Source of the DNA: Bradyrhizobium sp. CB3481 | GTDB lineage: Bacteria; Pseudomonadota; Alphaproteobacteria; Rhizobiales; Xanthobacteraceae | Assembly (NCBI RefSeq): GCF_029714305.1 | Contig: NZ_CP121647.1 | Location: 3,058,501 to 3,122,500, forward strand | Direction of reading: 5' to 3' | DNA length: 64,000 bases | Part shown: in pieces, positions 1 to 64,000 of the stretch | Numbering within the stretch: the stretch's first letter is position 1 | How the letters are laid out: each line of letters begins with the position of its first letter | Notes under the pieces: generated by a model | What the model saw: only the letters and a program-made list of their open reading frames with translations | What the model was told of the DNA's origin: nothing | Database searches by the model: none | Position numbers and translations under genes: made by a program

Positions 1-269
1 GCGTCGGAATTGACCAGCGCGGGCTCGGCGGCGAGCGCCTCGTTGACCTCGACCACCTCGCCCGAGATTGGCGCGTAGACGTCGCTAGCGGCCTTCACCG
101 ATTCGACGACCGCGGCGGCTTCGGCCTTCTTCAAGCTGCGGCCGACCTTGGGCAGGTCGACGAACACGACGTCGCCGAGCTGCGATTGCGCGTAGTCCGT
201 CACCCCGATGGTGGCGACATCGCCCTCGATGCGGATCCATTCGTGGTCGGAGGTGAACAGCGTCGTCAT
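1..269 (-). CDS. gcvH: Glycine cleavage system H protein (3' end outside window)
   Basis: Carries the aminomethyl group on a lipoyl-lysine between the P, T and L proteins of the glycine cleavage complex in the cytoplasm. The visible 89 residues begin [12 protein letters not shown] and contain the H-protein signatures [19 protein letters not shown] and [15 protein letters not shown], where the lysine of ESVKA is the lipoylation site. The C-terminal third lies beyond base 1. The ATG at 267-269 is 18 bases after the gcvT stop, so it is co-transcribed behind gcvT and should share the glycine riboswitch upstream. The family is clear; only the end is missing. Confidence 0.95.
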
Positions 270-287
270 GAAGTGGTCCTCTGTGAA

Positions 288-1433
288 TCAGCGTTTATAG
301 GTGTTGGGAACGAAGGGCATCGGCGCGACTTGCATCGGCAGGCGCTGGCCCCGCACTTCGGCGAATACTTTCGCGCCGCTCGTTGCGAGCGATGTCGGCA
401 GATAGCCCATCGCAACCGGTGCATTGAGGCTCGGCCCGAAGCCGCCGGAGGTGACGCGGCCGATAGCCTCGCTGGAAGTGCCGTCCGCAAACAGCAGCGC
501 GCCCTCGCGCACCGGCGCGCGGCCCTCGGCCCGCAGGCCGACGCGGCGGCGCGCGGCGCCTTTTTCGAACTGGGAAAGGATCTTGTCCGCGCCCGGGAAT
601 CCGCCGGCGCGGGCGCCGCCGCTACGGCGGCTTTTCTGCACCGACCACTCCAGCGCGCCCTCGACCGGCGTCGTCGTGCTGTCGATGTCGTGGCCGTAGA
701 GGCAGAGGCCGGCTTCGAGCCGCAGGCTGTCGCGGGCGCCGAGACCGATTGACAGGACATCAGGATTTTGCAGCAGCATCGTCACCAGCGCCTCGGCCTG
801 GGGGCCAGGCACCGAAATCTCAAAGCCGTCCTCGCCGGTATAGCCGGAGCGGGAGACGAAGCAGTCGAAGCCGGCGACCTTGCGCGGGCCGGCATCCATG
901 AATTTCATCGCGGTGACGTCGGCGCCAAGCCTTGCCAGTGCCGATTCGGCCTTTGGTCCCTGCAGCGCGACCAGCGCGCGGTCGCCGAGCGAATCGATGA
1001 TGCAGCTTTCGGAGAGATGCGCGCGCAAATGCGCCTCGTCCTCCTTCTTGCAGGCGGCGTTGACGACCAGAAACAGATGGTCGCCGAAATTCGCCACCAT
1101 CAGGTCGTCGAGCAGGCCGCCATCGTCATTGGTGAACTGGGCGTAGCGCTGCCGTCCCGGCGCCACAGCTACAATGTCCTGCGGCACCAGCCGCTCCAGC
1201 GCCTGCGCGGCATCCTCGACCCGCCCCGATTTGGCCCGCAGCGCGAGCTGACCCATGTGGGAGACGTCGAACAGACCGGCGGCGCTGCGGGTATGGAGGT
1301 GCTCCTTGAGTACGCCGGGCGCGAATTGCACCGGCATCTCGTAGCCGGCAAACGGAACCATCTTGCCGCCGCGCGCCACATGGAGCGCGTGCAATGGTGT
1401 GCGTTTCAGGGGGGAAGCGTCGCGTGCCAGCAT
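288..1433 (-). CDS. gcvT: Glycine cleavage system aminomethyltransferase (T protein)
   Basis: Transfers the methylene group from the H-protein aminomethyl-lipoate to tetrahydrofolate and releases ammonia. At 381 residues it has the usual family length. Recognisable stretches are the N-terminal PLHALHVARGGKMVPFAGYEMP, FDVSHMGQ, GYTGEDGFEI and ARDSLRLEAGLCLYGHD, which belong to the folate-binding GcvT fold. The start was placed at the ATG at 1431-1433, with GAGGG about 10 bases upstream; a GTG five codons earlier (1448) is possible but has a weaker ribosome site. It is the first gene of gcvT-gcvH on the minus strand and follows a tandem glycine riboswitch, so induction by glycine is expected. 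Confidence 0.96.
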   Translation of the reverse strand: MLARDASPLKRTPLHALHVARGGKMVPFAGYEMPVQFAPGVLKEHLHTRSAAGLFDVSHMGQLALRAKSGRVEDAAQALERLVPQDIVAVAPGRQRYAQFTNDDGGLLDDLMVANFGDHLFLVVNAACKKEDEAHLRAHLSESCIIDSLGDRALVALQGPKAESALARLGADVTAMKFMDAGPRKVAGFDCFVSRSGYTGEDGFEISVPGPQAEALVTMLLQNPDVLSIGLGARDSLRLEAGLCLYGHDIDSTTTPVEGALEWSVQKSRRSGGARAGGFPGADKILSQFEKGAARRRVGLRAEGRAPVREGALLFADGTSSEAIGRVTSGGFGPSLNAPVAMGYLPTSLATSGAKVFAEVRGQRLPMQVAPMPFVPNTYKR

Positions 1434-1448
1434 CGTCAAGGCCCTCAC

Positions 1449-1477
1449 GGGTTCCGGAGACCAGTCTCCGAAAACCC
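1449..1477 (-). promoter_or_regulatory. Hairpin between glycine riboswitch and gcvT start (expression platform candidate)
   Basis: Stem of GGGTT/AACCC then CGGAGAC/GTCTCCG with a two-base loop, lying between aptamer 2 and the gcvT ribosome site. No T-run follows it, so it does not look like an intrinsic terminator. It ends next to GTGAGGG, which contains the ribosome site, so a translation-level switch is plausible. The stem is seen; the function is inferred. Confidence 0.55.
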
Positions 1478-1486
1478 ATAGAAAGC

Positions 1487-1649
1487 CCCATCTGTCGCTG
1501 TGCCTGAGAGTATTATCCCGTCGGCGGACGCCCTGGGCATTTGGCCCGGCGTCTCTTTCCAGATGCTATTTCGTCACGCGGTCCGTTTGCCTGAGAGTTT
1601 CCGGGGCGGTTGCTCCTTCGGCGCCGGCGCTGAAGCCGATCTCTCCCGA
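1487..1649 (-). promoter_or_regulatory. Tandem glycine riboswitch upstream of gcvT
   Basis: Read on the minus strand, this leader has two aptamers in series. Aptamer 1 (about 1649 to 1585) opens with CGGGAGAGATCGGC and closes with the conserved ACTCTCAGGCAAA. Aptamer 2 (about 1568 to 1487) opens with AAAGAGACGCC and closes with ACTCTCAGGCAC followed by GACAGATGGGG. The paired GGGAGAGA / CTCTCAGGCAA signature is diagnostic of the glycine class, and the position before gcvT is its commonest one. Bases 1650-1866, between this leader and alaS, contain no gene and must hold the promoters of both divergent units; no clear -35/-10 was recognised. Confidence 0.95.
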
Positions 1650-1866
1650 CGTGACGTCTTAACAGATATGAGGGAAACACAGGCTTGCCAAGCCTGTCAA
1701 CGCAGGCGCAGCATTATCAACGGGAGTTGCGTGCCCATCTTGTGTGCTGCGGCAACCCTATGATCTGCCTGCACAGTTTCTGGACAGTGCAGGCGGCAAT
1801 GTCTAAAAGCGTTCCGCCGGAAGATTAAGGTTAGTTCCGACCTGGCCCGGCCCTTTTTCCGAGTGG

Positions 1867-4548
<2,682 letters not shown>

Positions 4549-4583
4549 CCGCGCGTTCTTGGGTTCAATGCACCTCGAGGAAG

Positions 4584-4616
4584 GATAACCTCACCCCGGT
4601 TGCGGGGGAGGTTATC
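4584..4616. terminator. Strong inverted repeat after alaS
   Basis: GATAACCTC, one unpaired base, CCCC, a six-base loop, then GGGG and GAGGTTATC: thirteen paired bases in a near-perfect stem. It lies 35 bases after the alaS stop. Only a short TT follows, so it may be a stabilising or factor-assisted 3' end rather than a classical intrinsic terminator. The arms are self-complementary, so it could act in both directions. Confidence 0.65.
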
Positions 4617-4815
4617 TTGGATAGCAAACTGCCAGGCAGGATGTAATCCTCGTGCCATCCATCGCGCCTGCAGACGTCCGAGCGACAGAATGGCTGACGC
4701 CCTTCATTCGTCACGCTGCGGCCTAGTTCATGGTGATGTTATAGCGCATCCACGTTAATCGAACCCTCGATGAACGCGACAGCCGACGTTTGGCGTTCGG
4801 GCGAGAGGTGCAGGG

Positions 4816-5160
4816 ATGACCCGGTGGATGATAAAGCCATCTCTATTTGCGTCGATGATCTTTGGCGCTTCGGTCTGCGTGGCGGCGGCGCAGGACGATA
4901 AGGTTTCGGTCGACATGATCGGAGTAGGGAGCATGAGTTGCGCTCACTGGCGATCCACGAAAGAGCGTGTGTTGGAGGGGACTGTCTGGATTCACGGTTT
5001 CTGGACAGGACTTAACTACGTCGCCGCGGCCAGTGGCCAAACACAGCCAAAAATCAGCATGTCCTCGATTGTTGCGGAAGTCGAAAAGGCGTGCGCGCGC
5101 AAGACATCACAGACGTTGGCCAGCGCCGTGTGGGCGACATATCTTGCGGCCACGAGATAG
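4816..5160 (+). CDS. Small exported protein, HdeA/Rap1a-like
   Basis: A 114-residue protein with a signal peptide (about 1-24, cleavage likely after SVCVAAA) and a mature part with two cysteines (SCAHW and KACAR) that could form a disulfide. The pattern WIHGFWTGLN near the middle, with a C-terminal helix around VEKACARKTSQTLASAVWATYL, resembles small periplasmic HdeA or Rap1a-like proteins, but this is a shape judgement and not a firm assignment. The ATG is preceded by GAGAGGTGCAGGG. It stands alone between alaS and an RlpA-like gene. Confidence 0.7.
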   Translation: MTRWMIKPSLFASMIFGASVCVAAAQDDKVSVDMIGVGSMSCAHWRSTKERVLEGTVWIHGFWTGLNYVAAASGQTQPKISMSSIVAEVEKACARKTSQTLASAVWATYLAATR

Positions 5161-5314
5161 GGCGCATCAAACAGGGCCGATACGGCCTTTTCTCCTGCAC
5201 TCAGACGATCCTGCTGCGCGGAATGCTGTGTGGCTTTGACGCTCTTACTGGAACTTAGAGGCTTGGGAAAAGTTGGCAGCACGCCAATGGAGCCTCGATC
5301 CTGGAAGAGTGACG

Positions 5315-5671
5315 ATGATCCGCCCGATCAGCGCCGTCCTGGCGCTCACATGTCTATCTGCGCCGGCATTCGCCGAAACCTGTATTGCTTCTCGCTATGG
5401 CTATAGTGGAGGCCGAACCGCTTCGGGAGAGCGGATGAATCCAAACGCGATGACTGCGGCGCATCGCGCCCGGCCATTCGGCTCCCACGTCACGGTCACC
5501 TCACATTCCAACGGGCGAAGCGTCACCGTTCGCATAAATGATCGCGGCCCGTTCGTGAAGGGAAGGTGCATAGACCTGTCGACTGGCGCGGCTCGTGTGC
5601 TTGGCTTAGCCGGGACTGCGAAGGTCTCCCTCGCTGAGATAGACAAGCACAAGTGGGAAGCTACCCCGTAA
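5315..5671 (+). CDS. RlpA-like double-psi beta-barrel lipoprotein/secreted protein
   Basis: A 118-residue exported protein: signal peptide about 1-20 (ending APAFAE), then one RlpA-type double-psi beta-barrel with ASRYGYSGGRTASGE, NAMTAAHRARPFGS, VRINDRGPFVKGRCIDLS and ARVLGL. The domain is the one found in septal-ring peptidoglycan lytic transglycosylases that cut glycan strands lacking stem peptides. It has no SPOR domain and no lipobox cysteine, so it is a minimal stand-alone version. The start was placed at ATG 5315 with GGAAGAG upstream; an upstream in-frame start at 5273 would spoil the signal peptide. Confidence 0.88.
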   Translation: MIRPISAVLALTCLSAPAFAETCIASRYGYSGGRTASGERMNPNAMTAAHRARPFGSHVTVTSHSNGRSVTVRINDRGPFVKGRCIDLSTGAARVLGLAGTAKVSLAEIDKHKWEATP

Positions 5672-5917
5672 GGGCTCAAGCCCCACGCAGCGGACGTGGT
5701 CTACGATTACGGGCGATGTCATTGCAGCCGCAATGACCCAATGCGGACCAGGAGTAGTGCAGTGCAGCGTTCTATTGCTCGACCTCTCGCTGGCAATTCG
5801 GCGTCAGAGCGCGCATAGTTGCGGTGTCACAATTCCGGATGGGTTCATCGGCGTTGATGATGTGGACTCTCCCGGTCAGCGCCGGCGATCTGCGGTTCGG
5901 ACAACCGAGGTCCCGCC

Positions 5918-6592
5918 ATGTCTGTCACGGCTTCCAGCGAAACACACCGTCAACACACCTTCAATTCTGCTGAAATGGGCGCCATCGCTCATTTGTATCG
6001 CGGCGAGGTCTACCGTTCGACGATCTGGCGAACGCGGCTCGACAACACGACCAACTGGGCGATCGTCACCATGGGCATCGCCCTCTCGACGACCTTCTCG
6101 AGCCCGGAGTCATCACCGCTGCCACTCCTGCTCGTGGGCCTGCTGATTGCCGTGTTTCTCGGCATGGAGGCGCGACGGTATCGCTACTTCAATGTCTGGC
6201 GCGCCCGAGCCCGGTGGATGGAGATGAATTTCTACGCGCCAATATTCACCGGTGAAGCCCGTGACGATAGCTGGCAGGTGATACTCGGCCACGACTACAC
6301 CGCGCCCCGCCACCACATTTCGTTTATCCGCGCGGCGGGACGACGGCTGCGCCGCAACTATGTCTGGATTCTCGCCGTCCAGGTGATTGCCTATTACGGC
6401 AAGATCGCAATTCATCCGACGCCGGCGTCCACCGTAGCGGAATTTGTCGATCGTGCCGCGGTCGGACCGATTCCCGGTTGGGTCGTTCTGATGATCGGGT
6501 TTGCCTACAATTTCGGCTGGCTGGCGTTCGCGCTTGGCACGATGTGGCTCGATGGGCGTGAACACCGGGGCGACAAGGTGGCGATGGGCTAG
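5918..6592 (+). CDS. DUF2270 integral membrane protein
   Basis: A 224-residue protein matching the uncharacterised DUF2270 family: an N-terminal cytoplasmic part with EMGAIAHLYRGEVYRSTIWRTRLD, two membrane segments around 50-80, a central charged region with RYRYFNVWRARARWMEMNFYAP, and two more membrane segments around 145-160 and 185-205. The biochemical role of the family is unknown. The start at ATG 5918 follows GAGGTCCCGCC. It is a single gene, followed by a dispersed palindromic repeat. The 246 bases upstream (5672-5917) carry no convincing gene. Confidence 0.88.
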   Translation: MSVTASSETHRQHTFNSAEMGAIAHLYRGEVYRSTIWRTRLDNTTNWAIVTMGIALSTTFSSPESSPLPLLLVGLLIAVFLGMEARRYRYFNVWRARARWMEMNFYAPIFTGEARDDSWQVILGHDYTAPRHHISFIRAAGRRLRRNYVWILAVQVIAYYGKIAIHPTPASTVAEFVDRAAVGPIPGWVVLMIGFAYNFGWLAFALGTMWLDGREHRGDKVAMG

Positions 6593-6655
6593 CAACAGCG
6601 CGGCGCTGTTGGGGTTGAGGTCCGGGGTCGCAATCAGAAACCGCTGTCGTGTCGT

Positions 6656-6739
6656 CGTCATTGCGAGGAGCGAAGCGACGAAGCAATCCATGCTTCCGCC
6701 TTTGGAAAAATGGATTGCTTCGCTGCGCTGGCAATGACG
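6656..6739. repeat. Dispersed palindromic repeat, family A
   Basis: Begins CGTCATTGCGAGGAGCGAAG and ends with the inverse, GCTGGCAATGACG, with inner arms GAAGCAATCCA / TGGATTGCTTC. Related copies lie at 7284-7426, 25843-25927 and 37563-37681. All sit between genes, as expected for a REP/RPE-like element. It separates the convergent DUF2270 and DUF3455 genes. Confidence 0.85.
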
Positions 6740-6749
6740 CAGATGGATT

Positions 6750-7256
6750 TCAGCCCTTGCGCAGGAAGACGTAGTCGGCCGAGTAGGGGACGCTTTCATA
6801 GCTGCCTGCCTTGTAGCAGGCGCTATTGAGCCTTCCACCCACCGTGTTGATCCGTTGCACGGTTGTCACCGCGCTGAGAACACCGTTGCCACGCCGGGAA
6901 GTGACGGTGAGCTTCAGCCAGGGAATGTCCATGGCGACCTGCCCCGGGGCGGTGCCGGCGACCTGGCCGACCACTGCGCTGCCGTCGCTGTACTCCCAGT
7001 TCGGTCCGGCATAATGGCGGCCGACCGTCTTGCCGTCCTGGAAAAGCGTCGCGATCGGCTCGCGAAATACCCAAGTCAGCGTGCCGTCGGGGCCGGTCTT
7101 GCATTCGTAGACCTGCGCGCCTTCGGCATGCAGCGTGAGCACGGCAGTTTCGCCCGGCGCCGCGATGGCCTCGGGAAGCGGTGTCTGGGCAGTCGCGCTG
7201 ACGAGCGACCCGGCCAGAAAGAAGACAGTGAGCGCGATGCGCTTGGTGAACGACAC
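6750..7256 (-). CDS. DUF3455 secreted protein
   Basis: A 168-residue protein with a clear signal peptide (about 1-23, ending VSATAQ). The body has the DUF3455 pattern: GAQVYECKTGPDGTLTWVF, PIATLFQDGKTVGRHYAGPNWEYSDGS and a C-terminal TVQRINTVGG. The role of the family is not established. One cysteine occurs in each half (YECK and SACYKAG), which may pair. It is flanked on both sides by family A repeats and lies downstream of icd on the same strand, about 195 bases away, so it is probably transcribed separately. Confidence 0.88.
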   Translation of the reverse strand: MSFTKRIALTVFFLAGSLVSATAQTPLPEAIAAPGETAVLTLHAEGAQVYECKTGPDGTLTWVFREPIATLFQDGKTVGRHYAGPNWEYSDGSAVVGQVAGTAPGQVAMDIPWLKLTVTSRRGNGVLSAVTTVQRINTVGGRLNSACYKAGSYESVPYSADYVFLRKG

Positions 7257-7283
7257 GGTGATGCTCCGTCGTTGTTATTGTCG

Positions 7284-7426
7284 GCATTGCGAGCAGCTCG
7301 CGACAAAATGCAACGCAATTTTGCGCGGAAGCGACGAAGCAATCCACCGACGCGAGGGTCCATGGATTGCTTCGCAAAGCCTGTCATCGGGTGGGCGTTC
7401 GCCCGACCCGTTGGCTCGCAACGGCG
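7284..7426. repeat. Dispersed palindromic repeat, family A, long degenerate copy
   Basis: Contains the family A core (GACGAAGCAATCCA and TGGATTGCTTCGC) plus the extension CCTGTCATCGGGTGGGCGTTCGCCCGACCCG. The same extension appears in the opposite orientation in the copy at 37563-37681, so the two long copies share a composite structure. It lies in the gap between icd and the DUF3455 gene. Confidence 0.7.
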
Positions 7427-7453
7427 AGGGTAGGATCTTCAGCGAAAGACGGC

Positions 7454-8668
7454 TTACGCCGCCATCGCCTTTTCGAGGTTGGCGGCAACCTTGTCGAGAA
7501 AGCCGGTCGTGGACAGCCAGCGCTGGTCGGCGCCGACCAAGAGCGCGAGGTCCTTGGTCATGTAGCCTTCCTCGACGGTCGAGACGCAGACCTTCTCCAG
7601 CGTGTCGGCGAACTTCGCGAGCTGCGGGTTGTTGTCCAGCTTGGCGCGGTGCGCGAGGCCGCGCGTCCAGGCGAAGATCGACGCGATCGAGTTGGTCGAG
7701 GTCTCCTTGCCCTTCTGGTGCTCGCGGTAGTGGCGGGTCACCGTGCCGTGCGCGGCTTCGGCTTCCACGGTCTTGCCGTCGGGCGTCAGCAGCACCGAGG
7801 TCATCAAGCCGAGCGAGCCGTAGCCCTGCGCGACCGTATCCGACTGCACGTCGCCGTCGTAGTTCTTGCACGCCCAGACATAGCCGCCGGACCACTTCAG
7901 GGCGGAGGCCACCATGTCGTCGATCAGACGGTGTTCATAGGTCAGGCGCTTGGCCTCGAATTCCTTCTTGAACTCGCGGTCGTAGATGTCCTGGAAGATG
8001 TCCTTGAAGCGGCCGTCATAGACCTTGAGGATCGTGTTCTTGGTCGAGAGATAGACGGGGTAGCCGCGCAGCAGGCCGTAATTGAAGGAGGCGCGGGCGA
8101 AGTCGATGATGGAATCGTCGAGGTTGTACATTCCCATCGCGACTCCGGAGTCGGGGGCCTTGAACACTTCCCTCTCGATCACGGTGCCGTCCTCGCCGAC
8201 GAATTTCATCGTTAACGTGCCCTTGCCGGGGAACCTAAAATCGGTGGCGCGGTACTGGTCGCCATAGGCGTGGCGGCCAATGATGATCGGCTTAGTCCAG
8301 CCGGGAACCAGGCGCGGCACGTTCTTGCAGATGATCGGCTCGCGGAAGATGCAGCCGCCGAGGATGTTGCGGATGGTGCCGTTCGGCGACTTCCACATCT
8401 CCTTGAGGCCGAACTCCTTCACCCGGGCCTCGTCCGGGGTGATGGTGGCGCATTTCACGCCGACGCCGACCTTCTTGATGGCGTTGGCGGCATCGATCGT
8501 GACCTGGTCGTTGGTCTGGTCGCGGTATTCCATTCCGAGGTCAAAATACAAAAGCTCGACATCCAGGAAGGGGGTGATCAGCTTGTCCTTGATGTACTGC
8601 CAGATGATCCGGGTCATCTCGTCGCCATCGAGTTCGACGACGGGGTTGGTCACCTTGATTTTTGCCAT
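7454..8668 (-). CDS. icd: NADP-dependent isocitrate dehydrogenase
   Basis: Oxidatively decarboxylates isocitrate to 2-oxoglutarate in the TCA cycle. The 404-residue protein belongs to the eukaryote-like homodimeric IDH subfamily usual in alphaproteobacteria. It opens with [23 protein letters not shown] and has the substrate loop [13 protein letters not shown], the metal-site region [10 protein letters not shown] and the cofactor segment [34 protein letters not shown] (seen across about residues 305-340). It is complete, with ATG 8668. The region upstream to 8879 has no gene. Confidence 0.97.
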
Positions 8669-8879
8669 GACGGAGGGGGCCTTTTTCGGAAAACCGCGCG
8701 TTTCGGGCGGGGGTGGGTGATTATAGGGGGCCTATAGCACCGCAAACCGGCCGGCGAAAGCTGGTGCGGGGCCCACTTTTAGCCCATCGTTCAGGCTCGG
8801 AATGCATGGGGGCCGCATGTCCCGGACGCGGTGCAGCGCTTCTGCAGCGCTGCAGCATCCGGGGGAACGCGGCCAGCGC

Positions 8880-10607
8880 CTAGAACGCCGTCTGGGTCGC
8901 CGTCCCCGCCACCACATACCAGGTCACGAACAGGCCGCAGATCAGGGCGCCCGGCAGGCTGGAGCCGGTCCGCCGCCAGGTGAAGGTCGCGATCACGGCG
9001 CAGATCGCGAGCAGCGGTATGAACTGGATGGCGACGATGGTCGAGAGCGGCACGAAGCCGGGGTCGGGCAGCGGATTGAATAGCGCTCCGGTGAGCCAGA
9101 GGATCAGGTACTGCCCGCCGACAAGCACAATGAAGCCGAGCGTCAGCGCCAAAATATTGGTCAGATAGAGCGCGCCCCGTGGCGCGGCCATGGTCGAGAA
9201 ATTGCGGTGCAGGACGTGCAGCGCGACGACGAAAAACGCCGTGAACGGCGCGAGATAGATCAGGAAGATCAAAAATTGCTTCGCGCTCATCAGCTTGACC
9301 GCGACGATCCAGAACCGGAAGTCGATCTTGAAGGCGAGGTCGGAAAGCCAGAGCGCGGCATAGCCGATCGCAACCGTCGCGATCGCGATCACGGCCGACG
9401 GCAGGACGATGCCGGCGCGGCTGGCGCGCTTCGGCGCAAACCGCATCAGGCCGAGTGTGATCAGGCCGTTGATGACCGCCCAGGCCAGGATCTGGTTGGT
9501 GATCCCCTGCGGCAGAACGGCGGAGGGTTTCAGGAATGTGCCGCCCAGTGCGAACGCCGGGTAATAGGTTAAGGCTGGGATAAAGGCCGACAGGATGAAG
9601 GCCGCGGTCCAGCGGCGTCCGGTCGTCGCCGCATGCTCGGGCATGGTGCCGTCGGCGATTTCAGGCAGCCGCAGGCGGGAATACATCGGCGCCTCCAGCA
9701 GCGCGTCGAAGGCGCCGATCAGGAGCGCCACAAAACCGATCAGCGCTATTCCCGTGCCGATCTCCTTACGGAACCAGATCTGGTCGCTGGCCGGGCGGGG
9801 CGTGCCGCCCTGCAGCGTCCTGGCGAACCAGTCGAGGCTGTAGCCGATCGCCTGGCGGGAGATGTGCTCGGCCGGATGGGTGATAGCAGGCGTGTAGAGC
9901 ACGCGCGCGGTGCCTTCCGCGATATCGCCGTAGAGCTTGCCCGGTTCCACCGGGCCTTGCGTGCCGAACACGGCCCACAGCTTTGGGCTGGCCGTGACGT
10001 CGCGGGCCTTTTCTATGCCCCACATCAGGACCGGGAATTCCTCATACTGGGCAAAGACCAGCGCCATGTTGCGCGGCCAGTTTGGCGTGCCCTCGGCGGC
10101 GAACGGCTTGCCGGTGGAGGAGCCCTCCAGCACGATCGATTTGTAATCGTTCGGCATCGCGGTTGCTGCCGTCAGCACGGTCCAACCACCCATCGAGTGG
10201 CCCTCGAGGCCGATATTGTTCTTGTCGACGATTTCGAGGCTGCGCAGGTAGGCGAGCCCATCGGGACCGCCAAAACCGTTCGCAAAGGCGGGCGGGTCGC
10301 TGTAGCCGTGGCCGGTCTGGTCGAGCGCCAGCACAACATAGCCGTGGCGGGCGAACTCGATGGCAAAGCCGTCTTGGGTCTCGCGCGAATTGATGTAACC
10401 GTGGACCGCGAGGATGCCGGGAGCGGGGATCTGGGGCGTCGCATTCGGCGGGACGTAGAGCAGGGCGCTCATCGTGTTGCCCTTGGCGCCCTTAAACCTG
10501 ACGTCCTCGATCCGGATGCCGCCGGCGGTCTGGGTGAAATGGGCGAGCACGCCGCCCAAGAGGATCAGGACCACGCCGACAATCGCCAACGACCACCTGC
10601 CGCGCAT
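8880..10607 (-). CDS. Alpha/beta hydrolase fused to a multi-pass membrane domain
   Basis: A 575-residue two-part protein. Residues about 1-25 are a membrane anchor. About 40-280 form an alpha/beta-hydrolase with the oxyanion-hole strand LAVHGYINS, DQTGHGYSDPP and the nucleophile elbow GHSMGG (Ser138); a late histidine in ITHPAEH is a candidate catalytic His. From about 290 to the end there are roughly seven or eight hydrophobic segments and no soluble domain. A secreted or periplasmic esterase/peptidase-like activity is inferred; the substrate is unknown. It is monocistronic and divergent from trmJ. Confidence 0.85.
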   Translation of the reverse strand: MRGRWSLAIVGVVLILLGGVLAHFTQTAGGIRIEDVRFKGAKGNTMSALLYVPPNATPQIPAPGILAVHGYINSRETQDGFAIEFARHGYVVLALDQTGHGYSDPPAFANGFGGPDGLAYLRSLEIVDKNNIGLEGHSMGGWTVLTAATAMPNDYKSIVLEGSSTGKPFAAEGTPNWPRNMALVFAQYEEFPVLMWGIEKARDVTASPKLWAVFGTQGPVEPGKLYGDIAEGTARVLYTPAITHPAEHISRQAIGYSLDWFARTLQGGTPRPASDQIWFRKEIGTGIALIGFVALLIGAFDALLEAPMYSRLRLPEIADGTMPEHAATTGRRWTAAFILSAFIPALTYYPAFALGGTFLKPSAVLPQGITNQILAWAVINGLITLGLMRFAPKRASRAGIVLPSAVIAIATVAIGYAALWLSDLAFKIDFRFWIVAVKLMSAKQFLIFLIYLAPFTAFFVVALHVLHRNFSTMAAPRGALYLTNILALTLGFIVLVGGQYLILWLTGALFNPLPDPGFVPLSTIVAIQFIPLLAICAVIATFTWRRTGSSLPGALICGLFVTWYVVAGTATQTAF

Positions 10608-10914
10608 GGACGCCTCCCCAAGAAATTCCCTCGCCGTTGAAACTCGGCTTTCGGGCTGGTTTGCAGCTTCACTTTGTTTGTGATTGTTAGCCTATCCGAA
10701 AGTCTAACGCCCGCAAACGGCGGTGCGGGACCTGGGCCGGCTTGAGGCTTTGAGCGAGCTTGCGGAGAGGCTAGTAAGCCGCGCAGCGGCTTTGCGAATT
10801 GGCGCTCCATCCGAAACGCGAGCCCTCCGATTTCTAATCGTCCGCGCGTGCGGCGCGGTCATGCTTCTTCAGAGGCTTAAATCAACTTCTGAAGCCGAAT
10901 CAGAAAGTGAAGGA
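10608..10914. other. Intergenic region between divergent hydrolase and trmJ
   Basis: 307 bases that should hold both promoters. I see no convincing gene; an in-frame extension of trmJ to 10723 or 10861 is open but does not look like the conserved protein. A small inverted repeat (CTTCAGA at 10867-10873, TCTGAAG at 10888-10894) would form a hairpin just ahead of the trmJ start. Confidence 0.5.
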
Positions 10915-12117
10915 ATGTCCGGCACCGATAAATCCAAAACTGGTCTCGACCTGGCCGGACCAATTGTGATCCTCGTCGAGCCGCAGCTCGGCGAGAATAT
11001 CGGCATGGCGGCGCGCGCGATGGGCAATTTCGCGCTGTCGCGGCTGCGCATCGTCAACCCGCGCGACGGCTGGCCGAACATCGCCGCGCAGCGGGCGGCG
11101 GCGGGCGCCGATCACATTCTGGAGCAGGCCGAACTGTTCGATACCGTCGAGCAGGCGGTCGCGGACCTGACCCTGCTGTTTGCCACCACCGCCCGCGCCC
11201 ATGACCAAGCCAAGCCGGTGGTTGGGCCGGAAGCTGCCGCCGCTGAGATCGTGGCCCATGTCGGGGGAGGCGGCGGGGCCGGCATCCTGTTCGGCCGCGA
11301 ACGCTGGGGACTGCAGAACGAGGAGGTCGCGCTCGCCAACCGGATCATCACCTTTCCGGTCAATCCGGGTTTTGCCTCGCTGAACCTCGCGCAGGCGGTA
11401 CTGCTGATCGGCTACGAGTGGTTCAAGCATTCGACGGGCGGCGCGCTGCCGTTTGCGATGCCGGAACGGTCCGAGCCGGCCTCGCAGCACCAGACGCAGG
11501 CGTTCTTCGACAATCTGGTCCGCGAGCTCGACAAGGTCGAATTCCTCCGCCCGAAGGAGAAGCGCGAGACCATGCTGGTCAACCTGCGCAACATCTTTAC
11601 GCGGATGGACCCGACCAAGCAGGACATGCACACGCTGCACGGCGTGGTGATGGCGATCGCGGAAGGGCGCAAGGGCCCGGCCAAGGGCGGCGTGCTTGAC
11701 GGCGAGCAGGCGACCCGGCTGCGTGCGCTCCTCGCCGAGCACGGGCAGGGGGCCGCGGCGCCCGGCGACAGTTCCACCGTGCGCGGGCTTGCCCGGCTGC
11801 TCCGCCGCAACCCGACGGATGCCGAGCGGATCTTGTGGCAATCGCTGACCCGCGACCGCCGCTTCGCCGGCCAGTTCAAGCGCCAGACCCCGGTCGGGCG
11901 CCATATCCCCGATTTCGTCTCCTTCGTGCATCGGCTCGCGATCGAACTCGTCAACCCGAACGAGTCGGACGCGATCGTCGCCGACCGTGCGATGCGGAAA
12001 ACATGGCTCAAGGCGCGTGATTACCGCGTCGTCGAGATGCGGGTGGCGGATGTCGAAGCGGATCTCGCGACGGAACTGGCGCGGTTGGAGAAGGCCATGG
12101 GGGCACAGGCGCGCTAG
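10915..12117 (+). CDS. trmJ: TrmJ-type tRNA/rRNA methyltransferase fused to a degenerate DUF559 domain
   Basis: 400 residues. Residues 1 to about 260 are a SpoU/TrmJ SPOUT methyltransferase (2'-O-methylation at tRNA position 32): IVILVEPQLGENIGMAARAMGNF, NPRDGWPN, GILFGRERWGLQNEE and the knot motif FPVNPGFASLNLAQAVLL. Residues about 286-395 match DUF559, the Vsr/PD-(D/E)xK-like nuclease fold: LARLLRRNPTDAERILWQSL, FKRQTPVGRHIPDFVSF, then LAIELVNPNES where active DUF559 proteins have VEVDGGQH. The aspartate and GGQH are therefore lost, so nuclease activity is doubtful. The start at ATG 10915 abuts GAAGGA; an upstream ATG at 10861 is an alternative. It is divergent from the hydrolase gene. Confidence 0.93.
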   Translation: MSGTDKSKTGLDLAGPIVILVEPQLGENIGMAARAMGNFALSRLRIVNPRDGWPNIAAQRAAAGADHILEQAELFDTVEQAVADLTLLFATTARAHDQAKPVVGPEAAAAEIVAHVGGGGGAGILFGRERWGLQNEEVALANRIITFPVNPGFASLNLAQAVLLIGYEWFKHSTGGALPFAMPERSEPASQHQTQAFFDNLVRELDKVEFLRPKEKRETMLVNLRNIFTRMDPTKQDMHTLHGVVMAIAEGRKGPAKGGVLDGEQATRLRALLAEHGQGAAAPGDSSTVRGLARLLRRNPTDAERILWQSLTRDRRFAGQFKRQTPVGRHIPDFVSFVHRLAIELVNPNESDAIVADRAMRKTWLKARDYRVVEMRVADVEADLATELARLEKAMGAQAR

Positions 12118-12383
12118 CGCCATGCCCACCATTGTCCCGGTGGCGGACGCGTAAAGCTTTGTCGGGCGCACATTCGTGCGATCGGGCGGCATGGCGCACC
12201 CAACGGTCACTGTCCCCGGGGCCACAAACGGCGTAAGCTCCCCTTGTTGGGACTAGACGCCGCAAGACGCCAATCACGGCGAGCTTTTCACCGATCTGAT
12301 CCCGCTCGCATTGTCGAGCCTATGACGGCCAAGGAGCATTCAAGCGGCTGCAGTCCGATCGAAAACGCAAGAGGAGGTGTGCG

Positions 12384-13016
12384 ATGGCTACATCTGACTG
12401 GCGTCTCGAAGGTGAATGGGTCAAGAACTGCAACTGCGCATTTGGCTGTCCGTGCGATTTCAATGCGCTGCCGACGCAAGGATATTGCAAGGGCGCGGTC
12501 GGCATGCGGATCACCAAGGGGCATTTCAAAGACACAGCGCTCGATGGTTTGGTTTTTGCGGCCGTGGTTCATTTTCCCGGCGCGCTGCACGAGGGCAATG
12601 GCCAGTTGCAGCCGATCATCGACGAGCGCGCGACAAGCGAGCAGCGCGAGGCGCTGTTCAACATCATGTCGGGCAAGTTTGCCGCCGAGGGCACGCTATT
12701 CCAGATCCTCAGCGTGATCGTGACCAAGATCCATGATCCGCTATTCGTGCCGTTTGAGTTCTCGTTCGACAAGGAAGGACGCGTTGCGCGCATGGTAGCC
12801 AAGGGCGTGCTGGAAACCGAGGTCGAGCCGATCAAGAATCCGGTGACAGGACTGCCGCACCGCATTCAGGTTGTGATGCCGGAGGGTTTCGAACACCGCG
12901 CTGCCGAGGTCGCCTCGGCCAACATCCGCTCGAACGGTGCCATTAAATTCGAAACCCAGGGCACGCACAGCTCGCTCGCAAACGTCGTGCAGACGCCCGA
13001 AGGTATCGTGGCCTAG
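12384..13016 (+). CDS. DUF1326 protein (cysteine-rich N-terminus)
   Basis: A 210-residue soluble protein of the uncharacterised DUF1326 family, opening with WRLEGEWVKNCNCAFGCPCDF, a CxC-x3-CxC cysteine cluster that looks able to bind metal. The rest is a beta-rich domain with conserved HFPGALHEGNGQLQPIID and PFEFSFDKEGR. The strong ribosome site AGAGGAGG precedes the ATG. It lies 51 bases upstream of a DUF2182 membrane gene, a pairing I know from other proteobacteria, suggesting a joint metal-related or envelope function (inference). The 266 bases upstream hold no recognised gene. Confidence 0.88.
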   Translation: MATSDWRLEGEWVKNCNCAFGCPCDFNALPTQGYCKGAVGMRITKGHFKDTALDGLVFAAVVHFPGALHEGNGQLQPIIDERATSEQREALFNIMSGKFAAEGTLFQILSVIVTKIHDPLFVPFEFSFDKEGRVARMVAKGVLETEVEPIKNPVTGLPHRIQVVMPEGFEHRAAEVASANIRSNGAIKFETQGTHSSLANVVQTPEGIVA

Positions 13017-13067
13017 CGGCGCGCCCGAAGCCAACGCGATGTGCCGTTCCAGCAGCGGGGCGGATTC

Positions 13068-13865
13068 ATGACGGGGACCTGGTCACTCGAGCAGACCCTC
13101 CGGCACGATCGCCTGATCGTCGCCATCGGATTGGCGACGGTGGTTGCATTCTCCTGGGGCTATTTGCTTGCGGGCGCCGGCATCGACATGAGCATGGCCG
13201 ACATGCCGATGGACCCTGAGCCGTGGTCTGCGGATCAGGCGTTGCTCATGTTCGCGATGTGGTGGGTGATGATGATCGCGATGATGGTGCCCAGCGCTGC
13301 CCCCGCGATCCTGCTGTTCGCTGCCGTCAAGCGCCGGCAGGCGGCGACGGACAGCCCCGTCATCGCAAGCTGGCTGTTTCTTGCCGGTTATCTCGTGGTC
13401 TGGGCGGGCTTCAGCGTCATTGCGGTGTTGCTGCAGTGGACGCTCGATCAGGCCGGGCTGCTGTCCGGCATGATGGCGAGCACGAGCAATGTGCTCGCCG
13501 GGGTCATCCTGATCGCGGCCGGGCTTTATCAGATGACGCCGATCAAGCGCGCCTGTCTGCGTTATTGCCAGAGCCCGTTGCTGTTCCTCTCGAGCTACTG
13601 GCAACCGGATGCGTTGGGCCCGTTGCGCATGGGTCTTCGGCACGGCGGCTATTGCGTCGGCTGCTGCTGGTTTTTGATGGCACTGCTCTTCGTCGTCGGC
13701 ATCATGAATCTTGCCTGGGTCGCGGCTGTCGCGATTTATGTCGCCTTTGAGAAGCTGATGCCGCACCACCAATGGCTCAGCCGCGCCGCGGGGATAGTCC
13801 TCATCGTGGCCGGCGCCGTCGTCCTCGTGCGCGGCTACGTCGATTTTGCCCCGGCTTCGCTGTAA
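13068..13865 (+). CDS. DUF2182 predicted metal-binding membrane protein
   Basis: 265 residues with about six membrane segments. After the first segment comes a methionine-rich loop, GIDMSMADMPMDPEPW, of the kind that can coordinate Cu(I); membrane segment 2 is also Met-rich (FAMWWVMMIAMMVP). Later come CLRYCQSP and GGYCVGCCW, the second typical of DUF2182. The ATG at 13068 was chosen over a GTG at 13041 because it begins the conserved protein; the ribosome site is weak, so translation may be coupled to the DUF1326 gene. The function is unproven; copper or other soft-metal handling is an inference from the residues. Confidence 0.87.
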   Translation: MTGTWSLEQTLRHDRLIVAIGLATVVAFSWGYLLAGAGIDMSMADMPMDPEPWSADQALLMFAMWWVMMIAMMVPSAAPAILLFAAVKRRQAATDSPVIASWLFLAGYLVVWAGFSVIAVLLQWTLDQAGLLSGMMASTSNVLAGVILIAAGLYQMTPIKRACLRYCQSPLLFLSSYWQPDALGPLRMGLRHGGYCVGCCWFLMALLFVVGIMNLAWVAAVAIYVAFEKLMPHHQWLSRAAGIVLIVAGAVVLVRGYVDFAPASL

Positions 13866-13887
13866 TGCGAGCGGCGATCTCTGCGCT

Positions 13888-14538
13888 TCAGACCACGGCG
13901 AACTCCGCAACGCTGCCAGTCCGCTTCGGCTTTTTTGCCTTGGCCGGCCCGAATAGGTTGCTCGCCGCGAGGCCCGCGGTGTCGGCGACGGAGGGATCGC
14001 GCGAGACCATGGCGGCGACGATGGCGCCGTCGATCAATAGTGCCAACTGGTGGGCGAACATCTGTGGTTCAGTCGCGCCCATTTCGCCGGCGAGCTTTTC
14101 GATGTGCGCCAGCACGACCTTCTTGTGGCGCAGCGCGATGGTGCGGAACTGTTTTGCATGCTTGTCGTGCTCGGCGACCGCGTTGATGAAGGGGCAGCCG
14201 TAGAACCGCTCTTCGGCGAACCAGTGCTTCAGCGCCGGAAAGATCCGCTTCAATTTTGCCTGTGCGTCGCCGCCGCCATCTTCCATCGCACCGATGAACC
14301 ATTCGCGCCACGCCTTGCCTTCGCTTTCCAGCACGGCGTTGACGAGGTTGGTCTTGGAGCCGAATAATTTATAGAGCGTGGTCTTGGCGGTGCCGGCCTC
14401 ATCGATGATGGCGTCGATGCCTGTCGCGTTGATGCCGTTCTTGCAGAACAGATGCGTCGCCGCGCTGAGCAGGCGGCCGCGCGCCGATTCCTCGTCGCCC
14501 ACCGCGAATTGCTTCTTCCTTGAAACCGATTTGGCCAT
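13888..14538 (-). CDS. TetR/AcrR family transcriptional regulator
   Basis: A 216-residue repressor. Residues about 18-65 form the TetR helix-turn-helix, with LLSAATHLFCKNGINATGIDAI and AKTTLYKLFGSKTNLV. The remainder is a helical ligand domain with CPFINAVAEHDKHAKQ. It is convergent with the DUF2182 gene and divergent from the OsmC operon, 226 bases away. That shared region contains GAACGTTC at 14731-14738, a related GACGTTCGG at 14679-14687 and CTTAAG-3-CTTAAG at 14665-14679, any of which could be its operator. Confidence 0.93.
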   Translation of the reverse strand: MAKSVSRKKQFAVGDEESARGRLLSAATHLFCKNGINATGIDAIIDEAGTAKTTLYKLFGSKTNLVNAVLESEGKAWREWFIGAMEDGGGDAQAKLKRIFPALKHWFAEERFYGCPFINAVAEHDKHAKQFRTIALRHKKVVLAHIEKLAGEMGATEPQMFAHQLALLIDGAIVAAMVSRDPSVADTAGLAASNLFGPAKAKKPKRTGSVAEFAVV

Positions 14539-14706
14539 GCGCGCCAGTTAAGCGAACCGCGGCGCAATCATCAAGCTGATCTTTGCGCGGAAAATAATCG
14601 CTCGCCTGCGGCAACTGCACCGCGCGTGAGCAGCCGCACGCTGATCAATTTCCGGGCAGGCACCCTTAAGCGACTTAAGACGTTCGGCTTTTGATTTCGG
14701 TCGCAT

Positions 14707-14724
14707 CTGGCACGCTTAATGCAG
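14707..14724 (+). promoter_or_regulatory. Candidate sigma-54 (-24/-12) promoter of the OsmC operon
   Basis: TGGCACGCTTAATGCA: GG at 14709-14710 and GC at 14721-14722 are exactly ten bases apart, as RpoN requires, and the -24 box TGGCACG is perfect; the -12 box is ATGC instead of TTGC. Transcription would start near 14734, about 30 bases before the osmC ATG. An activator and upstream enhancer would be required; the inverted repeat centred on 14672 (about -62) is one candidate. Confidence 0.6.
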
Positions 14725-14764
14725 GAAACAGAACGTTCGGTATCCTATCCCAGGGAGAGAAAAG

Positions 14765-15307
14765 ATGACCGCGGTCGCCCAGAAAACAGTGCTCACCGGC
14801 TGCCTTGCGCCGATCGACAAAGGCGGGCTTGAGCAGCTCATCGCCAACGGCAAGGCCAATCCGAAGGTCATCAAGACCTTGAAGTGCAGGACGGTGGCGG
14901 AGGGCAAATTCCGCCATGCCAACTACATCCGCAACCTCGCGCCCTACATCGTCGACGAGCCGCCGGGCCTGCTCGGCGACGACACCGCGCCCAATCCGTC
15001 GGAAGCATCATTGGCCGCACTCGGCTCGTGCCTTGCGGTCGGCCTGCACGCTAACGCCGTTTACCGCGGCTGGATCGTCAACAAGCTCGAGCTCGAACTG
15101 GAAGGCGACCTCAACATCACGGCGGTGTGGGGCACCGGTGACGTCAGCGAGAAGCCGGTCGGCTTCACCGATGTTCGCGTCAAGGTCGACATGGAATGCG
15201 AGGGCATCGCGCCGGCCGAGATCGAGACGCTGGTCGCGCATGTCAAGAAGTGGTCTCCGGTCGCCAACACGTTCACGCGGCCCGTCAATCTCGAGGTCGG
15301 CATCTAG
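14765..15307 (+). CDS. OsmC-family protein
   Basis: A 180-residue OsmC/Ohr-like protein, a family of thiol-dependent peroxidases acting on organic or sulfur-linked hydroperoxides. Visible signatures are KTLKCRTVAEGKFRHANYI with one conserved cysteine and SEASLAALGSCLAVGL with the second, the two residues that form the redox pair. The ribosome site GGGAGAG precedes ATG 14765. It is the first gene of a three-gene unit with an acyl-CoA-dehydrogenase-like flavoprotein and a sulfurtransferase, and the company suggests sulfur-compound metabolism or reactive-sulfur handling (inference). Confidence 0.92.
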   Translation: MTAVAQKTVLTGCLAPIDKGGLEQLIANGKANPKVIKTLKCRTVAEGKFRHANYIRNLAPYIVDEPPGLLGDDTAPNPSEASLAALGSCLAVGLHANAVYRGWIVNKLELELEGDLNITAVWGTGDVSEKPVGFTDVRVKVDMECEGIAPAEIETLVAHVKKWSPVANTFTRPVNLEVGI

Positions 15308-15341
15308 GCGAGCGCGCGTGCAAGAGGTGCGGGAGGCGAGC

Positions 15342-16484
15342 ATGGGTTCTCTGGCGTTATCGCGGGCCGACGTTTCGGATCGTCCTGCACCTACCATTGT
15401 CGATGAGGTGGCGAGGATCGCGCGGCACGAGCTCGCGCCGCTCGCCCCCGACATCGATGCCGGCTCGGTCTATCCGGGCGATCTGCTGCGCCGCCTCGGC
15501 AAGGTCGGCGTCTGGGGCAGCCATGTGCCGCTGGAGGGCCCCGCCGATCTGCGCTGCGCGATCCAGTCGATCGCCGCACTCGGGGAGGTCTGTGGCGCCT
15601 CCGCCTTCATGGCGTGGTGCCAGATGACACTGGTTTGGTACGTCGCCAATTCCACCAACATGAAACTGGCCAGGCGTTTCGGTGACAGTTATTCGACGGG
15701 GCGTGTGCTCGGCGGCACCGGTCTTTCCAATCCCATGAAGAGTTTTTTCGGCATCGAGAAGCTGAAGCTGAAAGGGCGGAAGGTCGAAGGCGGCTACATC
15801 GTGCGCGGCGCGCTGCCCTGGGTGTCCAATCTCGGCCCCGATCATTTCTTCGGCACGATCTTCGAGCGTGAGGACGATGGCGGCGGCACCGCAAAGAGCG
15901 GGCCGGGCATCGTGATGTTCCTTGCCGACTGCGCCGATCCCGCGATCACGCTGCAGCCGTGCAAACCGTTCCTTGCGATGGACGGCACCGGCACCTATGG
16001 CGTGCAGTTCCGCGACGTCTTCGTACCGGATGAACTGATCCTGGCCGATCCGGCGGGGCCATTCATCAAAAAAATCCGCGCCGGCTTCATCCTGCTGCAG
16101 TCGGGCATGGCGCTCGGCCTGATCAAGGATTGCATCAAGATCATGGACGAGGTCGGCGCGCCGCTCGGCCACGTCAACCGCTATCTGCCGCAGCAGCCGC
16201 AGCAGTTCCGCGAACTCCATGCCGAGTTCGAGAAGGAGACGATGGCGCTGGCGAGCGATCCCTACAATGCCGACGACAGCTACTGGCGGCGCGTGATCGC
16301 GTTGCGGTTGCGCGCCGGCGATGCCAGCGTCGCCGCCGCGCATGCGGCGATGCTCCATTGCGGTGCGCGCGGCTACCTGAAGAGCCACCGCGCCCAGCGC
16401 CGGCTCCGCGAAGCCTATTTCGTCGCGATTGTTACGCCCGCCACCAAGCAGCTTCGCAAGATGCTGGCCGGCGACGAGCCGTGA
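15342..16484 (+). CDS. Acyl-CoA dehydrogenase-like flavoprotein (SfnB/DszC-like grouping possible)
   Basis: 380 residues with the acyl-CoA dehydrogenase three-domain layout: N-terminal helices (about 20-120), a central beta domain (about 125-235, with GGTGLSNPMK, GGYIVRGALPWVSNLGPDHFF and GTYGVQFRDVFVPDELIL) and C-terminal helices. The catalytic glutamate of true acyl-CoA dehydrogenases is not evident. This, together with the OsmC and rhodanese neighbours, fits the flavin-dependent sulfur-acquisition oxidoreductases better than fatty-acid oxidation; that is inference. The start at ATG 15342 follows GGGAGGCGAGC; reading farther upstream would overlap osmC in another frame. Confidence 0.85.
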   Translation: MGSLALSRADVSDRPAPTIVDEVARIARHELAPLAPDIDAGSVYPGDLLRRLGKVGVWGSHVPLEGPADLRCAIQSIAALGEVCGASAFMAWCQMTLVWYVANSTNMKLARRFGDSYSTGRVLGGTGLSNPMKSFFGIEKLKLKGRKVEGGYIVRGALPWVSNLGPDHFFGTIFEREDDGGGTAKSGPGIVMFLADCADPAITLQPCKPFLAMDGTGTYGVQFRDVFVPDELILADPAGPFIKKIRAGFILLQSGMALGLIKDCIKIMDEVGAPLGHVNRYLPQQPQQFRELHAEFEKETMALASDPYNADDSYWRRVIALRLRAGDASVAAAHAAMLHCGARGYLKSHRAQRRLREAYFVAIVTPATKQLRKMLAGDEP

Positions 16485-16529
16485 TTTCCGACCGACCAAC
16501 CCGCAACCCAAGAACAGGAGAGGCCTGCC

Positions 16530-17405
16530 ATGACGGACGTTCTCATTACTGCCGGCGAACTCGCGGAGTTCCTCAAGAAAGAGCCGTGTGTCGTCATCGA
16601 CACCCGCAATCCCGACGCCTACAGCGCAGGCCACCTTCCCGGCGCCGTCAATGTCCATGAAATCTTCACTTACCTGGCGACCTCGACGCCGGAGGGCATT
16701 CACGAGCTGAAGACCAAGTTCGCCGACGCGTTCGGCGCGGCGGGGCTTTCCGGCAAGGAGACCGCCGTCATCTACGAGCAGTCGATGAATTCCGGCTTCG
16801 GCCAGTCCTGCCGCGGCTACTATCTGCTCACCATGCTCGGCTATCCCAAGGTCAAGGTGCTGCATGGCGGCTTCGACGCCTGGATGGCGGCGGGCCTGCC
16901 GGTGACCACAGAGGTGCCTTCGCCGGTGAAGGCATCGTTCTCGATCGTCCCTGAGGCGGGCGACATCCTGATCGACGCCAAGACCATGCTCGCGGCCGTC
17001 GGCAAGCCGGGCATTGCGATCCTCGACGTTCGCGACATCGACGAATGGATCGGCGAAAGCTCGTCGCCTTATGGGAAAGATTTCTGCCCGCGCAAGGGGC
17101 GCATCCCCGGTGCGGTCTGGCTCGAATGGTACCGTATGATGAAGCCGACCGCGGAAGGGCCGCGCTTCAAGTCCAAGAACGAAATTCTGGCGGAATGCGC
17201 CACGGTCGGCATCACGGAGACGACGCCGGTCTATCTCTACTGCTTCAAGGGCGCGCGCGCCTCGAACACGTTCCTCGCTTTGAAGAATGCTGGCGTGAAG
17301 GACGTCCGGATGTATTTCGGATCCTGGAACGAATGGTCGCGCGATCCGGCGCTGCCGATCGAGGAGGGGCTGCCGATGGAGGCGAAACTCACCAAGGCGG
17401 CGTGA
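16530..17405 (+). CDS. Sulfurtransferase with two rhodanese domains
   Basis: A 291-residue tandem rhodanese. The N-terminal domain (about 5-125) has CVVIDTRNPDAYSAGHLPGAVN and is structural; the C-terminal domain (about 147-285) has ILDVRDIDEW and carries the active-site loop YCFKGARASN with catalytic Cys238. The family moves sulfane sulfur from thiosulfate or 3-mercaptopyruvate to an acceptor. It is 45 bases downstream of the flavoprotein gene with AGGAGAGG ahead of the ATG, so it is the third gene of the operon. The unit ends at a 28-base perfect palindrome. Confidence 0.93.
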   Translation: MTDVLITAGELAEFLKKEPCVVIDTRNPDAYSAGHLPGAVNVHEIFTYLATSTPEGIHELKTKFADAFGAAGLSGKETAVIYEQSMNSGFGQSCRGYYLLTMLGYPKVKVLHGGFDAWMAAGLPVTTEVPSPVKASFSIVPEAGDILIDAKTMLAAVGKPGIAILDVRDIDEWIGESSSPYGKDFCPRKGRIPGAVWLEWYRMMKPTAEGPRFKSKNEILAECATVGITETTPVYLYCFKGARASNTFLALKNAGVKDVRMYFGSWNEWSRDPALPIEEGLPMEAKLTKAA

Positions 17406-17421
17406 CGATCCGCCCGAAGTT

Positions 17422-17449
17422 GCAGTCCGATCCCGCGGGATCGGACTGC
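17422..17449. terminator. 28-base perfect palindrome between convergent genes
   Basis: GCAGTCCGATCCCG followed directly by its reverse complement. In RNA it would fold as a 12-13 bp stem with a minimal loop. It lies between the stop of the sulfurtransferase and the stop of the convergent SnoaL-like gene, where a bidirectional terminator is expected. There is no clear T-run on either side. Confidence 0.6.
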
Positions 17450-17466
17450 GTGCGGCCCTCGACGGA

Positions 17467-17847
17467 TCAGTTCGTTCGTTCCACAAGCTGCGCACGCGAC
17501 GGTGATGGTTCGAACCGATCGGCGAAATATTGCGTTTCGTTGGCCACTAGGCCTTCGCGGAATTCCATGATGCTTACGGCGTAGGAGGGGATGCCGTCAT
17601 AGCTGAGTATGAATTCGGTGACCCAGAGGTCGCCGCAGCCGATGATTCGCCGGACCGCGAAGCGTTTCTTGTTGGGCTGGACAAACCGGCTCTGTTGAAT
17701 GTTGCGCCGGCCGCGAATCCGCTCGCCCGATTGCGGATAATCAAGCACGGCATCCTCGCGGTAGATTTCATGCTCGGTCTCGAAATCGTTCGCATCCGAG
17801 GCGTCCCAGTGGCGCTGCAGCGCCGTCCGCACCGCTCGATCATCCAT
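17467..17847 (-). CDS. SnoaL/NTF2-like protein
   Basis: A 126-residue protein of the cone-shaped alpha+beta SnoaL/NTF2 fold: HWDASDANDFETEHEIYREDAVLDYPQSGERIRGR is the typical N-terminal helix-strand pattern, followed by beta strands with VTEFILSYDGIPSYAVSIMEFREG and YFADRFEPS at the end. Members act as small enzymes, binding proteins or growth-related factors, so no substrate is assigned. The start at 17847 follows AGGAG with six bases of spacing; longer readings to 18051 have no matching conserved sequence. Confidence 0.85.
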   Translation of the reverse strand: MDDRAVRTALQRHWDASDANDFETEHEIYREDAVLDYPQSGERIRGRRNIQQSRFVQPNKKRFAVRRIIGCGDLWVTEFILSYDGIPSYAVSIMEFREGLVANETQYFADRFEPSPSRAQLVERTN

Positions 17848-18013
17848 CTCGATCTCCTGCCTGCGCTTGCCGTCATCATGCCGGGAAATTGAAGTCATTG
17901 TGCTACAGGTGGCGATCGATGCGGCGGAAGCCGATGGAACCATGCCGCCGCGCCACTCTGGCGTTCCCGATATGCTCTGCGTATAATCGCGGCACAGTCG
18001 GGTGGTCGCGCAG

Positions 18014-18625
18014 ATGTCGATGTTCTCACGCAAGTTTGCTCTCACATTCACGGCGATGCTGGGCCTGGGCGCGCCAGCGGCCCACGCGCAGGCCTCGCCG
18101 GTGAATTACTGGATCCCGGGCTGGCCGATGGGGTTCAGCGGCGCAGCAGGCGAGAGCCCGAACGCCTATGGTAGCTTTCCGAGCTTCGACTTCCGCGACC
18201 TCGGCAACGGCTCTTCCTATGCGCGCTACAATTTTTCGAACGGCTTTTTTGTCGGCAGCCAGCGCAACACCATGGGCTTCAGCAGTTTCAGCCAAAGCGC
18301 GCTCGGCGGTTTCGGCTCGATCTACAGCGAAGGCACGCAGTTCGGCTACAGCCTGAAGAATGCCGGCGGACCGCCTGTCACCTTCTATGCCGGCTTCGAC
18401 ACGCTGAAGTACAACACAGGCATCGGCGGCCCGTTCGCGCCGTTCGACTCCAAGTCCGGCACGCTGCCGGTTTCGAGCGCCTATGCCGGCGTCGAATTCC
18501 AGCCGACGTCCAATCTCAGCCTGTCGCTCGGGGTCGGCGTCGTTCAGCAGACGGGGCGGATCGACAGCGAGATCAATGCGCTGCCCGGTGCGTCGTCATT
18601 CTCGGTCGGCGGCCGACGCTACTAA
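18014..18625 (+). CDS. Exported outer-membrane beta-barrel-like protein of unknown function
   Basis: 203 residues: signal peptide about 1-26 (ending AAHAQA), then a Gly/Ser/Phe/Tyr-rich sequence with alternating hydrophobic strands (FFVGSQRNTMGFSSFSQSALGGFGS, VTFYAGFDTLKYNTG, SSAYAGVEFQP, LSLSLGVGVVQQTGR) and a terminal aromatic residue. This pattern suggests a small outer-membrane beta barrel. No named family was recognised. The start was placed at ATG 18014; GTG 18002 is four codons earlier. Confidence 0.72.
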   Translation: MSMFSRKFALTFTAMLGLGAPAAHAQASPVNYWIPGWPMGFSGAAGESPNAYGSFPSFDFRDLGNGSSYARYNFSNGFFVGSQRNTMGFSSFSQSALGGFGSIYSEGTQFGYSLKNAGGPPVTFYAGFDTLKYNTGIGGPFAPFDSKSGTLPVSSAYAGVEFQPTSNLSLSLGVGVVQQTGRIDSEINALPGASSFSVGGRRY

Positions 18626-18670
18626 ACGCGCAGCCGTAAGTCAGGTCTGCATTACCGTCGAAGGCGCGAG

Positions 18671-19378
18671 CTATTGCTCTGACGACAGGCGGATCACCTG
18701 ACGCCCGTCATTCATCGCCTTCAGACTGTTGACGTAGTTCTCGGGACGCTGCCAGCGATGAGGCACTTTCAATCCCATGAATTCCGCGATGCTGCCGATG
18801 AACGATGTGCAATTGGTTGTTTCGGCGTTCCAGACCGGCGAACTCGCCTGCAGTTTCTTGATGTATGCGAAAACCTTTTTTGCGTCCGGCTCATTCAAGT
18901 AAACGCGGTAACTGGCGGTGAGGTACTGCGGATCGAGATCGCCATAGCTCGCCGTGGTTTCGGACGGCACCCACATTAGGTGGCCAAGCACATACGGCAC
19001 GGTGTCTCCCGCAGGAGTGAGGCCCGCGACTTCAACGGCTCGCTCGCTTGTCTTCCCGAACCATACGAAAGCATGTCCCCAACTCGCCGCCGTCCTGGCT
19101 CTGAAATCTACGTAATACGGGCCCTTTGCTGATCGCGATGCCGGCTTGCTGGGCGACTGTGGTGCCGAATTCGATTCAGTGGACGCCGCATTGGAACTAA
19201 CGGCGGTCGCATTGGCGACGTCCCTGTAACCTTCCTGTATCTGGGAAATGAAACGCTCCAGGCCCGCGCGAGGATCAATCTCGCGCGCGGAAGCTGGATG
19301 GATTTCGTACTGGAGCAGGACCGTGAGTGTCAGTCCCGCAAGCAGGCATCGTCCTGATCTTTTTGGCCCATTTTCCAC
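18671..19378 (-). CDS. Exported protein with a possible permuted NlpC/P60-like Cys-His core
   Basis: 235 residues when started at GTG 19378 (AAAGGCGAACC upstream); a TTG at 19414 is the alternative. It has a signal peptide (LLAGLTLTVLLQYEIHPASA), a low-complexity Ser/Ala linker, then a folded part. That part contains a histidine in SWGHAFVWFGK and, about 100 residues later, a cysteine in TNCTSFIGSIAEFMGLKVP. A His first and a Cys later, each in such a setting, is the order in circularly permuted papain-fold enzymes (LRAT/NlpC-like, DUF4105-like). Enzymatic function is inferred and the family is not certain. Confidence 0.7.
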   Translation of the reverse strand: MENGPKRSGRCLLAGLTLTVLLQYEIHPASAREIDPRAGLERFISQIQEGYRDVANATAVSSNAASTESNSAPQSPSKPASRSAKGPYYVDFRARTAASWGHAFVWFGKTSERAVEVAGLTPAGDTVPYVLGHLMWVPSETTASYGDLDPQYLTASYRVYLNEPDAKKVFAYIKKLQASSPVWNAETTNCTSFIGSIAEFMGLKVPHRWQRPENYVNSLKAMNDGRQVIRLSSEQ

Positions 19379-19423
19379 GGTTCGCCTTTCGCTGCCGATG
19401 AAGGTCAGGATCAACGAGCCGGG

Positions 19424-19612
19424 TCAGTAACGCGCATAGGGCCGCGGCGCGACGGGCGTCTTGCCGACCGGGGTCTTCCCGATTGGGGTTTTGCCAATCG
19501 GCATCTTGCCGACCTGCGCCTGTTGATAGACGGGTTGCGCACGCGGAATATCAGCCGCGCCGGCCGCGGTCACCAGGGCGAGCGTCGCACCCGCTATAAT
19601 TACGATCTTCAT
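19424..19612 (-). CDS. Small exported protein with a five-residue repeat
   Basis: A 62-residue peptide: signal sequence MKIVIIAGATLALVTAAGAA, then a short tail with repeats of the form (V/P)(I/V)GK(M/T)P: KMPIG, KTPIG, KTPVG, KTPVA. No known domain. AAGGA lies 11 bases before this ATG; a GTG one codon earlier is possible. Similar Gly-Lys-Pro repeat peptides seem familiar from this bacterial group, but I cannot name a function. Bases 19613-19867 hold no other convincing gene. Confidence 0.6.
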   Translation of the reverse strand: MKIVIIAGATLALVTAAGAADIPRAQPVYQQAQVGKMPIGKTPIGKTPVGKTPVAPRPYARY

Positions 19613-19867
19613 CACAGTACTCGTCCTTTACTTTCGAGAAAGCGGGGCCGTCCGCCGCGCCCCCCTCAGCCATGCCCGCAAGCATGAATATCCGAATGCG
19701 TCCACAGTGCGGCAGGCCGGACACGTTTCGGCGATAGGTCCGTCGTGCGGCAGACATGAGACTGGCTGGAACCGAAACGGCCGCTTGCGACACGAGCCGC
19801 CGATCGCGCTCAAGCCGCTTGACTTCGGCTTCGCCGCAGAAAGCCGGCGTATCAGCCGGAGCCCTGA

Positions 19868-21790
<1,923 letters not shown>

Positions 21791-21799
21791 CGTGGTACT

Positions 21800-21849
21800 C
21801 CGAAAATTCGTAATTGAGCTACGAATTTTCGTGTATCACGAATTTTCGT
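21800..21849. promoter_or_regulatory. Three copies of the palindrome ACGAA-NN-TTCGT (candidate enhancer)
   Basis: Sites at 21800-21811 (CCGAAAATTCGT), 21821-21832 and 21838-21849 (both ACGAATTTTCGT). Centres are 21 and 17 bases apart. Relative to the predicted sigma-54 start (about 21933) they lie at about -127, -106 and -90, the normal distance for an enhancer. They also lie 10-60 bases upstream of the divergent activator's start codon. The repeats are directly visible; binding by that activator is inferred. Confidence 0.8.
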
Positions 21850-21906
21850 AATCGCCAATCTCAGCAGAATCCCTGCGATCTCAACGCCATCGCCATCGAA
21901 CGGCGC

Positions 21907-21922
21907 TGGCATGTGCCTTGCT
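21907..21922 (+). promoter_or_regulatory. Sigma-54 promoter of the cyanate operon
   Basis: TGGCATGTGCCTTGCT matches the RpoN consensus TGGCAC-N5-TTGC closely: GG at 21908-21909, GC at 21920-21921, ten bases between. Predicted start near 21933, 22 bases ahead of the cynA ATG. Together with the adjoining sigma-54 activator gene and operator triplet this is a strong call. Confidence 0.85.
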
Positions 21923-21954
21923 TAATAAGGGGGCAACGTCGCGCAGGAGGGCTG

Positions 21955-23337
21955 ATGTCTACCTTCGACAATCCATTCGATCCCAACCGTCGTCTTCATG
22001 CCGGTGGCTGCTCATGCGGCCGGCACCTCAGCGAAGCCGAGCACCAGGCCGCACAACTGCGGATCCAGTCCGCCATCGAGAGCGAGCAAAAGCGCTATGA
22101 GGGCGTGGTCGCCTCCGCCGTGATGCGGGCGATGTTTCCGCAGGATGCCGCACGGCGCGCATTCCTGAAATCGGTGGGAGCCGCGACGGCAGTGGCGGCG
22201 GTATCGCAGTTCTTCCCGCTCAAGACGGCGACCGAAGCGTTTGCGCAAGGAGGGCCGCTGGAAAAGAAAGACCTCAAGGTCGGCTTTATCCCGATCACCT
22301 GCGCCACGCCGATCATCATGGCGGCCCCGATGGGTTTCTACGCCAAGAACGGCTTGAACGTCGAAGTCATCAAGACCGCTGGCTGGGCGGTGATCCGCGA
22401 CAAGACGCTCAACAAGGAATACGACGCCGCCCACATGCTGTCGCCGATGCCGCTCGCGATCACCATGGGCGCCGGCTCCAATCCGATCCCCTACACCATG
22501 CCGGCGGTGGAGAACATCAACGGCCAGGCGATCACGCTGTCGATCAAGCACAAGGACAAGCGCGATCCGAAGAGCTGGAAGGGTTTTAAGTTCGCGGTGC
22601 CCTTCGACTATTCGATGCACAATTACCTCTTGCGCTATTATCTCGCCGAGCACGGCCTCGATCCCGATACCGATGTGCAGATCCGCGCGGTGCCGCCGCC
22701 GGAGATGGTCGCCAATCTGCGCGCCGACAATATCGATGGCTATCTCGGCCCCGATCCGATGAACCAGCGCGCCGTCTATGACGGCGTCGGCTTCATCCAC
22801 ATCCTGACCAAGGACATCTGGGAAGGGCACCCGTGCTGCGCCTTCGCTGCCTCGAAGGAATTCGTCACCACGATGCCGAATACCTATGGTGCGCTGCTCA
22901 AATCGATCATCGAGGCGACCGCCTTCGCGCACAAGGCCGAGAACCGCAAGGAGATCGCCAATGCGATCGCGCCGGCGAACTATCTGAACCAGCCGCCGAT
23001 CGTGCTGGAGCAGATTTTGACCGGCACCTTCGCCGACGGGCTCGGCAACATCGTCAACCAGCCGAACCGCGTCGATTTCGATCCGTTCCCGTGGCAGTCG
23101 TTTGCCGTGTGGATCATGACCCAGATGAAGCGCTGGGGGCAGATCAAGGGCGACATCGACTATGCCGGCATCGCCGCCCAAGTCTATCTCGCAACCGATG
23201 CTATCAGGCTGATGAAGGAAGCCGGGCTGACACCGCCGACGGCGACGACCAAGAGCTTTTCGGTGATGGGGAAGAATTTCGATCCGGCGAAGCCCGAGGA
23301 TTATCTGGCGAGCTTCAAGATCAGGAAGGCGTCGTGA
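21955..23337 (+). CDS. cynA: Cyanate/nitrate-type ABC transporter substrate-binding protein
   Basis: 460 residues of the CmpA/NrtA binding-protein family: KVGFIPITCATPIIMAAPMGFYAKNGL, FKFAVPFDYSMHNYLLRYYLAEHGLDPDTDVQIR and YLGPDPMNQRAVYDGVGFIH. Cyanate is inferred as substrate from the linked cyanase. Export is by Tat: ARRAFLKSVGAATAV at residues 66-80. Unusually the twin arginines follow a 65-residue N-terminal extension with HAGGCSCGRHLSEAEH. AGGAGG precedes ATG 21955. It is the first gene of the operon; a palindromic repeat separates it from cynB. Confidence 0.92.
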   Translation: MSTFDNPFDPNRRLHAGGCSCGRHLSEAEHQAAQLRIQSAIESEQKRYEGVVASAVMRAMFPQDAARRAFLKSVGAATAVAAVSQFFPLKTATEAFAQGGPLEKKDLKVGFIPITCATPIIMAAPMGFYAKNGLNVEVIKTAGWAVIRDKTLNKEYDAAHMLSPMPLAITMGAGSNPIPYTMPAVENINGQAITLSIKHKDKRDPKSWKGFKFAVPFDYSMHNYLLRYYLAEHGLDPDTDVQIRAVPPPEMVANLRADNIDGYLGPDPMNQRAVYDGVGFIHILTKDIWEGHPCCAFAASKEFVTTMPNTYGALLKSIIEATAFAHKAENRKEIANAIAPANYLNQPPIVLEQILTGTFADGLGNIVNQPNRVDFDPFPWQSFAVWIMTQMKRWGQIKGDIDYAGIAAQVYLATDAIRLMKEAGLTPPTATTKSFSVMGKNFDPAKPEDYLASFKIRKAS

Positions 23338-23366
23338 TGGCAGCGGCGCAACGACATCTGCCACTG

Positions 23367-23484
23367 TCGTCCCGGCGAACGCCGGGACCCATGGCCCGCG
23401 GCGTTAGTAATGAAGCAAGGTCTCCAACGCCGTGCCCAAAAGAGCCGGCACGGCGTATGGGTCCCGGCGTTCGCCGGGACGACG
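23367..23484. repeat. Dispersed palindromic repeat, family D, inside the cyn operon
   Basis: Outer arms TCGTCCCGGCGAACGCCGGG and CCCGGCGTTCGCCGGGACGA enclose about 75 bases with ACGCCG/CGGCGT inner arms. Each outer arm is itself a GGCGAACGCC-like palindrome. It lies between cynA and cynB and would form a large RNA hairpin in the operon transcript, which could lower downstream expression or protect the cynA message. Confidence 0.85.
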
Positions 23485-23503
23485 TGCTGAGGGACCGTGC
23501 CCC

Positions 23504-24343
23504 ATGAACGCCTCCCTCCGCTTCCGCGCAGCCGTCGTCTCGATCGCGCTGCTGGCCGCCTTCTTCGGCATCTGGCATCTCGCGACGCGCCCGACGGCGG
23601 CGGCCACCAACATGTCGCCGGAATACGCCAAGCTGATGGGGCTGACGGCAACGCAAGGCAAGTCGGCAATGCCGGGGCCACTCGATGTCGGCGCGAAATT
23701 GTGGGAGCACCTCAAGCAGCCGTTCTACGACAAGGGGCCGAACGACAAGGGGCTAGGCATCCAGCTCGGCTATTCGATCGCGCGCGTCGGCCTCGGCTAT
23801 CTGCTCGCCGTGCTGATCGCGATCCCGCTCGGCTTTCTGATCGGCATGTCGCCGCTGATCAGTAGGGCGCTCGACCCGTTCATCCAGGTGCTGAAGCCGA
23901 TCTCGCCGCTCGCCTGGATGCCGCTCGCGCTCTACACCATCAAGGACTCAAGCATCTCGGCAATCTTCGTGATCTTCATCTGTTCGGTCTGGCCGATGCT
24001 GCTCAACACCGCGTTCGGTGTCGCCTCGGTGCGCAAGGAGTGGATCAATGTCGCGCGCACGCTGGAAGTCGGCACCGTCAGGCGCGCCTTTACCGTGATC
24101 CTGCCGGCCGCGGCGCCGACGATCCTCACGGGCATGCGGATTTCGATCGGTATCGCCTGGCTCGTGATCGTCGCGGCCGAGATGCTCGTCGGCGGCACCG
24201 GCATCGGCTACTTCGTCTGGAACGAGTGGAACAACCTCTCGATCACCAATGTCATTATCGCCATCCTGATGATCGGCCTCGTCGGCATGCTACTCGACCA
24301 GATCCTCGCGCGGTTCACCCGCATGGTCACCTTCCCGGAATAA
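23504..24343 (+). CDS. cynB: ABC transporter permease (cyanate operon)
   Basis: A 279-residue inner-membrane permease of the nitrate/sulfonate/taurine type with about six membrane segments: one near the N-terminus (AVVSIALLAAFFGIWHLA), a periplasmic stretch with GPLDVGAKLWEHL, then the permease core. The EAA loop is RTLEVGTVRRAFTVILPAAAPTILTGMRIS, followed by GIAWLVIVAAEML and VWNEWNN. The start at ATG 23504 follows GAGGGACC; an earlier in-frame start falls inside the repeat and is unlikely. The stop is four bases before the cynD ATG. Confidence 0.92.
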   Translation: MNASLRFRAAVVSIALLAAFFGIWHLATRPTAAATNMSPEYAKLMGLTATQGKSAMPGPLDVGAKLWEHLKQPFYDKGPNDKGLGIQLGYSIARVGLGYLLAVLIAIPLGFLIGMSPLISRALDPFIQVLKPISPLAWMPLALYTIKDSSISAIFVIFICSVWPMLLNTAFGVASVRKEWINVARTLEVGTVRRAFTVILPAAAPTILTGMRISIGIAWLVIVAAEMLVGGTGIGYFVWNEWNNLSITNVIIAILMIGLVGMLLDQILARFTRMVTFPE

Positions 24344-24347
24344 CGCG

Positions 24348-25274
24348 ATGACCGACAAGTTCATTTCCATCGAGGGCATCGCGCGGCGCTATCCCGGCGC
24401 GGATGGCAAAGAGACGACCGTGTTCGAGAACCTGTGGCTGGCGATGAACCGCGGCGAGTTCGGCTGCGTGATCGGCCATTCCGGCTGCGGCAAGACGACC
24501 GTGCTGAACATCCTGGCCGGGCTCGACGAGCCGAGCGAAGGCGCTGTCATCGTCGACGGACAGGCGATCGAAGGCACCAGCCTCGACCGCGCGGTGATCT
24601 TTCAGAGCCATGCGCTGCTGCCCTGGCGCACAGTGCTTGGCAACGTCGCCTATGCCGTGACCTCGAAATGGCGCAACTGGGATCGCGCCAAGGTGAAGGC
24701 GCATGCGCAGAAGTTCATCGATCTGGTCGGACTGTCGGGTTCCGAGCACAAGCGGCCGTCGGAGCTGTCCGGCGGCATGAAGCAGCGCGTCGGCATTGCG
24801 CGGGCGCTGTCGATCACGCCAAAAATCATGCTGATGGACGAACCGTTCTCGGCGCTGGATGCGCTGACCCGCGGCACGCTGCAGGATGAGGTGCGCCGGA
24901 TTTGCCTGGAGACCGGGCAGACCGCGTTCATGATCACCCATGACGTCGATGAAGCGATCTATCTCGCCGACAAGATCTTTCTGATGACCAACGGCCCCGG
25001 CGCGGTGCTGGCTGAGATCGTCGAAAACCCGCTGCCGAAGGATCGCGGCCGCATCGATTTGCACCGCCATCCGCTCTACTACGCGCTGCGCAACCATATC
25101 GTCGATTTTCTGGTCAGCCGCAGCAAGACGTTTGCGGCCACGGTGACCGACCACGATCCGCGCAACGTGCCGGTGGTGCGGATCGGCAAGCCGGAACTCA
25201 TCGTGGCGTCGGCAGGCGAGGATTCCATTGAGGTGTCATGGCCGGGCTTGGCCCGGCCATCCACGTCTTCCTAA
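24348..25274 (+). CDS. cynD: ABC transporter ATP-binding protein (cyanate operon)
   Basis: A 308-residue NrtD/SsuB-type ATPase: Walker A GHSGCGKTT, Q-loop VIFQSHALLPW, signature LSGGMKQRVGIARAL, Walker B MLMDEPFSALD and the switch His in MITHDVDEA. It energises CynA/CynB uptake. The last dozen residues, WPGLARPSTSS, are encoded by a family B dispersed repeat (25236-25320), so the ancestral stop was probably replaced or extended by the repeat. Family members normally end near the preceding VRIGKPE region. Confidence 0.93.
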   Translation: MTDKFISIEGIARRYPGADGKETTVFENLWLAMNRGEFGCVIGHSGCGKTTVLNILAGLDEPSEGAVIVDGQAIEGTSLDRAVIFQSHALLPWRTVLGNVAYAVTSKWRNWDRAKVKAHAQKFIDLVGLSGSEHKRPSELSGGMKQRVGIARALSITPKIMLMDEPFSALDALTRGTLQDEVRRICLETGQTAFMITHDVDEAIYLADKIFLMTNGPGAVLAEIVENPLPKDRGRIDLHRHPLYYALRNHIVDFLVSRSKTFAATVTDHDPRNVPVVRIGKPELIVASAGEDSIEVSWPGLARPSTSS

Positions 25275-25320
25275 GGCGCGAGACAAGACGTAGATGCCCG
25301 GGACAAGCCCGGGCATGACG
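25236..25320. repeat. Dispersed palindromic repeat, family B, overlapping the cynD 3' end
   Basis: Arms TCATGGCCGGGCTTGGCCCGGCC and GATGCCCGGGACAAGCCCGG...CATGACG, with inner CACGTCTT / AAGACGTAG. It supplies the last codons and the stop of cynD. A second copy is at 52681-52768. Confidence 0.85.
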
Positions 25321-25340
25321 AATACACAAGGAGACGAACC

Positions 25341-25829
25341 ATGAAACGCGAAGACCTCACCGAGAAGCTGCTCGACATCAAGCGCGAGAAGGGCTGGAGC
25401 TGGAAACATATCTGCGAAAAGATTGGCGGCTATTCGGACGTGCTGATCGTCGGCGCCATCATGGGCCAGATGAAGCTGACAAAGCCGCAGGCCGCCAACG
25501 CCGGCGAGTTGTTCGGCCTGTCTAAGGCGGAAACCGCGATGCTCAACGAAGTGCCGATGCGCGGCACCGGCACGCCGATGCCGCCGACCGATCCGTTGAT
25601 CTACCGCTTCTACGAGATGGTGATGGTCAACGGCCCGGCCTGGAAGGCGCTGATCGAGGAGGAATTCGGCGACGGCATTATGTCGGCGATCGATTTCGAC
25701 ATGGCGATCGACCGCGTCGCCAATCCGAAGGGCGATCGCGTCAAGATCACGATGTCCGGCAAATTCCTGCCGTACAAGTATTACGGCGCGAGCGGCAACG
25801 TGCCGGAGTATGGGTTCAAGGAGGAGTGA
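25341..25829 (+). CDS. cynS: Cyanase (cyanate hydratase)
   Basis: Converts cyanate and bicarbonate to ammonia and CO2, supplying nitrogen and detoxifying cyanate. 162 residues, near the usual 150-160. An N-terminal helical domain (1-75) is followed by the conserved catalytic domain, PTDPLIYRFYEMVMVNGPAWKAL. The catalytic Arg89, Glu92 and Ser115 keep the spacing of R96/E99/S122 in E. coli CynS. AAGGAGACG precedes the ATG. It is the last gene of the cyn operon. No carbonic anhydrase (cynT) is linked in this window. Confidence 0.97.
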   Translation: MKREDLTEKLLDIKREKGWSWKHICEKIGGYSDVLIVGAIMGQMKLTKPQAANAGELFGLSKAETAMLNEVPMRGTGTPMPPTDPLIYRFYEMVMVNGPAWKALIEEEFGDGIMSAIDFDMAIDRVANPKGDRVKITMSGKFLPYKYYGASGNVPEYGFKEE

Positions 25830-25842
25830 CGCATCTCTCCGC

Positions 25843-25927
25843 CGTCATGGCGAGCGAAGCGAAGCAATCCATACCGCGGCATAACGGAAAGGTGGATTGC
25901 TTCGTCGCTTCGCTCCTCGCAATGACG
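25843..25927. repeat. Dispersed palindromic repeat, family A, after cynS
   Basis: CGTCATGGCGAGCGAAGCGA...GCAATCCA and TGGATTGCTTCGTCGCTTCG...CAATGACG. It lies between the convergent cynS and PEP-mutase-like genes, where it may also serve as the operon's 3' end. Confidence 0.82.
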
Positions 25928-25937
25928 TGGAGAGCGG

Positions 25938-26750
25938 TTACCCAAACGCAGCCCTGATTTCCGCGATCGGGGCCATGTCGCGCACATACGTAAACGCGCC
26001 CTTGTCCTTCATCTCGCGGGCGCATCTTAGGAACGCGGCGAGCGCATAGCGCTCCATCGCGCCGCCGACGCTGATACGCTTGACGCCGGCCTCGGCGAGT
26101 TGCTGAAGCGTCAGCGTTGGATCGGCAAAGCCCATCACGAGGTTGAACGGCTTTCCGACCGACGACACCACGGTGCGGATGGTGCCGATGTCGTAGAGGC
26201 CCGGCGAATACAGGACATCGGCGCCGGCGGCCTCGAATGCCTGCAGGCGCTTGATGGTGTCGTCGAGATCCTTGCGGCCGTGCAGGAAATTTTCCGCCCG
26301 CGCGGTCAGCGTGAACGGGAAGGGAAGTTTGCGCGCCGCTTCGACCGCCGCCTGCACGCGCTCGACCGCGAGCGAGAAATCATAGATCGGCTTGTCCCGG
26401 TCGCCGGTAAAATCCTCGATCGAGCCGCCGACCGCGCCGGCCTCTGCCGTGCGCGTGATCGCTGTTGCTGCGGCCCTCGAATCGTGCGCACCGCAATTCT
26501 CGAGATCGACGCTGACGGGCAGGTCGGTGGCCTCTGCGATCGCGCGGGCATTTTCGATAATGGCATCCAGGCTGACGGTCACGCGGCCGAGCGTGTTGGC
26601 AAGCCCGAGGCTGGTGGTCGCGAGCGCCTCAAAACCCATTGCGGCGAGAAGTTTCGCGGTTCCCGCGTCCCACGGGTTGGGAATGATGAAGGCGCCGGGC
26701 CGCGCATGCAGCGCGCGAAACGCTTCGGCTTTTTCCAGCTGATTTCGCAT
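25938..26750 (-). CDS. Isocitrate lyase/PEP mutase superfamily protein
   Basis: A 270-residue TIM-barrel enzyme. Signatures are PGAFIIPNPWDAGTAKLLAAMGFEALATTS near the N-terminus, LPVSVDLENC, GGSIEDFTGDRDKPIYDF with the metal-binding acidic residues, and TARAENFLHGRKDLDDTI. The family cleaves or forms C-C and C-P bonds; without the KKCGH motif of isocitrate lyase it is more likely a 2-methylisocitrate-lyase-like or oxaloacetate-hydrolase-like enzyme, substrate unknown. The start at 26750 has GGAG upstream. It is divergent from a LysR gene at 26847, its probable regulator. Confidence 0.88.
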   Translation of the reverse strand: MRNQLEKAEAFRALHARPGAFIIPNPWDAGTAKLLAAMGFEALATTSLGLANTLGRVTVSLDAIIENARAIAEATDLPVSVDLENCGAHDSRAAATAITRTAEAGAVGGSIEDFTGDRDKPIYDFSLAVERVQAAVEAARKLPFPFTLTARAENFLHGRKDLDDTIKRLQAFEAAGADVLYSPGLYDIGTIRTVVSSVGKPFNLVMGFADPTLTLQQLAEAGVKRISVGGAMERYALAAFLRCAREMKDKGAFTYVRDMAPIAEIRAAFG

Positions 26751-26846
26751 TGCAATCTCCGCTTGCTGATGTGTCGGCGGCAAAGCTAGCGGGCTGTCGC
26801 CCATCAGCCAAATTTGTTATTTCTCTCGCTGCCATCAGGTTTTTGC

Positions 26847-27758
26847 ATGAGCCAGAAAATGGACAGCGACGCGCTTCTCACCTTCCTGACCGTTCATCGC
26901 CGCGGCGGCATCTCGAACGCGGCGAAAGCGCTGCACCGCTCGCAGCCGGCGATCTCGCGGCGTATCGCCCTGCTCGAACGGGAGCTCGGCGTGCCGCTGT
27001 TCGAGCGCATCACCGGCCGCACCATGCTGAGCGATGCGGGGAGGGTGCTGGTGCCGTACGCCGAGCGCGCTGTGGCGGCGACGCAGGATGCCGAAAGCGC
27101 CGTGCGTGCGCTGGCGCGGCCGAATTCGGGCCCGATCGCGCTCGCCGTGGTCGGCACGCTCGCAGGCGGGCGGCTGTCGGCGGTCCTGAAGCGCTTTTCA
27201 GCCGGGCATCCCGAGGTGGATTTGAGCCTGCGCACCGCGACCAGCGCCGAGGTCAGCGACATGATCCGCCGCGGCGAGGCGACCATCGGGCTGCGTTACG
27301 ACCGCGACCGCTCGCGCGATCTCGACTGCGAGCTGCTGTTTGCCGAACCCCTGCAGGTGGTGTGTGCGCCGGACCATCCGCGCGCCGGGCGCCGTGTCGC
27401 AAAACTTGCTGAGCTCCGCGGCGAGCGTTGGATCGCCTTTCCAGTGGTACCGGGCCGGCGCGAGATCACAGCCGCGCATGTCTTCGCGCTGTTTCAGACC
27501 CACGGCCTCGGCGAGATCGACTGGACGGCGGTCGACAGTCTGACCGCGCAGAAGCGATTGGTCGAAGCAGGCCTCGGCATTGCACTGCTCTCGGAGAGCA
27601 ATGCGGCCGAGGAGCTGCGGCATAGGACGATCGCCACCATCGGCGTGCGCGATCTCAAGGCGAGCCACGACGTCGTCGCGGTGACACGCCGCGGCGGCTT
27701 CCTCAGCGCGGCGGCGCGGCGGCTATTGGAGATCGTCCGGAAGGAATACGGCGCGTGA
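26847..27758 (+). CDS. LysR family transcriptional regulator
   Basis: A 303-residue LysR regulator. N-terminal winged HTH (about 5-65) with LLTFLTVHRRGGISNAAKALHRSQPAISRRIALLERELGVPLFER (spread over residues 7-51), then the two-lobed effector domain starting PNSGPIALAVVGTLAGGRL. The start is ATG 26847, 96 bases from the divergent PEP-mutase-like gene, the classical layout for a LysR protein regulating its neighbour. Confidence 0.93.
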   Translation: MSQKMDSDALLTFLTVHRRGGISNAAKALHRSQPAISRRIALLERELGVPLFERITGRTMLSDAGRVLVPYAERAVAATQDAESAVRALARPNSGPIALAVVGTLAGGRLSAVLKRFSAGHPEVDLSLRTATSAEVSDMIRRGEATIGLRYDRDRSRDLDCELLFAEPLQVVCAPDHPRAGRRVAKLAELRGERWIAFPVVPGRREITAAHVFALFQTHGLGEIDWTAVDSLTAQKRLVEAGLGIALLSESNAAEELRHRTIATIGVRDLKASHDVVAVTRRGGFLSAAARRLLEIVRKEYGA

Positions 27759-27792
27759 TCGGTCGGCCTCGCGTTCCGGTTAATGCCTGATG

Positions 27793-27827
27793 AAACCGCT
27801 GGGCCGCTTTTTGTCGCGGCGGTTTTC
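27793..27827 (+). terminator. Possible terminator after the LysR gene
   Basis: AAACCGC and GCGGTTT arms 19 bases apart, followed by a short T-run (TTTT). It lies 35 bases after the LysR stop. The long loop makes it only a moderate candidate. Confidence 0.4.
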
Positions 27828-27886
27828 GAAATCGCCACCAGAGGTAGCTATGGACTATCCAGTCGCTTCAACTGCCGAGGTCCACC

Positions 27887-28288
27887 ATGACATTGCGCTC
27901 GCGCCTTGCTCCCACCTGCCTTCCAGCATGCGTGAGCTTGCTGATTCTCGCCGCTCCCTCGCTCGCGCAGGCGCAAATGCCGCGGACCACCGTCATGGAG
28001 CAGATGGCCGGGTCGCGGCAGGAAGGCTGGGTGTCGGTTCAAAATTCGATCAATTATTTCGTGGCGGGACCGACCGGGGAGGGTGAAGAGGCGCAAAAAC
28101 TGCGCGACCGGGCGCGGCGCACCATCTACGAAATCGCGGCCCGTGAATGCGATCTGCTCCGCGAAGTCATCGCCAGGGAATGCCGGATGGTATCGGTGTC
28201 GAGCAATATGAGCCGGCAGTACGGGCAACAGCAGCCGGAAGGCTTTACCATCAATGGTTCGATGAACTTTCAGATCACGCTGAGATAG
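27887..28288 (+). CDS. Exported hypothetical protein
   Basis: 133 residues: signal peptide about 1-29 (ending LAQAQ), then a charged helical segment, GEEAQKLRDRARRTIYEIAARECDLLREVIARECRMVSVSSNM, with two cysteines eleven residues apart, and a C-terminal beta-like tail GFTINGSMNFQITLR. No named family recognised. It could be a periplasmic or outer-membrane-associated helper. It ends 33 bases before the convergent DUF1476 gene. Confidence 0.72.
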   Translation: MTLRSRLAPTCLPACVSLLILAAPSLAQAQMPRTTVMEQMAGSRQEGWVSVQNSINYFVAGPTGEGEEAQKLRDRARRTIYEIAARECDLLREVIARECRMVSVSSNMSRQYGQQQPEGFTINGSMNFQITLR

Positions 28289-28320
28289 GGCGTGATCCGA
28301 AAGCAAAATGGCGTGAGGCG

Positions 28321-28644
28321 TCAACTCCCCGCCTTTACCTGAGCGGCGGCCTGGATCATCAGCTCGTCCATCTTGGCGCGCACTTCCGGCGCCGAGATCG
28401 CGACGCCCTTAGCAGCAAAATCCTTCACCACCTTGTTCTGAACGTCCTGATCGCCGGCCTGTTCGAAATCGGCCGCGACCACTTCCTTGGAATAGGCCGT
28501 GGCGGCATCGCCGGCTAGTCCCAGCTTTTCCGCTGCCCAAAGACCGAGCAGCTTGTTGCGGCGGACCTCGGCCTTGAATTTCTGCTCCTCGTCGAGGGCA
28601 AATTTCTTCTCAAAACCTTCCTCGCGCTTGTCGAAAGTGGTCAT
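28321..28644 (-). CDS. F1Fo-ATPase inhibitor zeta subunit (DUF1476)
   Basis: A 107-residue all-helical protein of DUF1476, shown in Paracoccus to be the zeta subunit that blocks ATP hydrolysis by F1-ATPase in alphaproteobacteria. It opens with TTFDKREEGFEKKFALDEEQKFKAEVRRNKLLGLWAAEKLGL, whose N-terminal part is the inhibitory helix, and ends in a small helical bundle with GDQDVQNKVVKDF and SAPEVRAKMDELM. It is divergent from purC. Confidence 0.92.
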   Translation of the reverse strand: MTTFDKREEGFEKKFALDEEQKFKAEVRRNKLLGLWAAEKLGLAGDAATAYSKEVVAADFEQAGDQDVQNKVVKDFAAKGVAISAPEVRAKMDELMIQAAAQVKAGS

Positions 28645-28963
28645 TCTTCGGTTCCAATCCCCGCAAATGGTGAATTGGGCCAGCGTTGTCGCGGCCCGAT
28701 CGCCTACCTAGATAGAGGGGGCGAATCGGTAAAACAACAGGCCGTTCGGCCGCAGGCAATCGGGATAAGTTGGCCCCAATCGGGCCGGGTCGATTGTGCT
28801 GGATGGGCCAATCGGATAGGTTGCCGGTAGGCGAGGTTCTTGTTCTGTTTCCGGTCGCTTAGGTTCGGGATCTTGCCTTCACGGCAGCTCCGTCGTGGTC
28901 ACAAACCCTTGTCATCCGGAGCACACCAATTTCATGGATTTCAACAAAACACGGTACATCCCA
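28645..28963. other. Intergenic region between divergent DUF1476 gene and purC
   Basis: 319 bases, AT-richer near 28690-28760, that must hold both promoters. In-frame extensions of purC to 28934 or 28895 are open but lack the conserved start. I see no other gene, strong hairpin or recognised regulatory motif. Confidence 0.5.
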
Positions 28964-29731
28964 ATGAGCCGTCGACGCCGTATTTATGAAGGCAAGGCCA
29001 AGGTCCTGTATGAAGGCCCGGAGCCCGGAACCTTGATTCAGCACTTCAAGGATGATGCGACCGCGTTCAATGCCAAGAAACACCAGGTGATCGAGGGCAA
29101 GGGCGTCCTCAACAACCGGATTTCGGAGTACCTGTTTCAGCACCTTAACGACATCGGGGTGCCGACCCATTTCATCCGCCGCCTCAACATGCGCGAGCAG
29201 TTGATTCGCGAGGTCGAGATCGTGCCGTTGGAGGTGGTGGTCCGCAACGTCGCGGCCGGCTCGCTGTCGCAGCGCCTCGGCATCGAGGAGGGCACCCAGC
29301 TGCCGCGCTCGATCATCGAGTTCTATTACAAGAACGACCAGCTCAACGACCCCATGGTGTCGGAAGAGCACATCACCGCGTTCGGCTGGGCGACGCCGCA
29401 GGAAATCGACGACATCATGGCGCTCGCCATCCGCGTCAACGACTTCCTCACCGGCCTCTTCCTCGGCATCGGCATCCGCCTGGTCGATTTCAAGATGGAA
29501 TGCGGCCGGCTCTTTGAAAACGAGATGATGCGGATCATTGTCGCCGACGAGATCTCGCCCGACTCATGCCGGCTGTGGGATATCAAGTCGAACGAAAAGC
29601 TCGACAAGGACCGTTTCCGCAGGGATCTCGGCGGCCTGCTCGAGGCCTATACCGAGGTGGCGAAGCGGCTGGGCATTCTGATGGAGAACGAGCGCCCGGC
29701 CGGCACCGGCCCGGTGCTGGTGAAGAGCTGA
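28964..29731 (+). CDS. purC: Phosphoribosylaminoimidazole-succinocarboxamide synthase
   Basis: Joins CAIR and aspartate to form SAICAR in purine synthesis. 255 residues from [22 protein letters not shown]; conserved parts include [34 protein letters not shown] and [12 protein letters not shown]. The start at ATG 28964 was chosen from the conserved N-terminus, although its ribosome site is poor; an ATG at 28934 ten codons upstream is a real alternative. It is followed 17 bases later by purS. Confidence 0.96.
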
Positions 29732-29748
29732 GCTAAGGGGCAAGTCTC

Positions 29749-29991
29749 GTGAAGGCACGCGTTACCGTTACGTTGAAATCCGGCATCCTGGACCCGCAGG
29801 GCAAGGCCATCGAAGGCGCGCTGAAATCGCTCGGCGTCGACGGCGTTGCCAGCGTCCGTCAGGGCAAGGTGTTCGACATCGAACTGGCAGGCGCCGACAA
29901 GGCCAAGGCGGAAGCGGCATTGAAGGATGCCGCCGACAAGCTCCTGGCGAATACGGTCATCGAGAATTACGCTATAGAGGTGAAGGCTTAG
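29749..29991 (+). CDS. purS: Phosphoribosylformylglycinamidine synthase subunit PurS
   Basis: An 80-residue scaffold that joins PurQ and PurL in the three-part FGAM synthase. It has the typical sequence RVTVTLKSGILDPQGKAIEGALKSLG and ends NTVIENYAIEV. It uses a GTG start with AAGGGG upstream, directly after purC. Its partners purQ and purL lie at 31190 and 35341 on the same strand. Confidence 0.95.
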   Translation: MKARVTVTLKSGILDPQGKAIEGALKSLGVDGVASVRQGKVFDIELAGADKAKAEAALKDAADKLLANTVIENYAIEVKA

Positions 29992-30024
29992 GACCAACCA
30001 ACGCCTGATGTAACGCCCGGCCGC

Positions 30025-31050
30025 TCACAGCCATCCCGCGCGGCGGAAGCGCCAGTACAATGCGCTGCAGGCGGCGAGCATCAATCCCAGCACCATGAAG
30101 TAGCCGTACTCCCAATCCAGTTCGGGAATGTGCTTGAAATTCATGCCGTAGATTCCGGCGAGCGCCGTGGGGACGGCGATGATGGCGAGCCATGAGGCCA
30201 GCTTCTTGGAGACCGCGGTCTCCTGCGCCTGGCCAACCAGAAGGCTTGCCTCGAACGCGAACGCCAGCACCTCGCGCATTGAATCGGTGCGCTCCTGGAT
30301 CGTCCTGACATGGTCGGTGACATCGCGAAACAGCGGCCGCATGGTCGAGCGCACCATCGGCAAATTGTCGTGTTCAAGCCGGCGGCAGACTTCCACCAGG
30401 GGCCCGATCGCGTTGCGCAGCCGCAGCAGATCCCGGCGCAGCATATAGAGCCGCTCGACCTGGGTCCGCGTGATGGCGTGGGCGAGCACGTAGTCTTCGA
30501 TCTCCTCGACCTCTTCGTGGATCGCGTCCAGCACGGGGGAGTAATTGTCGACAATGAAATCGAGGATGGCGTAGAGAATATAGTCCTCGCCGCGCGCCAG
30601 CGCACGGGGACAGCTCTCGCAGCGCTCGCGCACCGCCGCGTATGAGGTCGATGCGCCGTGGCGCACCGAGACCAGATAGCCTTCGCCGACGAACAAATGG
30701 GTCTCGCCGAACGCTATCCGGCCCTGGATCAGTTGCGCGGTCCGCGCCACGATGAACAGGCCGTCGCCATATTGCTCGATCTTGGGGCGCTGATGGGCGT
30801 GATTGGCGTCCTCGATTGCGAGATCGTGCAGGTCGAATTGCTGCTGCACGCTCTTCAGGAGCGCGAGATCCGGCTCGTAGAGGCCGATCCAGACGACGTG
30901 ACCGGGCTTGCCGCGCCAGCTCGATGCCTCCTCGATGGCGATATTGGCGATACGGCGGCCATCGACGTAAACACCGGCCGCGACGACACCATCGGAGGTC
31001 TTCGATTCAGTTGCAGATGTCGCCCGCGACGGGACGTTCATGGTTTCCAT
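30025..31050 (-). CDS. corA: CorA-family magnesium/cobalt transporter
   Basis: 341 residues: a large cytoplasmic N-terminal domain, a long helix ([28 protein letters not shown] and the stalk [16 protein letters not shown]), then two C-terminal membrane segments with the signature YGMNF between them. CorA pentamers pass divalent cations down their gradient. The start is uncertain: ATG 31050 was chosen; ATG 31041 and GTG 31083 are alternatives. It is encoded opposite to the purine genes, splitting purS from purQ. Confidence 0.94.
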
Positions 31051-31189
31051 CCCTGAGCGATTGTTGTTGAGCGTGGTTTCCACGCAGGCCGTTTTGGCGA
31101 CGCTAGCACTGGAAAAAACCGCGTCAAATGGTTATGTCTGTGGCCGGTCGGCGGTCTGCCGACGAATCTCCCTTCCTGCCGGAACCGCC

Positions 31190-31891
31190 ATGAAATCAGC
31201 CGTTCTCGTCTTTCCCGGAATCAACCGCGAGCGCGACATGGCGCGCGCGCTCAAGCTCGCCTCGGGCCAGGAGGCGGCGATGGTCTGGCATGCCGAGACC
31301 GAGCTGCCCAAGGGCACTGATCTCGTGGTCGTGCCCGGCGGTTTTTCCTACGGCGATTATCTGCGCTGCGGCGCCATTGCGGCGCGGGCGCCAGTCATGG
31401 ATGCGGTGCGCAAATATGCCGCCGGCGGCGGGCTGGTGCTCGGCGTTTGCAACGGCTTTCAGATCCTGTGCGAGGCGGGGCTGCTGCCGGGCGTACTGAT
31501 GCGCAATGCCCGGCTGAAATTCATCTGCAAGGATGTACACCTGCGCGTCGAACGCTCCGATACGCCGTTCACGCGCGGCTACAATGCCGGCCAGGTGATC
31601 CGCGTGCCGGTCGCACATGGCGAGGGCAATTACGAGGCCGATGAGGAGACGGTGAAGCGGCTGGAAGGCGAGGGGCGGGTGCTCTATCGCTACTGCACGC
31701 CGGAGGGCGTCGTCGACGAGGAATCCAACATCAACGGCGCGGCCCAGTCGATCGCCGGTATCGTCAACGAGCGCGGCAACGTGCTCGGCATGATGCCGCA
31801 CCCGGAAAACCACGTCGAAGACATCATAGGCTGCACCGACGGCCGCGGCCTTTTTGCGGGTCTCGCCGCGCATCTGGAAAAAGCCGCGTGA
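31190..31891 (+). CDS. purQ: Phosphoribosylformylglycinamidine synthase subunit PurQ
   Basis: The 233-residue glutaminase subunit of FGAM synthase, a class I amidotransferase. The nucleophile is Cys87 in LGVCNGFQ; the His-Glu of the triad are in MMPHPENH. The N-terminus is [18 protein letters not shown] 31190 was chosen because longer readings add non-conserved sequence. The final GCGTGA overlaps the GTG start of the next gene by four bases. Confidence 0.96.
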
Positions 31892-32853
31892 ATTCATTCA
31901 TTGGAAAACTGGCGGTCGCGCTCGCGGCACTTTCTCTGGCGACGACAGCGCATGCGCAGGACTATCCCAAGCGTCCCATTTCCATGATCGTGCCGTTCGC
32001 GGCCGGCGGCACCTCCGACGTGATCGCGCGCGTGGTCGCTGAAGAGATGAGCAAGTCGCTCGGGCAGCCGATCGTGATCGAGAACGTCGCGGGCGCCGGC
32101 GGTTCGACCGCCCTGACGCGCGCCGCACGCGCGGAAGCCGACGGCTACACCATCGCCATCGGCAATGCCGGCACCAGCGCCGCGACCTATACGATCTATC
32201 CGAAACTGCCATTCACGCCGCAATCCTTCGTGCCGATCGCGATGGTCGCAAAGACCTTCGGCATCGTCGCGCTGCGCAAGGACTTTCCCGCCAAGGACCT
32301 GCAGGAGTTCATCGCGTTCGCAAAGAAGAATCCCGGCAAGGTCAATCTCGGCCATGCCGGCGTCGGCTCCTCGAATTACCTGATCTGCAAAAGCTTCGTG
32401 CAGGCCGCCGGCATCGAGGTCCAACTCGTCGGCTATCGCGGCGCCGCACCGGCGCTGACGGATGCGATCGGCGGCCAGATCGACGGCGTCTGCGATAGCG
32501 CCGCCTCGGTGTCGCAGGCGATCGACGACAAATTGGTGAAGGGCCTCGTCGTCGGATCGACGGTGCGGCTTGCGACGCTGCCGAACCTGCCGACGTCGGC
32601 CGAGGCCGGGCTCCCCGATTTCGAGGCGCAGGGCTGGAACGGCCTGTTCGCGCCGAAGGGCACGCCGCCTGCGATCGTTGCGAAACTGAACGCCGCCGCC
32701 AAGAGCGCCGTCGAGAGCGAGGCGGTGAAGACGCGCTTCCGCGATCTCTCCACCGTCGCCCCCGATGCCAACGAGCACGCCAGCGAGGTGCTCGGGCAAC
32801 TGGTGACGCGCGATGTCGAAAAATACCGGAAGCTGCTGGAAGAGAAGAAGTAG
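31888..32853 (+). CDS. Bug-type (TctC family) periplasmic substrate-binding protein
   Basis: A 321-residue tripartite-tricarboxylate-transporter binding protein. Signal peptide about 1-23 (ending TTAHAQ), then the family pattern [61 protein letters not shown] and [16 protein letters not shown] lobe contacts. It begins at a GTG overlapping the purQ stop by four bases, so translation is coupled to purQ. No tctA/tctB membrane genes are nearby, making it an orphan receptor; the ligand is unknown. A strong terminator follows. Confidence 0.92.
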
Positions 32854-32870
32854 CACTCGGACATCACATG

Positions 32871-32896
32871 AAAAAGCCCCGCATTGCGGGGCTTTT
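32871..32896. terminator. Strong bidirectional intrinsic terminator
   Basis: AAAAAGCCCCGC, two-base loop, GCGGGGCTTTTT: a twelve-base stem with A/T runs on both sides. It closes the purQ-Bug unit on the plus strand and the convergent Ser/Gly-rich gene on the minus strand. Confidence 0.95.
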
Positions 32897-32898
32897 TG

Positions 32899-33222
32899 CT
32901 ATCGGCCGGTGGTTGAGCCCGGGCCGGTGGGTGAAAGCGTCGAGCCGCTGGGCGAGGGGTTGATGTGGGTATTTCCGGACGGATTCACGGCACTGTTGCG
33001 TCCGGCCGCCGCGCTGCCGGCGTCGTTGCTCATGCCGGTGGTCGCATTATTGCCCGCTCCACTTCCGGCAGTCGTTCCGCTGGTGGAGGATCCTGCTGCG
33101 CCGCTAGCTGCCGCGCCGCCCGTACCCGAGCTGCCGCCTGATGCGCCGCCGCCAGACTGCGCGAGCGCCACGCTGCTCGTGAATGCCAACGCCGTCATCA
33201 ATCCCAATGTCGCGAGTTTCAT
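32899..33222 (-). CDS. Exported low-complexity Gly/Ser/Ala-rich protein
   Basis: 107 residues: signal peptide MKLATLGLMTALAFTSSVALA, then a disordered tail rich in Gly, Ser, Ala, Thr and Asn (SGGGASGGSSGTGG, SSTSGTTAGSGAGNN) ending NPSPSGSTLSPTGPGSTTGR. There is no known domain. AAGGAG lies six bases before ATG 33222, which was chosen over an unsupported extension to 33396. It may be a surface or periplasmic linker-like protein; function unknown. Confidence 0.72.
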   Translation of the reverse strand: MKLATLGLMTALAFTSSVALAQSGGGASGGSSGTGGAAASGAAGSSTSGTTAGSGAGNNATTGMSNDAGSAAAGRNSAVNPSGNTHINPSPSGSTLSPTGPGSTTGR

Positions 33223-33482
33223 GATTGCTCCTTTTCCTGGTCGCATAACGGCGCAACACAATGCGCGCGCATGCGTTCCTGTGTGATCAATCACAGATGG
33301 TTGCTGTTCCCTGGCGCAATTCCGCGCGTGAAACCTGGCTTGGAAACGCCACGGAAAAAACCGAAACCGGCCATCGCCATCCAATACGTTTAGCACCGAT
33401 TAACAACTGAAGATTGTCCAATTGAACGTGACGCGCTATCAAGGCCACTAAGGACCGTCCACCGGTTTGACTGGAATGTGCC

Positions 33483-34220
33483 ATGCCCGTTGCTCTCGTC
33501 GTCTTGATGCTCGACATCACACTGATCTGGCATGCGTCGAAGACTGGACGCTTGCAGCCCTGGGCCTTCATCATCCTGATGATCCCGCTGGTCGGTGCGC
33601 TCGCCTACATCGTCGTCGAACTGATACCGGAGTGGTTTGGCAGCCCCGGTGCGCAGCAGGCGCGCAGGCGGATGGCAGAGCGGCTTGATCCGGAAAAGCG
33701 CTACCGGGAGCTGTCGGACCGGCTCGCCGGCAGCGACACCATTGCCAATCGCGAGGCGCTTGCCGCCGAATGCCTGAAGATCGGGCGGTTCAACGAGGCC
33801 GAGCGGCACTATGATCACGTCCTCACGCTGCCGATGGGGAGGGAGCCGGCCTACGCGCTGGGCAAAGCGCAGGCGCAGTTCGGTCTCACGCGTCCGGCCG
33901 ATGCGCTCGCGACTCTGGATGATCTGAAGAAGCACTGGCCTGATTTTGAATCGGCCGAAGGCCATCTGCTTTATGCCCGGGCCCTGGCGGAGGTCGGACG
34001 CGTCGACGAGGCGCTCGACGAATACCACGCGCTGTCAGACTATTTTCCGGGCGCCGAGGCCAGGGTTCGATACGGCATGCTGCTGCAGGTGGTGGGGCGC
34101 ACCGCCGAGGCGAGGGTGGTGTTCAACGAACTGCTGCTGCAGATGCGGCGGGCGCCGAAATATCTGCGCGACGCGCAGGCCGAGTGGCTCTCGATTGCCG
34201 AAAAGCAGTTGTCGGCTTGA
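33483..34220 (+). CDS. Membrane-anchored tetratricopeptide protein
   Basis: 245 residues. The first 55 resemble the PLDc_N (phospholipase D N-terminal) two-helix membrane anchor: MLDITLIWHASKTG, then PWAFIILMIPLVGALAYIVVELIPEWF. Residues about 85-240 form TPR-like helix pairs (EALAAECLKIGRFNEAERHYDHVL, ADALATLDDLKKHWPDF, LYARALAEVGRVDEALDEYHAL, RYGMLLQVVGRTAEARVVF). It is likely an inner-membrane protein with cytoplasmic repeats for protein contacts. Partners are unknown. Confidence 0.82.
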   Translation: MPVALVVLMLDITLIWHASKTGRLQPWAFIILMIPLVGALAYIVVELIPEWFGSPGAQQARRRMAERLDPEKRYRELSDRLAGSDTIANREALAAECLKIGRFNEAERHYDHVLTLPMGREPAYALGKAQAQFGLTRPADALATLDDLKKHWPDFESAEGHLLYARALAEVGRVDEALDEYHALSDYFPGAEARVRYGMLLQVVGRTAEARVVFNELLLQMRRAPKYLRDAQAEWLSIAEKQLSA

Positions 34221-34294
34221 ATCGCCCCACGGCGGGGCCCGTGACTCGGCTAGGCGCCCGACGTCAAGCTTAGCTAAGAACTGGGGTTGCTAAT

Positions 34295-34657
34295 ATGACC
34301 GATATTGTGGCCGAGCGTTCCTTCCGAGAAGCGGATTCTGGGGCATGCGTTACCGCTAGAATTTTCGCACCCGAAAGAATCAGGGAATCATCAGAGTGGT
34401 CCTGCAAGATCGAAGTCCAGGGCTTGCCGATGCCCTTCGAAAGATCACTTATCGGAGTAGATTCATTTCAGGCCTTAGAATTGGGAATAAGCCTTCTCTG
34501 TTCGCATCTGGAAAAGCACGAGCCAACTCTGGCTTTTCTGGACGGCTCAAAAGGCGATTGCGCTTTGCCGTTAATCGCATTCTGCCCTCCCTCGTTGAGG
34601 GCGGAAGTACGCCAATTCATTCGCAGCAAGATTAAAGATGATCTCGACGCGCAATAG
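34295..34657 (+). CDS. Small cytoplasmic protein, DUF6968-like
   Basis: 120 residues with no signal peptide. The pattern ERSFREAD...VTARIFAPE, EWSCKIEVQG and GVDSFQALELGISLLCSHLE looks like the small uncharacterised family DUF6968, seen as orphan genes in rhizobia; that assignment is from memory of the pattern. Codon use is noticeably less GC-rich than its neighbours (AGAATTTTCGC, TTAGAATTGGGAATAAG), which may reflect recent acquisition. Confidence 0.7.
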   Translation: MTDIVAERSFREADSGACVTARIFAPERIRESSEWSCKIEVQGLPMPFERSLIGVDSFQALELGISLLCSHLEKHEPTLAFLDGSKGDCALPLIAFCPPSLRAEVRQFIRSKIKDDLDAQ

Positions 34658-34689
34658 TGAAACATCGGCAGACGGACGGGCCGATGGCG

Positions 34690-35175
34690 TCAGGTGGCAA
34701 GGGTGGCAGCGTCCAGCGGCTTCTTCCACTTCACGCGCTTGATCGTGCCTGAGAAGGTGAACAGCGGCCGCTCGCCGGATTTCAGGACGCCGCGCAGGAA
34801 GATCAGCGAACCGCCGGCGCGGGTGATCTCGCCCTCGCATTCGATCAGTTCGCCCTCGCGCGCCGCGTCAAGAAACTCGCAGGCGAACGCGACCGTCACG
34901 CCCGGCCCCTCCAGCACCGAGGAGGCGATGGCAAACAGGCAGTAATCGGCGAACGACATGAAGCAGCCGCCATGGACGTTGCGCATGCCGTTGAGGTGTT
35001 TTTTCTCGACCCGGAACGCGCATTGCACTTTGCCGTTCTCGTCCATGCGGTGCCAGAAAGGGCCGTTATGGGTCTCAAAACTGTCGCGGGTCCAGGTCCG
35101 CCATCCCTTGAATTCGCCCTCGGTTTCGACGTGGAGGTCGGGACGGTGCTGAAATGCATTTTTGGGTAGTTCGTT
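34690..35175 (-). CDS. PaaI-like hotdog-fold thioesterase
   Basis: 161 residues in the hotdog (4HBT/PaaI) family: GMRNVHGGCFMSFADYCLFAIA is the helix-bearing active-site segment, followed by TVAFACEFLDAAREGELIECEGEI and LIFLRGVLKSGERPLFTFSGTIKRV. It probably hydrolyses an acyl-CoA. The start was placed at GTG 35175, eight bases after AAGGGG; a TTG at 35199 is the longer alternative. It is divergent from purL. Confidence 0.88.
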   Translation of the reverse strand, partial: NELPKNAFQHRPDLHVETEGEFKGWRTWTRDSFETHNGPFWHRMDENGKVQCAFRVEKKHLNGMRNVHGGCFMSFADYCLFAIASSVLEGPGVTVAFACEFLDAAREGELIECEGEITRAGGSLIFLRGVLKSGERPLFTFSGTIKRVKWKKPLDAATLAT

Positions 35176-35340
35176 CACGAAAAAAGCCCCTTCAACCAAA
35201 TGTTTGCGCCCTTAAATCCGATCCGGGAACGATGTGCAAACCTCGATCCTGCAAGGCCCCCTTCGCAAAGCTCTGGACAGGGCCGAAATGCGCCATAAAA
35301 GGCCTTTTCGCCCCCCGTCGATCTTCCTATTAAGGCACCC

Positions 35341-37545
<2,205 letters not shown>

Positions 37546-37562
37546 CAGCGACGCTCTCTCCA

Positions 37563-37681
37563 CGTCATTGCGAGGGGCCAACGGGTCGCGCGAATGCGCG
37601 CCCGATGACAGGCTCCGCGACGAAGCAATCCGTCTTTCCCCGAGCGGAGCTATGGATTGCTTCGCTGCGCTCGCAATGACG
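37563..37681. repeat. Dispersed palindromic repeat, family A, long copy
   Basis: Starts CGTCATTGCGAGGGGCCAAC, contains GCGCGAATGCGCGCCCGATGACAGG and the core GAAGCAATCC / GGATTGCTTCG, and ends TCGCAATGACG. It shares its extension with the copy at 7284-7426 in opposite orientation. It sits between convergent purL and the acyltransferase gene. Confidence 0.85.
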
Positions 37682-37703
37682 GTGTGAGGCCGGTGCCGCT
37701 TCC

Positions 37704-38888
37704 CTAGAGCACCTTCGTCGCGCCAGGGATCTGCCGTAACGCGCGTGTCAGCGCCCAGCTGAACGCGACCGTCAGCACGAAGCCGGCGGTCGCCTTCACG
37801 ATCGCGGGCAGGTCATAGTCGAACAGCCAATATTGCAGCCACAGCGCGATCGGGTAATGCACCAGGAACATGCCGTAGGCGTCCGACTGCATCGGATCGA
37901 GCAGCTTGGCTGTGCCCGATTGCCTGAACCTCTGGAAAAAGGCCAGGATCAGAAACAGGATGGCGACGCTGAAGACCGCGAAACAGACGGCGTAGAGTCC
38001 CTCATACCAGTTCGGCAATGGCGACGGGTTGCCCAGGATTTGGCGCTTGATGAAGATCAGCGTCCAGAGCAGGCAATACGGCACGATCGCCAGCACCATC
38101 CAGTCCCAGCTCACCTTCGCCATCCGGCCGTCTGCCGAGAGCAGGCCGCGATCCATTTGCGCAACCCCGATGCCGGCGCCGAAAAAGAAGTAGCTCGCAT
38201 AGAGCATGACGCGACCGTGCTGGACCGAGAACGGCCCGAACTCGAACCAACTGCTTGGCCCGTAAATCATCAGCCCAGGGACATAGAACGCGGCGGTGAC
38301 GGCCAACATGACCGCGAAGAACGCGGCGGGCCGGCGGCGGCCGTACAGCGAAAGGCGATTGATTGGATCGAGCAGGTTGGGCGACAGCCGGTGCAGGACG
38401 CAGGCGACCACGTCGAAGGCGAGCAGGACCCAGAGGAACCAGATCGGCCCGCTCGGCCACGGGCCCTTCGTGACCAGATTCCACCAGAATTCCGAAAAGC
38501 CGACCTCGGGATGGTGCCGGAGCGAGATGGCATAATAGGCGAGCGGAATGACCGTGAAGGCGCAGATCACGAACGGCAGGCCAAGCCGAAGCAGGCGGTC
38601 CGTCAGATAACTCAGCGCGCCCTTCCGCGCGATACCGGACCAGGCAAACAGCCCCGACAGGAAGAAGAACATCGCCATGAAGAAACTGTCGGTAGCGAGC
38701 ACGATCATATCGAAGCCGAAGAAGGACTTCGCGTCGGTATGGCCGAAATAGGTATAGGGAATGACGGCGTGGTGGAGCAGCACTACCAGTGTCAGGAAGG
38801 TGCGGGCGCGATCGAGCGAAAGGTTTCGCGACTTTACTTGGGGCGGGGCGCTGACGTCGGCATGCCCCACGGTGGAAATCGATGTCAT
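37704..38888 (-). CDS. Acyltransferase-3 family membrane protein
   Basis: 394 residues with about ten membrane segments, typical of AT-3 acyltransferases that O-acetylate cell-surface sugars. After a short cytoplasmic start comes SLDRARTFLTLVVLLHHAVIPY, with the conserved Arg and His, then FFMAMFFFLSGLFAW, RLLRLGLPFVICAF and, near the end, DAYGMFLVHYPIALWLQYW. GGAGG lies just before ATG 38888. The substrate is unknown. It is a single gene, divergent from a DUF1328 gene. Confidence 0.92.
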   Translation of the reverse strand: MTSISTVGHADVSAPPQVKSRNLSLDRARTFLTLVVLLHHAVIPYTYFGHTDAKSFFGFDMIVLATDSFFMAMFFFLSGLFAWSGIARKGALSYLTDRLLRLGLPFVICAFTVIPLAYYAISLRHHPEVGFSEFWWNLVTKGPWPSGPIWFLWVLLAFDVVACVLHRLSPNLLDPINRLSLYGRRRPAAFFAVMLAVTAAFYVPGLMIYGPSSWFEFGPFSVQHGRVMLYASYFFFGAGIGVAQMDRGLLSADGRMAKVSWDWMVLAIVPYCLLWTLIFIKRQILGNPSPLPNWYEGLYAVCFAVFSVAILFLILAFFQRFRQSGTAKLLDPMQSDAYGMFLVHYPIALWLQYWLFDYDLPAIVKATAGFVLTVAFSWALTRALRQIPGATKVL

Positions 38889-39061
38889 GCAGGCCTCCCG
38901 GCCGGGCTGTCTGGCCAAATGTTGCCGCTCGGAACCTGATTCAGCAAGGCCGATTCGTGCCAGCTAATTCGCATGTTCGTCGCTTCGGAACCGGGGGCGC
39001 AACCCGCCGTTCTCGGTAGGTCGCCATTGGGCATGGCTGTAGAGAGGCTGCGGAGCAAGCA

Positions 39062-39235
39062 ATGACAATTCTCAAATGGGCGCTGATCTTCTTTCTGGTG
39101 TCGATAGTCGCCGGCATTCTCGGCTTCACCGGCATTTCGGCGGCGTCCGCCGATATTGCCCGCTTCCTGTTCTACGTCTTTGTCGTCATCTTCCTGGTGC
39201 TCCTGATCCTCGGGCTGACGATATTCAGGGCGTGA
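39062..39235 (+). CDS. DUF1328 small membrane protein (YtjA-like)
   Basis: A 57-residue protein with two membrane segments: [20 protein letters not shown], then [18 protein letters not shown] and [14 protein letters not shown]. This is the DUF1328/YtjA pattern, a stress-linked small inner-membrane family of unknown function. The stop TGA is at 39233-39235, three bases before a family C repeat. Confidence 0.9.
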
Positions 39236-39237
39236 CC

Positions 39238-39318
39238 GTCATTCCGGGGCGCGTCGGAGACGCGAACCCGGAATCTCGAGCTTCCGGGTTCGATGCGTTA
39301 GCATCGCCCCGGAATGAC
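39238..39318. repeat. Dispersed palindromic repeat, family C
   Basis: GTCATTCCGGGGCGCGTCGG...GCGAACCCGGAATCTCGAG, then the inverse TTCCGGGTTCGATGCG...CGCCCCGGAATGAC. A second copy with the same layout is at 53657-53735. It lies between two convergent genes. Confidence 0.88.
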
Positions 39319-39325
39319 ATCGGGT

Positions 39326-39688
39326 TCACGACGCCACTTCCTCGATCCTCACCTTGTCCGGGTAGAACGCCAGGTGCCCGGCGATCTCGGCCATGGCCGG
39401 GAAGGGCGTCTCATAGGTCCAGATCGAATTTTCGATACGTTTGCCGTTGGCATTGATGCTGAAATAGTTCGCGTCGCCCTTGTAGGGGCAGTGCGTGGTC
39501 CGCTCGGTGCGGGCCAGCAGCGCCATGTTGGCGTCCTCGCGCGGCACATATTGCACCGCCGGATAGCTGGCTTCCTTGAGCGTTAGCGCACGGGTGGTAT
39601 CGGCGACGACGACGCCGTCGACCGAGACCCTGACACGCCGGGGGTTTGCCGCAATCGTGATCGGATGGTCGGGACCGGGCAATTTCAT
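39326..39688 (-). CDS. DUF427 domain protein
   Basis: A 120-residue protein of DUF427: RVSVDGVVVADTTRALTLKEASYPAVQYVPREDANMALL, then the family hallmark HCPYKGDANYFS and WTYETPFPAMAEIAGHLAFYPDKV at the end. It forms a small beta fold of unknown enzymatic role. It is complete, with ATG 39688, and convergent with the DUF1328 gene. Confidence 0.92.
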   Translation of the reverse strand: MKLPGPDHPITIAANPRRVRVSVDGVVVADTTRALTLKEASYPAVQYVPREDANMALLARTERTTHCPYKGDANYFSINANGKRIENSIWTYETPFPAMAEIAGHLAFYPDKVRIEEVAS

Positions 39689-39872
39689 GGTTCTAGGCCT
39701 CTTTTTTGGTCAGCCCGACGTGATCGGGCGCGACGGGATCTCGCGGTGTCAAAGCGGTCGGGGCGGAATATAGTGGCGCCGGGCGTGACCTAGAAGAGCG
39801 TACGCGCTAGGTTTGGCCGTCACGGCCGCGCGAGCCGGCCGTGATTCGAAACACCTGACGGAGACATGCTGG

Positions 39873-40118
39873 ATGCCAATGGACGCCCACGATATCGAAT
39901 CGATGATCAAGGCAGCCATTCCCGATGCCGAGGTGACGATCCGCGATCTCGCAGGCGATGGCGATCACTACGCCGCGACCGTGATCTCGGAATCCTTCCG
40001 CGGCAAGTCGCGTGTGCAGCAGCACCAGATCGTCTATCAGTCGCTCAAGGGGCAGATGGGCGGCGTGCTGCACGCGCTGGCGTTGCAGACCGGAGTACCT
40101 GGCGGATCGGCAGGCTAG
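39873..40118 (+). CDS. bolA: BolA family protein
   Basis: 81 residues from MPMDAHDIESMIKAAIP; the BolA fold is shown by AEVTIRDLAGDGDHYAATVIS and the signature FRGKSRVQQHQIVYQSLKG, with His residues able to contact a [2Fe-2S] cluster shared with a monothiol glutaredoxin. It acts in iron-sulfur trafficking and iron regulation. GGAG lies nine bases before ATG 39873. Its partner grxD is at 44778 on the same strand, 4.7 kb away. Confidence 0.93.
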   Translation: MPMDAHDIESMIKAAIPDAEVTIRDLAGDGDHYAATVISESFRGKSRVQQHQIVYQSLKGQMGGVLHALALQTGVPGGSAG

Positions 40119-40146
40119 TCCCCCGACCGGCCAGGCGGGGGCACCG

Positions 40147-41325
40147 ATGACGGATAATCCGCACGGCGCGATGTTTCGCGTGATCGTGCCGCATCAGCAC
40201 AGCCGCGTCACCTACGCGGAGCTGTTTTTCGACCTCGTCTTCGTCTTTGCGATTACCCAGATCTCGCACACGCTGCTCGCGCACTTTACGCTGCTCGGCG
40301 CGCTGCAGGTCACGCTGCTGTTTCTCGCGGTGTGGTGGGTCTGGGTTTTCACCTCCTGGATCACCAACTGGCTCGATCCGGAGAAGACCCCGGTCCGGCT
40401 CCTGCTGTTTGCGATGATGCTGGGCGGGCTGGTGCTGTCGACGTCGATCCCGAAGGCGTTCGACGAGCGCGGCCTCTGGTTTGCCATCGCCTATGCGGCA
40501 ATGCAGGTCGGCAAGACGATCTTTCTGTGGCTGTCGACGCCGGCCTCGCGCCCGCGCATCAGGATGAACGCCATCCGGATCGCGGCCTGGCTTTCGGCGT
40601 CGGCCGTCTTCTGGATCGCCGGCGGCATCGCCGAAGGCCAGCCGCGGTTGGTGCTGTGGGCCGTCGCGCTCGTCATCGAATATGTTTCACCGGCGGTGCG
40701 GTTCTGGATTCCCCGCTTTGGGGCATCCTCGGTCGCGGACTGGATGATCGAAGGTGGCCACATGGCCGAGCGCTGCGCGCTGTTCATCATCATCGCGCTC
40801 GGCGAATCCATCGTCGTGACCGGTGCGACCTTTGCCGAACTCAGCTGGACGGGCGAAAACGTTCCGGCGTTCGTCTCGGCTTTGATCGGCAGCATCGCGA
40901 TGTGGTGGATCTATTTCCACATCGGCGCCGAGGCCGGCTCCGAGGAGCTTTCGAAATCGAGCGAGCCGGGCAGGCTGGCGCGCCTCGCCTATACCTATCT
41001 GCACATGCCGATCGTGGCCGGCATCGTCGTTACAGCGGTCGCGGACGAACTGGTGCTGAAGCACCCGGGCGGCCATTCCGATCTGAAGACGGTGACGAGC
41101 GCGATCGGCGGTCCCTTGCTGTTCCTGTTCGGGACCATGCTGTTCAAGCACAGCTTTCGCGGCTTTCTTCAGCTCTCGCACGGCATTGGTATCATCGCAC
41201 TCTGCGCGCTTGCGTGGTTCGCCAGCGAGATGTCACCGCTGATGCTGTCGATCCTGACGACTGCGATCATGATCGTCGTTGCGACGTGGGAAACGATATC
41301 GCTGCGACCCGGCCACGCCGGGTAG
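40147..41325 (+). CDS. Low-temperature-requirement A (LtrA) family membrane protein
   Basis: 392 residues with about eleven membrane segments. The LtrA family is recognised by VTYAELFFDLVFVFAITQISHTL near the N-terminus and by AERCALFIIIALGESIVVTG in the middle. The biochemical role is unclear; the name comes from a Listeria growth-at-cold phenotype. The start is ATG 40147, 28 bases after the bolA stop, so it may be co-transcribed with bolA. Confidence 0.92.
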   Translation: MTDNPHGAMFRVIVPHQHSRVTYAELFFDLVFVFAITQISHTLLAHFTLLGALQVTLLFLAVWWVWVFTSWITNWLDPEKTPVRLLLFAMMLGGLVLSTSIPKAFDERGLWFAIAYAAMQVGKTIFLWLSTPASRPRIRMNAIRIAAWLSASAVFWIAGGIAEGQPRLVLWAVALVIEYVSPAVRFWIPRFGASSVADWMIEGGHMAERCALFIIIALGESIVVTGATFAELSWTGENVPAFVSALIGSIAMWWIYFHIGAEAGSEELSKSSEPGRLARLAYTYLHMPIVAGIVVTAVADELVLKHPGGHSDLKTVTSAIGGPLLFLFGTMLFKHSFRGFLQLSHGIGIIALCALAWFASEMSPLMLSILTTAIMIVVATWETISLRPGHAG

Positions 41326-41371
41326 CGGCTTCAATCCAGTCGCTTCAGACTTGCGTTGGTCAGTCGAGTGG

Positions 41372-41617
41372 TCAGTCGAGTCTTGGCCGCTTGACCGGCA
41401 ACAGTGGCGGCGAATTATGCTGGTCGACGACATTTCTGAGCACAAGCGTTGAGAGCTGCACGACGAGTGCCCGAAGCCGTGCATTTTCCTCGATGAGCGC
41501 CACCCGCTCGGTATCAGCGCCATCATCCCAGTCGGTATCCGTATCATTATGAGACGGCGATCCGGCACATGGCCCGTGGCTGCTCGACGCTGGATACGCA
41601 TTCCCCATGACTGACAT
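41372..41617 (-). CDS. Small hypothetical protein with a C-terminal coiled coil
   Basis: About 81 residues from ATG 41617 (or 78 from ATG 41608). The first half is polar and acidic (SPSHNDTDTDWDDGADTE); the second has a clear heptad pattern, RVALIEENARLRALVVQLSTLVLRNVV. The upstream frame is open to 41746 but does not look coding. No known family; the heptads suggest self-association or binding to another protein. The existence of this gene is moderately supported. Confidence 0.5.
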   Translation of the reverse strand: MSVMGNAYPASSSHGPCAGSPSHNDTDTDWDDGADTERVALIEENARLRALVVQLSTLVLRNVVDQHNSPPLLPVKRPRLD

Positions 41618-41779
41618 CCCTTGAAACGAATTACCCCATGTTGCCTGAAAGGATACGGCTGAGTCCGCGTCAAAAATTGGACCTTTCGAAGGGCAAACGA
41701 GAGCGCAGATGGACCCTTTTGCGGGCGGGGCTATAAAGATGAACACTTGTTAAGAAGTTTGGTTATAGTGCGTTCCGGC

Positions 41780-41815
41780 AAAGGTGCGGGGACGCGCGGC
41801 GGCGTAGGCACCTTT
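41780..41815. other. Inverted repeat upstream of a small orphan gene
   Basis: AAAGGTGC (41780-41787) and GCACCTTT (41808-41815) with a 20-base GC-rich loop, about 70 bases before the gene at 41885. It could be a leader hairpin or a protein-binding site. The region 41618-41884 otherwise holds only promoter-like AT-rich sequence near 41735-41770. Confidence 0.4.
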
Positions 41816-41884
41816 ACCAACAGACCTTGACCAGCGCGATCAACTCAGTGCCCACGGGGGTGCCGTGGCCGGGAATACGCGCCT

Positions 41885-42184
41885 ATGAAACAGAGTGAAG
41901 CAAGAGTACGGATCATCCAGGAGTGGGACCGCTGGATTCTGACGCAAGCGATCGAGCCGGACGGGCCCACTGGAAAAGACTCGCTGAAATTCTACCACGA
42001 ACTGCAGGACACCGGATCATCGCTACTCGACTTCCAGTCTCGCGGACAGGACAAGTGGCGGATCATTCACGCCTGGCTGCTCGGCGCGGACCGCTTGTCC
42101 GACGACTGGATATCGATCGCGCCGCGGATCGCGCCCACGCGCCGGATGCGACCCGATCGCCGGCGATCGTTCTGCAAGACGTGA
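41885..42184 (+). CDS. Small hypothetical protein
   Basis: 99 residues: MKQSEARVRIIQEWDRWILTQ, KDSLKFYHELQDTGSSLLDFQSRGQDKWRIIHAWLLGAD, then a basic tail (RIAPTRRMRPDRRRSFCKT). The body looks like a compact helical domain and I believe similar orphan proteins occur across Bradyrhizobium, but I cannot name a family. The basic tail could bind nucleic acid. It is convergent with egtD, 23 bases away. Confidence 0.62.
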   Translation: MKQSEARVRIIQEWDRWILTQAIEPDGPTGKDSLKFYHELQDTGSSLLDFQSRGQDKWRIIHAWLLGADRLSDDWISIAPRIAPTRRMRPDRRRSFCKT

Positions 42185-42207
42185 ACGGTAGAGTGCGCGG
42201 CGGCACC

Positions 42208-43176
42208 TCAGTCCGACGCCACAAGCGCGTGAACGGAGAACATCTGGTCGCGGTCGGTCCAGGATTCCCGCACCGACCAGGCCGACTCGCATGCCAACGC
42301 GGTGAAACGCTCGAGGCTGTATTTGTAGCTCGACTCGGTATGGATGCTTTCGCCGGGACGGAATGAAAAATTCCGTCCCATGATACGTACCGTCTGCGCC
42401 TTCTTGGCGATCAGGTGCATCTCGATGCGGTGCCGCTCGCGGTTATAGACCGAGCGGTGCATGAAGCCGGAAACATCGAAATTGCCGCCGAGCTCGCGGT
42501 TGATGCGGACCAGCACATTGAGATTGAATTTCGCAGTGACGCCGGCGGCGTCATTGTAGGCGTCATACAGCACACGCTCATTCTTCTCGAGATCGACGCC
42601 GATGATCATCTGCGCGCCGTCACCCAGGATGTCGCGCGCGCTGCGCAGGAACGCGCGCGCTTCGTGCGGTTCGAAATTGCCAAGTGTCGATCCCGGAAAG
42701 AAGCCGACCTTGGGCAGCCCTTCGATCTCGGCGGGCAGGGTGAACGGCGCGGTGAAATCGGCGGCGACCGGATAGACGCCGAGGTCGGGAAAATCCTTGC
42801 GCAAGCCGCCGGCCTGCGCGCTCAGGAAATCGCCGGAAATGTCGACCGGGACATAGGCGCTGAATTTGCAACGCTGCAGCAGGAGGCGAACCTTGGTGGT
42901 CGCGCCGGCGCCGAATTCCACCAGCGCCGCGCCCTTCGGAATGATGGAGGCGATCTCGTCGCCGCGGCTGCGCAGGATGCCGAGCTCGGTGCGCGTCGGA
43001 TAATATTCCGGCAGCACCGTGATCTGCTCGAACAACTCGGAGCCTGCCGCGTCGTAGAAATATTTCGGCGACAGGCGTTTTGGAAATTTCGACAGGTTCT
43101 CGATCACGTCGCCAGCGAAGGCGGAGGTCTGCTCATCGAACTGCGTCTGGGCCAAAGCGGCGGCGTGCACATTCAT
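42208..43176 (-). CDS. egtD: L-histidine N-alpha-methyltransferase EgtD
   Basis: Trimethylates histidine to hercynine, the first step of ergothioneine synthesis. 322 residues, standard length. SAM-binding region ALVEFGAGATTKVRLLL (about 85-101); N-terminal SPKYFYDAAGSELFEQITVLPEYYPTRTE, GFFPGSTLGNFEP and the substrate-recognition tail with SSYKYS. It lies directly downstream of egtB on the same strand, 48 bases apart, forming an egtB-egtD unit. Confidence 0.96.
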   Translation of the reverse strand: MNVHAAALAQTQFDEQTSAFAGDVIENLSKFPKRLSPKYFYDAAGSELFEQITVLPEYYPTRTELGILRSRGDEIASIIPKGAALVEFGAGATTKVRLLLQRCKFSAYVPVDISGDFLSAQAGGLRKDFPDLGVYPVAADFTAPFTLPAEIEGLPKVGFFPGSTLGNFEPHEARAFLRSARDILGDGAQMIIGVDLEKNERVLYDAYNDAAGVTAKFNLNVLVRINRELGGNFDVSGFMHRSVYNRERHRIEMHLIAKKAQTVRIMGRNFSFRPGESIHTESSYKYSLERFTALACESAWSVRESWTDRDQMFSVHALVASD

Positions 43177-43224
43177 GGTACTCTCCTGAACGCGCTTTCC
43201 GGCGCGCTTTGATGGTCGGAAACA

Positions 43225-44481
43225 TCAGGCGTAATCGGCGAGGCGCAGCCCCGTGAACTGCCAGCGGTGGAAGGGATAGAAGAAGTTACGGTAGGTGATA
43301 CGGCTGTGGCCGTCCGGGGTTGCAAGCGAGGAGCCGCGCAGCACCAACTGATTGACCATGAACTTGCCGTTATATTCCCCGAGCGCGCCCTCGATGGCGC
43401 GGTAGCCGGGGTAGGGCGAGTAACAACTGCGGGTCCACTGCCAGACGATGCCGAAGGCATCGTTGAGCTGGCCGGCGCGGGCGGCGACTTCCCATTCCAT
43501 TTCGGTCGGCAGATGGCGGCCGGCCCAGCGCGCATAGGCGTCCGCCTCGTAATAGCTGACGTGGCAGACCGGAGCTGAGGGGTCGACCGGCTGCAGGCCG
43601 CCGAGCGTCATAATTCGCCATTCGCCGTCAACCTGCCGCCAGTGGCCGGGCGCCTGCCAGCCCTCATTGGTCGCGGTGGCAAAGCCGTCCATCAGCCACA
43701 GCGTCGCGGTGCCGTAGCCGCCGTCCTTCATGAAGGCCAGCCACTCGCCATTGGTGACGAGGTTGCGGGCGAGCCTGACCGGGCCGACGAGGGCGCGGTG
43801 CGCGGGCTTTTCATTGTCGAAATGGAAACTGTCGTCGGCATGTCCGACGGTGTGGATGCCCTCGTTGAGGGTGACCCATTCTTCGCCACCGCGATGCGAT
43901 GCCGGGAAACGCCAGGACGGATCATAGGCCGGCGGGATCGGGTTCTGGGCAAAGGCGTGCAGGATGTCGGTCAGCATCAATTCCTGGTGCTGCTGCTCAT
44001 GGTTGAGGCCGGTCTCGACCAGCGGGACCAATTTGGCGAGCTGCTCGTCGCTGGTGCTGTGGAAGAACTTCACCACGGCGGCATCGACATGCCGGCGATA
44101 GGCGGTGACCTCATCGGCGCTGGGGCGGGTCAGGTGGCCGCGCGCGTGGCGGGCATGCCGCGGGCCGGCGCTGACATAATAGGAATTGAATAGAAACGCG
44201 TAGTCCGGGTGGAAGGGTTGATAACCCTCGCAATGCTCGCCAAGCAGGAATTGCTCGAAGAACCAGGTGGTGTGGGCGCGATGCCACTTGGCCGGGCTGG
44301 CATCCGGCATCGACTGGATGAGCTGGTCCTCGGGGCTCAACGGGGCGGTGCGCCGCTCGGTCTCGCCGCGGACGGCGAGGTAGGCGTCGACCAAATTCTG
44401 GGCGAGGGCGCCTGAATCGGAGAAAAGTGACGGGGCGGATGGCGCGTACTCGGCGGCGGCTACTGGTTTCGTCACAGGCAT
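43225..44481 (-). CDS. egtB: Hercynine oxygenase EgtB (sulfoxide synthase)
   Basis: The iron(II) enzyme that joins a thiol donor to hercynine with O2. 418 residues: an N-terminal DinB-like four-helix domain with WHRAHTTWFFEQFLLGEH (His67/His70) and HEQQHQEL (His161/His165), which together supply the three-His iron site, then a formylglycine-generating-enzyme-like C-lectin domain from about 200 (VGPVRLARNLVTNGEWLAFM, RHLPTEMEWEVAARAG, WQWTRSCYSPYPGY). It starts at ATG 44481. First gene of the egtB-egtD unit. No EgtC or EgtE is seen nearby. Confidence 0.95.
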   Translation of the reverse strand: MPVTKPVAAAEYAPSAPSLFSDSGALAQNLVDAYLAVRGETERRTAPLSPEDQLIQSMPDASPAKWHRAHTTWFFEQFLLGEHCEGYQPFHPDYAFLFNSYYVSAGPRHARHARGHLTRPSADEVTAYRRHVDAAVVKFFHSTSDEQLAKLVPLVETGLNHEQQHQELMLTDILHAFAQNPIPPAYDPSWRFPASHRGGEEWVTLNEGIHTVGHADDSFHFDNEKPAHRALVGPVRLARNLVTNGEWLAFMKDGGYGTATLWLMDGFATATNEGWQAPGHWRQVDGEWRIMTLGGLQPVDPSAPVCHVSYYEADAYARWAGRHLPTEMEWEVAARAGQLNDAFGIVWQWTRSCYSPYPGYRAIEGALGEYNGKFMVNQLVLRGSSLATPDGHSRITYRNFFYPFHRWQFTGLRLADYA

Positions 44482-44777
44482 CTCCGGTTAGGGGAGAGAA
44501 CGTTAGGCCGGGAAACTGGTTCCGGGCGGGCAGTCCGTCCTAAATAGGGGCTCAGTTCCGGGAAAAAAGCCTTCCCCCGCTATGATATTAATGCCGTCAG
44601 ACTATGGGGTGCGGGCTGGCGGGTACGCGGAGCCGGCCCCGCGCATGCCAGCTCTTCGCCATTTTACTTTGGATGAACAACGGTTTGCGCTACATATATG
44701 CGAAGTAACCGGGTTACATGGACCAGTCGGTCCGTCGGGCGAGGCCGCAGGGGGCTGAGCCGCAAAAGGAAGCCAAT

Positions 44778-45112
<335 letters not shown>

Positions 45113-45116
<4 letters not shown>

Positions 45117-45664
45117 GCGTATCAGCGCGCCAGGTCGGCCAGGCGCGGCTCGAAGTCATCGTTGCCGACATCACCACAATGCGCGTTGACGCCATCGTCA
45201 ACGCCGCGAACTCGTCGCTGCTTGGCGGAGGTGGTGTGGATGGGGCGATTCATGATGCAGCCGGACCCGAGCTGCTGATTGAATGTCGGACGCTGAAGGG
45301 CTGCCAGACCGGTGACGCCAAGATCACCAAAGGTTACCGGCTGCCTGCGCGACACGTGATCCATGCCGTTGGACCGATCTGGTACGGAGGTACGCGCAAC
45401 GAGGATGCGCTACTCGCATCTTGCTATCGTCGCAGCATCGAGCTCTGCCAGGCGCATAGTCTTGCTTCAATTGCGTTTCCAGCCATCTCAACTGGCGTCT
45501 TCCGATTTCCGGCGGATCGGGCCGCCAAAATCGCGGTCAACACGGTGGTCGACGTGCTGTCCTCCGCGCCTCACCTGATACGCGTGGTTTTCTGCTGCTT
45601 TTCTAGGCCGAGCGGCGAATTGCATCAGGATGTCCTGGATGCCTTCGGTAGCCCTTGTCCCTGA
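45113..45664 (+). CDS. Macro-domain protein (ADP-ribose-related), apparently CTG start
   Basis: 183 residues if started at CTG 45113. The macro domain is shown by [36 protein letters not shown] and [12 protein letters not shown], with [15 protein letters not shown] as the phosphate loop; related proteins remove O-acetyl-ADP-ribose or ADP-ribosyl marks. Conserved first-strand sequence ([10 protein letters not shown]) lies upstream of the first ATG (45179). The frame opens at 45083 with no ATG, GTG or TTG before 45179, so a CTG overlapping the grxD stop as CTGA is the best start. Otherwise the gene lacks its first strand. Confidence 0.85.
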
Positions 45665-45711
45665 TCACGCCTCCGTTACACTCCCTCCTGAGTTCCGGGG
45701 AGAGGGGTCCA

Positions 45712-46992
45712 ATGAATCCACGTCAAGTTCTGCGCGCGCTGGCCGTTGGCACGCTGTTGCTTGCGACGTCGCCAGTCCGCGCCGAAGGCACGTTCGACAT
45801 TCCGGCCGGCGCGCATTTCAACCAGGAAAAGCTCGCAAAGATCACCGACTTCTTCAAGAACGAGGTGACGACCGGCAAGATCTCTGGCGCCAACGTCCTG
45901 ATTCAACAACACGGCAAGGTGGTCTATCATGAAACCTTCGGCGTGCAGGATGTCGTCTCCAAGGCGCCGATCACCGACAAGACAATCTTCCGCCTGTCGT
46001 CGCTGACCAAGGCGATCACGTCGGTCGTGGCGATGCAATTGGTCCAGGACGGCAAGATCAAGCTCGACGATCCCGTCTCGAAATACATTCCCTCCTTCGC
46101 CAACATGAAAGTCGGCGTGGAGAAGAAGGCCGAAGACGGCACCAAAACGCTCGAACTGGTGCCGCTGGAGCGGCCGATCACCGTCCTCGACCTTTTTCGT
46201 CATACCTCCGGCATCACCTACGGCTTCTATGGCGACAGCCTGGTGCGCAAGGCCTACAAAGAGGCCAACCTCTACGCCGGCGAGTTCGACCTCGCCGAAT
46301 TCGCCGAGCGGATCGCCAAGCTGCCGCTACACAACCAGCCGGGCGCGCTCTGGCAATACGGACATTCCACCGACATCCTGGCGCGGATCATGGAGATCGT
46401 GTCCGGAAAATCGCTGCTTGAGATCGAGAAGGAAAAGCTGCTCGATCCGCTCGGCATGGTCGACACGAACTTCTTTGTGACCGAGCCGGAGAGGCTGCAA
46501 CGTCTCGCCCAGCCGCTGCCGAACGACAGCGATTTCCGTGTCGGCCGTCTATACCGGACCGAGGTCCGGCAGAAATGGGAATCCGCCAGCGGGGGCATGG
46601 TTTCGACCATGTCGGATTTTTCGAAATTTGCGCAGATGCTGCTCAATGGCGGATCCTTTGACGGCAAGACCTATCTCAGCCCTAAGACGTTTGAGTTGAT
46701 GGCATCGGATCATGCCGGCAAGGACTCCGGGGTTGCGCGGGATTATTTCTATTTTCCCGGTGATGGTTTTGGTATGGGACTTGGGCTTGCCGTGCGCACC
46801 GATCCCGGCAACGCCAAACCGCCACCGCCGGGATCACTGGGCGAGCTAAAATGGGACGGCGCCAGCGGATGCTATATGGTGATCGACCGCAAGCAGGACC
46901 TGTTCTTCGTCGTGCTCGAGCAGACGCCGACGGAGCGGCAGCGTGTCCAGCGGACCCTGAAGCAGCTAGTCTATGAAGCGCTGGAGAACTGA
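45712..46992 (+). CDS. Exported serine hydrolase, beta-lactamase/class C family (copy 1)
   Basis: 426 residues: signal peptide about 1-24 (ending SPVRA), then a beta-lactamase-fold serine hydrolase (PF00144 type). The nucleophile motif is SLTK (Ser97-Lys100) in IFRLSSLTKAITSVVA; the tyrosine motif is YGHS in LWQYGHSTDIL; DLFRHTSGITYGF is the family segment. Such proteins are usually esterases or peptidases and not antibiotic-resistance enzymes. GGGGAGAGGGG precedes the ATG. The gene overlaps a close relative at 46973 by 20 bases. Confidence 0.9.
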   Translation: MNPRQVLRALAVGTLLLATSPVRAEGTFDIPAGAHFNQEKLAKITDFFKNEVTTGKISGANVLIQQHGKVVYHETFGVQDVVSKAPITDKTIFRLSSLTKAITSVVAMQLVQDGKIKLDDPVSKYIPSFANMKVGVEKKAEDGTKTLELVPLERPITVLDLFRHTSGITYGFYGDSLVRKAYKEANLYAGEFDLAEFAERIAKLPLHNQPGALWQYGHSTDILARIMEIVSGKSLLEIEKEKLLDPLGMVDTNFFVTEPERLQRLAQPLPNDSDFRVGRLYRTEVRQKWESASGGMVSTMSDFSKFAQMLLNGGSFDGKTYLSPKTFELMASDHAGKDSGVARDYFYFPGDGFGMGLGLAVRTDPGNAKPPPPGSLGELKWDGASGCYMVIDRKQDLFFVVLEQTPTERQRVQRTLKQLVYEALEN

Positions 46993-48277
46993 CGGCGGAG
47001 GTGGGCGCTGGCTTGTCGCGGCGGCGCTCGCGGTTCTCGTTCTATTCGGCTCGCCGGATGCGTTGCGCAGCGAGCCGAAGGCAGCAGACGCGCCAACCTT
47101 TTCGCGCGCGGCGCTCGACCGCGTCGGCGATTACGTTCGCAACGAGATCGCGACCGGCAAAATTCCTGGGGCAGTCCTGCTGATCCAGCAGCATGGCAAG
47201 TTGGTGGATCTTGAATGTTTCGGTGTTCGGGACCCTGCCACCAAGCAGCCGATGACGCCGGATACCATTTTCCAGATCTATTCGATGTCGAAGGCCGTCA
47301 CCTCGGTCGCCGCGATGATGCTTGTGGAAGACGGCAAGCTGTCTCTCGACGATCCCGTCTCGAAATACATTCACGCCTTTGCGTACGCAAAAGTCGGCGT
47401 CGATCTTTCCGATGAGGCAGGAAAGTATCCGCTCAAGCTGGAACCCCTGAAGCGCCCGATCACGATCAGGGATCTGCTGCGGCACACTTCGGGCATCACT
47501 TACGGCTTCTTCGGCGAAACCCAGGTGCAGAAACTCTATGCCGATCCCAAACTCTACGCCGGCGACTACGACAACGCCGAATTTGCCGACCGGATCGCGT
47601 CACTGCCGCTCGCCGACCAGCCGGGAGTGCGTTGGAATTACAGCCATTCGACCGACGTGCTCGGCCGCGTCATCGAGGTGGCGTCGGGGCAGAGTCTATT
47701 TCAATTCGAGAAGCAGAGACTGTTCGATCCGCTCGGCATGTATGAGACCGAATACTTCGTCGCAGAGAAAGCCAAATGGCCACGCATCGCACAGCCATAT
47801 CCGGTCGATCGTTTTCGCGTAGCCGGCATCAAGGATCCGACAGAGACGCGGCGCTGGGAATCCGGCGGCGCCGGCCTGGTCTCGACGGCCAGCGACTATG
47901 CCCGTTTCCTGCAGATGCTGCTGAACGGCGGCGAGCTGGACGGCAAGCGCTACCTTAAGCCCGAAACCGTCGCGCTGATGACGTCGGATCAGATCGGGCC
48001 TGAGACCAGGATCATTCACGATCCGTTCTACTTTCCTGGGCCTGGCAGCGGCTTCGGCCTTGGTTTTGCAGTACGTACCGCGTCTCCGCCCAACACCACC
48101 TGGCCACTCGGCGAATACCGCTGGGACGGGGCGGGCGGCAGCTTCTATTTCGTCGATCCCGTGGATGACCTGCTCGTTGTCTTCATGGTGCAGGCCCCGA
48201 CCCAGGGTGGCCGGATTCAGCTCGCGCTGAAGACGATCATGTATGAGGCGCTTGGCAAAGGTCTGCGCAAAGACTGA
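46973..48277 (+). CDS. Exported serine hydrolase, beta-lactamase/class C family (copy 2)
   Basis: 434 residues, with the same architecture as the upstream gene: signal-anchor about 12-33, nucleophile motif SMSK (Ser104-Lys107) in IFQIYSMSKAVTSVAAM, tyrosine motif YSHS in RWNYSHSTDVLGRVIE and DLLRHTSGITYGFFGE. Shared blocks such as PVSKYI and DPLGM show the pair arose by tandem duplication and then diverged. The ATG lies inside the last codons of copy 1, so the two are translationally coupled. Confidence 0.9.
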   Translation: MKRWRTDGGGGRWLVAAALAVLVLFGSPDALRSEPKAADAPTFSRAALDRVGDYVRNEIATGKIPGAVLLIQQHGKLVDLECFGVRDPATKQPMTPDTIFQIYSMSKAVTSVAAMMLVEDGKLSLDDPVSKYIHAFAYAKVGVDLSDEAGKYPLKLEPLKRPITIRDLLRHTSGITYGFFGETQVQKLYADPKLYAGDYDNAEFADRIASLPLADQPGVRWNYSHSTDVLGRVIEVASGQSLFQFEKQRLFDPLGMYETEYFVAEKAKWPRIAQPYPVDRFRVAGIKDPTETRRWESGGAGLVSTASDYARFLQMLLNGGELDGKRYLKPETVALMTSDQIGPETRIIHDPFYFPGPGSGFGLGFAVRTASPPNTTWPLGEYRWDGAGGSFYFVDPVDDLLVVFMVQAPTQGGRIQLALKTIMYEALGKGLRKD

Positions 48278-48288
48278 CCGGCGCCAGA

Positions 48289-49773
48289 CTAGACCACCGC
48301 GTTGCGCGCGATCGTCTCGCGATAAAATGACGCGCTCAGTTTCGGCGTGCGGCGCTTGGTTTCGAAATCGACGTGATAGATGCCGAAGCGCTGCTCATAT
48401 CCGTCCGACCATTCGAAATTGTCCATGAGGCTCCACAGAAAGTATCCCAGCACGGGCACGCCCTCAGATGTCGCGCGCTGCAACTGCGTCAGATAGTTGC
48501 GCAAGTACATGATGCGATCGACATCGTAGATCGTGCCGTCCGCCGCCGGCTTGTCACTTCCCGAGGTGCCGTTCTCGGTGATGTAGATTGACTTCACATT
48601 CCACAATTTGGCGACATGCCGCGGCACCCAGTAGATCGCCTCCGGCCCGGGCCGCAGCCAATCCGCCTTCATGTGCGGAAACGAGGCCGGGAAGGGCGCC
48701 AGCGTGAAGCCGCGTTCGCTATCGGCGGCGACGACGTAGTGGTCGGGCGTATAGACGTTCAGCCCGACGAAATCGACCGGCGATGAAATGATGCGCAAAT
48801 CTTCAGGGGTGAATTTCGGCGCGTCGTTGCCGGCCTTCTCCAGATAGGCGTCGGTATATTTTCCTTCCATCATGACGGTCATGTAGCCGGCGTTGAGCTC
48901 GCGCGTTGCTATTTCGGCGGCGCGGATGTTGGTCGCCGTTTCGATGGCCGGAATGCAGCTCACGACATTCTCCGCCGGGCCGACCTTGGTGCCGCCCCGT
49001 CCCAGCGCGCGGATGGCCTGAACCGCAAGGCCGTGGCCGAGCGCGACATGATGACGGACTTGGTTCAAGGCGGATAGCGGCAGCTTGAGGCCCGGCGCAT
49101 CGCCGCCGAGGCCGTGACCGAGATGGACGAGCCGGGAGCATTCGTTGATCGTGAAGAAATACTTCACCCGATCGCCGAGCTGCTGCGCGACATAGGCGGC
49201 GTAGTTCGCAAATGCCTTCGGCGTCTCGCGCGAGGTCCAGCCGCCGACGCGATCCTGCAGTGCTTGCGGCAGGTCCCAGTGATACAGCGTCGCGAACGGC
49301 TCGATGCCGTTCGCCGATAATTCGTCGATCAGTCGTTTGTAAAAATCGAGGCCCTTCGGATTGGGCGAGCCGGTCCCATCCGGAAAGACGCGCGGCCATG
49401 CAATCGAGAATCGGTAGGCCTTCGTCCCCAGCTCCTTCATCAGCCGGATGTCTTCCTTGTAGAGGTGGTAGTGGTTCGTCGCGGTATCCCCGTTGCTGTT
49501 GTCGGCAATCGTCCCGCGCGTGTGGGCGAATCGGTCCCAGATCGATGGGCCGCGACCGTCTTCGTTGACGGCGCCCTCGACCTGATAGGCGGAGGTCGCC
49601 GTGCCCCACAGAAAACCGTTTGGAAAGCCGGAAGGGGCGGGCCTGTTTCGCGGCTCGCTTTGCGCATCCGTTTGTGCCAGTCCCGACGCCGCCGGCAGCA
49701 TCGGCATCCCCAGCGCCGACCAGCCTGCAATCCTGCCGAATTGCCGCCGGGAAAATCTCTTGAACGACATCAT
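48289..49773 (-). CDS. Tat-exported GH1 beta-glucosidase-like enzyme
   Basis: 494 residues. N-terminal Tat signal FKRFSRRQFGRIAGWSALGMPMLP (Arg9-Arg10), then a family 1 glycoside hydrolase barrel: FPNGFLWGTATSAYQVEGA, RFSIAWPRVFP, LYHWDLPQAL, the acid/base Glu211 in TINECSRL and the nucleophile Glu400 in IYITENGTSG. The normal NEP after the acid/base is NEC here, an unusual change. Tat export is uncommon for GH1. The start is ATG 49773 (or 49770); longer readings to 50040 are not supported. It is divergent from a GH17 gene. Confidence 0.93.
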   Translation of the reverse strand: MMSFKRFSRRQFGRIAGWSALGMPMLPAASGLAQTDAQSEPRNRPAPSGFPNGFLWGTATSAYQVEGAVNEDGRGPSIWDRFAHTRGTIADNSNGDTATNHYHLYKEDIRLMKELGTKAYRFSIAWPRVFPDGTGSPNPKGLDFYKRLIDELSANGIEPFATLYHWDLPQALQDRVGGWTSRETPKAFANYAAYVAQQLGDRVKYFFTINECSRLVHLGHGLGGDAPGLKLPLSALNQVRHHVALGHGLAVQAIRALGRGGTKVGPAENVVSCIPAIETATNIRAAEIATRELNAGYMTVMMEGKYTDAYLEKAGNDAPKFTPEDLRIISSPVDFVGLNVYTPDHYVVAADSERGFTLAPFPASFPHMKADWLRPGPEAIYWVPRHVAKLWNVKSIYITENGTSGSDKPAADGTIYDVDRIMYLRNYLTQLQRATSEGVPVLGYFLWSLMDNFEWSDGYEQRFGIYHVDFETKRRTPKLSASFYRETIARNAVV

Positions 49774-49948
49774 TCCACTCGCTACGCCCCGATCAATCTT
49801 GAGCAAAACAAGGCAACATTCGATGCTTTGTGTTTGATGCAATCCAGTATCACTTCTTCCGTGATCGCACGCAATTGTACGCGTGGGCGGCGTCGGTGGG
49901 TCGACAGGGCTGTTGCGCGCCGCTAAATAGGCCCATCTACGCAACGCT

Positions 49949-51574
49949 TTGGGAGCAGGACCAATCGGCATTCGCACGCCGCTGGCGCTTTTGTTCGTAT
50001 CGCTGGGCATCGTTGTCGGGGTTTGGTGGTGGCTCGCCACTCCCGTCGCGCTGACGCGTGCGCCGATCGACGATGCGGCGAAGCTGGAATGCGTCTCCTA
50101 CGCGCCGTTCCGCAACGAGCAGACGCCGCATGATCCGACGCTCATCGTCCGTCCGGAACAGATCTCGGAGGACTTGCGCGAGCTCGCCAAGGTTTCCAAA
50201 TGCATCCGGACCTATTCGATCGACAACGGGCTCGACAAGGTGCCCGAGCTGGCGTCCAGGGTCGGATTGAAGGTCCTGCTCGGCATATGGCTCGGTCGCG
50301 ATCGCGCCAAGAACGCCCAGCTTTGCGACATCGCGGTCTCGCTGGCGAAGGATCATCCCGCGACGGTGGCGGCGATCATCGTCGGCAGCGAAGTGCTGCT
50401 GCGCGGCGACATGACGGTGGGCGACCTTCGCCAAACCATCCAGTCGGTGAAGCCGCGCGTGAGCGTGCCGGTGACCTATGCCGATGTCTGGGAGTTCTGG
50501 CTACGCTACCGCGAAGTCGGCGCCGATGTCGATTTCGTCACCGCGCATTTCCTGCCCTATTGGGAGGACGTGCCGCCGCGCGCCGAAGACGCCGCCGCGC
50601 ACGTCGACGATATCAGGAAGCAGGTGGTGGCGGCCTTTCCCGGCAAGGAGATCCTGATCGGAGAGACCGGCTGGCCGAGCTTCGGGCGGATGCGCGACGG
50701 CGCACTGGCTTCCCGCGTCAACCAGGCACGGTTCATTTCCGAGATTCTCGAGCGGGCGAGGCGGGACAAATTCCGCGTCAATCTGTTCGAGGCCTATGAC
50801 GAGCCGTGGAAGCGCCGCTGGGAAGGCACGGTCGGCGGCTATTGGGGACTGTTCGACGGGACCGAGCGCAAGCTGAAATATCCGGCTGGCGTTGCCATCA
50901 GCAACTATCCGTTCTGGAAGCTGCAGATGGCGGGCGGGCTGCTGCTTTGCATCTGCATATTCACTGTGGCCATGTTCGCGCCGAAGCATCGGCCGTCGCC
51001 GCGCTTGGCCTCGTGGGTCGCGGTCGCCGTATCCGCCACATCAGGCGGGATATTGCTGGGTATCGGCGTCGACAAGATGCTCCTCGAAAGCTACGGGCTC
51101 GGCGGCTGGCTGGTTCAGGGCTTTATGCTGATGGCGGCTGTGACGGCGCCGCTGCTGTCAACGCATGCGCTGATGTCGGGGCGGTCGCTGCCGTCGTTCC
51201 TCGAGGTGTTGGGGCCGCCCAAGGGCCTGACCCCACTGTTCATGACCAACATGCTGGGTATCACGCTGATCGTGACGACGCTCATTGCAGGCGAGACCGC
51301 GCTCAGCCTGATCTTCGACGCGCGCTGGCGCGATTTTCCGTTCGCCGCCTTGACCATGGCCGTGGTGCCGTTCTGGACGCTGGCTTTCCTCAACGGTTCG
51401 AAATCCGGCGAGCGACCGCTGTCGGAAGCCGTGTTCGCCGGGCTGTTCGCGCTTTCCGCTGTTTATGTCGTCCTCAACGAAGGCTTTGAGAACTGGCAGG
51501 CGATGTGGACCGGGGCAACCTATCTCTTGCTCGGCAGTGCGCTGTGGCGGGCGCGCACGCCAGCCACAGCTTGA
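49949..51574 (+). CDS. GH17-domain membrane protein, NdvC-like beta-glucan enzyme
   Basis: About 541 residues. After one membrane segment (about 10-32), residues 45-310 form a GH17 (beta-1,3-glucanase/glucanosyltransferase) barrel with catalytic candidates Glu148 in IIVGSEVLLRG and Glu239 in ILIGETGWPS. Residues about 325-535 hold seven or so membrane segments. Size and layout resemble NdvC of Bradyrhizobium, which acts in cyclic beta-1,3/1,6-glucan synthesis, but ndvB is not in this window. The start is unclear: TTG 49949 lacks a good ribosome site and no ATG fits. Confidence 0.82.
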   Translation: MGAGPIGIRTPLALLFVSLGIVVGVWWWLATPVALTRAPIDDAAKLECVSYAPFRNEQTPHDPTLIVRPEQISEDLRELAKVSKCIRTYSIDNGLDKVPELASRVGLKVLLGIWLGRDRAKNAQLCDIAVSLAKDHPATVAAIIVGSEVLLRGDMTVGDLRQTIQSVKPRVSVPVTYADVWEFWLRYREVGADVDFVTAHFLPYWEDVPPRAEDAAAHVDDIRKQVVAAFPGKEILIGETGWPSFGRMRDGALASRVNQARFISEILERARRDKFRVNLFEAYDEPWKRRWEGTVGGYWGLFDGTERKLKYPAGVAISNYPFWKLQMAGGLLLCICIFTVAMFAPKHRPSPRLASWVAVAVSATSGGILLGIGVDKMLLESYGLGGWLVQGFMLMAAVTAPLLSTHALMSGRSLPSFLEVLGPPKGLTPLFMTNMLGITLIVTTLIAGETALSLIFDARWRDFPFAALTMAVVPFWTLAFLNGSKSGERPLSEAVFAGLFALSAVYVVLNEGFENWQAMWTGATYLLLGSALWRARTPATA

Positions 51575-51590
51575 ACCCGGCGCCTTGAGG

Positions 51591-52658
51591 CTAGGCCCGG
51601 CGTACGATCTCGCGAACGATGCCGACCGTCTCCTCGATCATGTCAGCGCTGATCTCGAGATAGGTGCAGGCGCGAATCCGACCGTCCATCATCGCAACCA
51701 GGATGCCGCGCTTGCGCAAGGCCTCGACCATCTTTTCGCCGGCAACGCCGGCGCCATCAGGCTTGAAGAACACCAGGTTGGTCTCGGGCTCCTGCACCTC
51801 GACGCCGTTGATCTGCGACAGGTCCCGCGCCAGAGCGCGCGCATTGGCGTGATCGTCGGCGAGGCGATCGACATGATGGTCGAGCGCGTAGACGCAGGCC
51901 GCAGCGCAGATGCCGGCCTGCCGCATCGACCCGCCGAGCCGCTGCTTCCAGCGCCAGACCTCGTCGATGAAGGCGCGGCTGCCCGCGATGACGCCGCCGA
52001 TCGGCGCGCCGAGGCCTTTTGAGAAATCGATCCAGGCCGAATCCCATCCCGCGGCCATGTCGCGCGCCGATATGCCGGTCGCGACGCAGGCATTCAGCAA
52101 CCGCGCGCCGTCCATGTGGGTGATGAGGCCGTTGGCCTTGGCGATCTCAACGACTTCGTCGAGCGCGGCCTTCTTCCAGATCGTGCCGCCGCCGATGTTG
52201 GCGGTCTGCTCGACGCTGACGAGGGTCTGCGGCGGCTGGTAGCGCGAGCGCGGATGCAGGGCGGCACGGAAGGTTTGCGGCGTGAACTGTCCGCCGTCAC
52301 CTGGCAGTTGGGTGACTTGAAAGCCGCCGAGCGCTGCATGCGCGCCGCCTTCGCGGGCGATGATATGCGCGGTCGCATGGGCCAGAAGTTCATCGCCCGG
52401 CCGGCAATGAGCCAAGGTCGCCGCGACGTTGCACATCGTGCCCGAGGGCATGAACACGGCTGCCTCCTTACCGAGCAAGTCGGCGACCCGTTCGCACAGC
52501 AGGTTCACGGTCGGATCGTCGCCGATCTGCTCGTCGCCAACCTCCGCCCGCGCCATCGCCTCGCGCATCGCCGGTGTGGGGCGCGTCTGCGTATCCGACA
52601 GCAGGTTGATGCGGATGGGATCGGCCTTGGGATCGCGCGGGGCAGGGGTGTAGTGCAT
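51591..52658 (-). CDS. ltaE: Threonine aldolase-family PLP enzyme
   Basis: A 355-residue beta-eliminating lyase/low-specificity L-threonine aldolase: LLSDTQTRPTPAMREAMARAEVGDEQIGDDPT at the N-terminus, MPSGTMCNVAA, THMDGARLLNA with the PLP-binding Asp, and Lys214 in DFSKGLGAPIGG as the Schiff-base lysine. It splits threonine or allo-threonine to glycine and acetaldehyde; glycine could feed the Gcv system encoded at the left end. It starts at ATG 52658. Confidence 0.92.
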   Translation of the reverse strand: MHYTPAPRDPKADPIRINLLSDTQTRPTPAMREAMARAEVGDEQIGDDPTVNLLCERVADLLGKEAAVFMPSGTMCNVAATLAHCRPGDELLAHATAHIIAREGGAHAALGGFQVTQLPGDGGQFTPQTFRAALHPRSRYQPPQTLVSVEQTANIGGGTIWKKAALDEVVEIAKANGLITHMDGARLLNACVATGISARDMAAGWDSAWIDFSKGLGAPIGGVIAGSRAFIDEVWRWKQRLGGSMRQAGICAAACVYALDHHVDRLADDHANARALARDLSQINGVEVQEPETNLVFFKPDGAGVAGEKMVEALRKRGILVAMMDGRIRACTYLEISADMIEETVGIVREIVRRA

Positions 52659-52680
52659 GGGGAGGGCTCACAATCTTGCG

Positions 52681-52768
52681 TCATGGCCGGGCTTGTCCTG
52701 GCCGTCCACGTCTTGTCTTTGCCGAAACCATAAAGGCGTGGATGCCCGGGACAAGCCCGGGCATGACG
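52681..52768. repeat. Dispersed palindromic repeat, family B
   Basis: TCATGGCCGGGCTTGTCCTGGCC, CCACGTCTTGTCTT and later GATGCCCGGGACAAGCCCGG ending CATGAC; the same design as 25236-25320. It lies between the start of ltaE and the terminator of rpsD. Confidence 0.85.
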
Positions 52769-52800
52769 GAACAGCCATTCGCGCTCGACACGCTCAAACA

Positions 52801-52827
52801 AAAGGCCCCGGCAAAACCGGGGCCTTT
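52801..52827 (-). terminator. Intrinsic terminator of rpsD
   Basis: AAAGGCCCCGG, five-base loop, CCGGGGCCTTT, an eleven-base stem. On the minus strand it is followed by TTTGTTTG. It lies 23 bases after the rpsD stop. Confidence 0.9.
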
Positions 52828-52849
52828 GTATTTCGGACCGTAAAACCAA

Positions 52850-53467
52850 TCAGCGCGAATAGAATTCGACGATCAGATGCGGCTCCATCTGCACCGCGAA
52901 CGGCACGTCCGACAGCGCCGGAATGCGGGTGAACTTCGCGGTCATCTTGGAGTGATCGGCTTCGATGAAGTCGGGCACGTCGCGCTCGCCGAGCTGGCTG
53001 GCTTCCAGCACCGGGGTGAGCTGCTTGGAGGCTTCCTTGATCTCGACGAGGTCGCCGGGCTTGAGCTTGTAGCTCGGAATGTTGACGCGGCGGCCGTTCA
53101 CCTTGATGTGGCCGTGGTTGATGAACTGGCGGGCGGCGAACATGGTGGCCACGAACTTGGCGCGGTAGACCACGGTGTCGAGACGGCGCTCCAACAGGCC
53201 GATCAGGTTCTCACCGGTGTCGCCCTTCATCCGGCCGGCCTCGACATAGATGCCGTGGAACTGGCGCTCGGAGATGTTGGCGTAATAGCCCTTGAGCTTC
53301 TGCTTGGCGCGGAGCTGGACGCCGAAGTCGGACAGCTTGCCCTTGCGGCGCTGGCCGTGCTGGCCGGGGCCATATTCACGGCGGTTCACGGGGCTCTTCG
53401 GGCGGCCCCAAATGTTCTGGCCCATACGGCGATCGATCTTGTATTTCGCCTCACTGCGCTTTGTCAT
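52850..53467 (-). CDS. rpsD: 30S ribosomal protein S4
   Basis: A 205-residue primary 16S rRNA-binding protein. [41 protein letters not shown] and the S4 domain around [40 protein letters not shown] are diagnostic. ATG 53467 was chosen from the conserved N-terminus; longer frames to 53569 add junk. It is a single gene with its own terminator. The 303-base stretch 53468-53770 upstream holds its promoter and a family C repeat, no gene. Confidence 0.98.
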
Positions 53468-53656
53468 CGCGTCCTCTGCGTAAGTTTGAGTTTTGAGGAA
53501 ACGCGCCCTCCTGTGCACCGGCAGGGCCGGGGCCGACAGGTCTGCCCCCGAAAGCTCGGGGAAGACCACGGGTCGCGAAACGCATCGCGGGCCGAAACCG
53601 GCCCGCGAGCAAGCGGGGTATTAGGGAGAAACCGCGGGTCTGTCAACGAAATGCAT

Positions 53657-53735
53657 GTCATTCCGGGGCGCGCGATAGCGCGAACCCGGAATCTCGAGAT
53701 TCCGGGTTCGATGCTGCGCATCGCCCCGGAATGAC
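53657..53735. repeat. Dispersed palindromic repeat, family C
   Basis: GTCATTCCGGGGCGCGCGAT...GCGAACCCGGAATCTCGAG, then ATTCCGGGTTCGATGC...CGCCCCGGAATGAC, followed by a partial extra arm (CCCGGAATGACGG) near 53745. Matches the copy at 39238-39318. Confidence 0.88.
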
Positions 53736-53770
53736 TGCCAAAAGCCCGGAATGACGGCCCTAGAAGGCCG

Positions 53771-54622
53771 TCAGGTCGCGACCGCCCGGACCGGCTTGGG
53801 CTCGGTTTGCTGCCGGTTGGCGCGCAATTCGGCGGCAATTTCGCCGTTCAGAACCTGTTCCAGCCGGTTCAGGGCCTTGGCCATCGGGGCGGCGTCGGTA
53901 ACCCGGTGATCCCAGCGCAGCACCACCTCGATGGTCTGGTCGGGCTTTTCCACCCCATAGCTCAGGACGAACGGCCCGGGGCTGACGGCATGCAGCTGGC
54001 CTGCGCCATAGGCGGCCACCGAGGTCACGCCGAAACTGCCGAAATAATTGGCCCGCTGGCGGCCGAAATTGAGCCCGATCGCCCAGAACAGGCGGCGCAG
54101 GGGCAACGGGAGGCGGGTGGTGCGCAGGATCTTGCGGAACGCCGGCACCTCGTTGATCGGGGCCGTCTTGGCGTGCCGGATCAGCGCGTCGACCTCGGCA
54201 AGCGACAATTCATCCGGGGCGGCCACCTTTTGCGGCAGCACGCAATCCTGCCCGTCCTCGACCCGGGCGACCGCCACCATCGCGACGCTGCGCGGCAGCT
54301 CGTAGAAGGCGGGCAGCGGCCATTTGACATAGAGGGTGCGCAGGATCGGCTGTTCCTTTGCCACCAGTGCGAAGGCCTTGACGAAGATCGCGGCCCAACC
54401 GGGCCGCTCGACGGCCTGGGCGCGGGCCTCCGAGAGGCCGCGGAGGTTGAGGGGGCGGGTCAGCGAAACAAAGGGCACGCGGATCGAGGCGTGCATGAGG
54501 TCGGCGACGAGGCGGCGCGGCAGTGTGATTTTTCGAACCGTTCCGCGCATGCTCTGCCCGGGTCTCCACAATAGGCAATCGAAAGGCCGGCAGGCCGCGG
54601 GGGCGGCCTGCCATAACTTCAT
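53771..54622 (-). CDS. Stand-alone 2-oxoacid-dehydrogenase acyltransferase-like (CAT fold) protein
   Basis: 283 residues resembling the catalytic domain of E2 acyltransferases: the C-terminal motif LRWDHRVTDAAPMAKALNRLE carries the catalytic His in DHRVTD, and FGSFGVTSVAAYGAGQLHAVSP is the conserved beta segment. There is no lipoyl or subunit-binding domain. It may therefore acylate a small molecule or lipid instead of working in a dehydrogenase complex; the substrate is unknown. Start 54622 is tentative; ATG 54550 would drop a 24-residue stretch. Confidence 0.82.
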   Translation of the reverse strand: MKLWQAAPAACRPFDCLLWRPGQSMRGTVRKITLPRRLVADLMHASIRVPFVSLTRPLNLRGLSEARAQAVERPGWAAIFVKAFALVAKEQPILRTLYVKWPLPAFYELPRSVAMVAVARVEDGQDCVLPQKVAAPDELSLAEVDALIRHAKTAPINEVPAFRKILRTTRLPLPLRRLFWAIGLNFGRQRANYFGSFGVTSVAAYGAGQLHAVSPGPFVLSYGVEKPDQTIEVVLRWDHRVTDAAPMAKALNRLEQVLNGEIAAELRANRQQTEPKPVRAVAT

Positions 54623-54661
54623 CTAGCACGAACCCGGCAATTTGACGCCAGCCAGATCGGC

Positions 54662-55048
54662 CTATGGCGCCGGCTTGGCCAGCGGCTCACCGGCCTTCAC
54701 GACATAAACCCCGAGCACTTTGAAGGGTTTGTCGCCGGCCTTGGCATCGTGAACGGCGCCTTCCGGAATCTGGTAGGATTCGCCCGCCTTGATTTTCACC
54801 GGCGGCTTGCCGTCGATGATGAGTTCGAGCTCGCCCTCGAGCACATAGCCGGTCTCGGCGCCCGGATGGGTATGGCGGCCGGCGGCGCCGCCGGCCGGAA
54901 CTTCCGCGATCGCGGTCACGGTGTTGTAGCCAGCCGGGAAATCGAGTTTTTGCAGCGGCGTTCGCTTGATGCCGGTTTGCTGAGCGACCGCGACGCCGGC
55001 GCCAGCGAGCGCGACCACGGCCAATCCGAACAGAATTTTTCTGATCAT
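54662..55048 (-). CDS. Exported cupin-domain protein
   Basis: 128 residues: signal peptide about 1-22 (MIRKILFGLAVVALAGAGVAVA), then one cupin barrel with GRHTHPGAETGYVLEGELEL, whose His-x-His and Glu are metal ligands, and SYQIPEGAVHDAKAG with the last His. The family includes many small dioxygenase-like or binding proteins; the ligand is unknown. GGGAGAAATGC precedes ATG 55048. Next to an HpcH-type aldolase gene on the same strand. Confidence 0.9.
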   Translation of the reverse strand: MIRKILFGLAVVALAGAGVAVAQQTGIKRTPLQKLDFPAGYNTVTAIAEVPAGGAAGRHTHPGAETGYVLEGELELIIDGKPPVKIKAGESYQIPEGAVHDAKAGDKPFKVLGVYVVKAGEPLAKPAP

Positions 55049-55115
55049 GCATTTCTCCCTGTTCGGAGAGCCTAGCAGCGCCCGCGTGATGCTGGAAGCG
55101 GTGGACGGACAGGGC

Positions 55116-55895
55116 CTATCGCTTGATCCCGTCAAGGCTCGCCGCGATACCGCGCTGGAACAGCGACCAGTCGAAGCCGAGCGCCAGCGCCACATAGCCG
55201 CGCGCGATCATGGCGTTGGCCTGCTCGGCGGTGCGGGCGACGCCGCCGATCGGCACGCCGCTCTTGAGGATGCCTTCCTCGGCGCGCTTCATCAGGCCCA
55301 CCACCTCGGGATCGTCGGGCAGGCCGCGCTTGTTAATGGAGGTTGCGAGGTCGCCGGGGCCGATCACCGCGAGGTCGATGCCGGGCGTTGCCATGATCTC
55401 GTCGATGCGGTCGACCGCATCGACATGCTCGATGGTGATCATGCAGATCATGTCGTCGTCCGCGGTCGCCATGTAGTCCGCCATCGAGACCCCCCAGCGG
55501 AACGGCGCGTGGAACGGGCCCCATAGCCGGTCGCCGTTCGGCGGATAGCGCACGCTGCGCACCGCTTTTTCGGCATCCGCCCGGCTGCAGATCATCGGAA
55601 AATTGATGCCGAGCGCGCCGAGATCCATCGGTGCCTTCGCCAGCGAAGGCTCGTTGGCGGCAATCCGCACCATCGGCACGCAGGGCGTGCCTGACGTCGC
55701 CGTGATCATCGCATGCGCCGAGCCAAGATCGATCGGCCCGTGCTCGAGATCGATGATGATCCAGTCGATGCCGGAGCGGCCCATGATCTGCACGGTCTGG
55801 ATCGAGGGAATGGTTGCGATCGCGCCGAAGGTCGGGCGCCCCTCGCGCCAGAGCTGGCGCAAGCGGTTGAGCGGCGCGGGCTTTGCGGAGGTCAC
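55116..55895 (-). CDS. HpcH/HpaI-type aldolase/citrate lyase family protein
   Basis: A 259-residue class II aldolase with a PEP/pyruvate TIM barrel: RPTFGAIATIPSIQTVQIMGRSGIDWIIIDLEHGP (with the metal-binding Glu and catalytic His), PMVRIAANE, ITIEHVDAVDRIDEI and GIDLAVIGPGDLATSI. It likely releases pyruvate from a 2-keto-3-deoxy acid. It starts at ATG 55895. Substrate not deducible from context. The stretch 55896-56102 carries no gene. Confidence 0.9.
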   Translation of the reverse strand: MTSAKPAPLNRLRQLWREGRPTFGAIATIPSIQTVQIMGRSGIDWIIIDLEHGPIDLGSAHAMITATSGTPCVPMVRIAANEPSLAKAPMDLGALGINFPMICSRADAEKAVRSVRYPPNGDRLWGPFHAPFRWGVSMADYMATADDDMICMITIEHVDAVDRIDEIMATPGIDLAVIGPGDLATSINKRGLPDDPEVVGLMKRAEEGILKSGVPIGGVARTAEQANAMIARGYVALALGFDWSLFQRGIAASLDGIKR

Positions 55896-56102
55896 GGGGA
55901 AACTCCCTCATCAAATGATCGATTCAACGTCTGGCATCATATGAATAAATGCACCGGCTATCGAGCCGCTTTGTCTTTGGCGCATGAGCGCCGGATTCAT
56001 GATTTGCGGCGCCGGCAGGCTGGACGCGGCGGTGCCCGCGAGTAGCAATCGATGCAGTCTGTCGGAATCTTGCTGAAGGAAAAGTCGGCGGTACGGCGGC
56101 TA

Positions 56103-56891
56103 TTACGCCAGCACGCGCCCGCCGAAGAACGGCATCAGTGCGGGGGCGAGCGTGTGCGGACGCTGGGACGTGAAGATCATCTCGGCCCCGGCGTCATCGC
56201 CGGTGCGGCCGGGAGCGCCGAGCAGCGCCGAGACACGCCGCGCAATGGCCGGCGCCGGATCGATCCAGTCGACCGGCCATGGTGCGAGCTGGGTCAAGCG
56301 GTCGAGCAGCAGCGGATAATGGGTGCAGGCCAGCACGATCGTGTCGGTGCGGTCCGTGCCATCGCCGACGAAGCAGGGGGCGAGTTCGGCCGCGATATCG
56401 GAATCGCGGACATCGTTACCGCTGAGGGCGGATTCGGCGAGCGAGGCAAGTTCGCCCGATCCCACCAGGGTGACTTCGCAGCCTTGCGCAAAATCCTCGA
56501 TCAGGCGTCTCGTATATTCGCGCTTCACGGTGCCCCTGGTGCCGAGCACGGACACGCGCCTGCTTTTCGAACTGGCGCAGGCCGGCTTGATCGCCGGCAC
56601 GGTGCCGACGAACGGCACGCTGTAGGCGCTGCGCAGATGCGACATCACGAGCGTGGAAGCGGTATTGCAGGCGATCACCACCAGCGCGGGGGAATGCCGC
56701 GCGATCAGTTCGCCAATCAGCGGCACCACGCGGGCGATGATCTGTTCCTCGCTGTGATGGCCGTAAGGAAAGAACGCGTCGTCGGCAACATAAACGTAAT
56801 GCGCGTCGGGCCTTGCCCGGACGATCTCGCGCAGGACCGTGAGGCCGCCTAGGCCGGAGTCGAAGACGAGGATTTTGGCCGGGGATGACAC
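56103..56891 (-). CDS. murI: Glutamate racemase
   Basis: Interconverts L- and D-glutamate for peptidoglycan synthesis. 262 residues, standard length. The catalytic pair is Cys75 in VIACNTAST and Cys189 in LACTHYPLL; the N-terminal ILVFDSGLGGLTVLREI carries the conserved Asp-Ser. VYVADDAFFPYGHHSEE is the substrate-loop region. The start is ATG 56891. Single gene. Confidence 0.96.
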   Translation of the reverse strand: MSSPAKILVFDSGLGGLTVLREIVRARPDAHYVYVADDAFFPYGHHSEEQIIARVVPLIGELIARHSPALVVIACNTASTLVMSHLRSAYSVPFVGTVPAIKPACASSKSRRVSVLGTRGTVKREYTRRLIEDFAQGCEVTLVGSGELASLAESALSGNDVRDSDIAAELAPCFVGDGTDRTDTIVLACTHYPLLLDRLTQLAPWPVDWIDPAPAIARRVSALLGAPGRTGDDAGAEMIFTSQRPHTLAPALMPFFGGRVLA

Positions 56892-57202
56892 GCTGTGAGC
56901 TTAGTTGATCTGCGGTTACTGTTCGGTTGCTACCAAGGGCCGGCGAGGGGTCACTAAGGTTGTCGGCGGCGTTCGTGACAATTTGGAATGATTTAGTTCG
57001 GCGTGGCAAGGCCGGGAAACTGCTGGGTTGGTCGGCGGGGGCTGCCACCGGCAGCATCGGTCCGAGTATCCTAGCAGTCCTGCCAAGCGGTTGCACTATT
57101 TAGAACTTCTCCAATTTATACCCCCGTTTTGCCCCTTCACGCCATGGCTGCCGGCAGCGTATGCCAACGGCGGATCTCGTCAGCCATATTGGAAAAGCCA
57201 GC
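56892..57202. other. Intergenic region upstream of the cupredoxin/FTR1 genes
   Basis: 311 bases between divergent murI and the cupredoxin gene. No gene seen; an in-frame extension of the cupredoxin to 57161 is open but precedes the signal peptide. It contains the possible Irr box described separately at 57099-57115 and AT-rich promoter-like sequence around 57095-57125. Confidence 0.5.
57099..57115 (+). promoter_or_regulatory. Possible iron-control (Irr/ICE) box
   Basis: TTTAGAACTTCTCCAAT against the rhizobial ICE consensus TTTAGAA-N3-TTCTAAA: the first half is perfect, the second matches four of seven. It is 88 bases upstream of the cupredoxin start and 450 bases before the iron permease. 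A single imperfect site, so only moderate support. Confidence 0.4.
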
Positions 57203-57547
57203 ATGTCCTTCCCGAAGCTCACTCTGTTCGCCGCCCTTGCACTCGTCTCATTGGCCGCCGCCGGCACGGCAAACGCGCAGAGCGCGACCGAGATCCAGCT
57301 CAGCTACAAGGACAAGAAGTTCGATCCGGCCGAGGTCAACGCGCCGGCCAATACGCCGATCGTGATCAAGCTGAAGAATCTCGATGCCAAGGCGATGGAA
57401 TTCGAGAGCAAGACCCTGAAAGTGGAGAAGGTGGTCGCCGGTTCCAGCGACGCCACCATCAATGTCCGCGCGCAGAAGCCGGGCCGCTACGAATTCTTCG
57501 ACGAATATAACGAGAAGGTGGCGCGCGGCGCGCTGGTCGTGAAGTAA
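57203..57547 (+). CDS. Periplasmic cupredoxin-like protein of an iron-uptake pair
   Basis: 114 residues: signal peptide about 1-25 (ending TANAQ), then a cupredoxin_1-type fold (SATEIQLSYKDKKFDPAEVNAPANTPIVIKLKN, GRYEFFDEYNEKVARGALVVK). It has no His or Cys, so it cannot make a type 1 copper site; it resembles the EfeO-type cupredoxin domain that accompanies FTR1 permeases. The Glu/Lys-rich loop MEFESKTLKVEK is a candidate iron-binding stretch. It is 20 bases upstream of the FTR1 gene. Confidence 0.88.
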   Translation: MSFPKLTLFAALALVSLAAAGTANAQSATEIQLSYKDKKFDPAEVNAPANTPIVIKLKNLDAKAMEFESKTLKVEKVVAGSSDATINVRAQKPGRYEFFDEYNEKVARGALVVK

Positions 57548-57567
57548 GGAAGAACAAGTAAGCGATC

Positions 57568-58401
57568 GTGATCGCCGCCCTGATCATCGTGTTCCGTGAA
57601 GTCTTCGAGGCCGGTCTGATCATCGGCATCGTGCTCGCGGTCACGCGCACGGTGCCGCACCGCAACGGATGGATCGGCGGCGGTGTTGTCGCGGGCGTGC
57701 TGGCGGCTTGCCTAATTGCGGTCTTCGCGGGCGCGCTGTCGAACCTGTTTGCCGGCATGGGGCAGGAGGTCTTCAACGCGGGCATCCTCGCGCTCGCCGT
57801 CGTGATGCTCACCTGGCACAACGTCTGGATGGCGCGGCATGGCAAGGAACTCGCCGGCGAATTGCGCGCCGCGGGGCAGGCGGTGGTCGCGGGCGAGAAA
57901 TCGCTGCTGGCGCTGGCGGTCGTGGTCGGCGTAGCCGTGCTGCGCGAGGGCAGCGAGGTCGTGCTGTTCCTCTACGGCGTGCTGGCGACCGGCAACGACA
58001 CCGGCTGGGGCGTGGCGGTCGGCGGCTTTGCCGGGCTGGTGCTTGGTGCGCTGGTCTGCTGGCTGACCTATGTCGGGCTGTTGCGGATTCCGCCGCGCGC
58101 GCTGTTTACCACCACGACGGTGCTGATCGCGCTGCTCGCGGCCGGCATGGCGGCGCAGGCGACCGCGTTCCTCGAACGGGCGAACTGGCTGACCGCGCTC
58201 GACAGCGTCGTCTGGGATTCGAGCTGGCTGCTGTCGGACTCCAGCCTGCTCGGCAAGGCGCTGCACACGCTGATCGGCTACACCGACCAGCCGACTGCCA
58301 TGCAGCTCGTCGTCTACCTGGCGATCCTGGCCGCGACTTTTGTGCTGATGCGGCTTTACGGCAGGCCGGCGAAGACCGCGACGGCTGCGCCGGCGGAATA
58401 A
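57568..58401 (+). CDS. FTR1-family iron permease
   Basis: A 277-residue membrane protein with seven segments and the two REXXE iron motifs: REVFE at 10-14 and REGSE at 126-130, each inside a membrane helix. It imports iron, with the cupredoxin as its periplasmic partner (a two-gene EfeUO-like or FTR1-cupredoxin system). GTG start with AAGGAAGAAC upstream. Its stop directly abuts the stop of convergent purB (no spacer). Confidence 0.94.
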   Translation: MIAALIIVFREVFEAGLIIGIVLAVTRTVPHRNGWIGGGVVAGVLAACLIAVFAGALSNLFAGMGQEVFNAGILALAVVMLTWHNVWMARHGKELAGELRAAGQAVVAGEKSLLALAVVVGVAVLREGSEVVLFLYGVLATGNDTGWGVAVGGFAGLVLGALVCWLTYVGLLRIPPRALFTTTTVLIALLAAGMAAQATAFLERANWLTALDSVVWDSSWLLSDSSLLGKALHTLIGYTDQPTAMQLVVYLAILAATFVLMRLYGRPAKTATAAPAE

Positions 58402-59709
58402 TCAGCTCTCGCCGAACACCCGCTTGAAGATCGTGTCGACGTGCTTGAAGTGATAGCCGAGGTCGAACTGCTCCTCGATCTCGGCATCCGTCAGGTGCTT
58501 CTTCACGTCGGGGTCTTTCTTCAGCAGCGTCTGGAAGTCGCCTTCGCCGCGCCAGACCGGCATGGCGTTGCGCTGGACGTACTTATAGGCGTCCTCGCGG
58601 CTGGCGCCCTTCTGCGTCAGCGCGATCAGGAGCCGCTGCGAATGCACGAGGCCGCCGAGGCGGTCGAGGTTCTTCTGCATGTTGGCGGGATAGACCAGCA
58701 GCTTCTCGATCAGGCCGGCAAGCCGCATCAGCGCGAAATCGAGCGTCACGGTGGCGTCGGGCCCCATCATGCGTTCGGCGGAAGAGTGCGAGATGTCGCG
58801 CTCGTGCCACAGCGCGACATTCTCCAGCGCCGGCGTCACATAGGCGCGCACCATGCGCGACAGGCCGGTCAGGTTTTCCGATAGCACCGGATTGCGCTTG
58901 TGCGGCATCGCCGACGAGCCCTTCTGGCCCTCAGAGAAGAATTCTTCCGCTTCAAGCACCTCGGTACGCTGCAAATGGCGGATTTCGATGGCGAGCCGCT
59001 CGACCGATGAAGCGATCACGCCGAGGGTGGCAAAATACATCGCGTGGCGATCACGTGGGATCACCTGGGTCGAGATCGGTTCCGGCGCCAGGCCCATGGC
59101 CTTCGCGACATGTTCTTCGACGCGCGGATCGATCTGGGCAAAGGTGCCGACGGCGCCCGAGATCGCGCAGGTCGCGACTTCCTTGCGCGCGGCGACCAGC
59201 CGCTCGCGGGCGCGGGAGAATTCCGCATAGGCATAGGCCAGCTTGAGCCCGAACGTAACAGGCTCGGCATGGATGCCGTGCGAGCGGCCAACAGTCGGGG
59301 TCATTTTGTGCTCGAAGGCGCGCTTCTTCAGCGCGGCCAGCACCTTGTCGATATCGGCGATCAGAAGATCGGCGGCGCGGACGAGCTGCACGTTCAGGCA
59401 GGTATCGAGCACGTCGGAGGACGTCATGCCCTGGTGGACGAAGCGCGCCTCAGGGCCGACGATCTCGGCCAGATGGGTCAGGAAAGCGATGACGTCGTGC
59501 TTGGTCTCGCGCTCGATCTCGTCGATCCGGGCGACGTTGAAGGTGGCGTCCTTGGCCTTGGCCCAGATCGTCTTCGCCGCTTCCTTCGGGATCACGCCCA
59601 ATTCCGCCAGCGCATCAGCCGCATGCGCCTCGATCTCGAACCAGATCTTGAAGCGGGTCTGGGGCTCCCAGATGGAAGCCATTTCGGGGCGGGTATAGCG
59701 GGGGATCAT
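58402..59709 (-). CDS. purB: Adenylosuccinate lyase
   Basis: Acts twice in purine synthesis, on SAICAR and adenylosuccinate. 435 residues. The N-terminus is MIPRYTRPEMASIWEPQTRFKIW; TVGRSHGIHAEPVTFG carries a catalytic His; the signature loop is GSSAMPHKRNPVLSENLTGL; HERDISHSSAERM follows. It is the fifth purine gene in this window but lies alone on the other strand. Convergent with the FTR1 gene. Confidence 0.97.
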   Translation of the reverse strand: MIPRYTRPEMASIWEPQTRFKIWFEIEAHAADALAELGVIPKEAAKTIWAKAKDATFNVARIDEIERETKHDVIAFLTHLAEIVGPEARFVHQGMTSSDVLDTCLNVQLVRAADLLIADIDKVLAALKKRAFEHKMTPTVGRSHGIHAEPVTFGLKLAYAYAEFSRARERLVAARKEVATCAISGAVGTFAQIDPRVEEHVAKAMGLAPEPISTQVIPRDRHAMYFATLGVIASSVERLAIEIRHLQRTEVLEAEEFFSEGQKGSSAMPHKRNPVLSENLTGLSRMVRAYVTPALENVALWHERDISHSSAERMMGPDATVTLDFALMRLAGLIEKLLVYPANMQKNLDRLGGLVHSQRLLIALTQKGASREDAYKYVQRNAMPVWRGEGDFQTLLKKDPDVKKHLTDAEIEEQFDLGYHFKHVDTIFKRVFGES

Positions 59710-59862
59710 CGAAAACTCCGGACGGGCAGGGGCGCGCGAGGCAATCCCCGGCCGATTTTGTTTTTACGCCGCGCTTTAGCAAATTGTGCCAGGGGAAGCC
59801 ACCCGTACAGGCTCCGGAGAGGGGGAAAACCGGGGCCGAAATCCGAGGGGAAACGGCCGCCG

Positions 59863-60537
59863 CTACAGGCTGGCGAGCCCGCATTCCACGGCGAGGCGGA
59901 CCAACTGGGCATCCGTGCGCATGCCGGTCTTGGTCTTGATCAGGTAGTGGTAGTTCTGCACGGTCTTCATGCTGAGATTGAGGTTGGCGGCGATCTGTTC
60001 CGTGGTCGCGCCGGCCGCCAGTTGCCGCAAGATCTCGATTTCCCGCTCGCCGAGCTGGTCGAGCAGCGAGTGCGAAGGGGACAGGCTTTCCATCGCCAGG
60101 ACGCGGGCAATGTCGTCGCTGATCGCCTGCTCGCCGCGCATGATCGAACGGATTGCCCGGATCAGCTCGGCCGGAGCGGAGCCCTTGGTCACATAGCCGT
60201 TGGCGCCGGCATTGAAGGCCGCCTTCACCTGCGCCGCCTCGCTATGCATGCTGAAGACGAGAATGCGGGTAGCGGAACTGCGGGAGCGGATGTTCCTGAT
60301 CGCTTCGAGCCCGCTGGCGCCCGGCATCGAGACGTCCATCACCACGACATCGGGGGCGTGCGCCTTGAAGGCGCGGTAGGCGTCGGCCGCATTGTCGGCC
60401 TCGGCCACCACATGGAAATCGTCCTGATGTTCGAGGACGCGGCGGTAGCCCTGCCGGACCACGGGATGGTCGTCAACGAGCAGGATCGAAATGGCGTGGG
60501 TCGAAGGGCCCTCGGCCGGGCTCTGCGACGCGGTCAT
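59863..60537 (-). CDS. NarL/FixJ-type response regulator
   Basis: 224 residues: receiver domain (about 17-135) with LLVDDHPVVRQGYRRVLEHQ, phospho-acceptor Asp68 in VVVMDVSMPGASGLE and the Lys in YVTKGSAPAEL; LuxR-type HTH (about 158-220) with LGEREIEILRQLAAGATTEQIAANLNLSMKTVQNYHYLIKTK. The ATG shares one base with the stop of the sensor kinase gene upstream (TGATG), so they are coupled. Longer frames are artefacts. Target genes are unknown; the divergent unit at 62104 is a natural candidate. Confidence 0.95.
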   Translation of the reverse strand: MTASQSPAEGPSTHAISILLVDDHPVVRQGYRRVLEHQDDFHVVAEADNAADAYRAFKAHAPDVVVMDVSMPGASGLEAIRNIRSRSSATRILVFSMHSEAAQVKAAFNAGANGYVTKGSAPAELIRAIRSIMRGEQAISDDIARVLAMESLSPSHSLLDQLGEREIEILRQLAAGATTEQIAANLNLSMKTVQNYHYLIKTKTGMRTDAQLVRLAVECGLASL

Positions 60538-61907
60538 CAGGCCGCAAGCGGGATCGTTGCGGCCACGCGCACCCCGCGAGTGGCGTCTGCAATCGACAGC
60601 GAGCCGCCAAGCGCGGTGATCCGCTCGCGAATGCCCGTCAGCCCGAAGCCGGTCGACGCCGCCACCTTGGCCGCATTGCCGCCGCCGTCGTCTTCGACAT
60701 GGACCAGCAGTGCGTTTTCCGCGCCGCTGCGCCGCTCGATCCGCAGCACAATCTCGCGCGCCGAACTGTGCCGCAGCGAGTTGGTCAGGCATTCCTGGGC
60801 CACCCGGTAGGCCGCCGCGGCAACCGCGCCGCGGACATCGGCGAGGTCGCCCTTGAGGTCGAGCTGGATCATCGGCTGCGCGGGATTGCGCGACCGCCAG
60901 CCGTCGACGAGATCGACCAAGCAGGCCTCCAGCCCGAGTTCCTCGGCCGGCGGATGGCGCAGGCGGTTCAGCGTGTCCCGCAGGCAGGCCATGATGCGAT
61001 GGGTGGCCTGCGAGATCATCCGCGCGTCCTGCGCGACCTCGTTGTTGCCGTGCTCCGGCGCGCTCGCGGCCTCGATCGTGTTGGCGAAGGCCAGGATCGC
61101 CGTCAGGTTCTGCCCGAACTCGTCGTGCAGCTCACGGGCCAGCGCGCGCCGCTCGTCACTACGGATTTCCAGCAGGCGCCGGGTCAGGGCGGCACGCTCT
61201 TCGGTGGCCAGCGCGAGGCGGTCGCCGAGTTCCCCGACGGCTTGCCCGATCATCGCCAGTTCCACCGAGCGCAAGCGTGGCAGCGGTGTCCGGTACTCGC
61301 CGCGCGCCATCTGCTGCAGCGCGGTCACGATCTGCCGCGCCGGCGCCAGCGTATGCGCAATCGCCAGCGAGGCGAGCAGGGCGATCGCGACCGCCATCAG
61401 AAGTGCGAGATGGATGTTGTCGAGCACATGCTGCCAGGCCAGCGCGATTGCGGCCTGCGGATCGGCCGTGGCCGACACGCTGCCGGCATTGGCGGCGCGC
61501 GCGCTGATGGGACGGACGACCGGGGCGTGGCCGCCAAGCACGGTATCCACGGCGGCCGCGAACCAGCGGGGCGGGGTCTGGCCGATGCCCTTGCTCTGGC
61601 CGCAGAGCGGCCTTTCGAACGCGCCCGATGGCTCGATCCGGACGCAGATGCCCGGCGAGATCAGGCTCATGGTCTGAATGGTGCGCCATTCCGCCGCCGG
61701 CACCAGCTGCTCGCGCATTCTGCTGCTGCGGAGCAATAACTCGCGCCAGTACAGCGCTTCGAGCGCGACCGAGACGCGCTCGGCGGAAGCCGACGTGGCG
61801 CGGTCGACGCTGCGATAGGCGTCGATCGTCGCCCAGATGGTGGCGGCCCCGAGGCACAGGATGACGATGATGAACAGGCGAGCGACGAGTTGAAGCACGA
61901 GGCGCAT
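60537..61907 (-). CDS. Sensor histidine kinase (HisKA_3 type)
   Basis: 456 residues: membrane segment 1 (about 7-28), a periplasmic sensing stretch (about 35-160) with two cysteines (SPGICVRIEP, PLCGQ) that could form a disulfide, membrane segment 2 (about 166-188), HAMP (about 190-240), HisKA_3 dimerisation with phospho-His261 in ARELHDEFGQNL and a HATPase with VEDDGGG and GFGLTGIRERI. It pairs with the response regulator downstream. It is divergent from the ExbB-like unit, 196 bases apart. Confidence 0.95.
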   Translation of the reverse strand: MRLVLQLVARLFIIVILCLGAATIWATIDAYRSVDRATSASAERVSVALEALYWRELLLRSSRMREQLVPAAEWRTIQTMSLISPGICVRIEPSGAFERPLCGQSKGIGQTPPRWFAAAVDTVLGGHAPVVRPISARAANAGSVSATADPQAAIALAWQHVLDNIHLALLMAVAIALLASLAIAHTLAPARQIVTALQQMARGEYRTPLPRLRSVELAMIGQAVGELGDRLALATEERAALTRRLLEIRSDERRALARELHDEFGQNLTAILAFANTIEAASAPEHGNNEVAQDARMISQATHRIMACLRDTLNRLRHPPAEELGLEACLVDLVDGWRSRNPAQPMIQLDLKGDLADVRGAVAAAAYRVAQECLTNSLRHSSAREIVLRIERRSGAENALLVHVEDDGGGNAAKVAASTGFGLTGIRERITALGGSLSIADATRGVRVAATIPLAA

Positions 61908-62103
61908 GCGATCACTCCGCGGGCGGTGCCGCCGAGCCTAACAGCACTGCCGGGCGGTGCCAATTGCAAGCAGGTCGTGAGATCAGGCTTGGGAAATTTT
62001 CCCAACAAACCCTGGGCATATCTCTTTGGACGGCGTCGTGGTGGCTGATCTAACAAGGGGGCCGATGCCGCTTTAGAGGACGGCCTGCCAGGAGCTGCGC
62101 AGC

Positions 62104-62859
62104 ATGAGTGTCACGGCACGCGCCGAAACCGTTTCATCCGCTGACACCTCGGAGCGCAGCGTCCTCCTGCTATGGATGATCTTCACCGGCCTGTCGGTGT
62201 TCGCCTGCTTCGTTCTCTGGCGCTACGGGCTGCTTCATCTGATGGTCGTCTCGGACCGCACCTATATTTCGAGCGTCATCGCGGTCCTCTACGTCGCCAC
62301 CTGCTTCCATTGCTTCTGGCGGAGCCGGGCCATCGCGCGCGAGGGCGAGATCGCGCGGCGCTGCCGCGCCGTCCTGTCGGCACCGGGCGGGGCGAGGGCG
62401 CTCGCCGATGCGCATGCGCTGCCGACGGGGATGGTGCCGGATCACATCCGCAGCCTCGTGCAAAAGGCGGAGGCGCAGACCGGAGGACGGATCGACCAGA
62501 CGCTCCTGCTGCGCTCGCTCGCCGACCGCCTGCGCGGCTCCAACGGGTTTGGCGCGTTCGTCTCCGACACGCTGATGAAGCTCGGCCTGCTCGGCACCAT
62601 CATCGGCTTCATCATCATGCTGGCGCCGATCGCAACGCTGGATGCGGCCGACAAGGTCGCGATGAAGTCCTCCATGGGGTTGATGAGTGATGGCATGGCG
62701 GTCGCGATGTACACGACGCTGGCCGGCCTGATCGGCTCCATCCTGGTGAAAATCCAATACTACATGCTGGATGCCGCGACCCAGCGGGTGTTTTCCGACG
62801 CCGTCGTGCTGACCGAGACGCACGTCACGCCCGCGCTGGAACGCCGTCATGATGGATGA
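62104..62859 (+). CDS. MotA/TolQ/ExbB-family proton channel protein
   Basis: 251 residues with membrane segments at about 20-40, 55-72, 158-176 and 196-216. The last two carry the family motifs TLMKLGLLGTIIGFIIMLAP and GMAVAMYTTLAGLIGSILVKI. The cytoplasmic loop between segments 2 and 3 is shorter than in MotA. Such proteins form proton-driven stators that power partners in the periplasm. It overlaps the next gene by 11 bases. No tonB, exbD, tolR or motB is seen in the window; the two following membrane proteins may fill that role. Confidence 0.88.
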   Translation: MSVTARAETVSSADTSERSVLLLWMIFTGLSVFACFVLWRYGLLHLMVVSDRTYISSVIAVLYVATCFHCFWRSRAIAREGEIARRCRAVLSAPGGARALADAHALPTGMVPDHIRSLVQKAEAQTGGRIDQTLLLRSLADRLRGSNGFGAFVSDTLMKLGLLGTIIGFIIMLAPIATLDAADKVAMKSSMGLMSDGMAVAMYTTLAGLIGSILVKIQYYMLDAATQRVFSDAVVLTETHVTPALERRHDG

Positions 62860-63523
62860 TTTCGGCCTTTATCCGCGCGAGGAGCCGTTCGATCCGCTCG
62901 GCGTGATGCTGTTCAAGGCGCTGCAGGTGATCGCGTTCCTGTTTTTCCTGGCATTGCTGGCGGCGTCGCCCGATGCCAAGGACGGCAAGATCGATTCCAA
63001 GGCCGAGTTCATCATCACCATGGACTGGCCTGATAATCACCCTGACGATCTCGACCTGTTCGTGCAGGACCCTGCCGGCAACATCGCCTGGTATCGCCGC
63101 CGCGAGGCCGGCTTCCTCACGCTCGACCGCGACGACCGCGGCGGCGCCAACGATTTCATCATTGTCAACGGCAGGAAGATCCCGTCGCCGATCCGCGAGG
63201 AGATCGTTACCGTGCGCGGCATCGTGCCAGGCGAGTACACCGTCAACGTCTCGCACTTCCAGGCCACCACCGGCCAGCCTGTCACCGTGAACGTGAAGGT
63301 CCAGAAGCTCAATCCGTCCGCGCAGGTGATCTTCGACAACAAGCTGACCGTTGACCACACCGGCCACGAAAAGACCGCGCTGCGGTTCTGGCTCGATGCG
63401 GAGGGCAAGGTGATCGACGTGCAGCAGCGGCCCAAATCGCTGATGGAGACGTTCCGGAACGTCCGCGCCAACGGCGCCGACATCGATCCGAAAACTGGTG
63501 TCAGGATGCCGCGCCGTGAGTAG
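62849..63523 (+). CDS. Single-pass membrane protein with periplasmic beta domain, ExbB-like partner
   Basis: 224 residues: a short cytoplasmic N-terminus (MMDDFGLYPREEPFDPLGV), one membrane segment (LFKALQVIAFLFFLALLAA, about 22-40), then a periplasmic part. This has DLDLFVQDPAGNIAWYRR, reminiscent of DUF2135-type sandwiches, and GEYTVNVSHFQATTGQPVTVNVKVQKL. The topology is that of ExbD/TolR/MotB but the periplasmic domain is not. The ExbD-type aspartate in the membrane helix is absent; acidic residues lie just before it. No named family is sure. Confidence 0.8.
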   Translation: MMDDFGLYPREEPFDPLGVMLFKALQVIAFLFFLALLAASPDAKDGKIDSKAEFIITMDWPDNHPDDLDLFVQDPAGNIAWYRRREAGFLTLDRDDRGGANDFIIVNGRKIPSPIREEIVTVRGIVPGEYTVNVSHFQATTGQPVTVNVKVQKLNPSAQVIFDNKLTVDHTGHEKTALRFWLDAEGKVIDVQQRPKSLMETFRNVRANGADIDPKTGVRMPRRE

Positions 63524-64000
63524 CCTGCAGTCGGTCGTCCTCACGCTCTCCATCAGCTACGCGCTGGTCGGCGCGCTGCTCCTGGTCGTGCTGGTCTATG
63601 CGCGGCTGCCATGGCAGGCCAAGGCGGCGGCGGTGGTCGTGACCAGCGCGTTCTACATCGCAAGCTTCGTCGGCGTGCGGGGCCTGCTCGGCTGGGCGAC
63701 CATCGACCGCCTGCCGGCCAGCTTCAAGCTCTTGCAGGTCCGCATCGTGGAGCCGCATTCGTTGGAGGGCGATCCGGGCTCGATCTATCTCTGGGTCGAG
63801 GCGCTCGACGACGGCAACCGGCCGAGCGGCATCCCGCGGGCCTACCGTCTGGCCTATACCGACCGCCTCGCGCAGAAGAGCGACAAGGCCGCCGGCGAAA
63901 TCGCCGCCGGCCGGCCCCAGGGCGGCCGGGCCGCCGATTTCGGCGATGGTGGGGGCAGCCTGCTGCAGGCCGCCCGGGAATACATCACGCCGGGCACCAT
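63516..64000 (+). CDS. Membrane protein of the ExbB-like unit (3' end outside window)
   Basis: The visible 161 residues start at GTG 63516, inside the end of the previous gene (8-base overlap). Two membrane segments: SVVLTLSISYALVGALLLVVLVYA and AAAVVVTSAFYIASFVGVRGL, then a soluble part beginning FKLLQVRIVEPHSLEGDPGSIYLWVEALDDGNRPSGIPRAYRLAY with a Gly/Ala-rich linker. No known domain recognised. The tight overlap makes it the third gene of the unit. The open frame runs to the window edge. Confidence 0.8.
   Translation, partial: MSSLQSVVLTLSISYALVGALLLVVLVYARLPWQAKAAAVVVTSAFYIASFVGVRGLLGWATIDRLPASFKLLQVRIVEPHSLEGDPGSIYLWVEALDDGNRPSGIPRAYRLAYTDRLAQKSDKAAGEIAAGRPQGGRAADFGDGGGSLLQAAREYITPGT

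Follow-up and report, generated by a model that had tools for sequence, protein, structure and literature searches.

A putative envelope motor module shared by Alphaproteobacteria and phages, with its membrane aspartate replaced in a Bradyrhizobium-centred clade

The window analysed here, a 64,000-nucleotide stretch (G000:C1:3058501-3122500) of an 8.04 Mb, single-contig Bradyrhizobium genome, carries at its right-hand edge three overlapping genes, referred to as A, B and C (Table 1). A and B share 11 bases and the end of B overlaps C by 8 bases, and reading frames, the Pfam family PF01618 and hydropathy together bear out the original prediction of an overlapping set composed of an ExbB/MotA-type channel, a single-pass protein and a two-pass protein. 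The likeliest start of C is the GTG at 63516, its frame being open from a GTG at 63498, and the sequence past base 64000 completes the gene, placing its last 124 bases outside the window and giving a protein of 202 aa (L002:7017-7625). A histidine kinase and a response regulator diverge from A, with 196 bases between the starts of the kinase and of A; coordinates and Pfam domains confirm this predicted NarL-type pair. A, B and C are real genes forming one module.

Table 1. Positions of the genes and the candidate operator in the window, and of peptidase genes in related phages
Feature	Position	Strand	Description
Gene A	62104..62859	+	four-pass MotA/ExbB/TolQ-type channel protein, 251 aa
Gene B	62849..63523	+	224 aa; one membrane helix and a periplasmic beta domain
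Gene C	63516..64000 in the window, runs on to 64124	+	two-pass, with a C-terminal domain
Histidine kinase	60537..61907	-	HAMP, HisKA_3, HATPase_c (Pfam)
NarL-type response regulator	59863..60537	-	224 aa; Response_reg and GerE (Pfam), from the translation
Palindrome GGGAAATTTTCCC	61991..62003	.	between the divergent kinase and A; candidate operator
Trypsin-like peptidase genes	L136:7235-8134, L138:5030-5740, L139:5048-5770, L140:5481-6128		annotated in three, L139 by likeness

Gene A belongs to the MotA/ExbB/TolQ family, scoring above the PF01618 (MotA_ExbB) cut-off (E=1.9e-8, 34.6 bits vs 22.9), and all 19 of its relatives scanned match the same family at E up to 1; the genome as a whole holds six PF01618 matches. 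The protein is four-pass by hydropathy, and each of its two pore helices bears a threonine, T165 and T205, matched to the TolQ threonines by motif rather than by structure. Gene C is two-pass by the same measure, its part inside the window matches no Pfam model above cut-off, and in its family a PR pair followed by an LPYS-like motif is common in the alignment. The C gene of Bradyrhizobium hereditatis (L003:6668-7273) holds an in-frame stop codon.

Searching genome contigs with B gave 153 confirmed relatives. The best 80, all Bradyrhizobium-type loci, each show tblastn matches to A, B and C, although contig ends truncate some; within Bradyrhizobium, identity to the window is 81-96% for B and 67-87% for A (21 compared). 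In genome samples that overlap in part, B relatives occur in 19/119 genomes of the family, 30/297 of the order (with a Bradyrhizobium-only profile), 59/385 of the class and 22/398 of the phylum, the last six of these being weak, short matches. Among different B sequences of the genome set with enough flanking sequence, A lies directly upstream in 66/69 and C directly downstream in 70/72. At 14 of 78 Bradyrhizobium loci A seemed to be absent, but this was caused by the use of stop-to-stop frames, as tblastn finds A in all 14. B-like stretches are also seen on seven Azospirillum plasmid records (NZ_CP007794, NZ_CP032322, NZ_CP012915 and four more), at E about 1e-10. Genes A, B and C follow one another in Bradyrhizobium and other Alphaproteobacteria, and likewise in rhizobial phages and uncultivated viral contigs, so that the gene order, on whose conservation the original prediction had staked itself, holds in relatives far beyond the Bradyrhizobium group. 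The genes flanking A-B-C vary from family to family, which marks the three genes as the unit.

Among 50,697 phage records, 27 carry a B relative at E up to 0.01, and all 27, RefSeq copies included, are Rhizobium or Sinorhizobium phages. Viral B queries from IMG/VR return the same two genera only, with L150 finding 27 phage records and L202 finding 21. All eight phage stretches read contain A, B and C, annotated as 'hypothetical protein' or with just a number, and their A proteins are compact, at 113-158 aa. In IMG/VR, a scan with the Bradyrhizobium-only alignment gave no match; a broader alignment found relatives encoded in 124 of 145 candidate stretches, of which 80 were kept, and at different loci with enough flank A is upstream in 61/62 and C downstream in 59/59. 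The T4-type major capsid protein Gp23 was found in 10 of 22 tested records (9/19 IMG/VR contigs, 1/2 phage records, 0/1 bacterial genome), which makes tailed phages of those ten at least. Judging by gene content and sample numbers, we guess that the viral contigs bearing the module are largely marine.

The viral neighbourhoods are mixed. An SbmA/BacA-type peptide-transporter gene lies near A-B-C in 12 of 66 different IMG/VR loci by clustering (L142, L149, L150, L164, L166, L168, L172, L202, L207, L208, L212 and L218), and the two such genes tested match PF05992 at 1e-117 and 5e-134. Among 149 flanking proteins (of 151 selected, from 48 thinned viral loci), there are seven ClpS, seven Hsp20 and six SbmA/BacA proteins, four head closure proteins in one family, three Rz-like spanin families of two members each, and one RIIA and two RIIB lysis inhibitors. 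An endolysin-like gene, judged by eye, adjoins the prophage copy in L130, lysozyme annotations lie about 3.5 kb from the module in L138 and L140, and L144 has a GH108 protein; a reading of the module as part of a lysis cassette was set aside, since the 149 flanking proteins are so mixed. In rhizobial phages the A-B-C cassette contains homing-endonuclease-like genes (L138:6162-6920, L139:6243-6980 and L140:7439-7981; by annotation in L138 and L140 and by eye in L139), and in 16-3-like phages a trypsin-like peptidase gene is directly upstream of A.

Channels of this type normally work with ExbD, TolR or MotB, and the original prediction held the partner here to be non-standard. By profile this stands: B gives no match to PF02472 (ExbD/TolR) at E up to 1, while three other proteins of the same genome match it. 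In a Pfam scan at E up to 1, B shows no OmpA-type family, the mark of MotB, and no Pfam family lies above cut-off; at E up to 10 its sole Pfam matches are PPC and RNA_pol_Rpb2_4, both under cut-off. Neither B nor the in-window part of C matches an NCBIfam model above cut-off. A structural model of B has a single helix at residues 16-39 and a beta domain at residues 54-192, most of which matches solved TerD proteins, so that the periplasmic domain is predicted to have a TerD-like fold. A Foldseek search of B against the PDB gave no confident match, and the TerD family is absent from the Pfam matches of the window's B and from those listed for B relatives (25 of 39 in one scan). Against PDB sequences, a B profile gave weak matches only, the best being a subtilisin-like protease (E 0.075), and the Bradyrhizobium-only profile gave none. 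Five acids in B are invariant (D67, D69, D95, D96 and E118), which is only suggestive of calcium binding by the head. By its predicted topology the domain would also differ from the TerD family in being periplasmic and joined to a membrane helix.

The original prediction saw no obvious aspartate in the membrane helix, correctly for the window's B, which has Val19 and Lys23 but no Asp inside the modelled helix, and Asp15 just ahead of it. Across 227 different B rows, of which 224 are scorable once three gapped rows are left out, the helix column holds Asp in 117 (45 bacterial and 72 viral), Val in 106 and Ala in one; every one of the 72 viral rows has Asp. Each of the 106 Val rows carries Lys four positions further on, a residue found there in no Asp row, and in the Val rows Lys23 is the sole charge inside the helix (residues 17-39). 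The Asp rows have D19 in the helix, and a few carry another charge near a helix end. When the helices of the Asp-type B proteins (117 rows) are aligned with those of ExbD (28 rows), Asp falls in register with Asp, with a score of 16.8 vs at most 12.6 in 100 column shuffles; no such alignment is obtained for the Val-type helix. The whole-protein profile comparison of B with ExbD found nothing, and we therefore claim a related helix only: B is not an ExbD by profile, and neither is it an unrelated partner.

In a tree of 105 B rows, thinned at 85% identity, the Val/Lys sequences form one clade that, with the root placed outside it, nests among the Asp rows (98/92); with the helix columns removed, two changes are needed and one is not excluded. 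Because the Asp, in register with that of ExbD, is present in phages and, outside the clade, in most bacterial relatives, its absence from the window's B is, on the sequences compared, a derived state, a loss in Bradyrhizobium and its kin. One row (L241, G603:C45) shows a separate loss of the helix Asp, with Ala19, Glu15 and Lys26. As the clade has lost this residue, 'proton-driven' becomes the weakest part of the original prediction for the window's own copy, and remains likely for its relatives.

In A, T205 is kept throughout, in 105/105 Val/Lys-type and 112/112 Asp-type A rows (217/217 paired rows), and T165 nearly so, in 104/105 and 105/112 (209/217 paired). Position 196, at the start of the fourth helix and an Asp in the window's A, is D or E in 103/105 Val/Lys rows vs 5/112 Asp rows.

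The two-component system follows the same divide. When the count is confined to different loci with 700 bases or more upstream and taken from the aligned start of A, a divergent kinase stands beside A in 89/103 Val/Lys loci (72/78 Bradyrhizobium and 17/25 other different loci) vs 0/100 Asp loci (0/33 bacterial and 0/67 viral); stop-to-stop frames had given a lower Bradyrhizobium count of 65/78. Allowing up to two mismatches, the palindrome GGGAAANTTTCCC is present upstream of A in 86/89 kinase loci, where shuffles lead one to expect 0.5, in 2/14 Val/Lys loci without the kinase, and in none of the Asp-type loci (0/44 bacterial and 0/68 viral). These species are related, and the kinase and palindrome counts are accordingly not independent. 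Kinase and palindrome are lost together, which fits a site for the regulator; the palindrome in the window, 83 bases away from the start of the kinase and 100 away from A, may serve either gene or both. Three exact copies occur in the genome, the third inside an open frame, and the two beyond the window's own are too few to mean anything as a palindrome-defined regulon. The second exact copy (L319:2749-2761, G000:C1:1052248) is near genes that by eye resemble exopolysaccharide export genes. Control by the neighbouring two-component system, as originally proposed, is thus not general, since none of the Asp-type loci examined has the kinase, and the link is limited to the window's clade; there it is plausible, and the window's A-B-C is probably regulated in this way.

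With ExbB-ExbD and TolQ-TolR the module shares the family of A, both pore threonines and the one-helix topology of B, and most B relatives outside the window's clade also share the ExbD aspartate in register; unlike those systems, A has four helices, and B falls outside PF02472, has another periplasmic domain and, in the window's copy, lacks the Asp. The two-pass layout of C is unlike that of TonB or TolA. The flagellar stator MotA-MotB likewise combines a four-pass with a one-pass subunit, but B has no OmpA-type domain that we could find and A has only a short cytoplasmic portion, in phage copies markedly so. For Ton, Tol and flagellar motors alike, passages of PMC12215075 regard the axle aspartate as essential; they place the essential TolR Asp23 beside TolQ Thr145 and Thr178, and parts of PMC9389320 give the conserved MotB aspartate as the proton-binding site. 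Varied 'generic ion transporters' bearing unknown extra domains appear in a section of PMC12505986. Nearest, among the matches listed, is the ExbB gene of Lentisphaerae phages, proposed in part of PMC11361711 as a potential auxiliary metabolic gene: it too is an ExbB-type gene in a phage, but is read there as a TonB-system energiser, and in that part of the source no such three-gene module was found. Among the matches listed in mostly open-access literature on phage ExbB/MotA/TolQ genes, and on DUF2135 with ExbB/TolQ/MotA, the module is not described; searches for ExbB with Rhizobium phage and for MotA TolQ ExbB with phage genome returned no literature match, and a term search of PMC10460002 found neither p040 nor p038.

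We read the module as a phage-shared relative of ExbBD/TolQR/MotAB that has been rewired in the window's clade, a reading built on computed results: the family of A, the gene order, the residue swap, the helix register with ExbD and the co-occurrence of kinase and palindrome. Several other explanations have to be weighed against it. The window's version could be a motor that has degenerated or locked, in which A and B still assemble but, the Asp being gone, no ions pass; it would have been retained for a structural or sensory purpose, and its pairing with the kinase would reflect a signalling role. We regard this as unlikely, though it deserves to be taken seriously: the helix Asp is absent from 106/106 clade rows, cations would presumably be repelled by a positive charge close to the threonine ring, and the two-component system is confined to this clade. 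Against this, both A and B are well conserved across Bradyrhizobium, at the identities given above, the pore threonines of A are retained, and the replacement of Asn by Lys, being fixed and showing no drift, suggests selection for a new role. Alternatively, the part of proton carrier could have passed to Asp15, which lies a helical turn nearer the cytoplasm, leaving an ordinary proton-driven motor. The position of Asp15 just before the modelled helix and its presence in 106/106 Val/Lys rows, 29/45 bacterial Asp rows and 0/72 viral rows make this conceivable; in relatives, however, D15 co-occurs with D19 and so did not arise as a replacement, and K23 would be left unexplained, making this account distinctly improbable. 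An anti-phage system like Zorya, suggested by weak ZorA matches of A (best E=1.2e-5 in PADLOC; best 3.6e-4 in NCBIfam, 19.6 bits vs a cut-off of 500), is very hard to credit and was rejected on those weak scores and the carriage of the module by phages themselves, B and whole C matching no PADLOC model at E up to 1 and A having only 251 aa vs 383 to 1063 positions in the ZorA models listed.

The rewired-motor reading can be set out as a mechanism. We infer that A-B-C is the engine, seated in the inner membrane, of an envelope machine akin to ExbBD/TolQR/MotAB and assembled as ring and axle. The ring would consist of A; B would serve as the axle, its periplasmic TerD-like head perhaps binding calcium, and the two-pass C would be an accessory subunit. 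In phages and in most other Alphaproteobacteria bearing the module, the axle holds what would be the ion-carrying Asp; proton flow past the A threonines would turn or shift B, directing force through the head onto the envelope, and a copy supplied by a phage would target the envelope of its host cell. Within the clade of the window, this Asp has been replaced by Val and, a helical turn further, Asn by Lys. There A has also acquired an acid (D/E196) where its fourth helix opens, and beside the genes stands a divergent two-component system accompanied by a palindrome of its own. The resident version may no longer use the classical aspartate relay, with K23 and D196 providing another form of gating or coupling, and would be made on demand under the two-component system, presumably by binding of its regulator. 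Taken whole, as an envelope motor that is Asp-driven in relatives and rewired through K23/D196 under a two-component system in this clade, we favour the explanation, by a little more than an even chance.

A bolder proposal is that of a phage and Alphaproteobacteria ring-and-axle motor family with a calcium-binding TerD-like head, one lineage of which has inverted the charge at the axle ion site and kept the threonine ring; this we advance tentatively, doubting it more than we believe it. If true, nature would here have a motor whose coupling runs through a base or to another ion, in place of an aspartate relay regarded as essential in Ton, Tol and flagellar motors, and this charge-inverted motor would be switched on by its own two-component system. 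The 106 different B rows without the Asp, with a lysine fixed nearby and the threonines kept, amount to a natural experiment in how ion flow is converted into force. The Asp-bearing module in phages, for its part, suggests that some phages supply their own envelope motor to the cell they infect.
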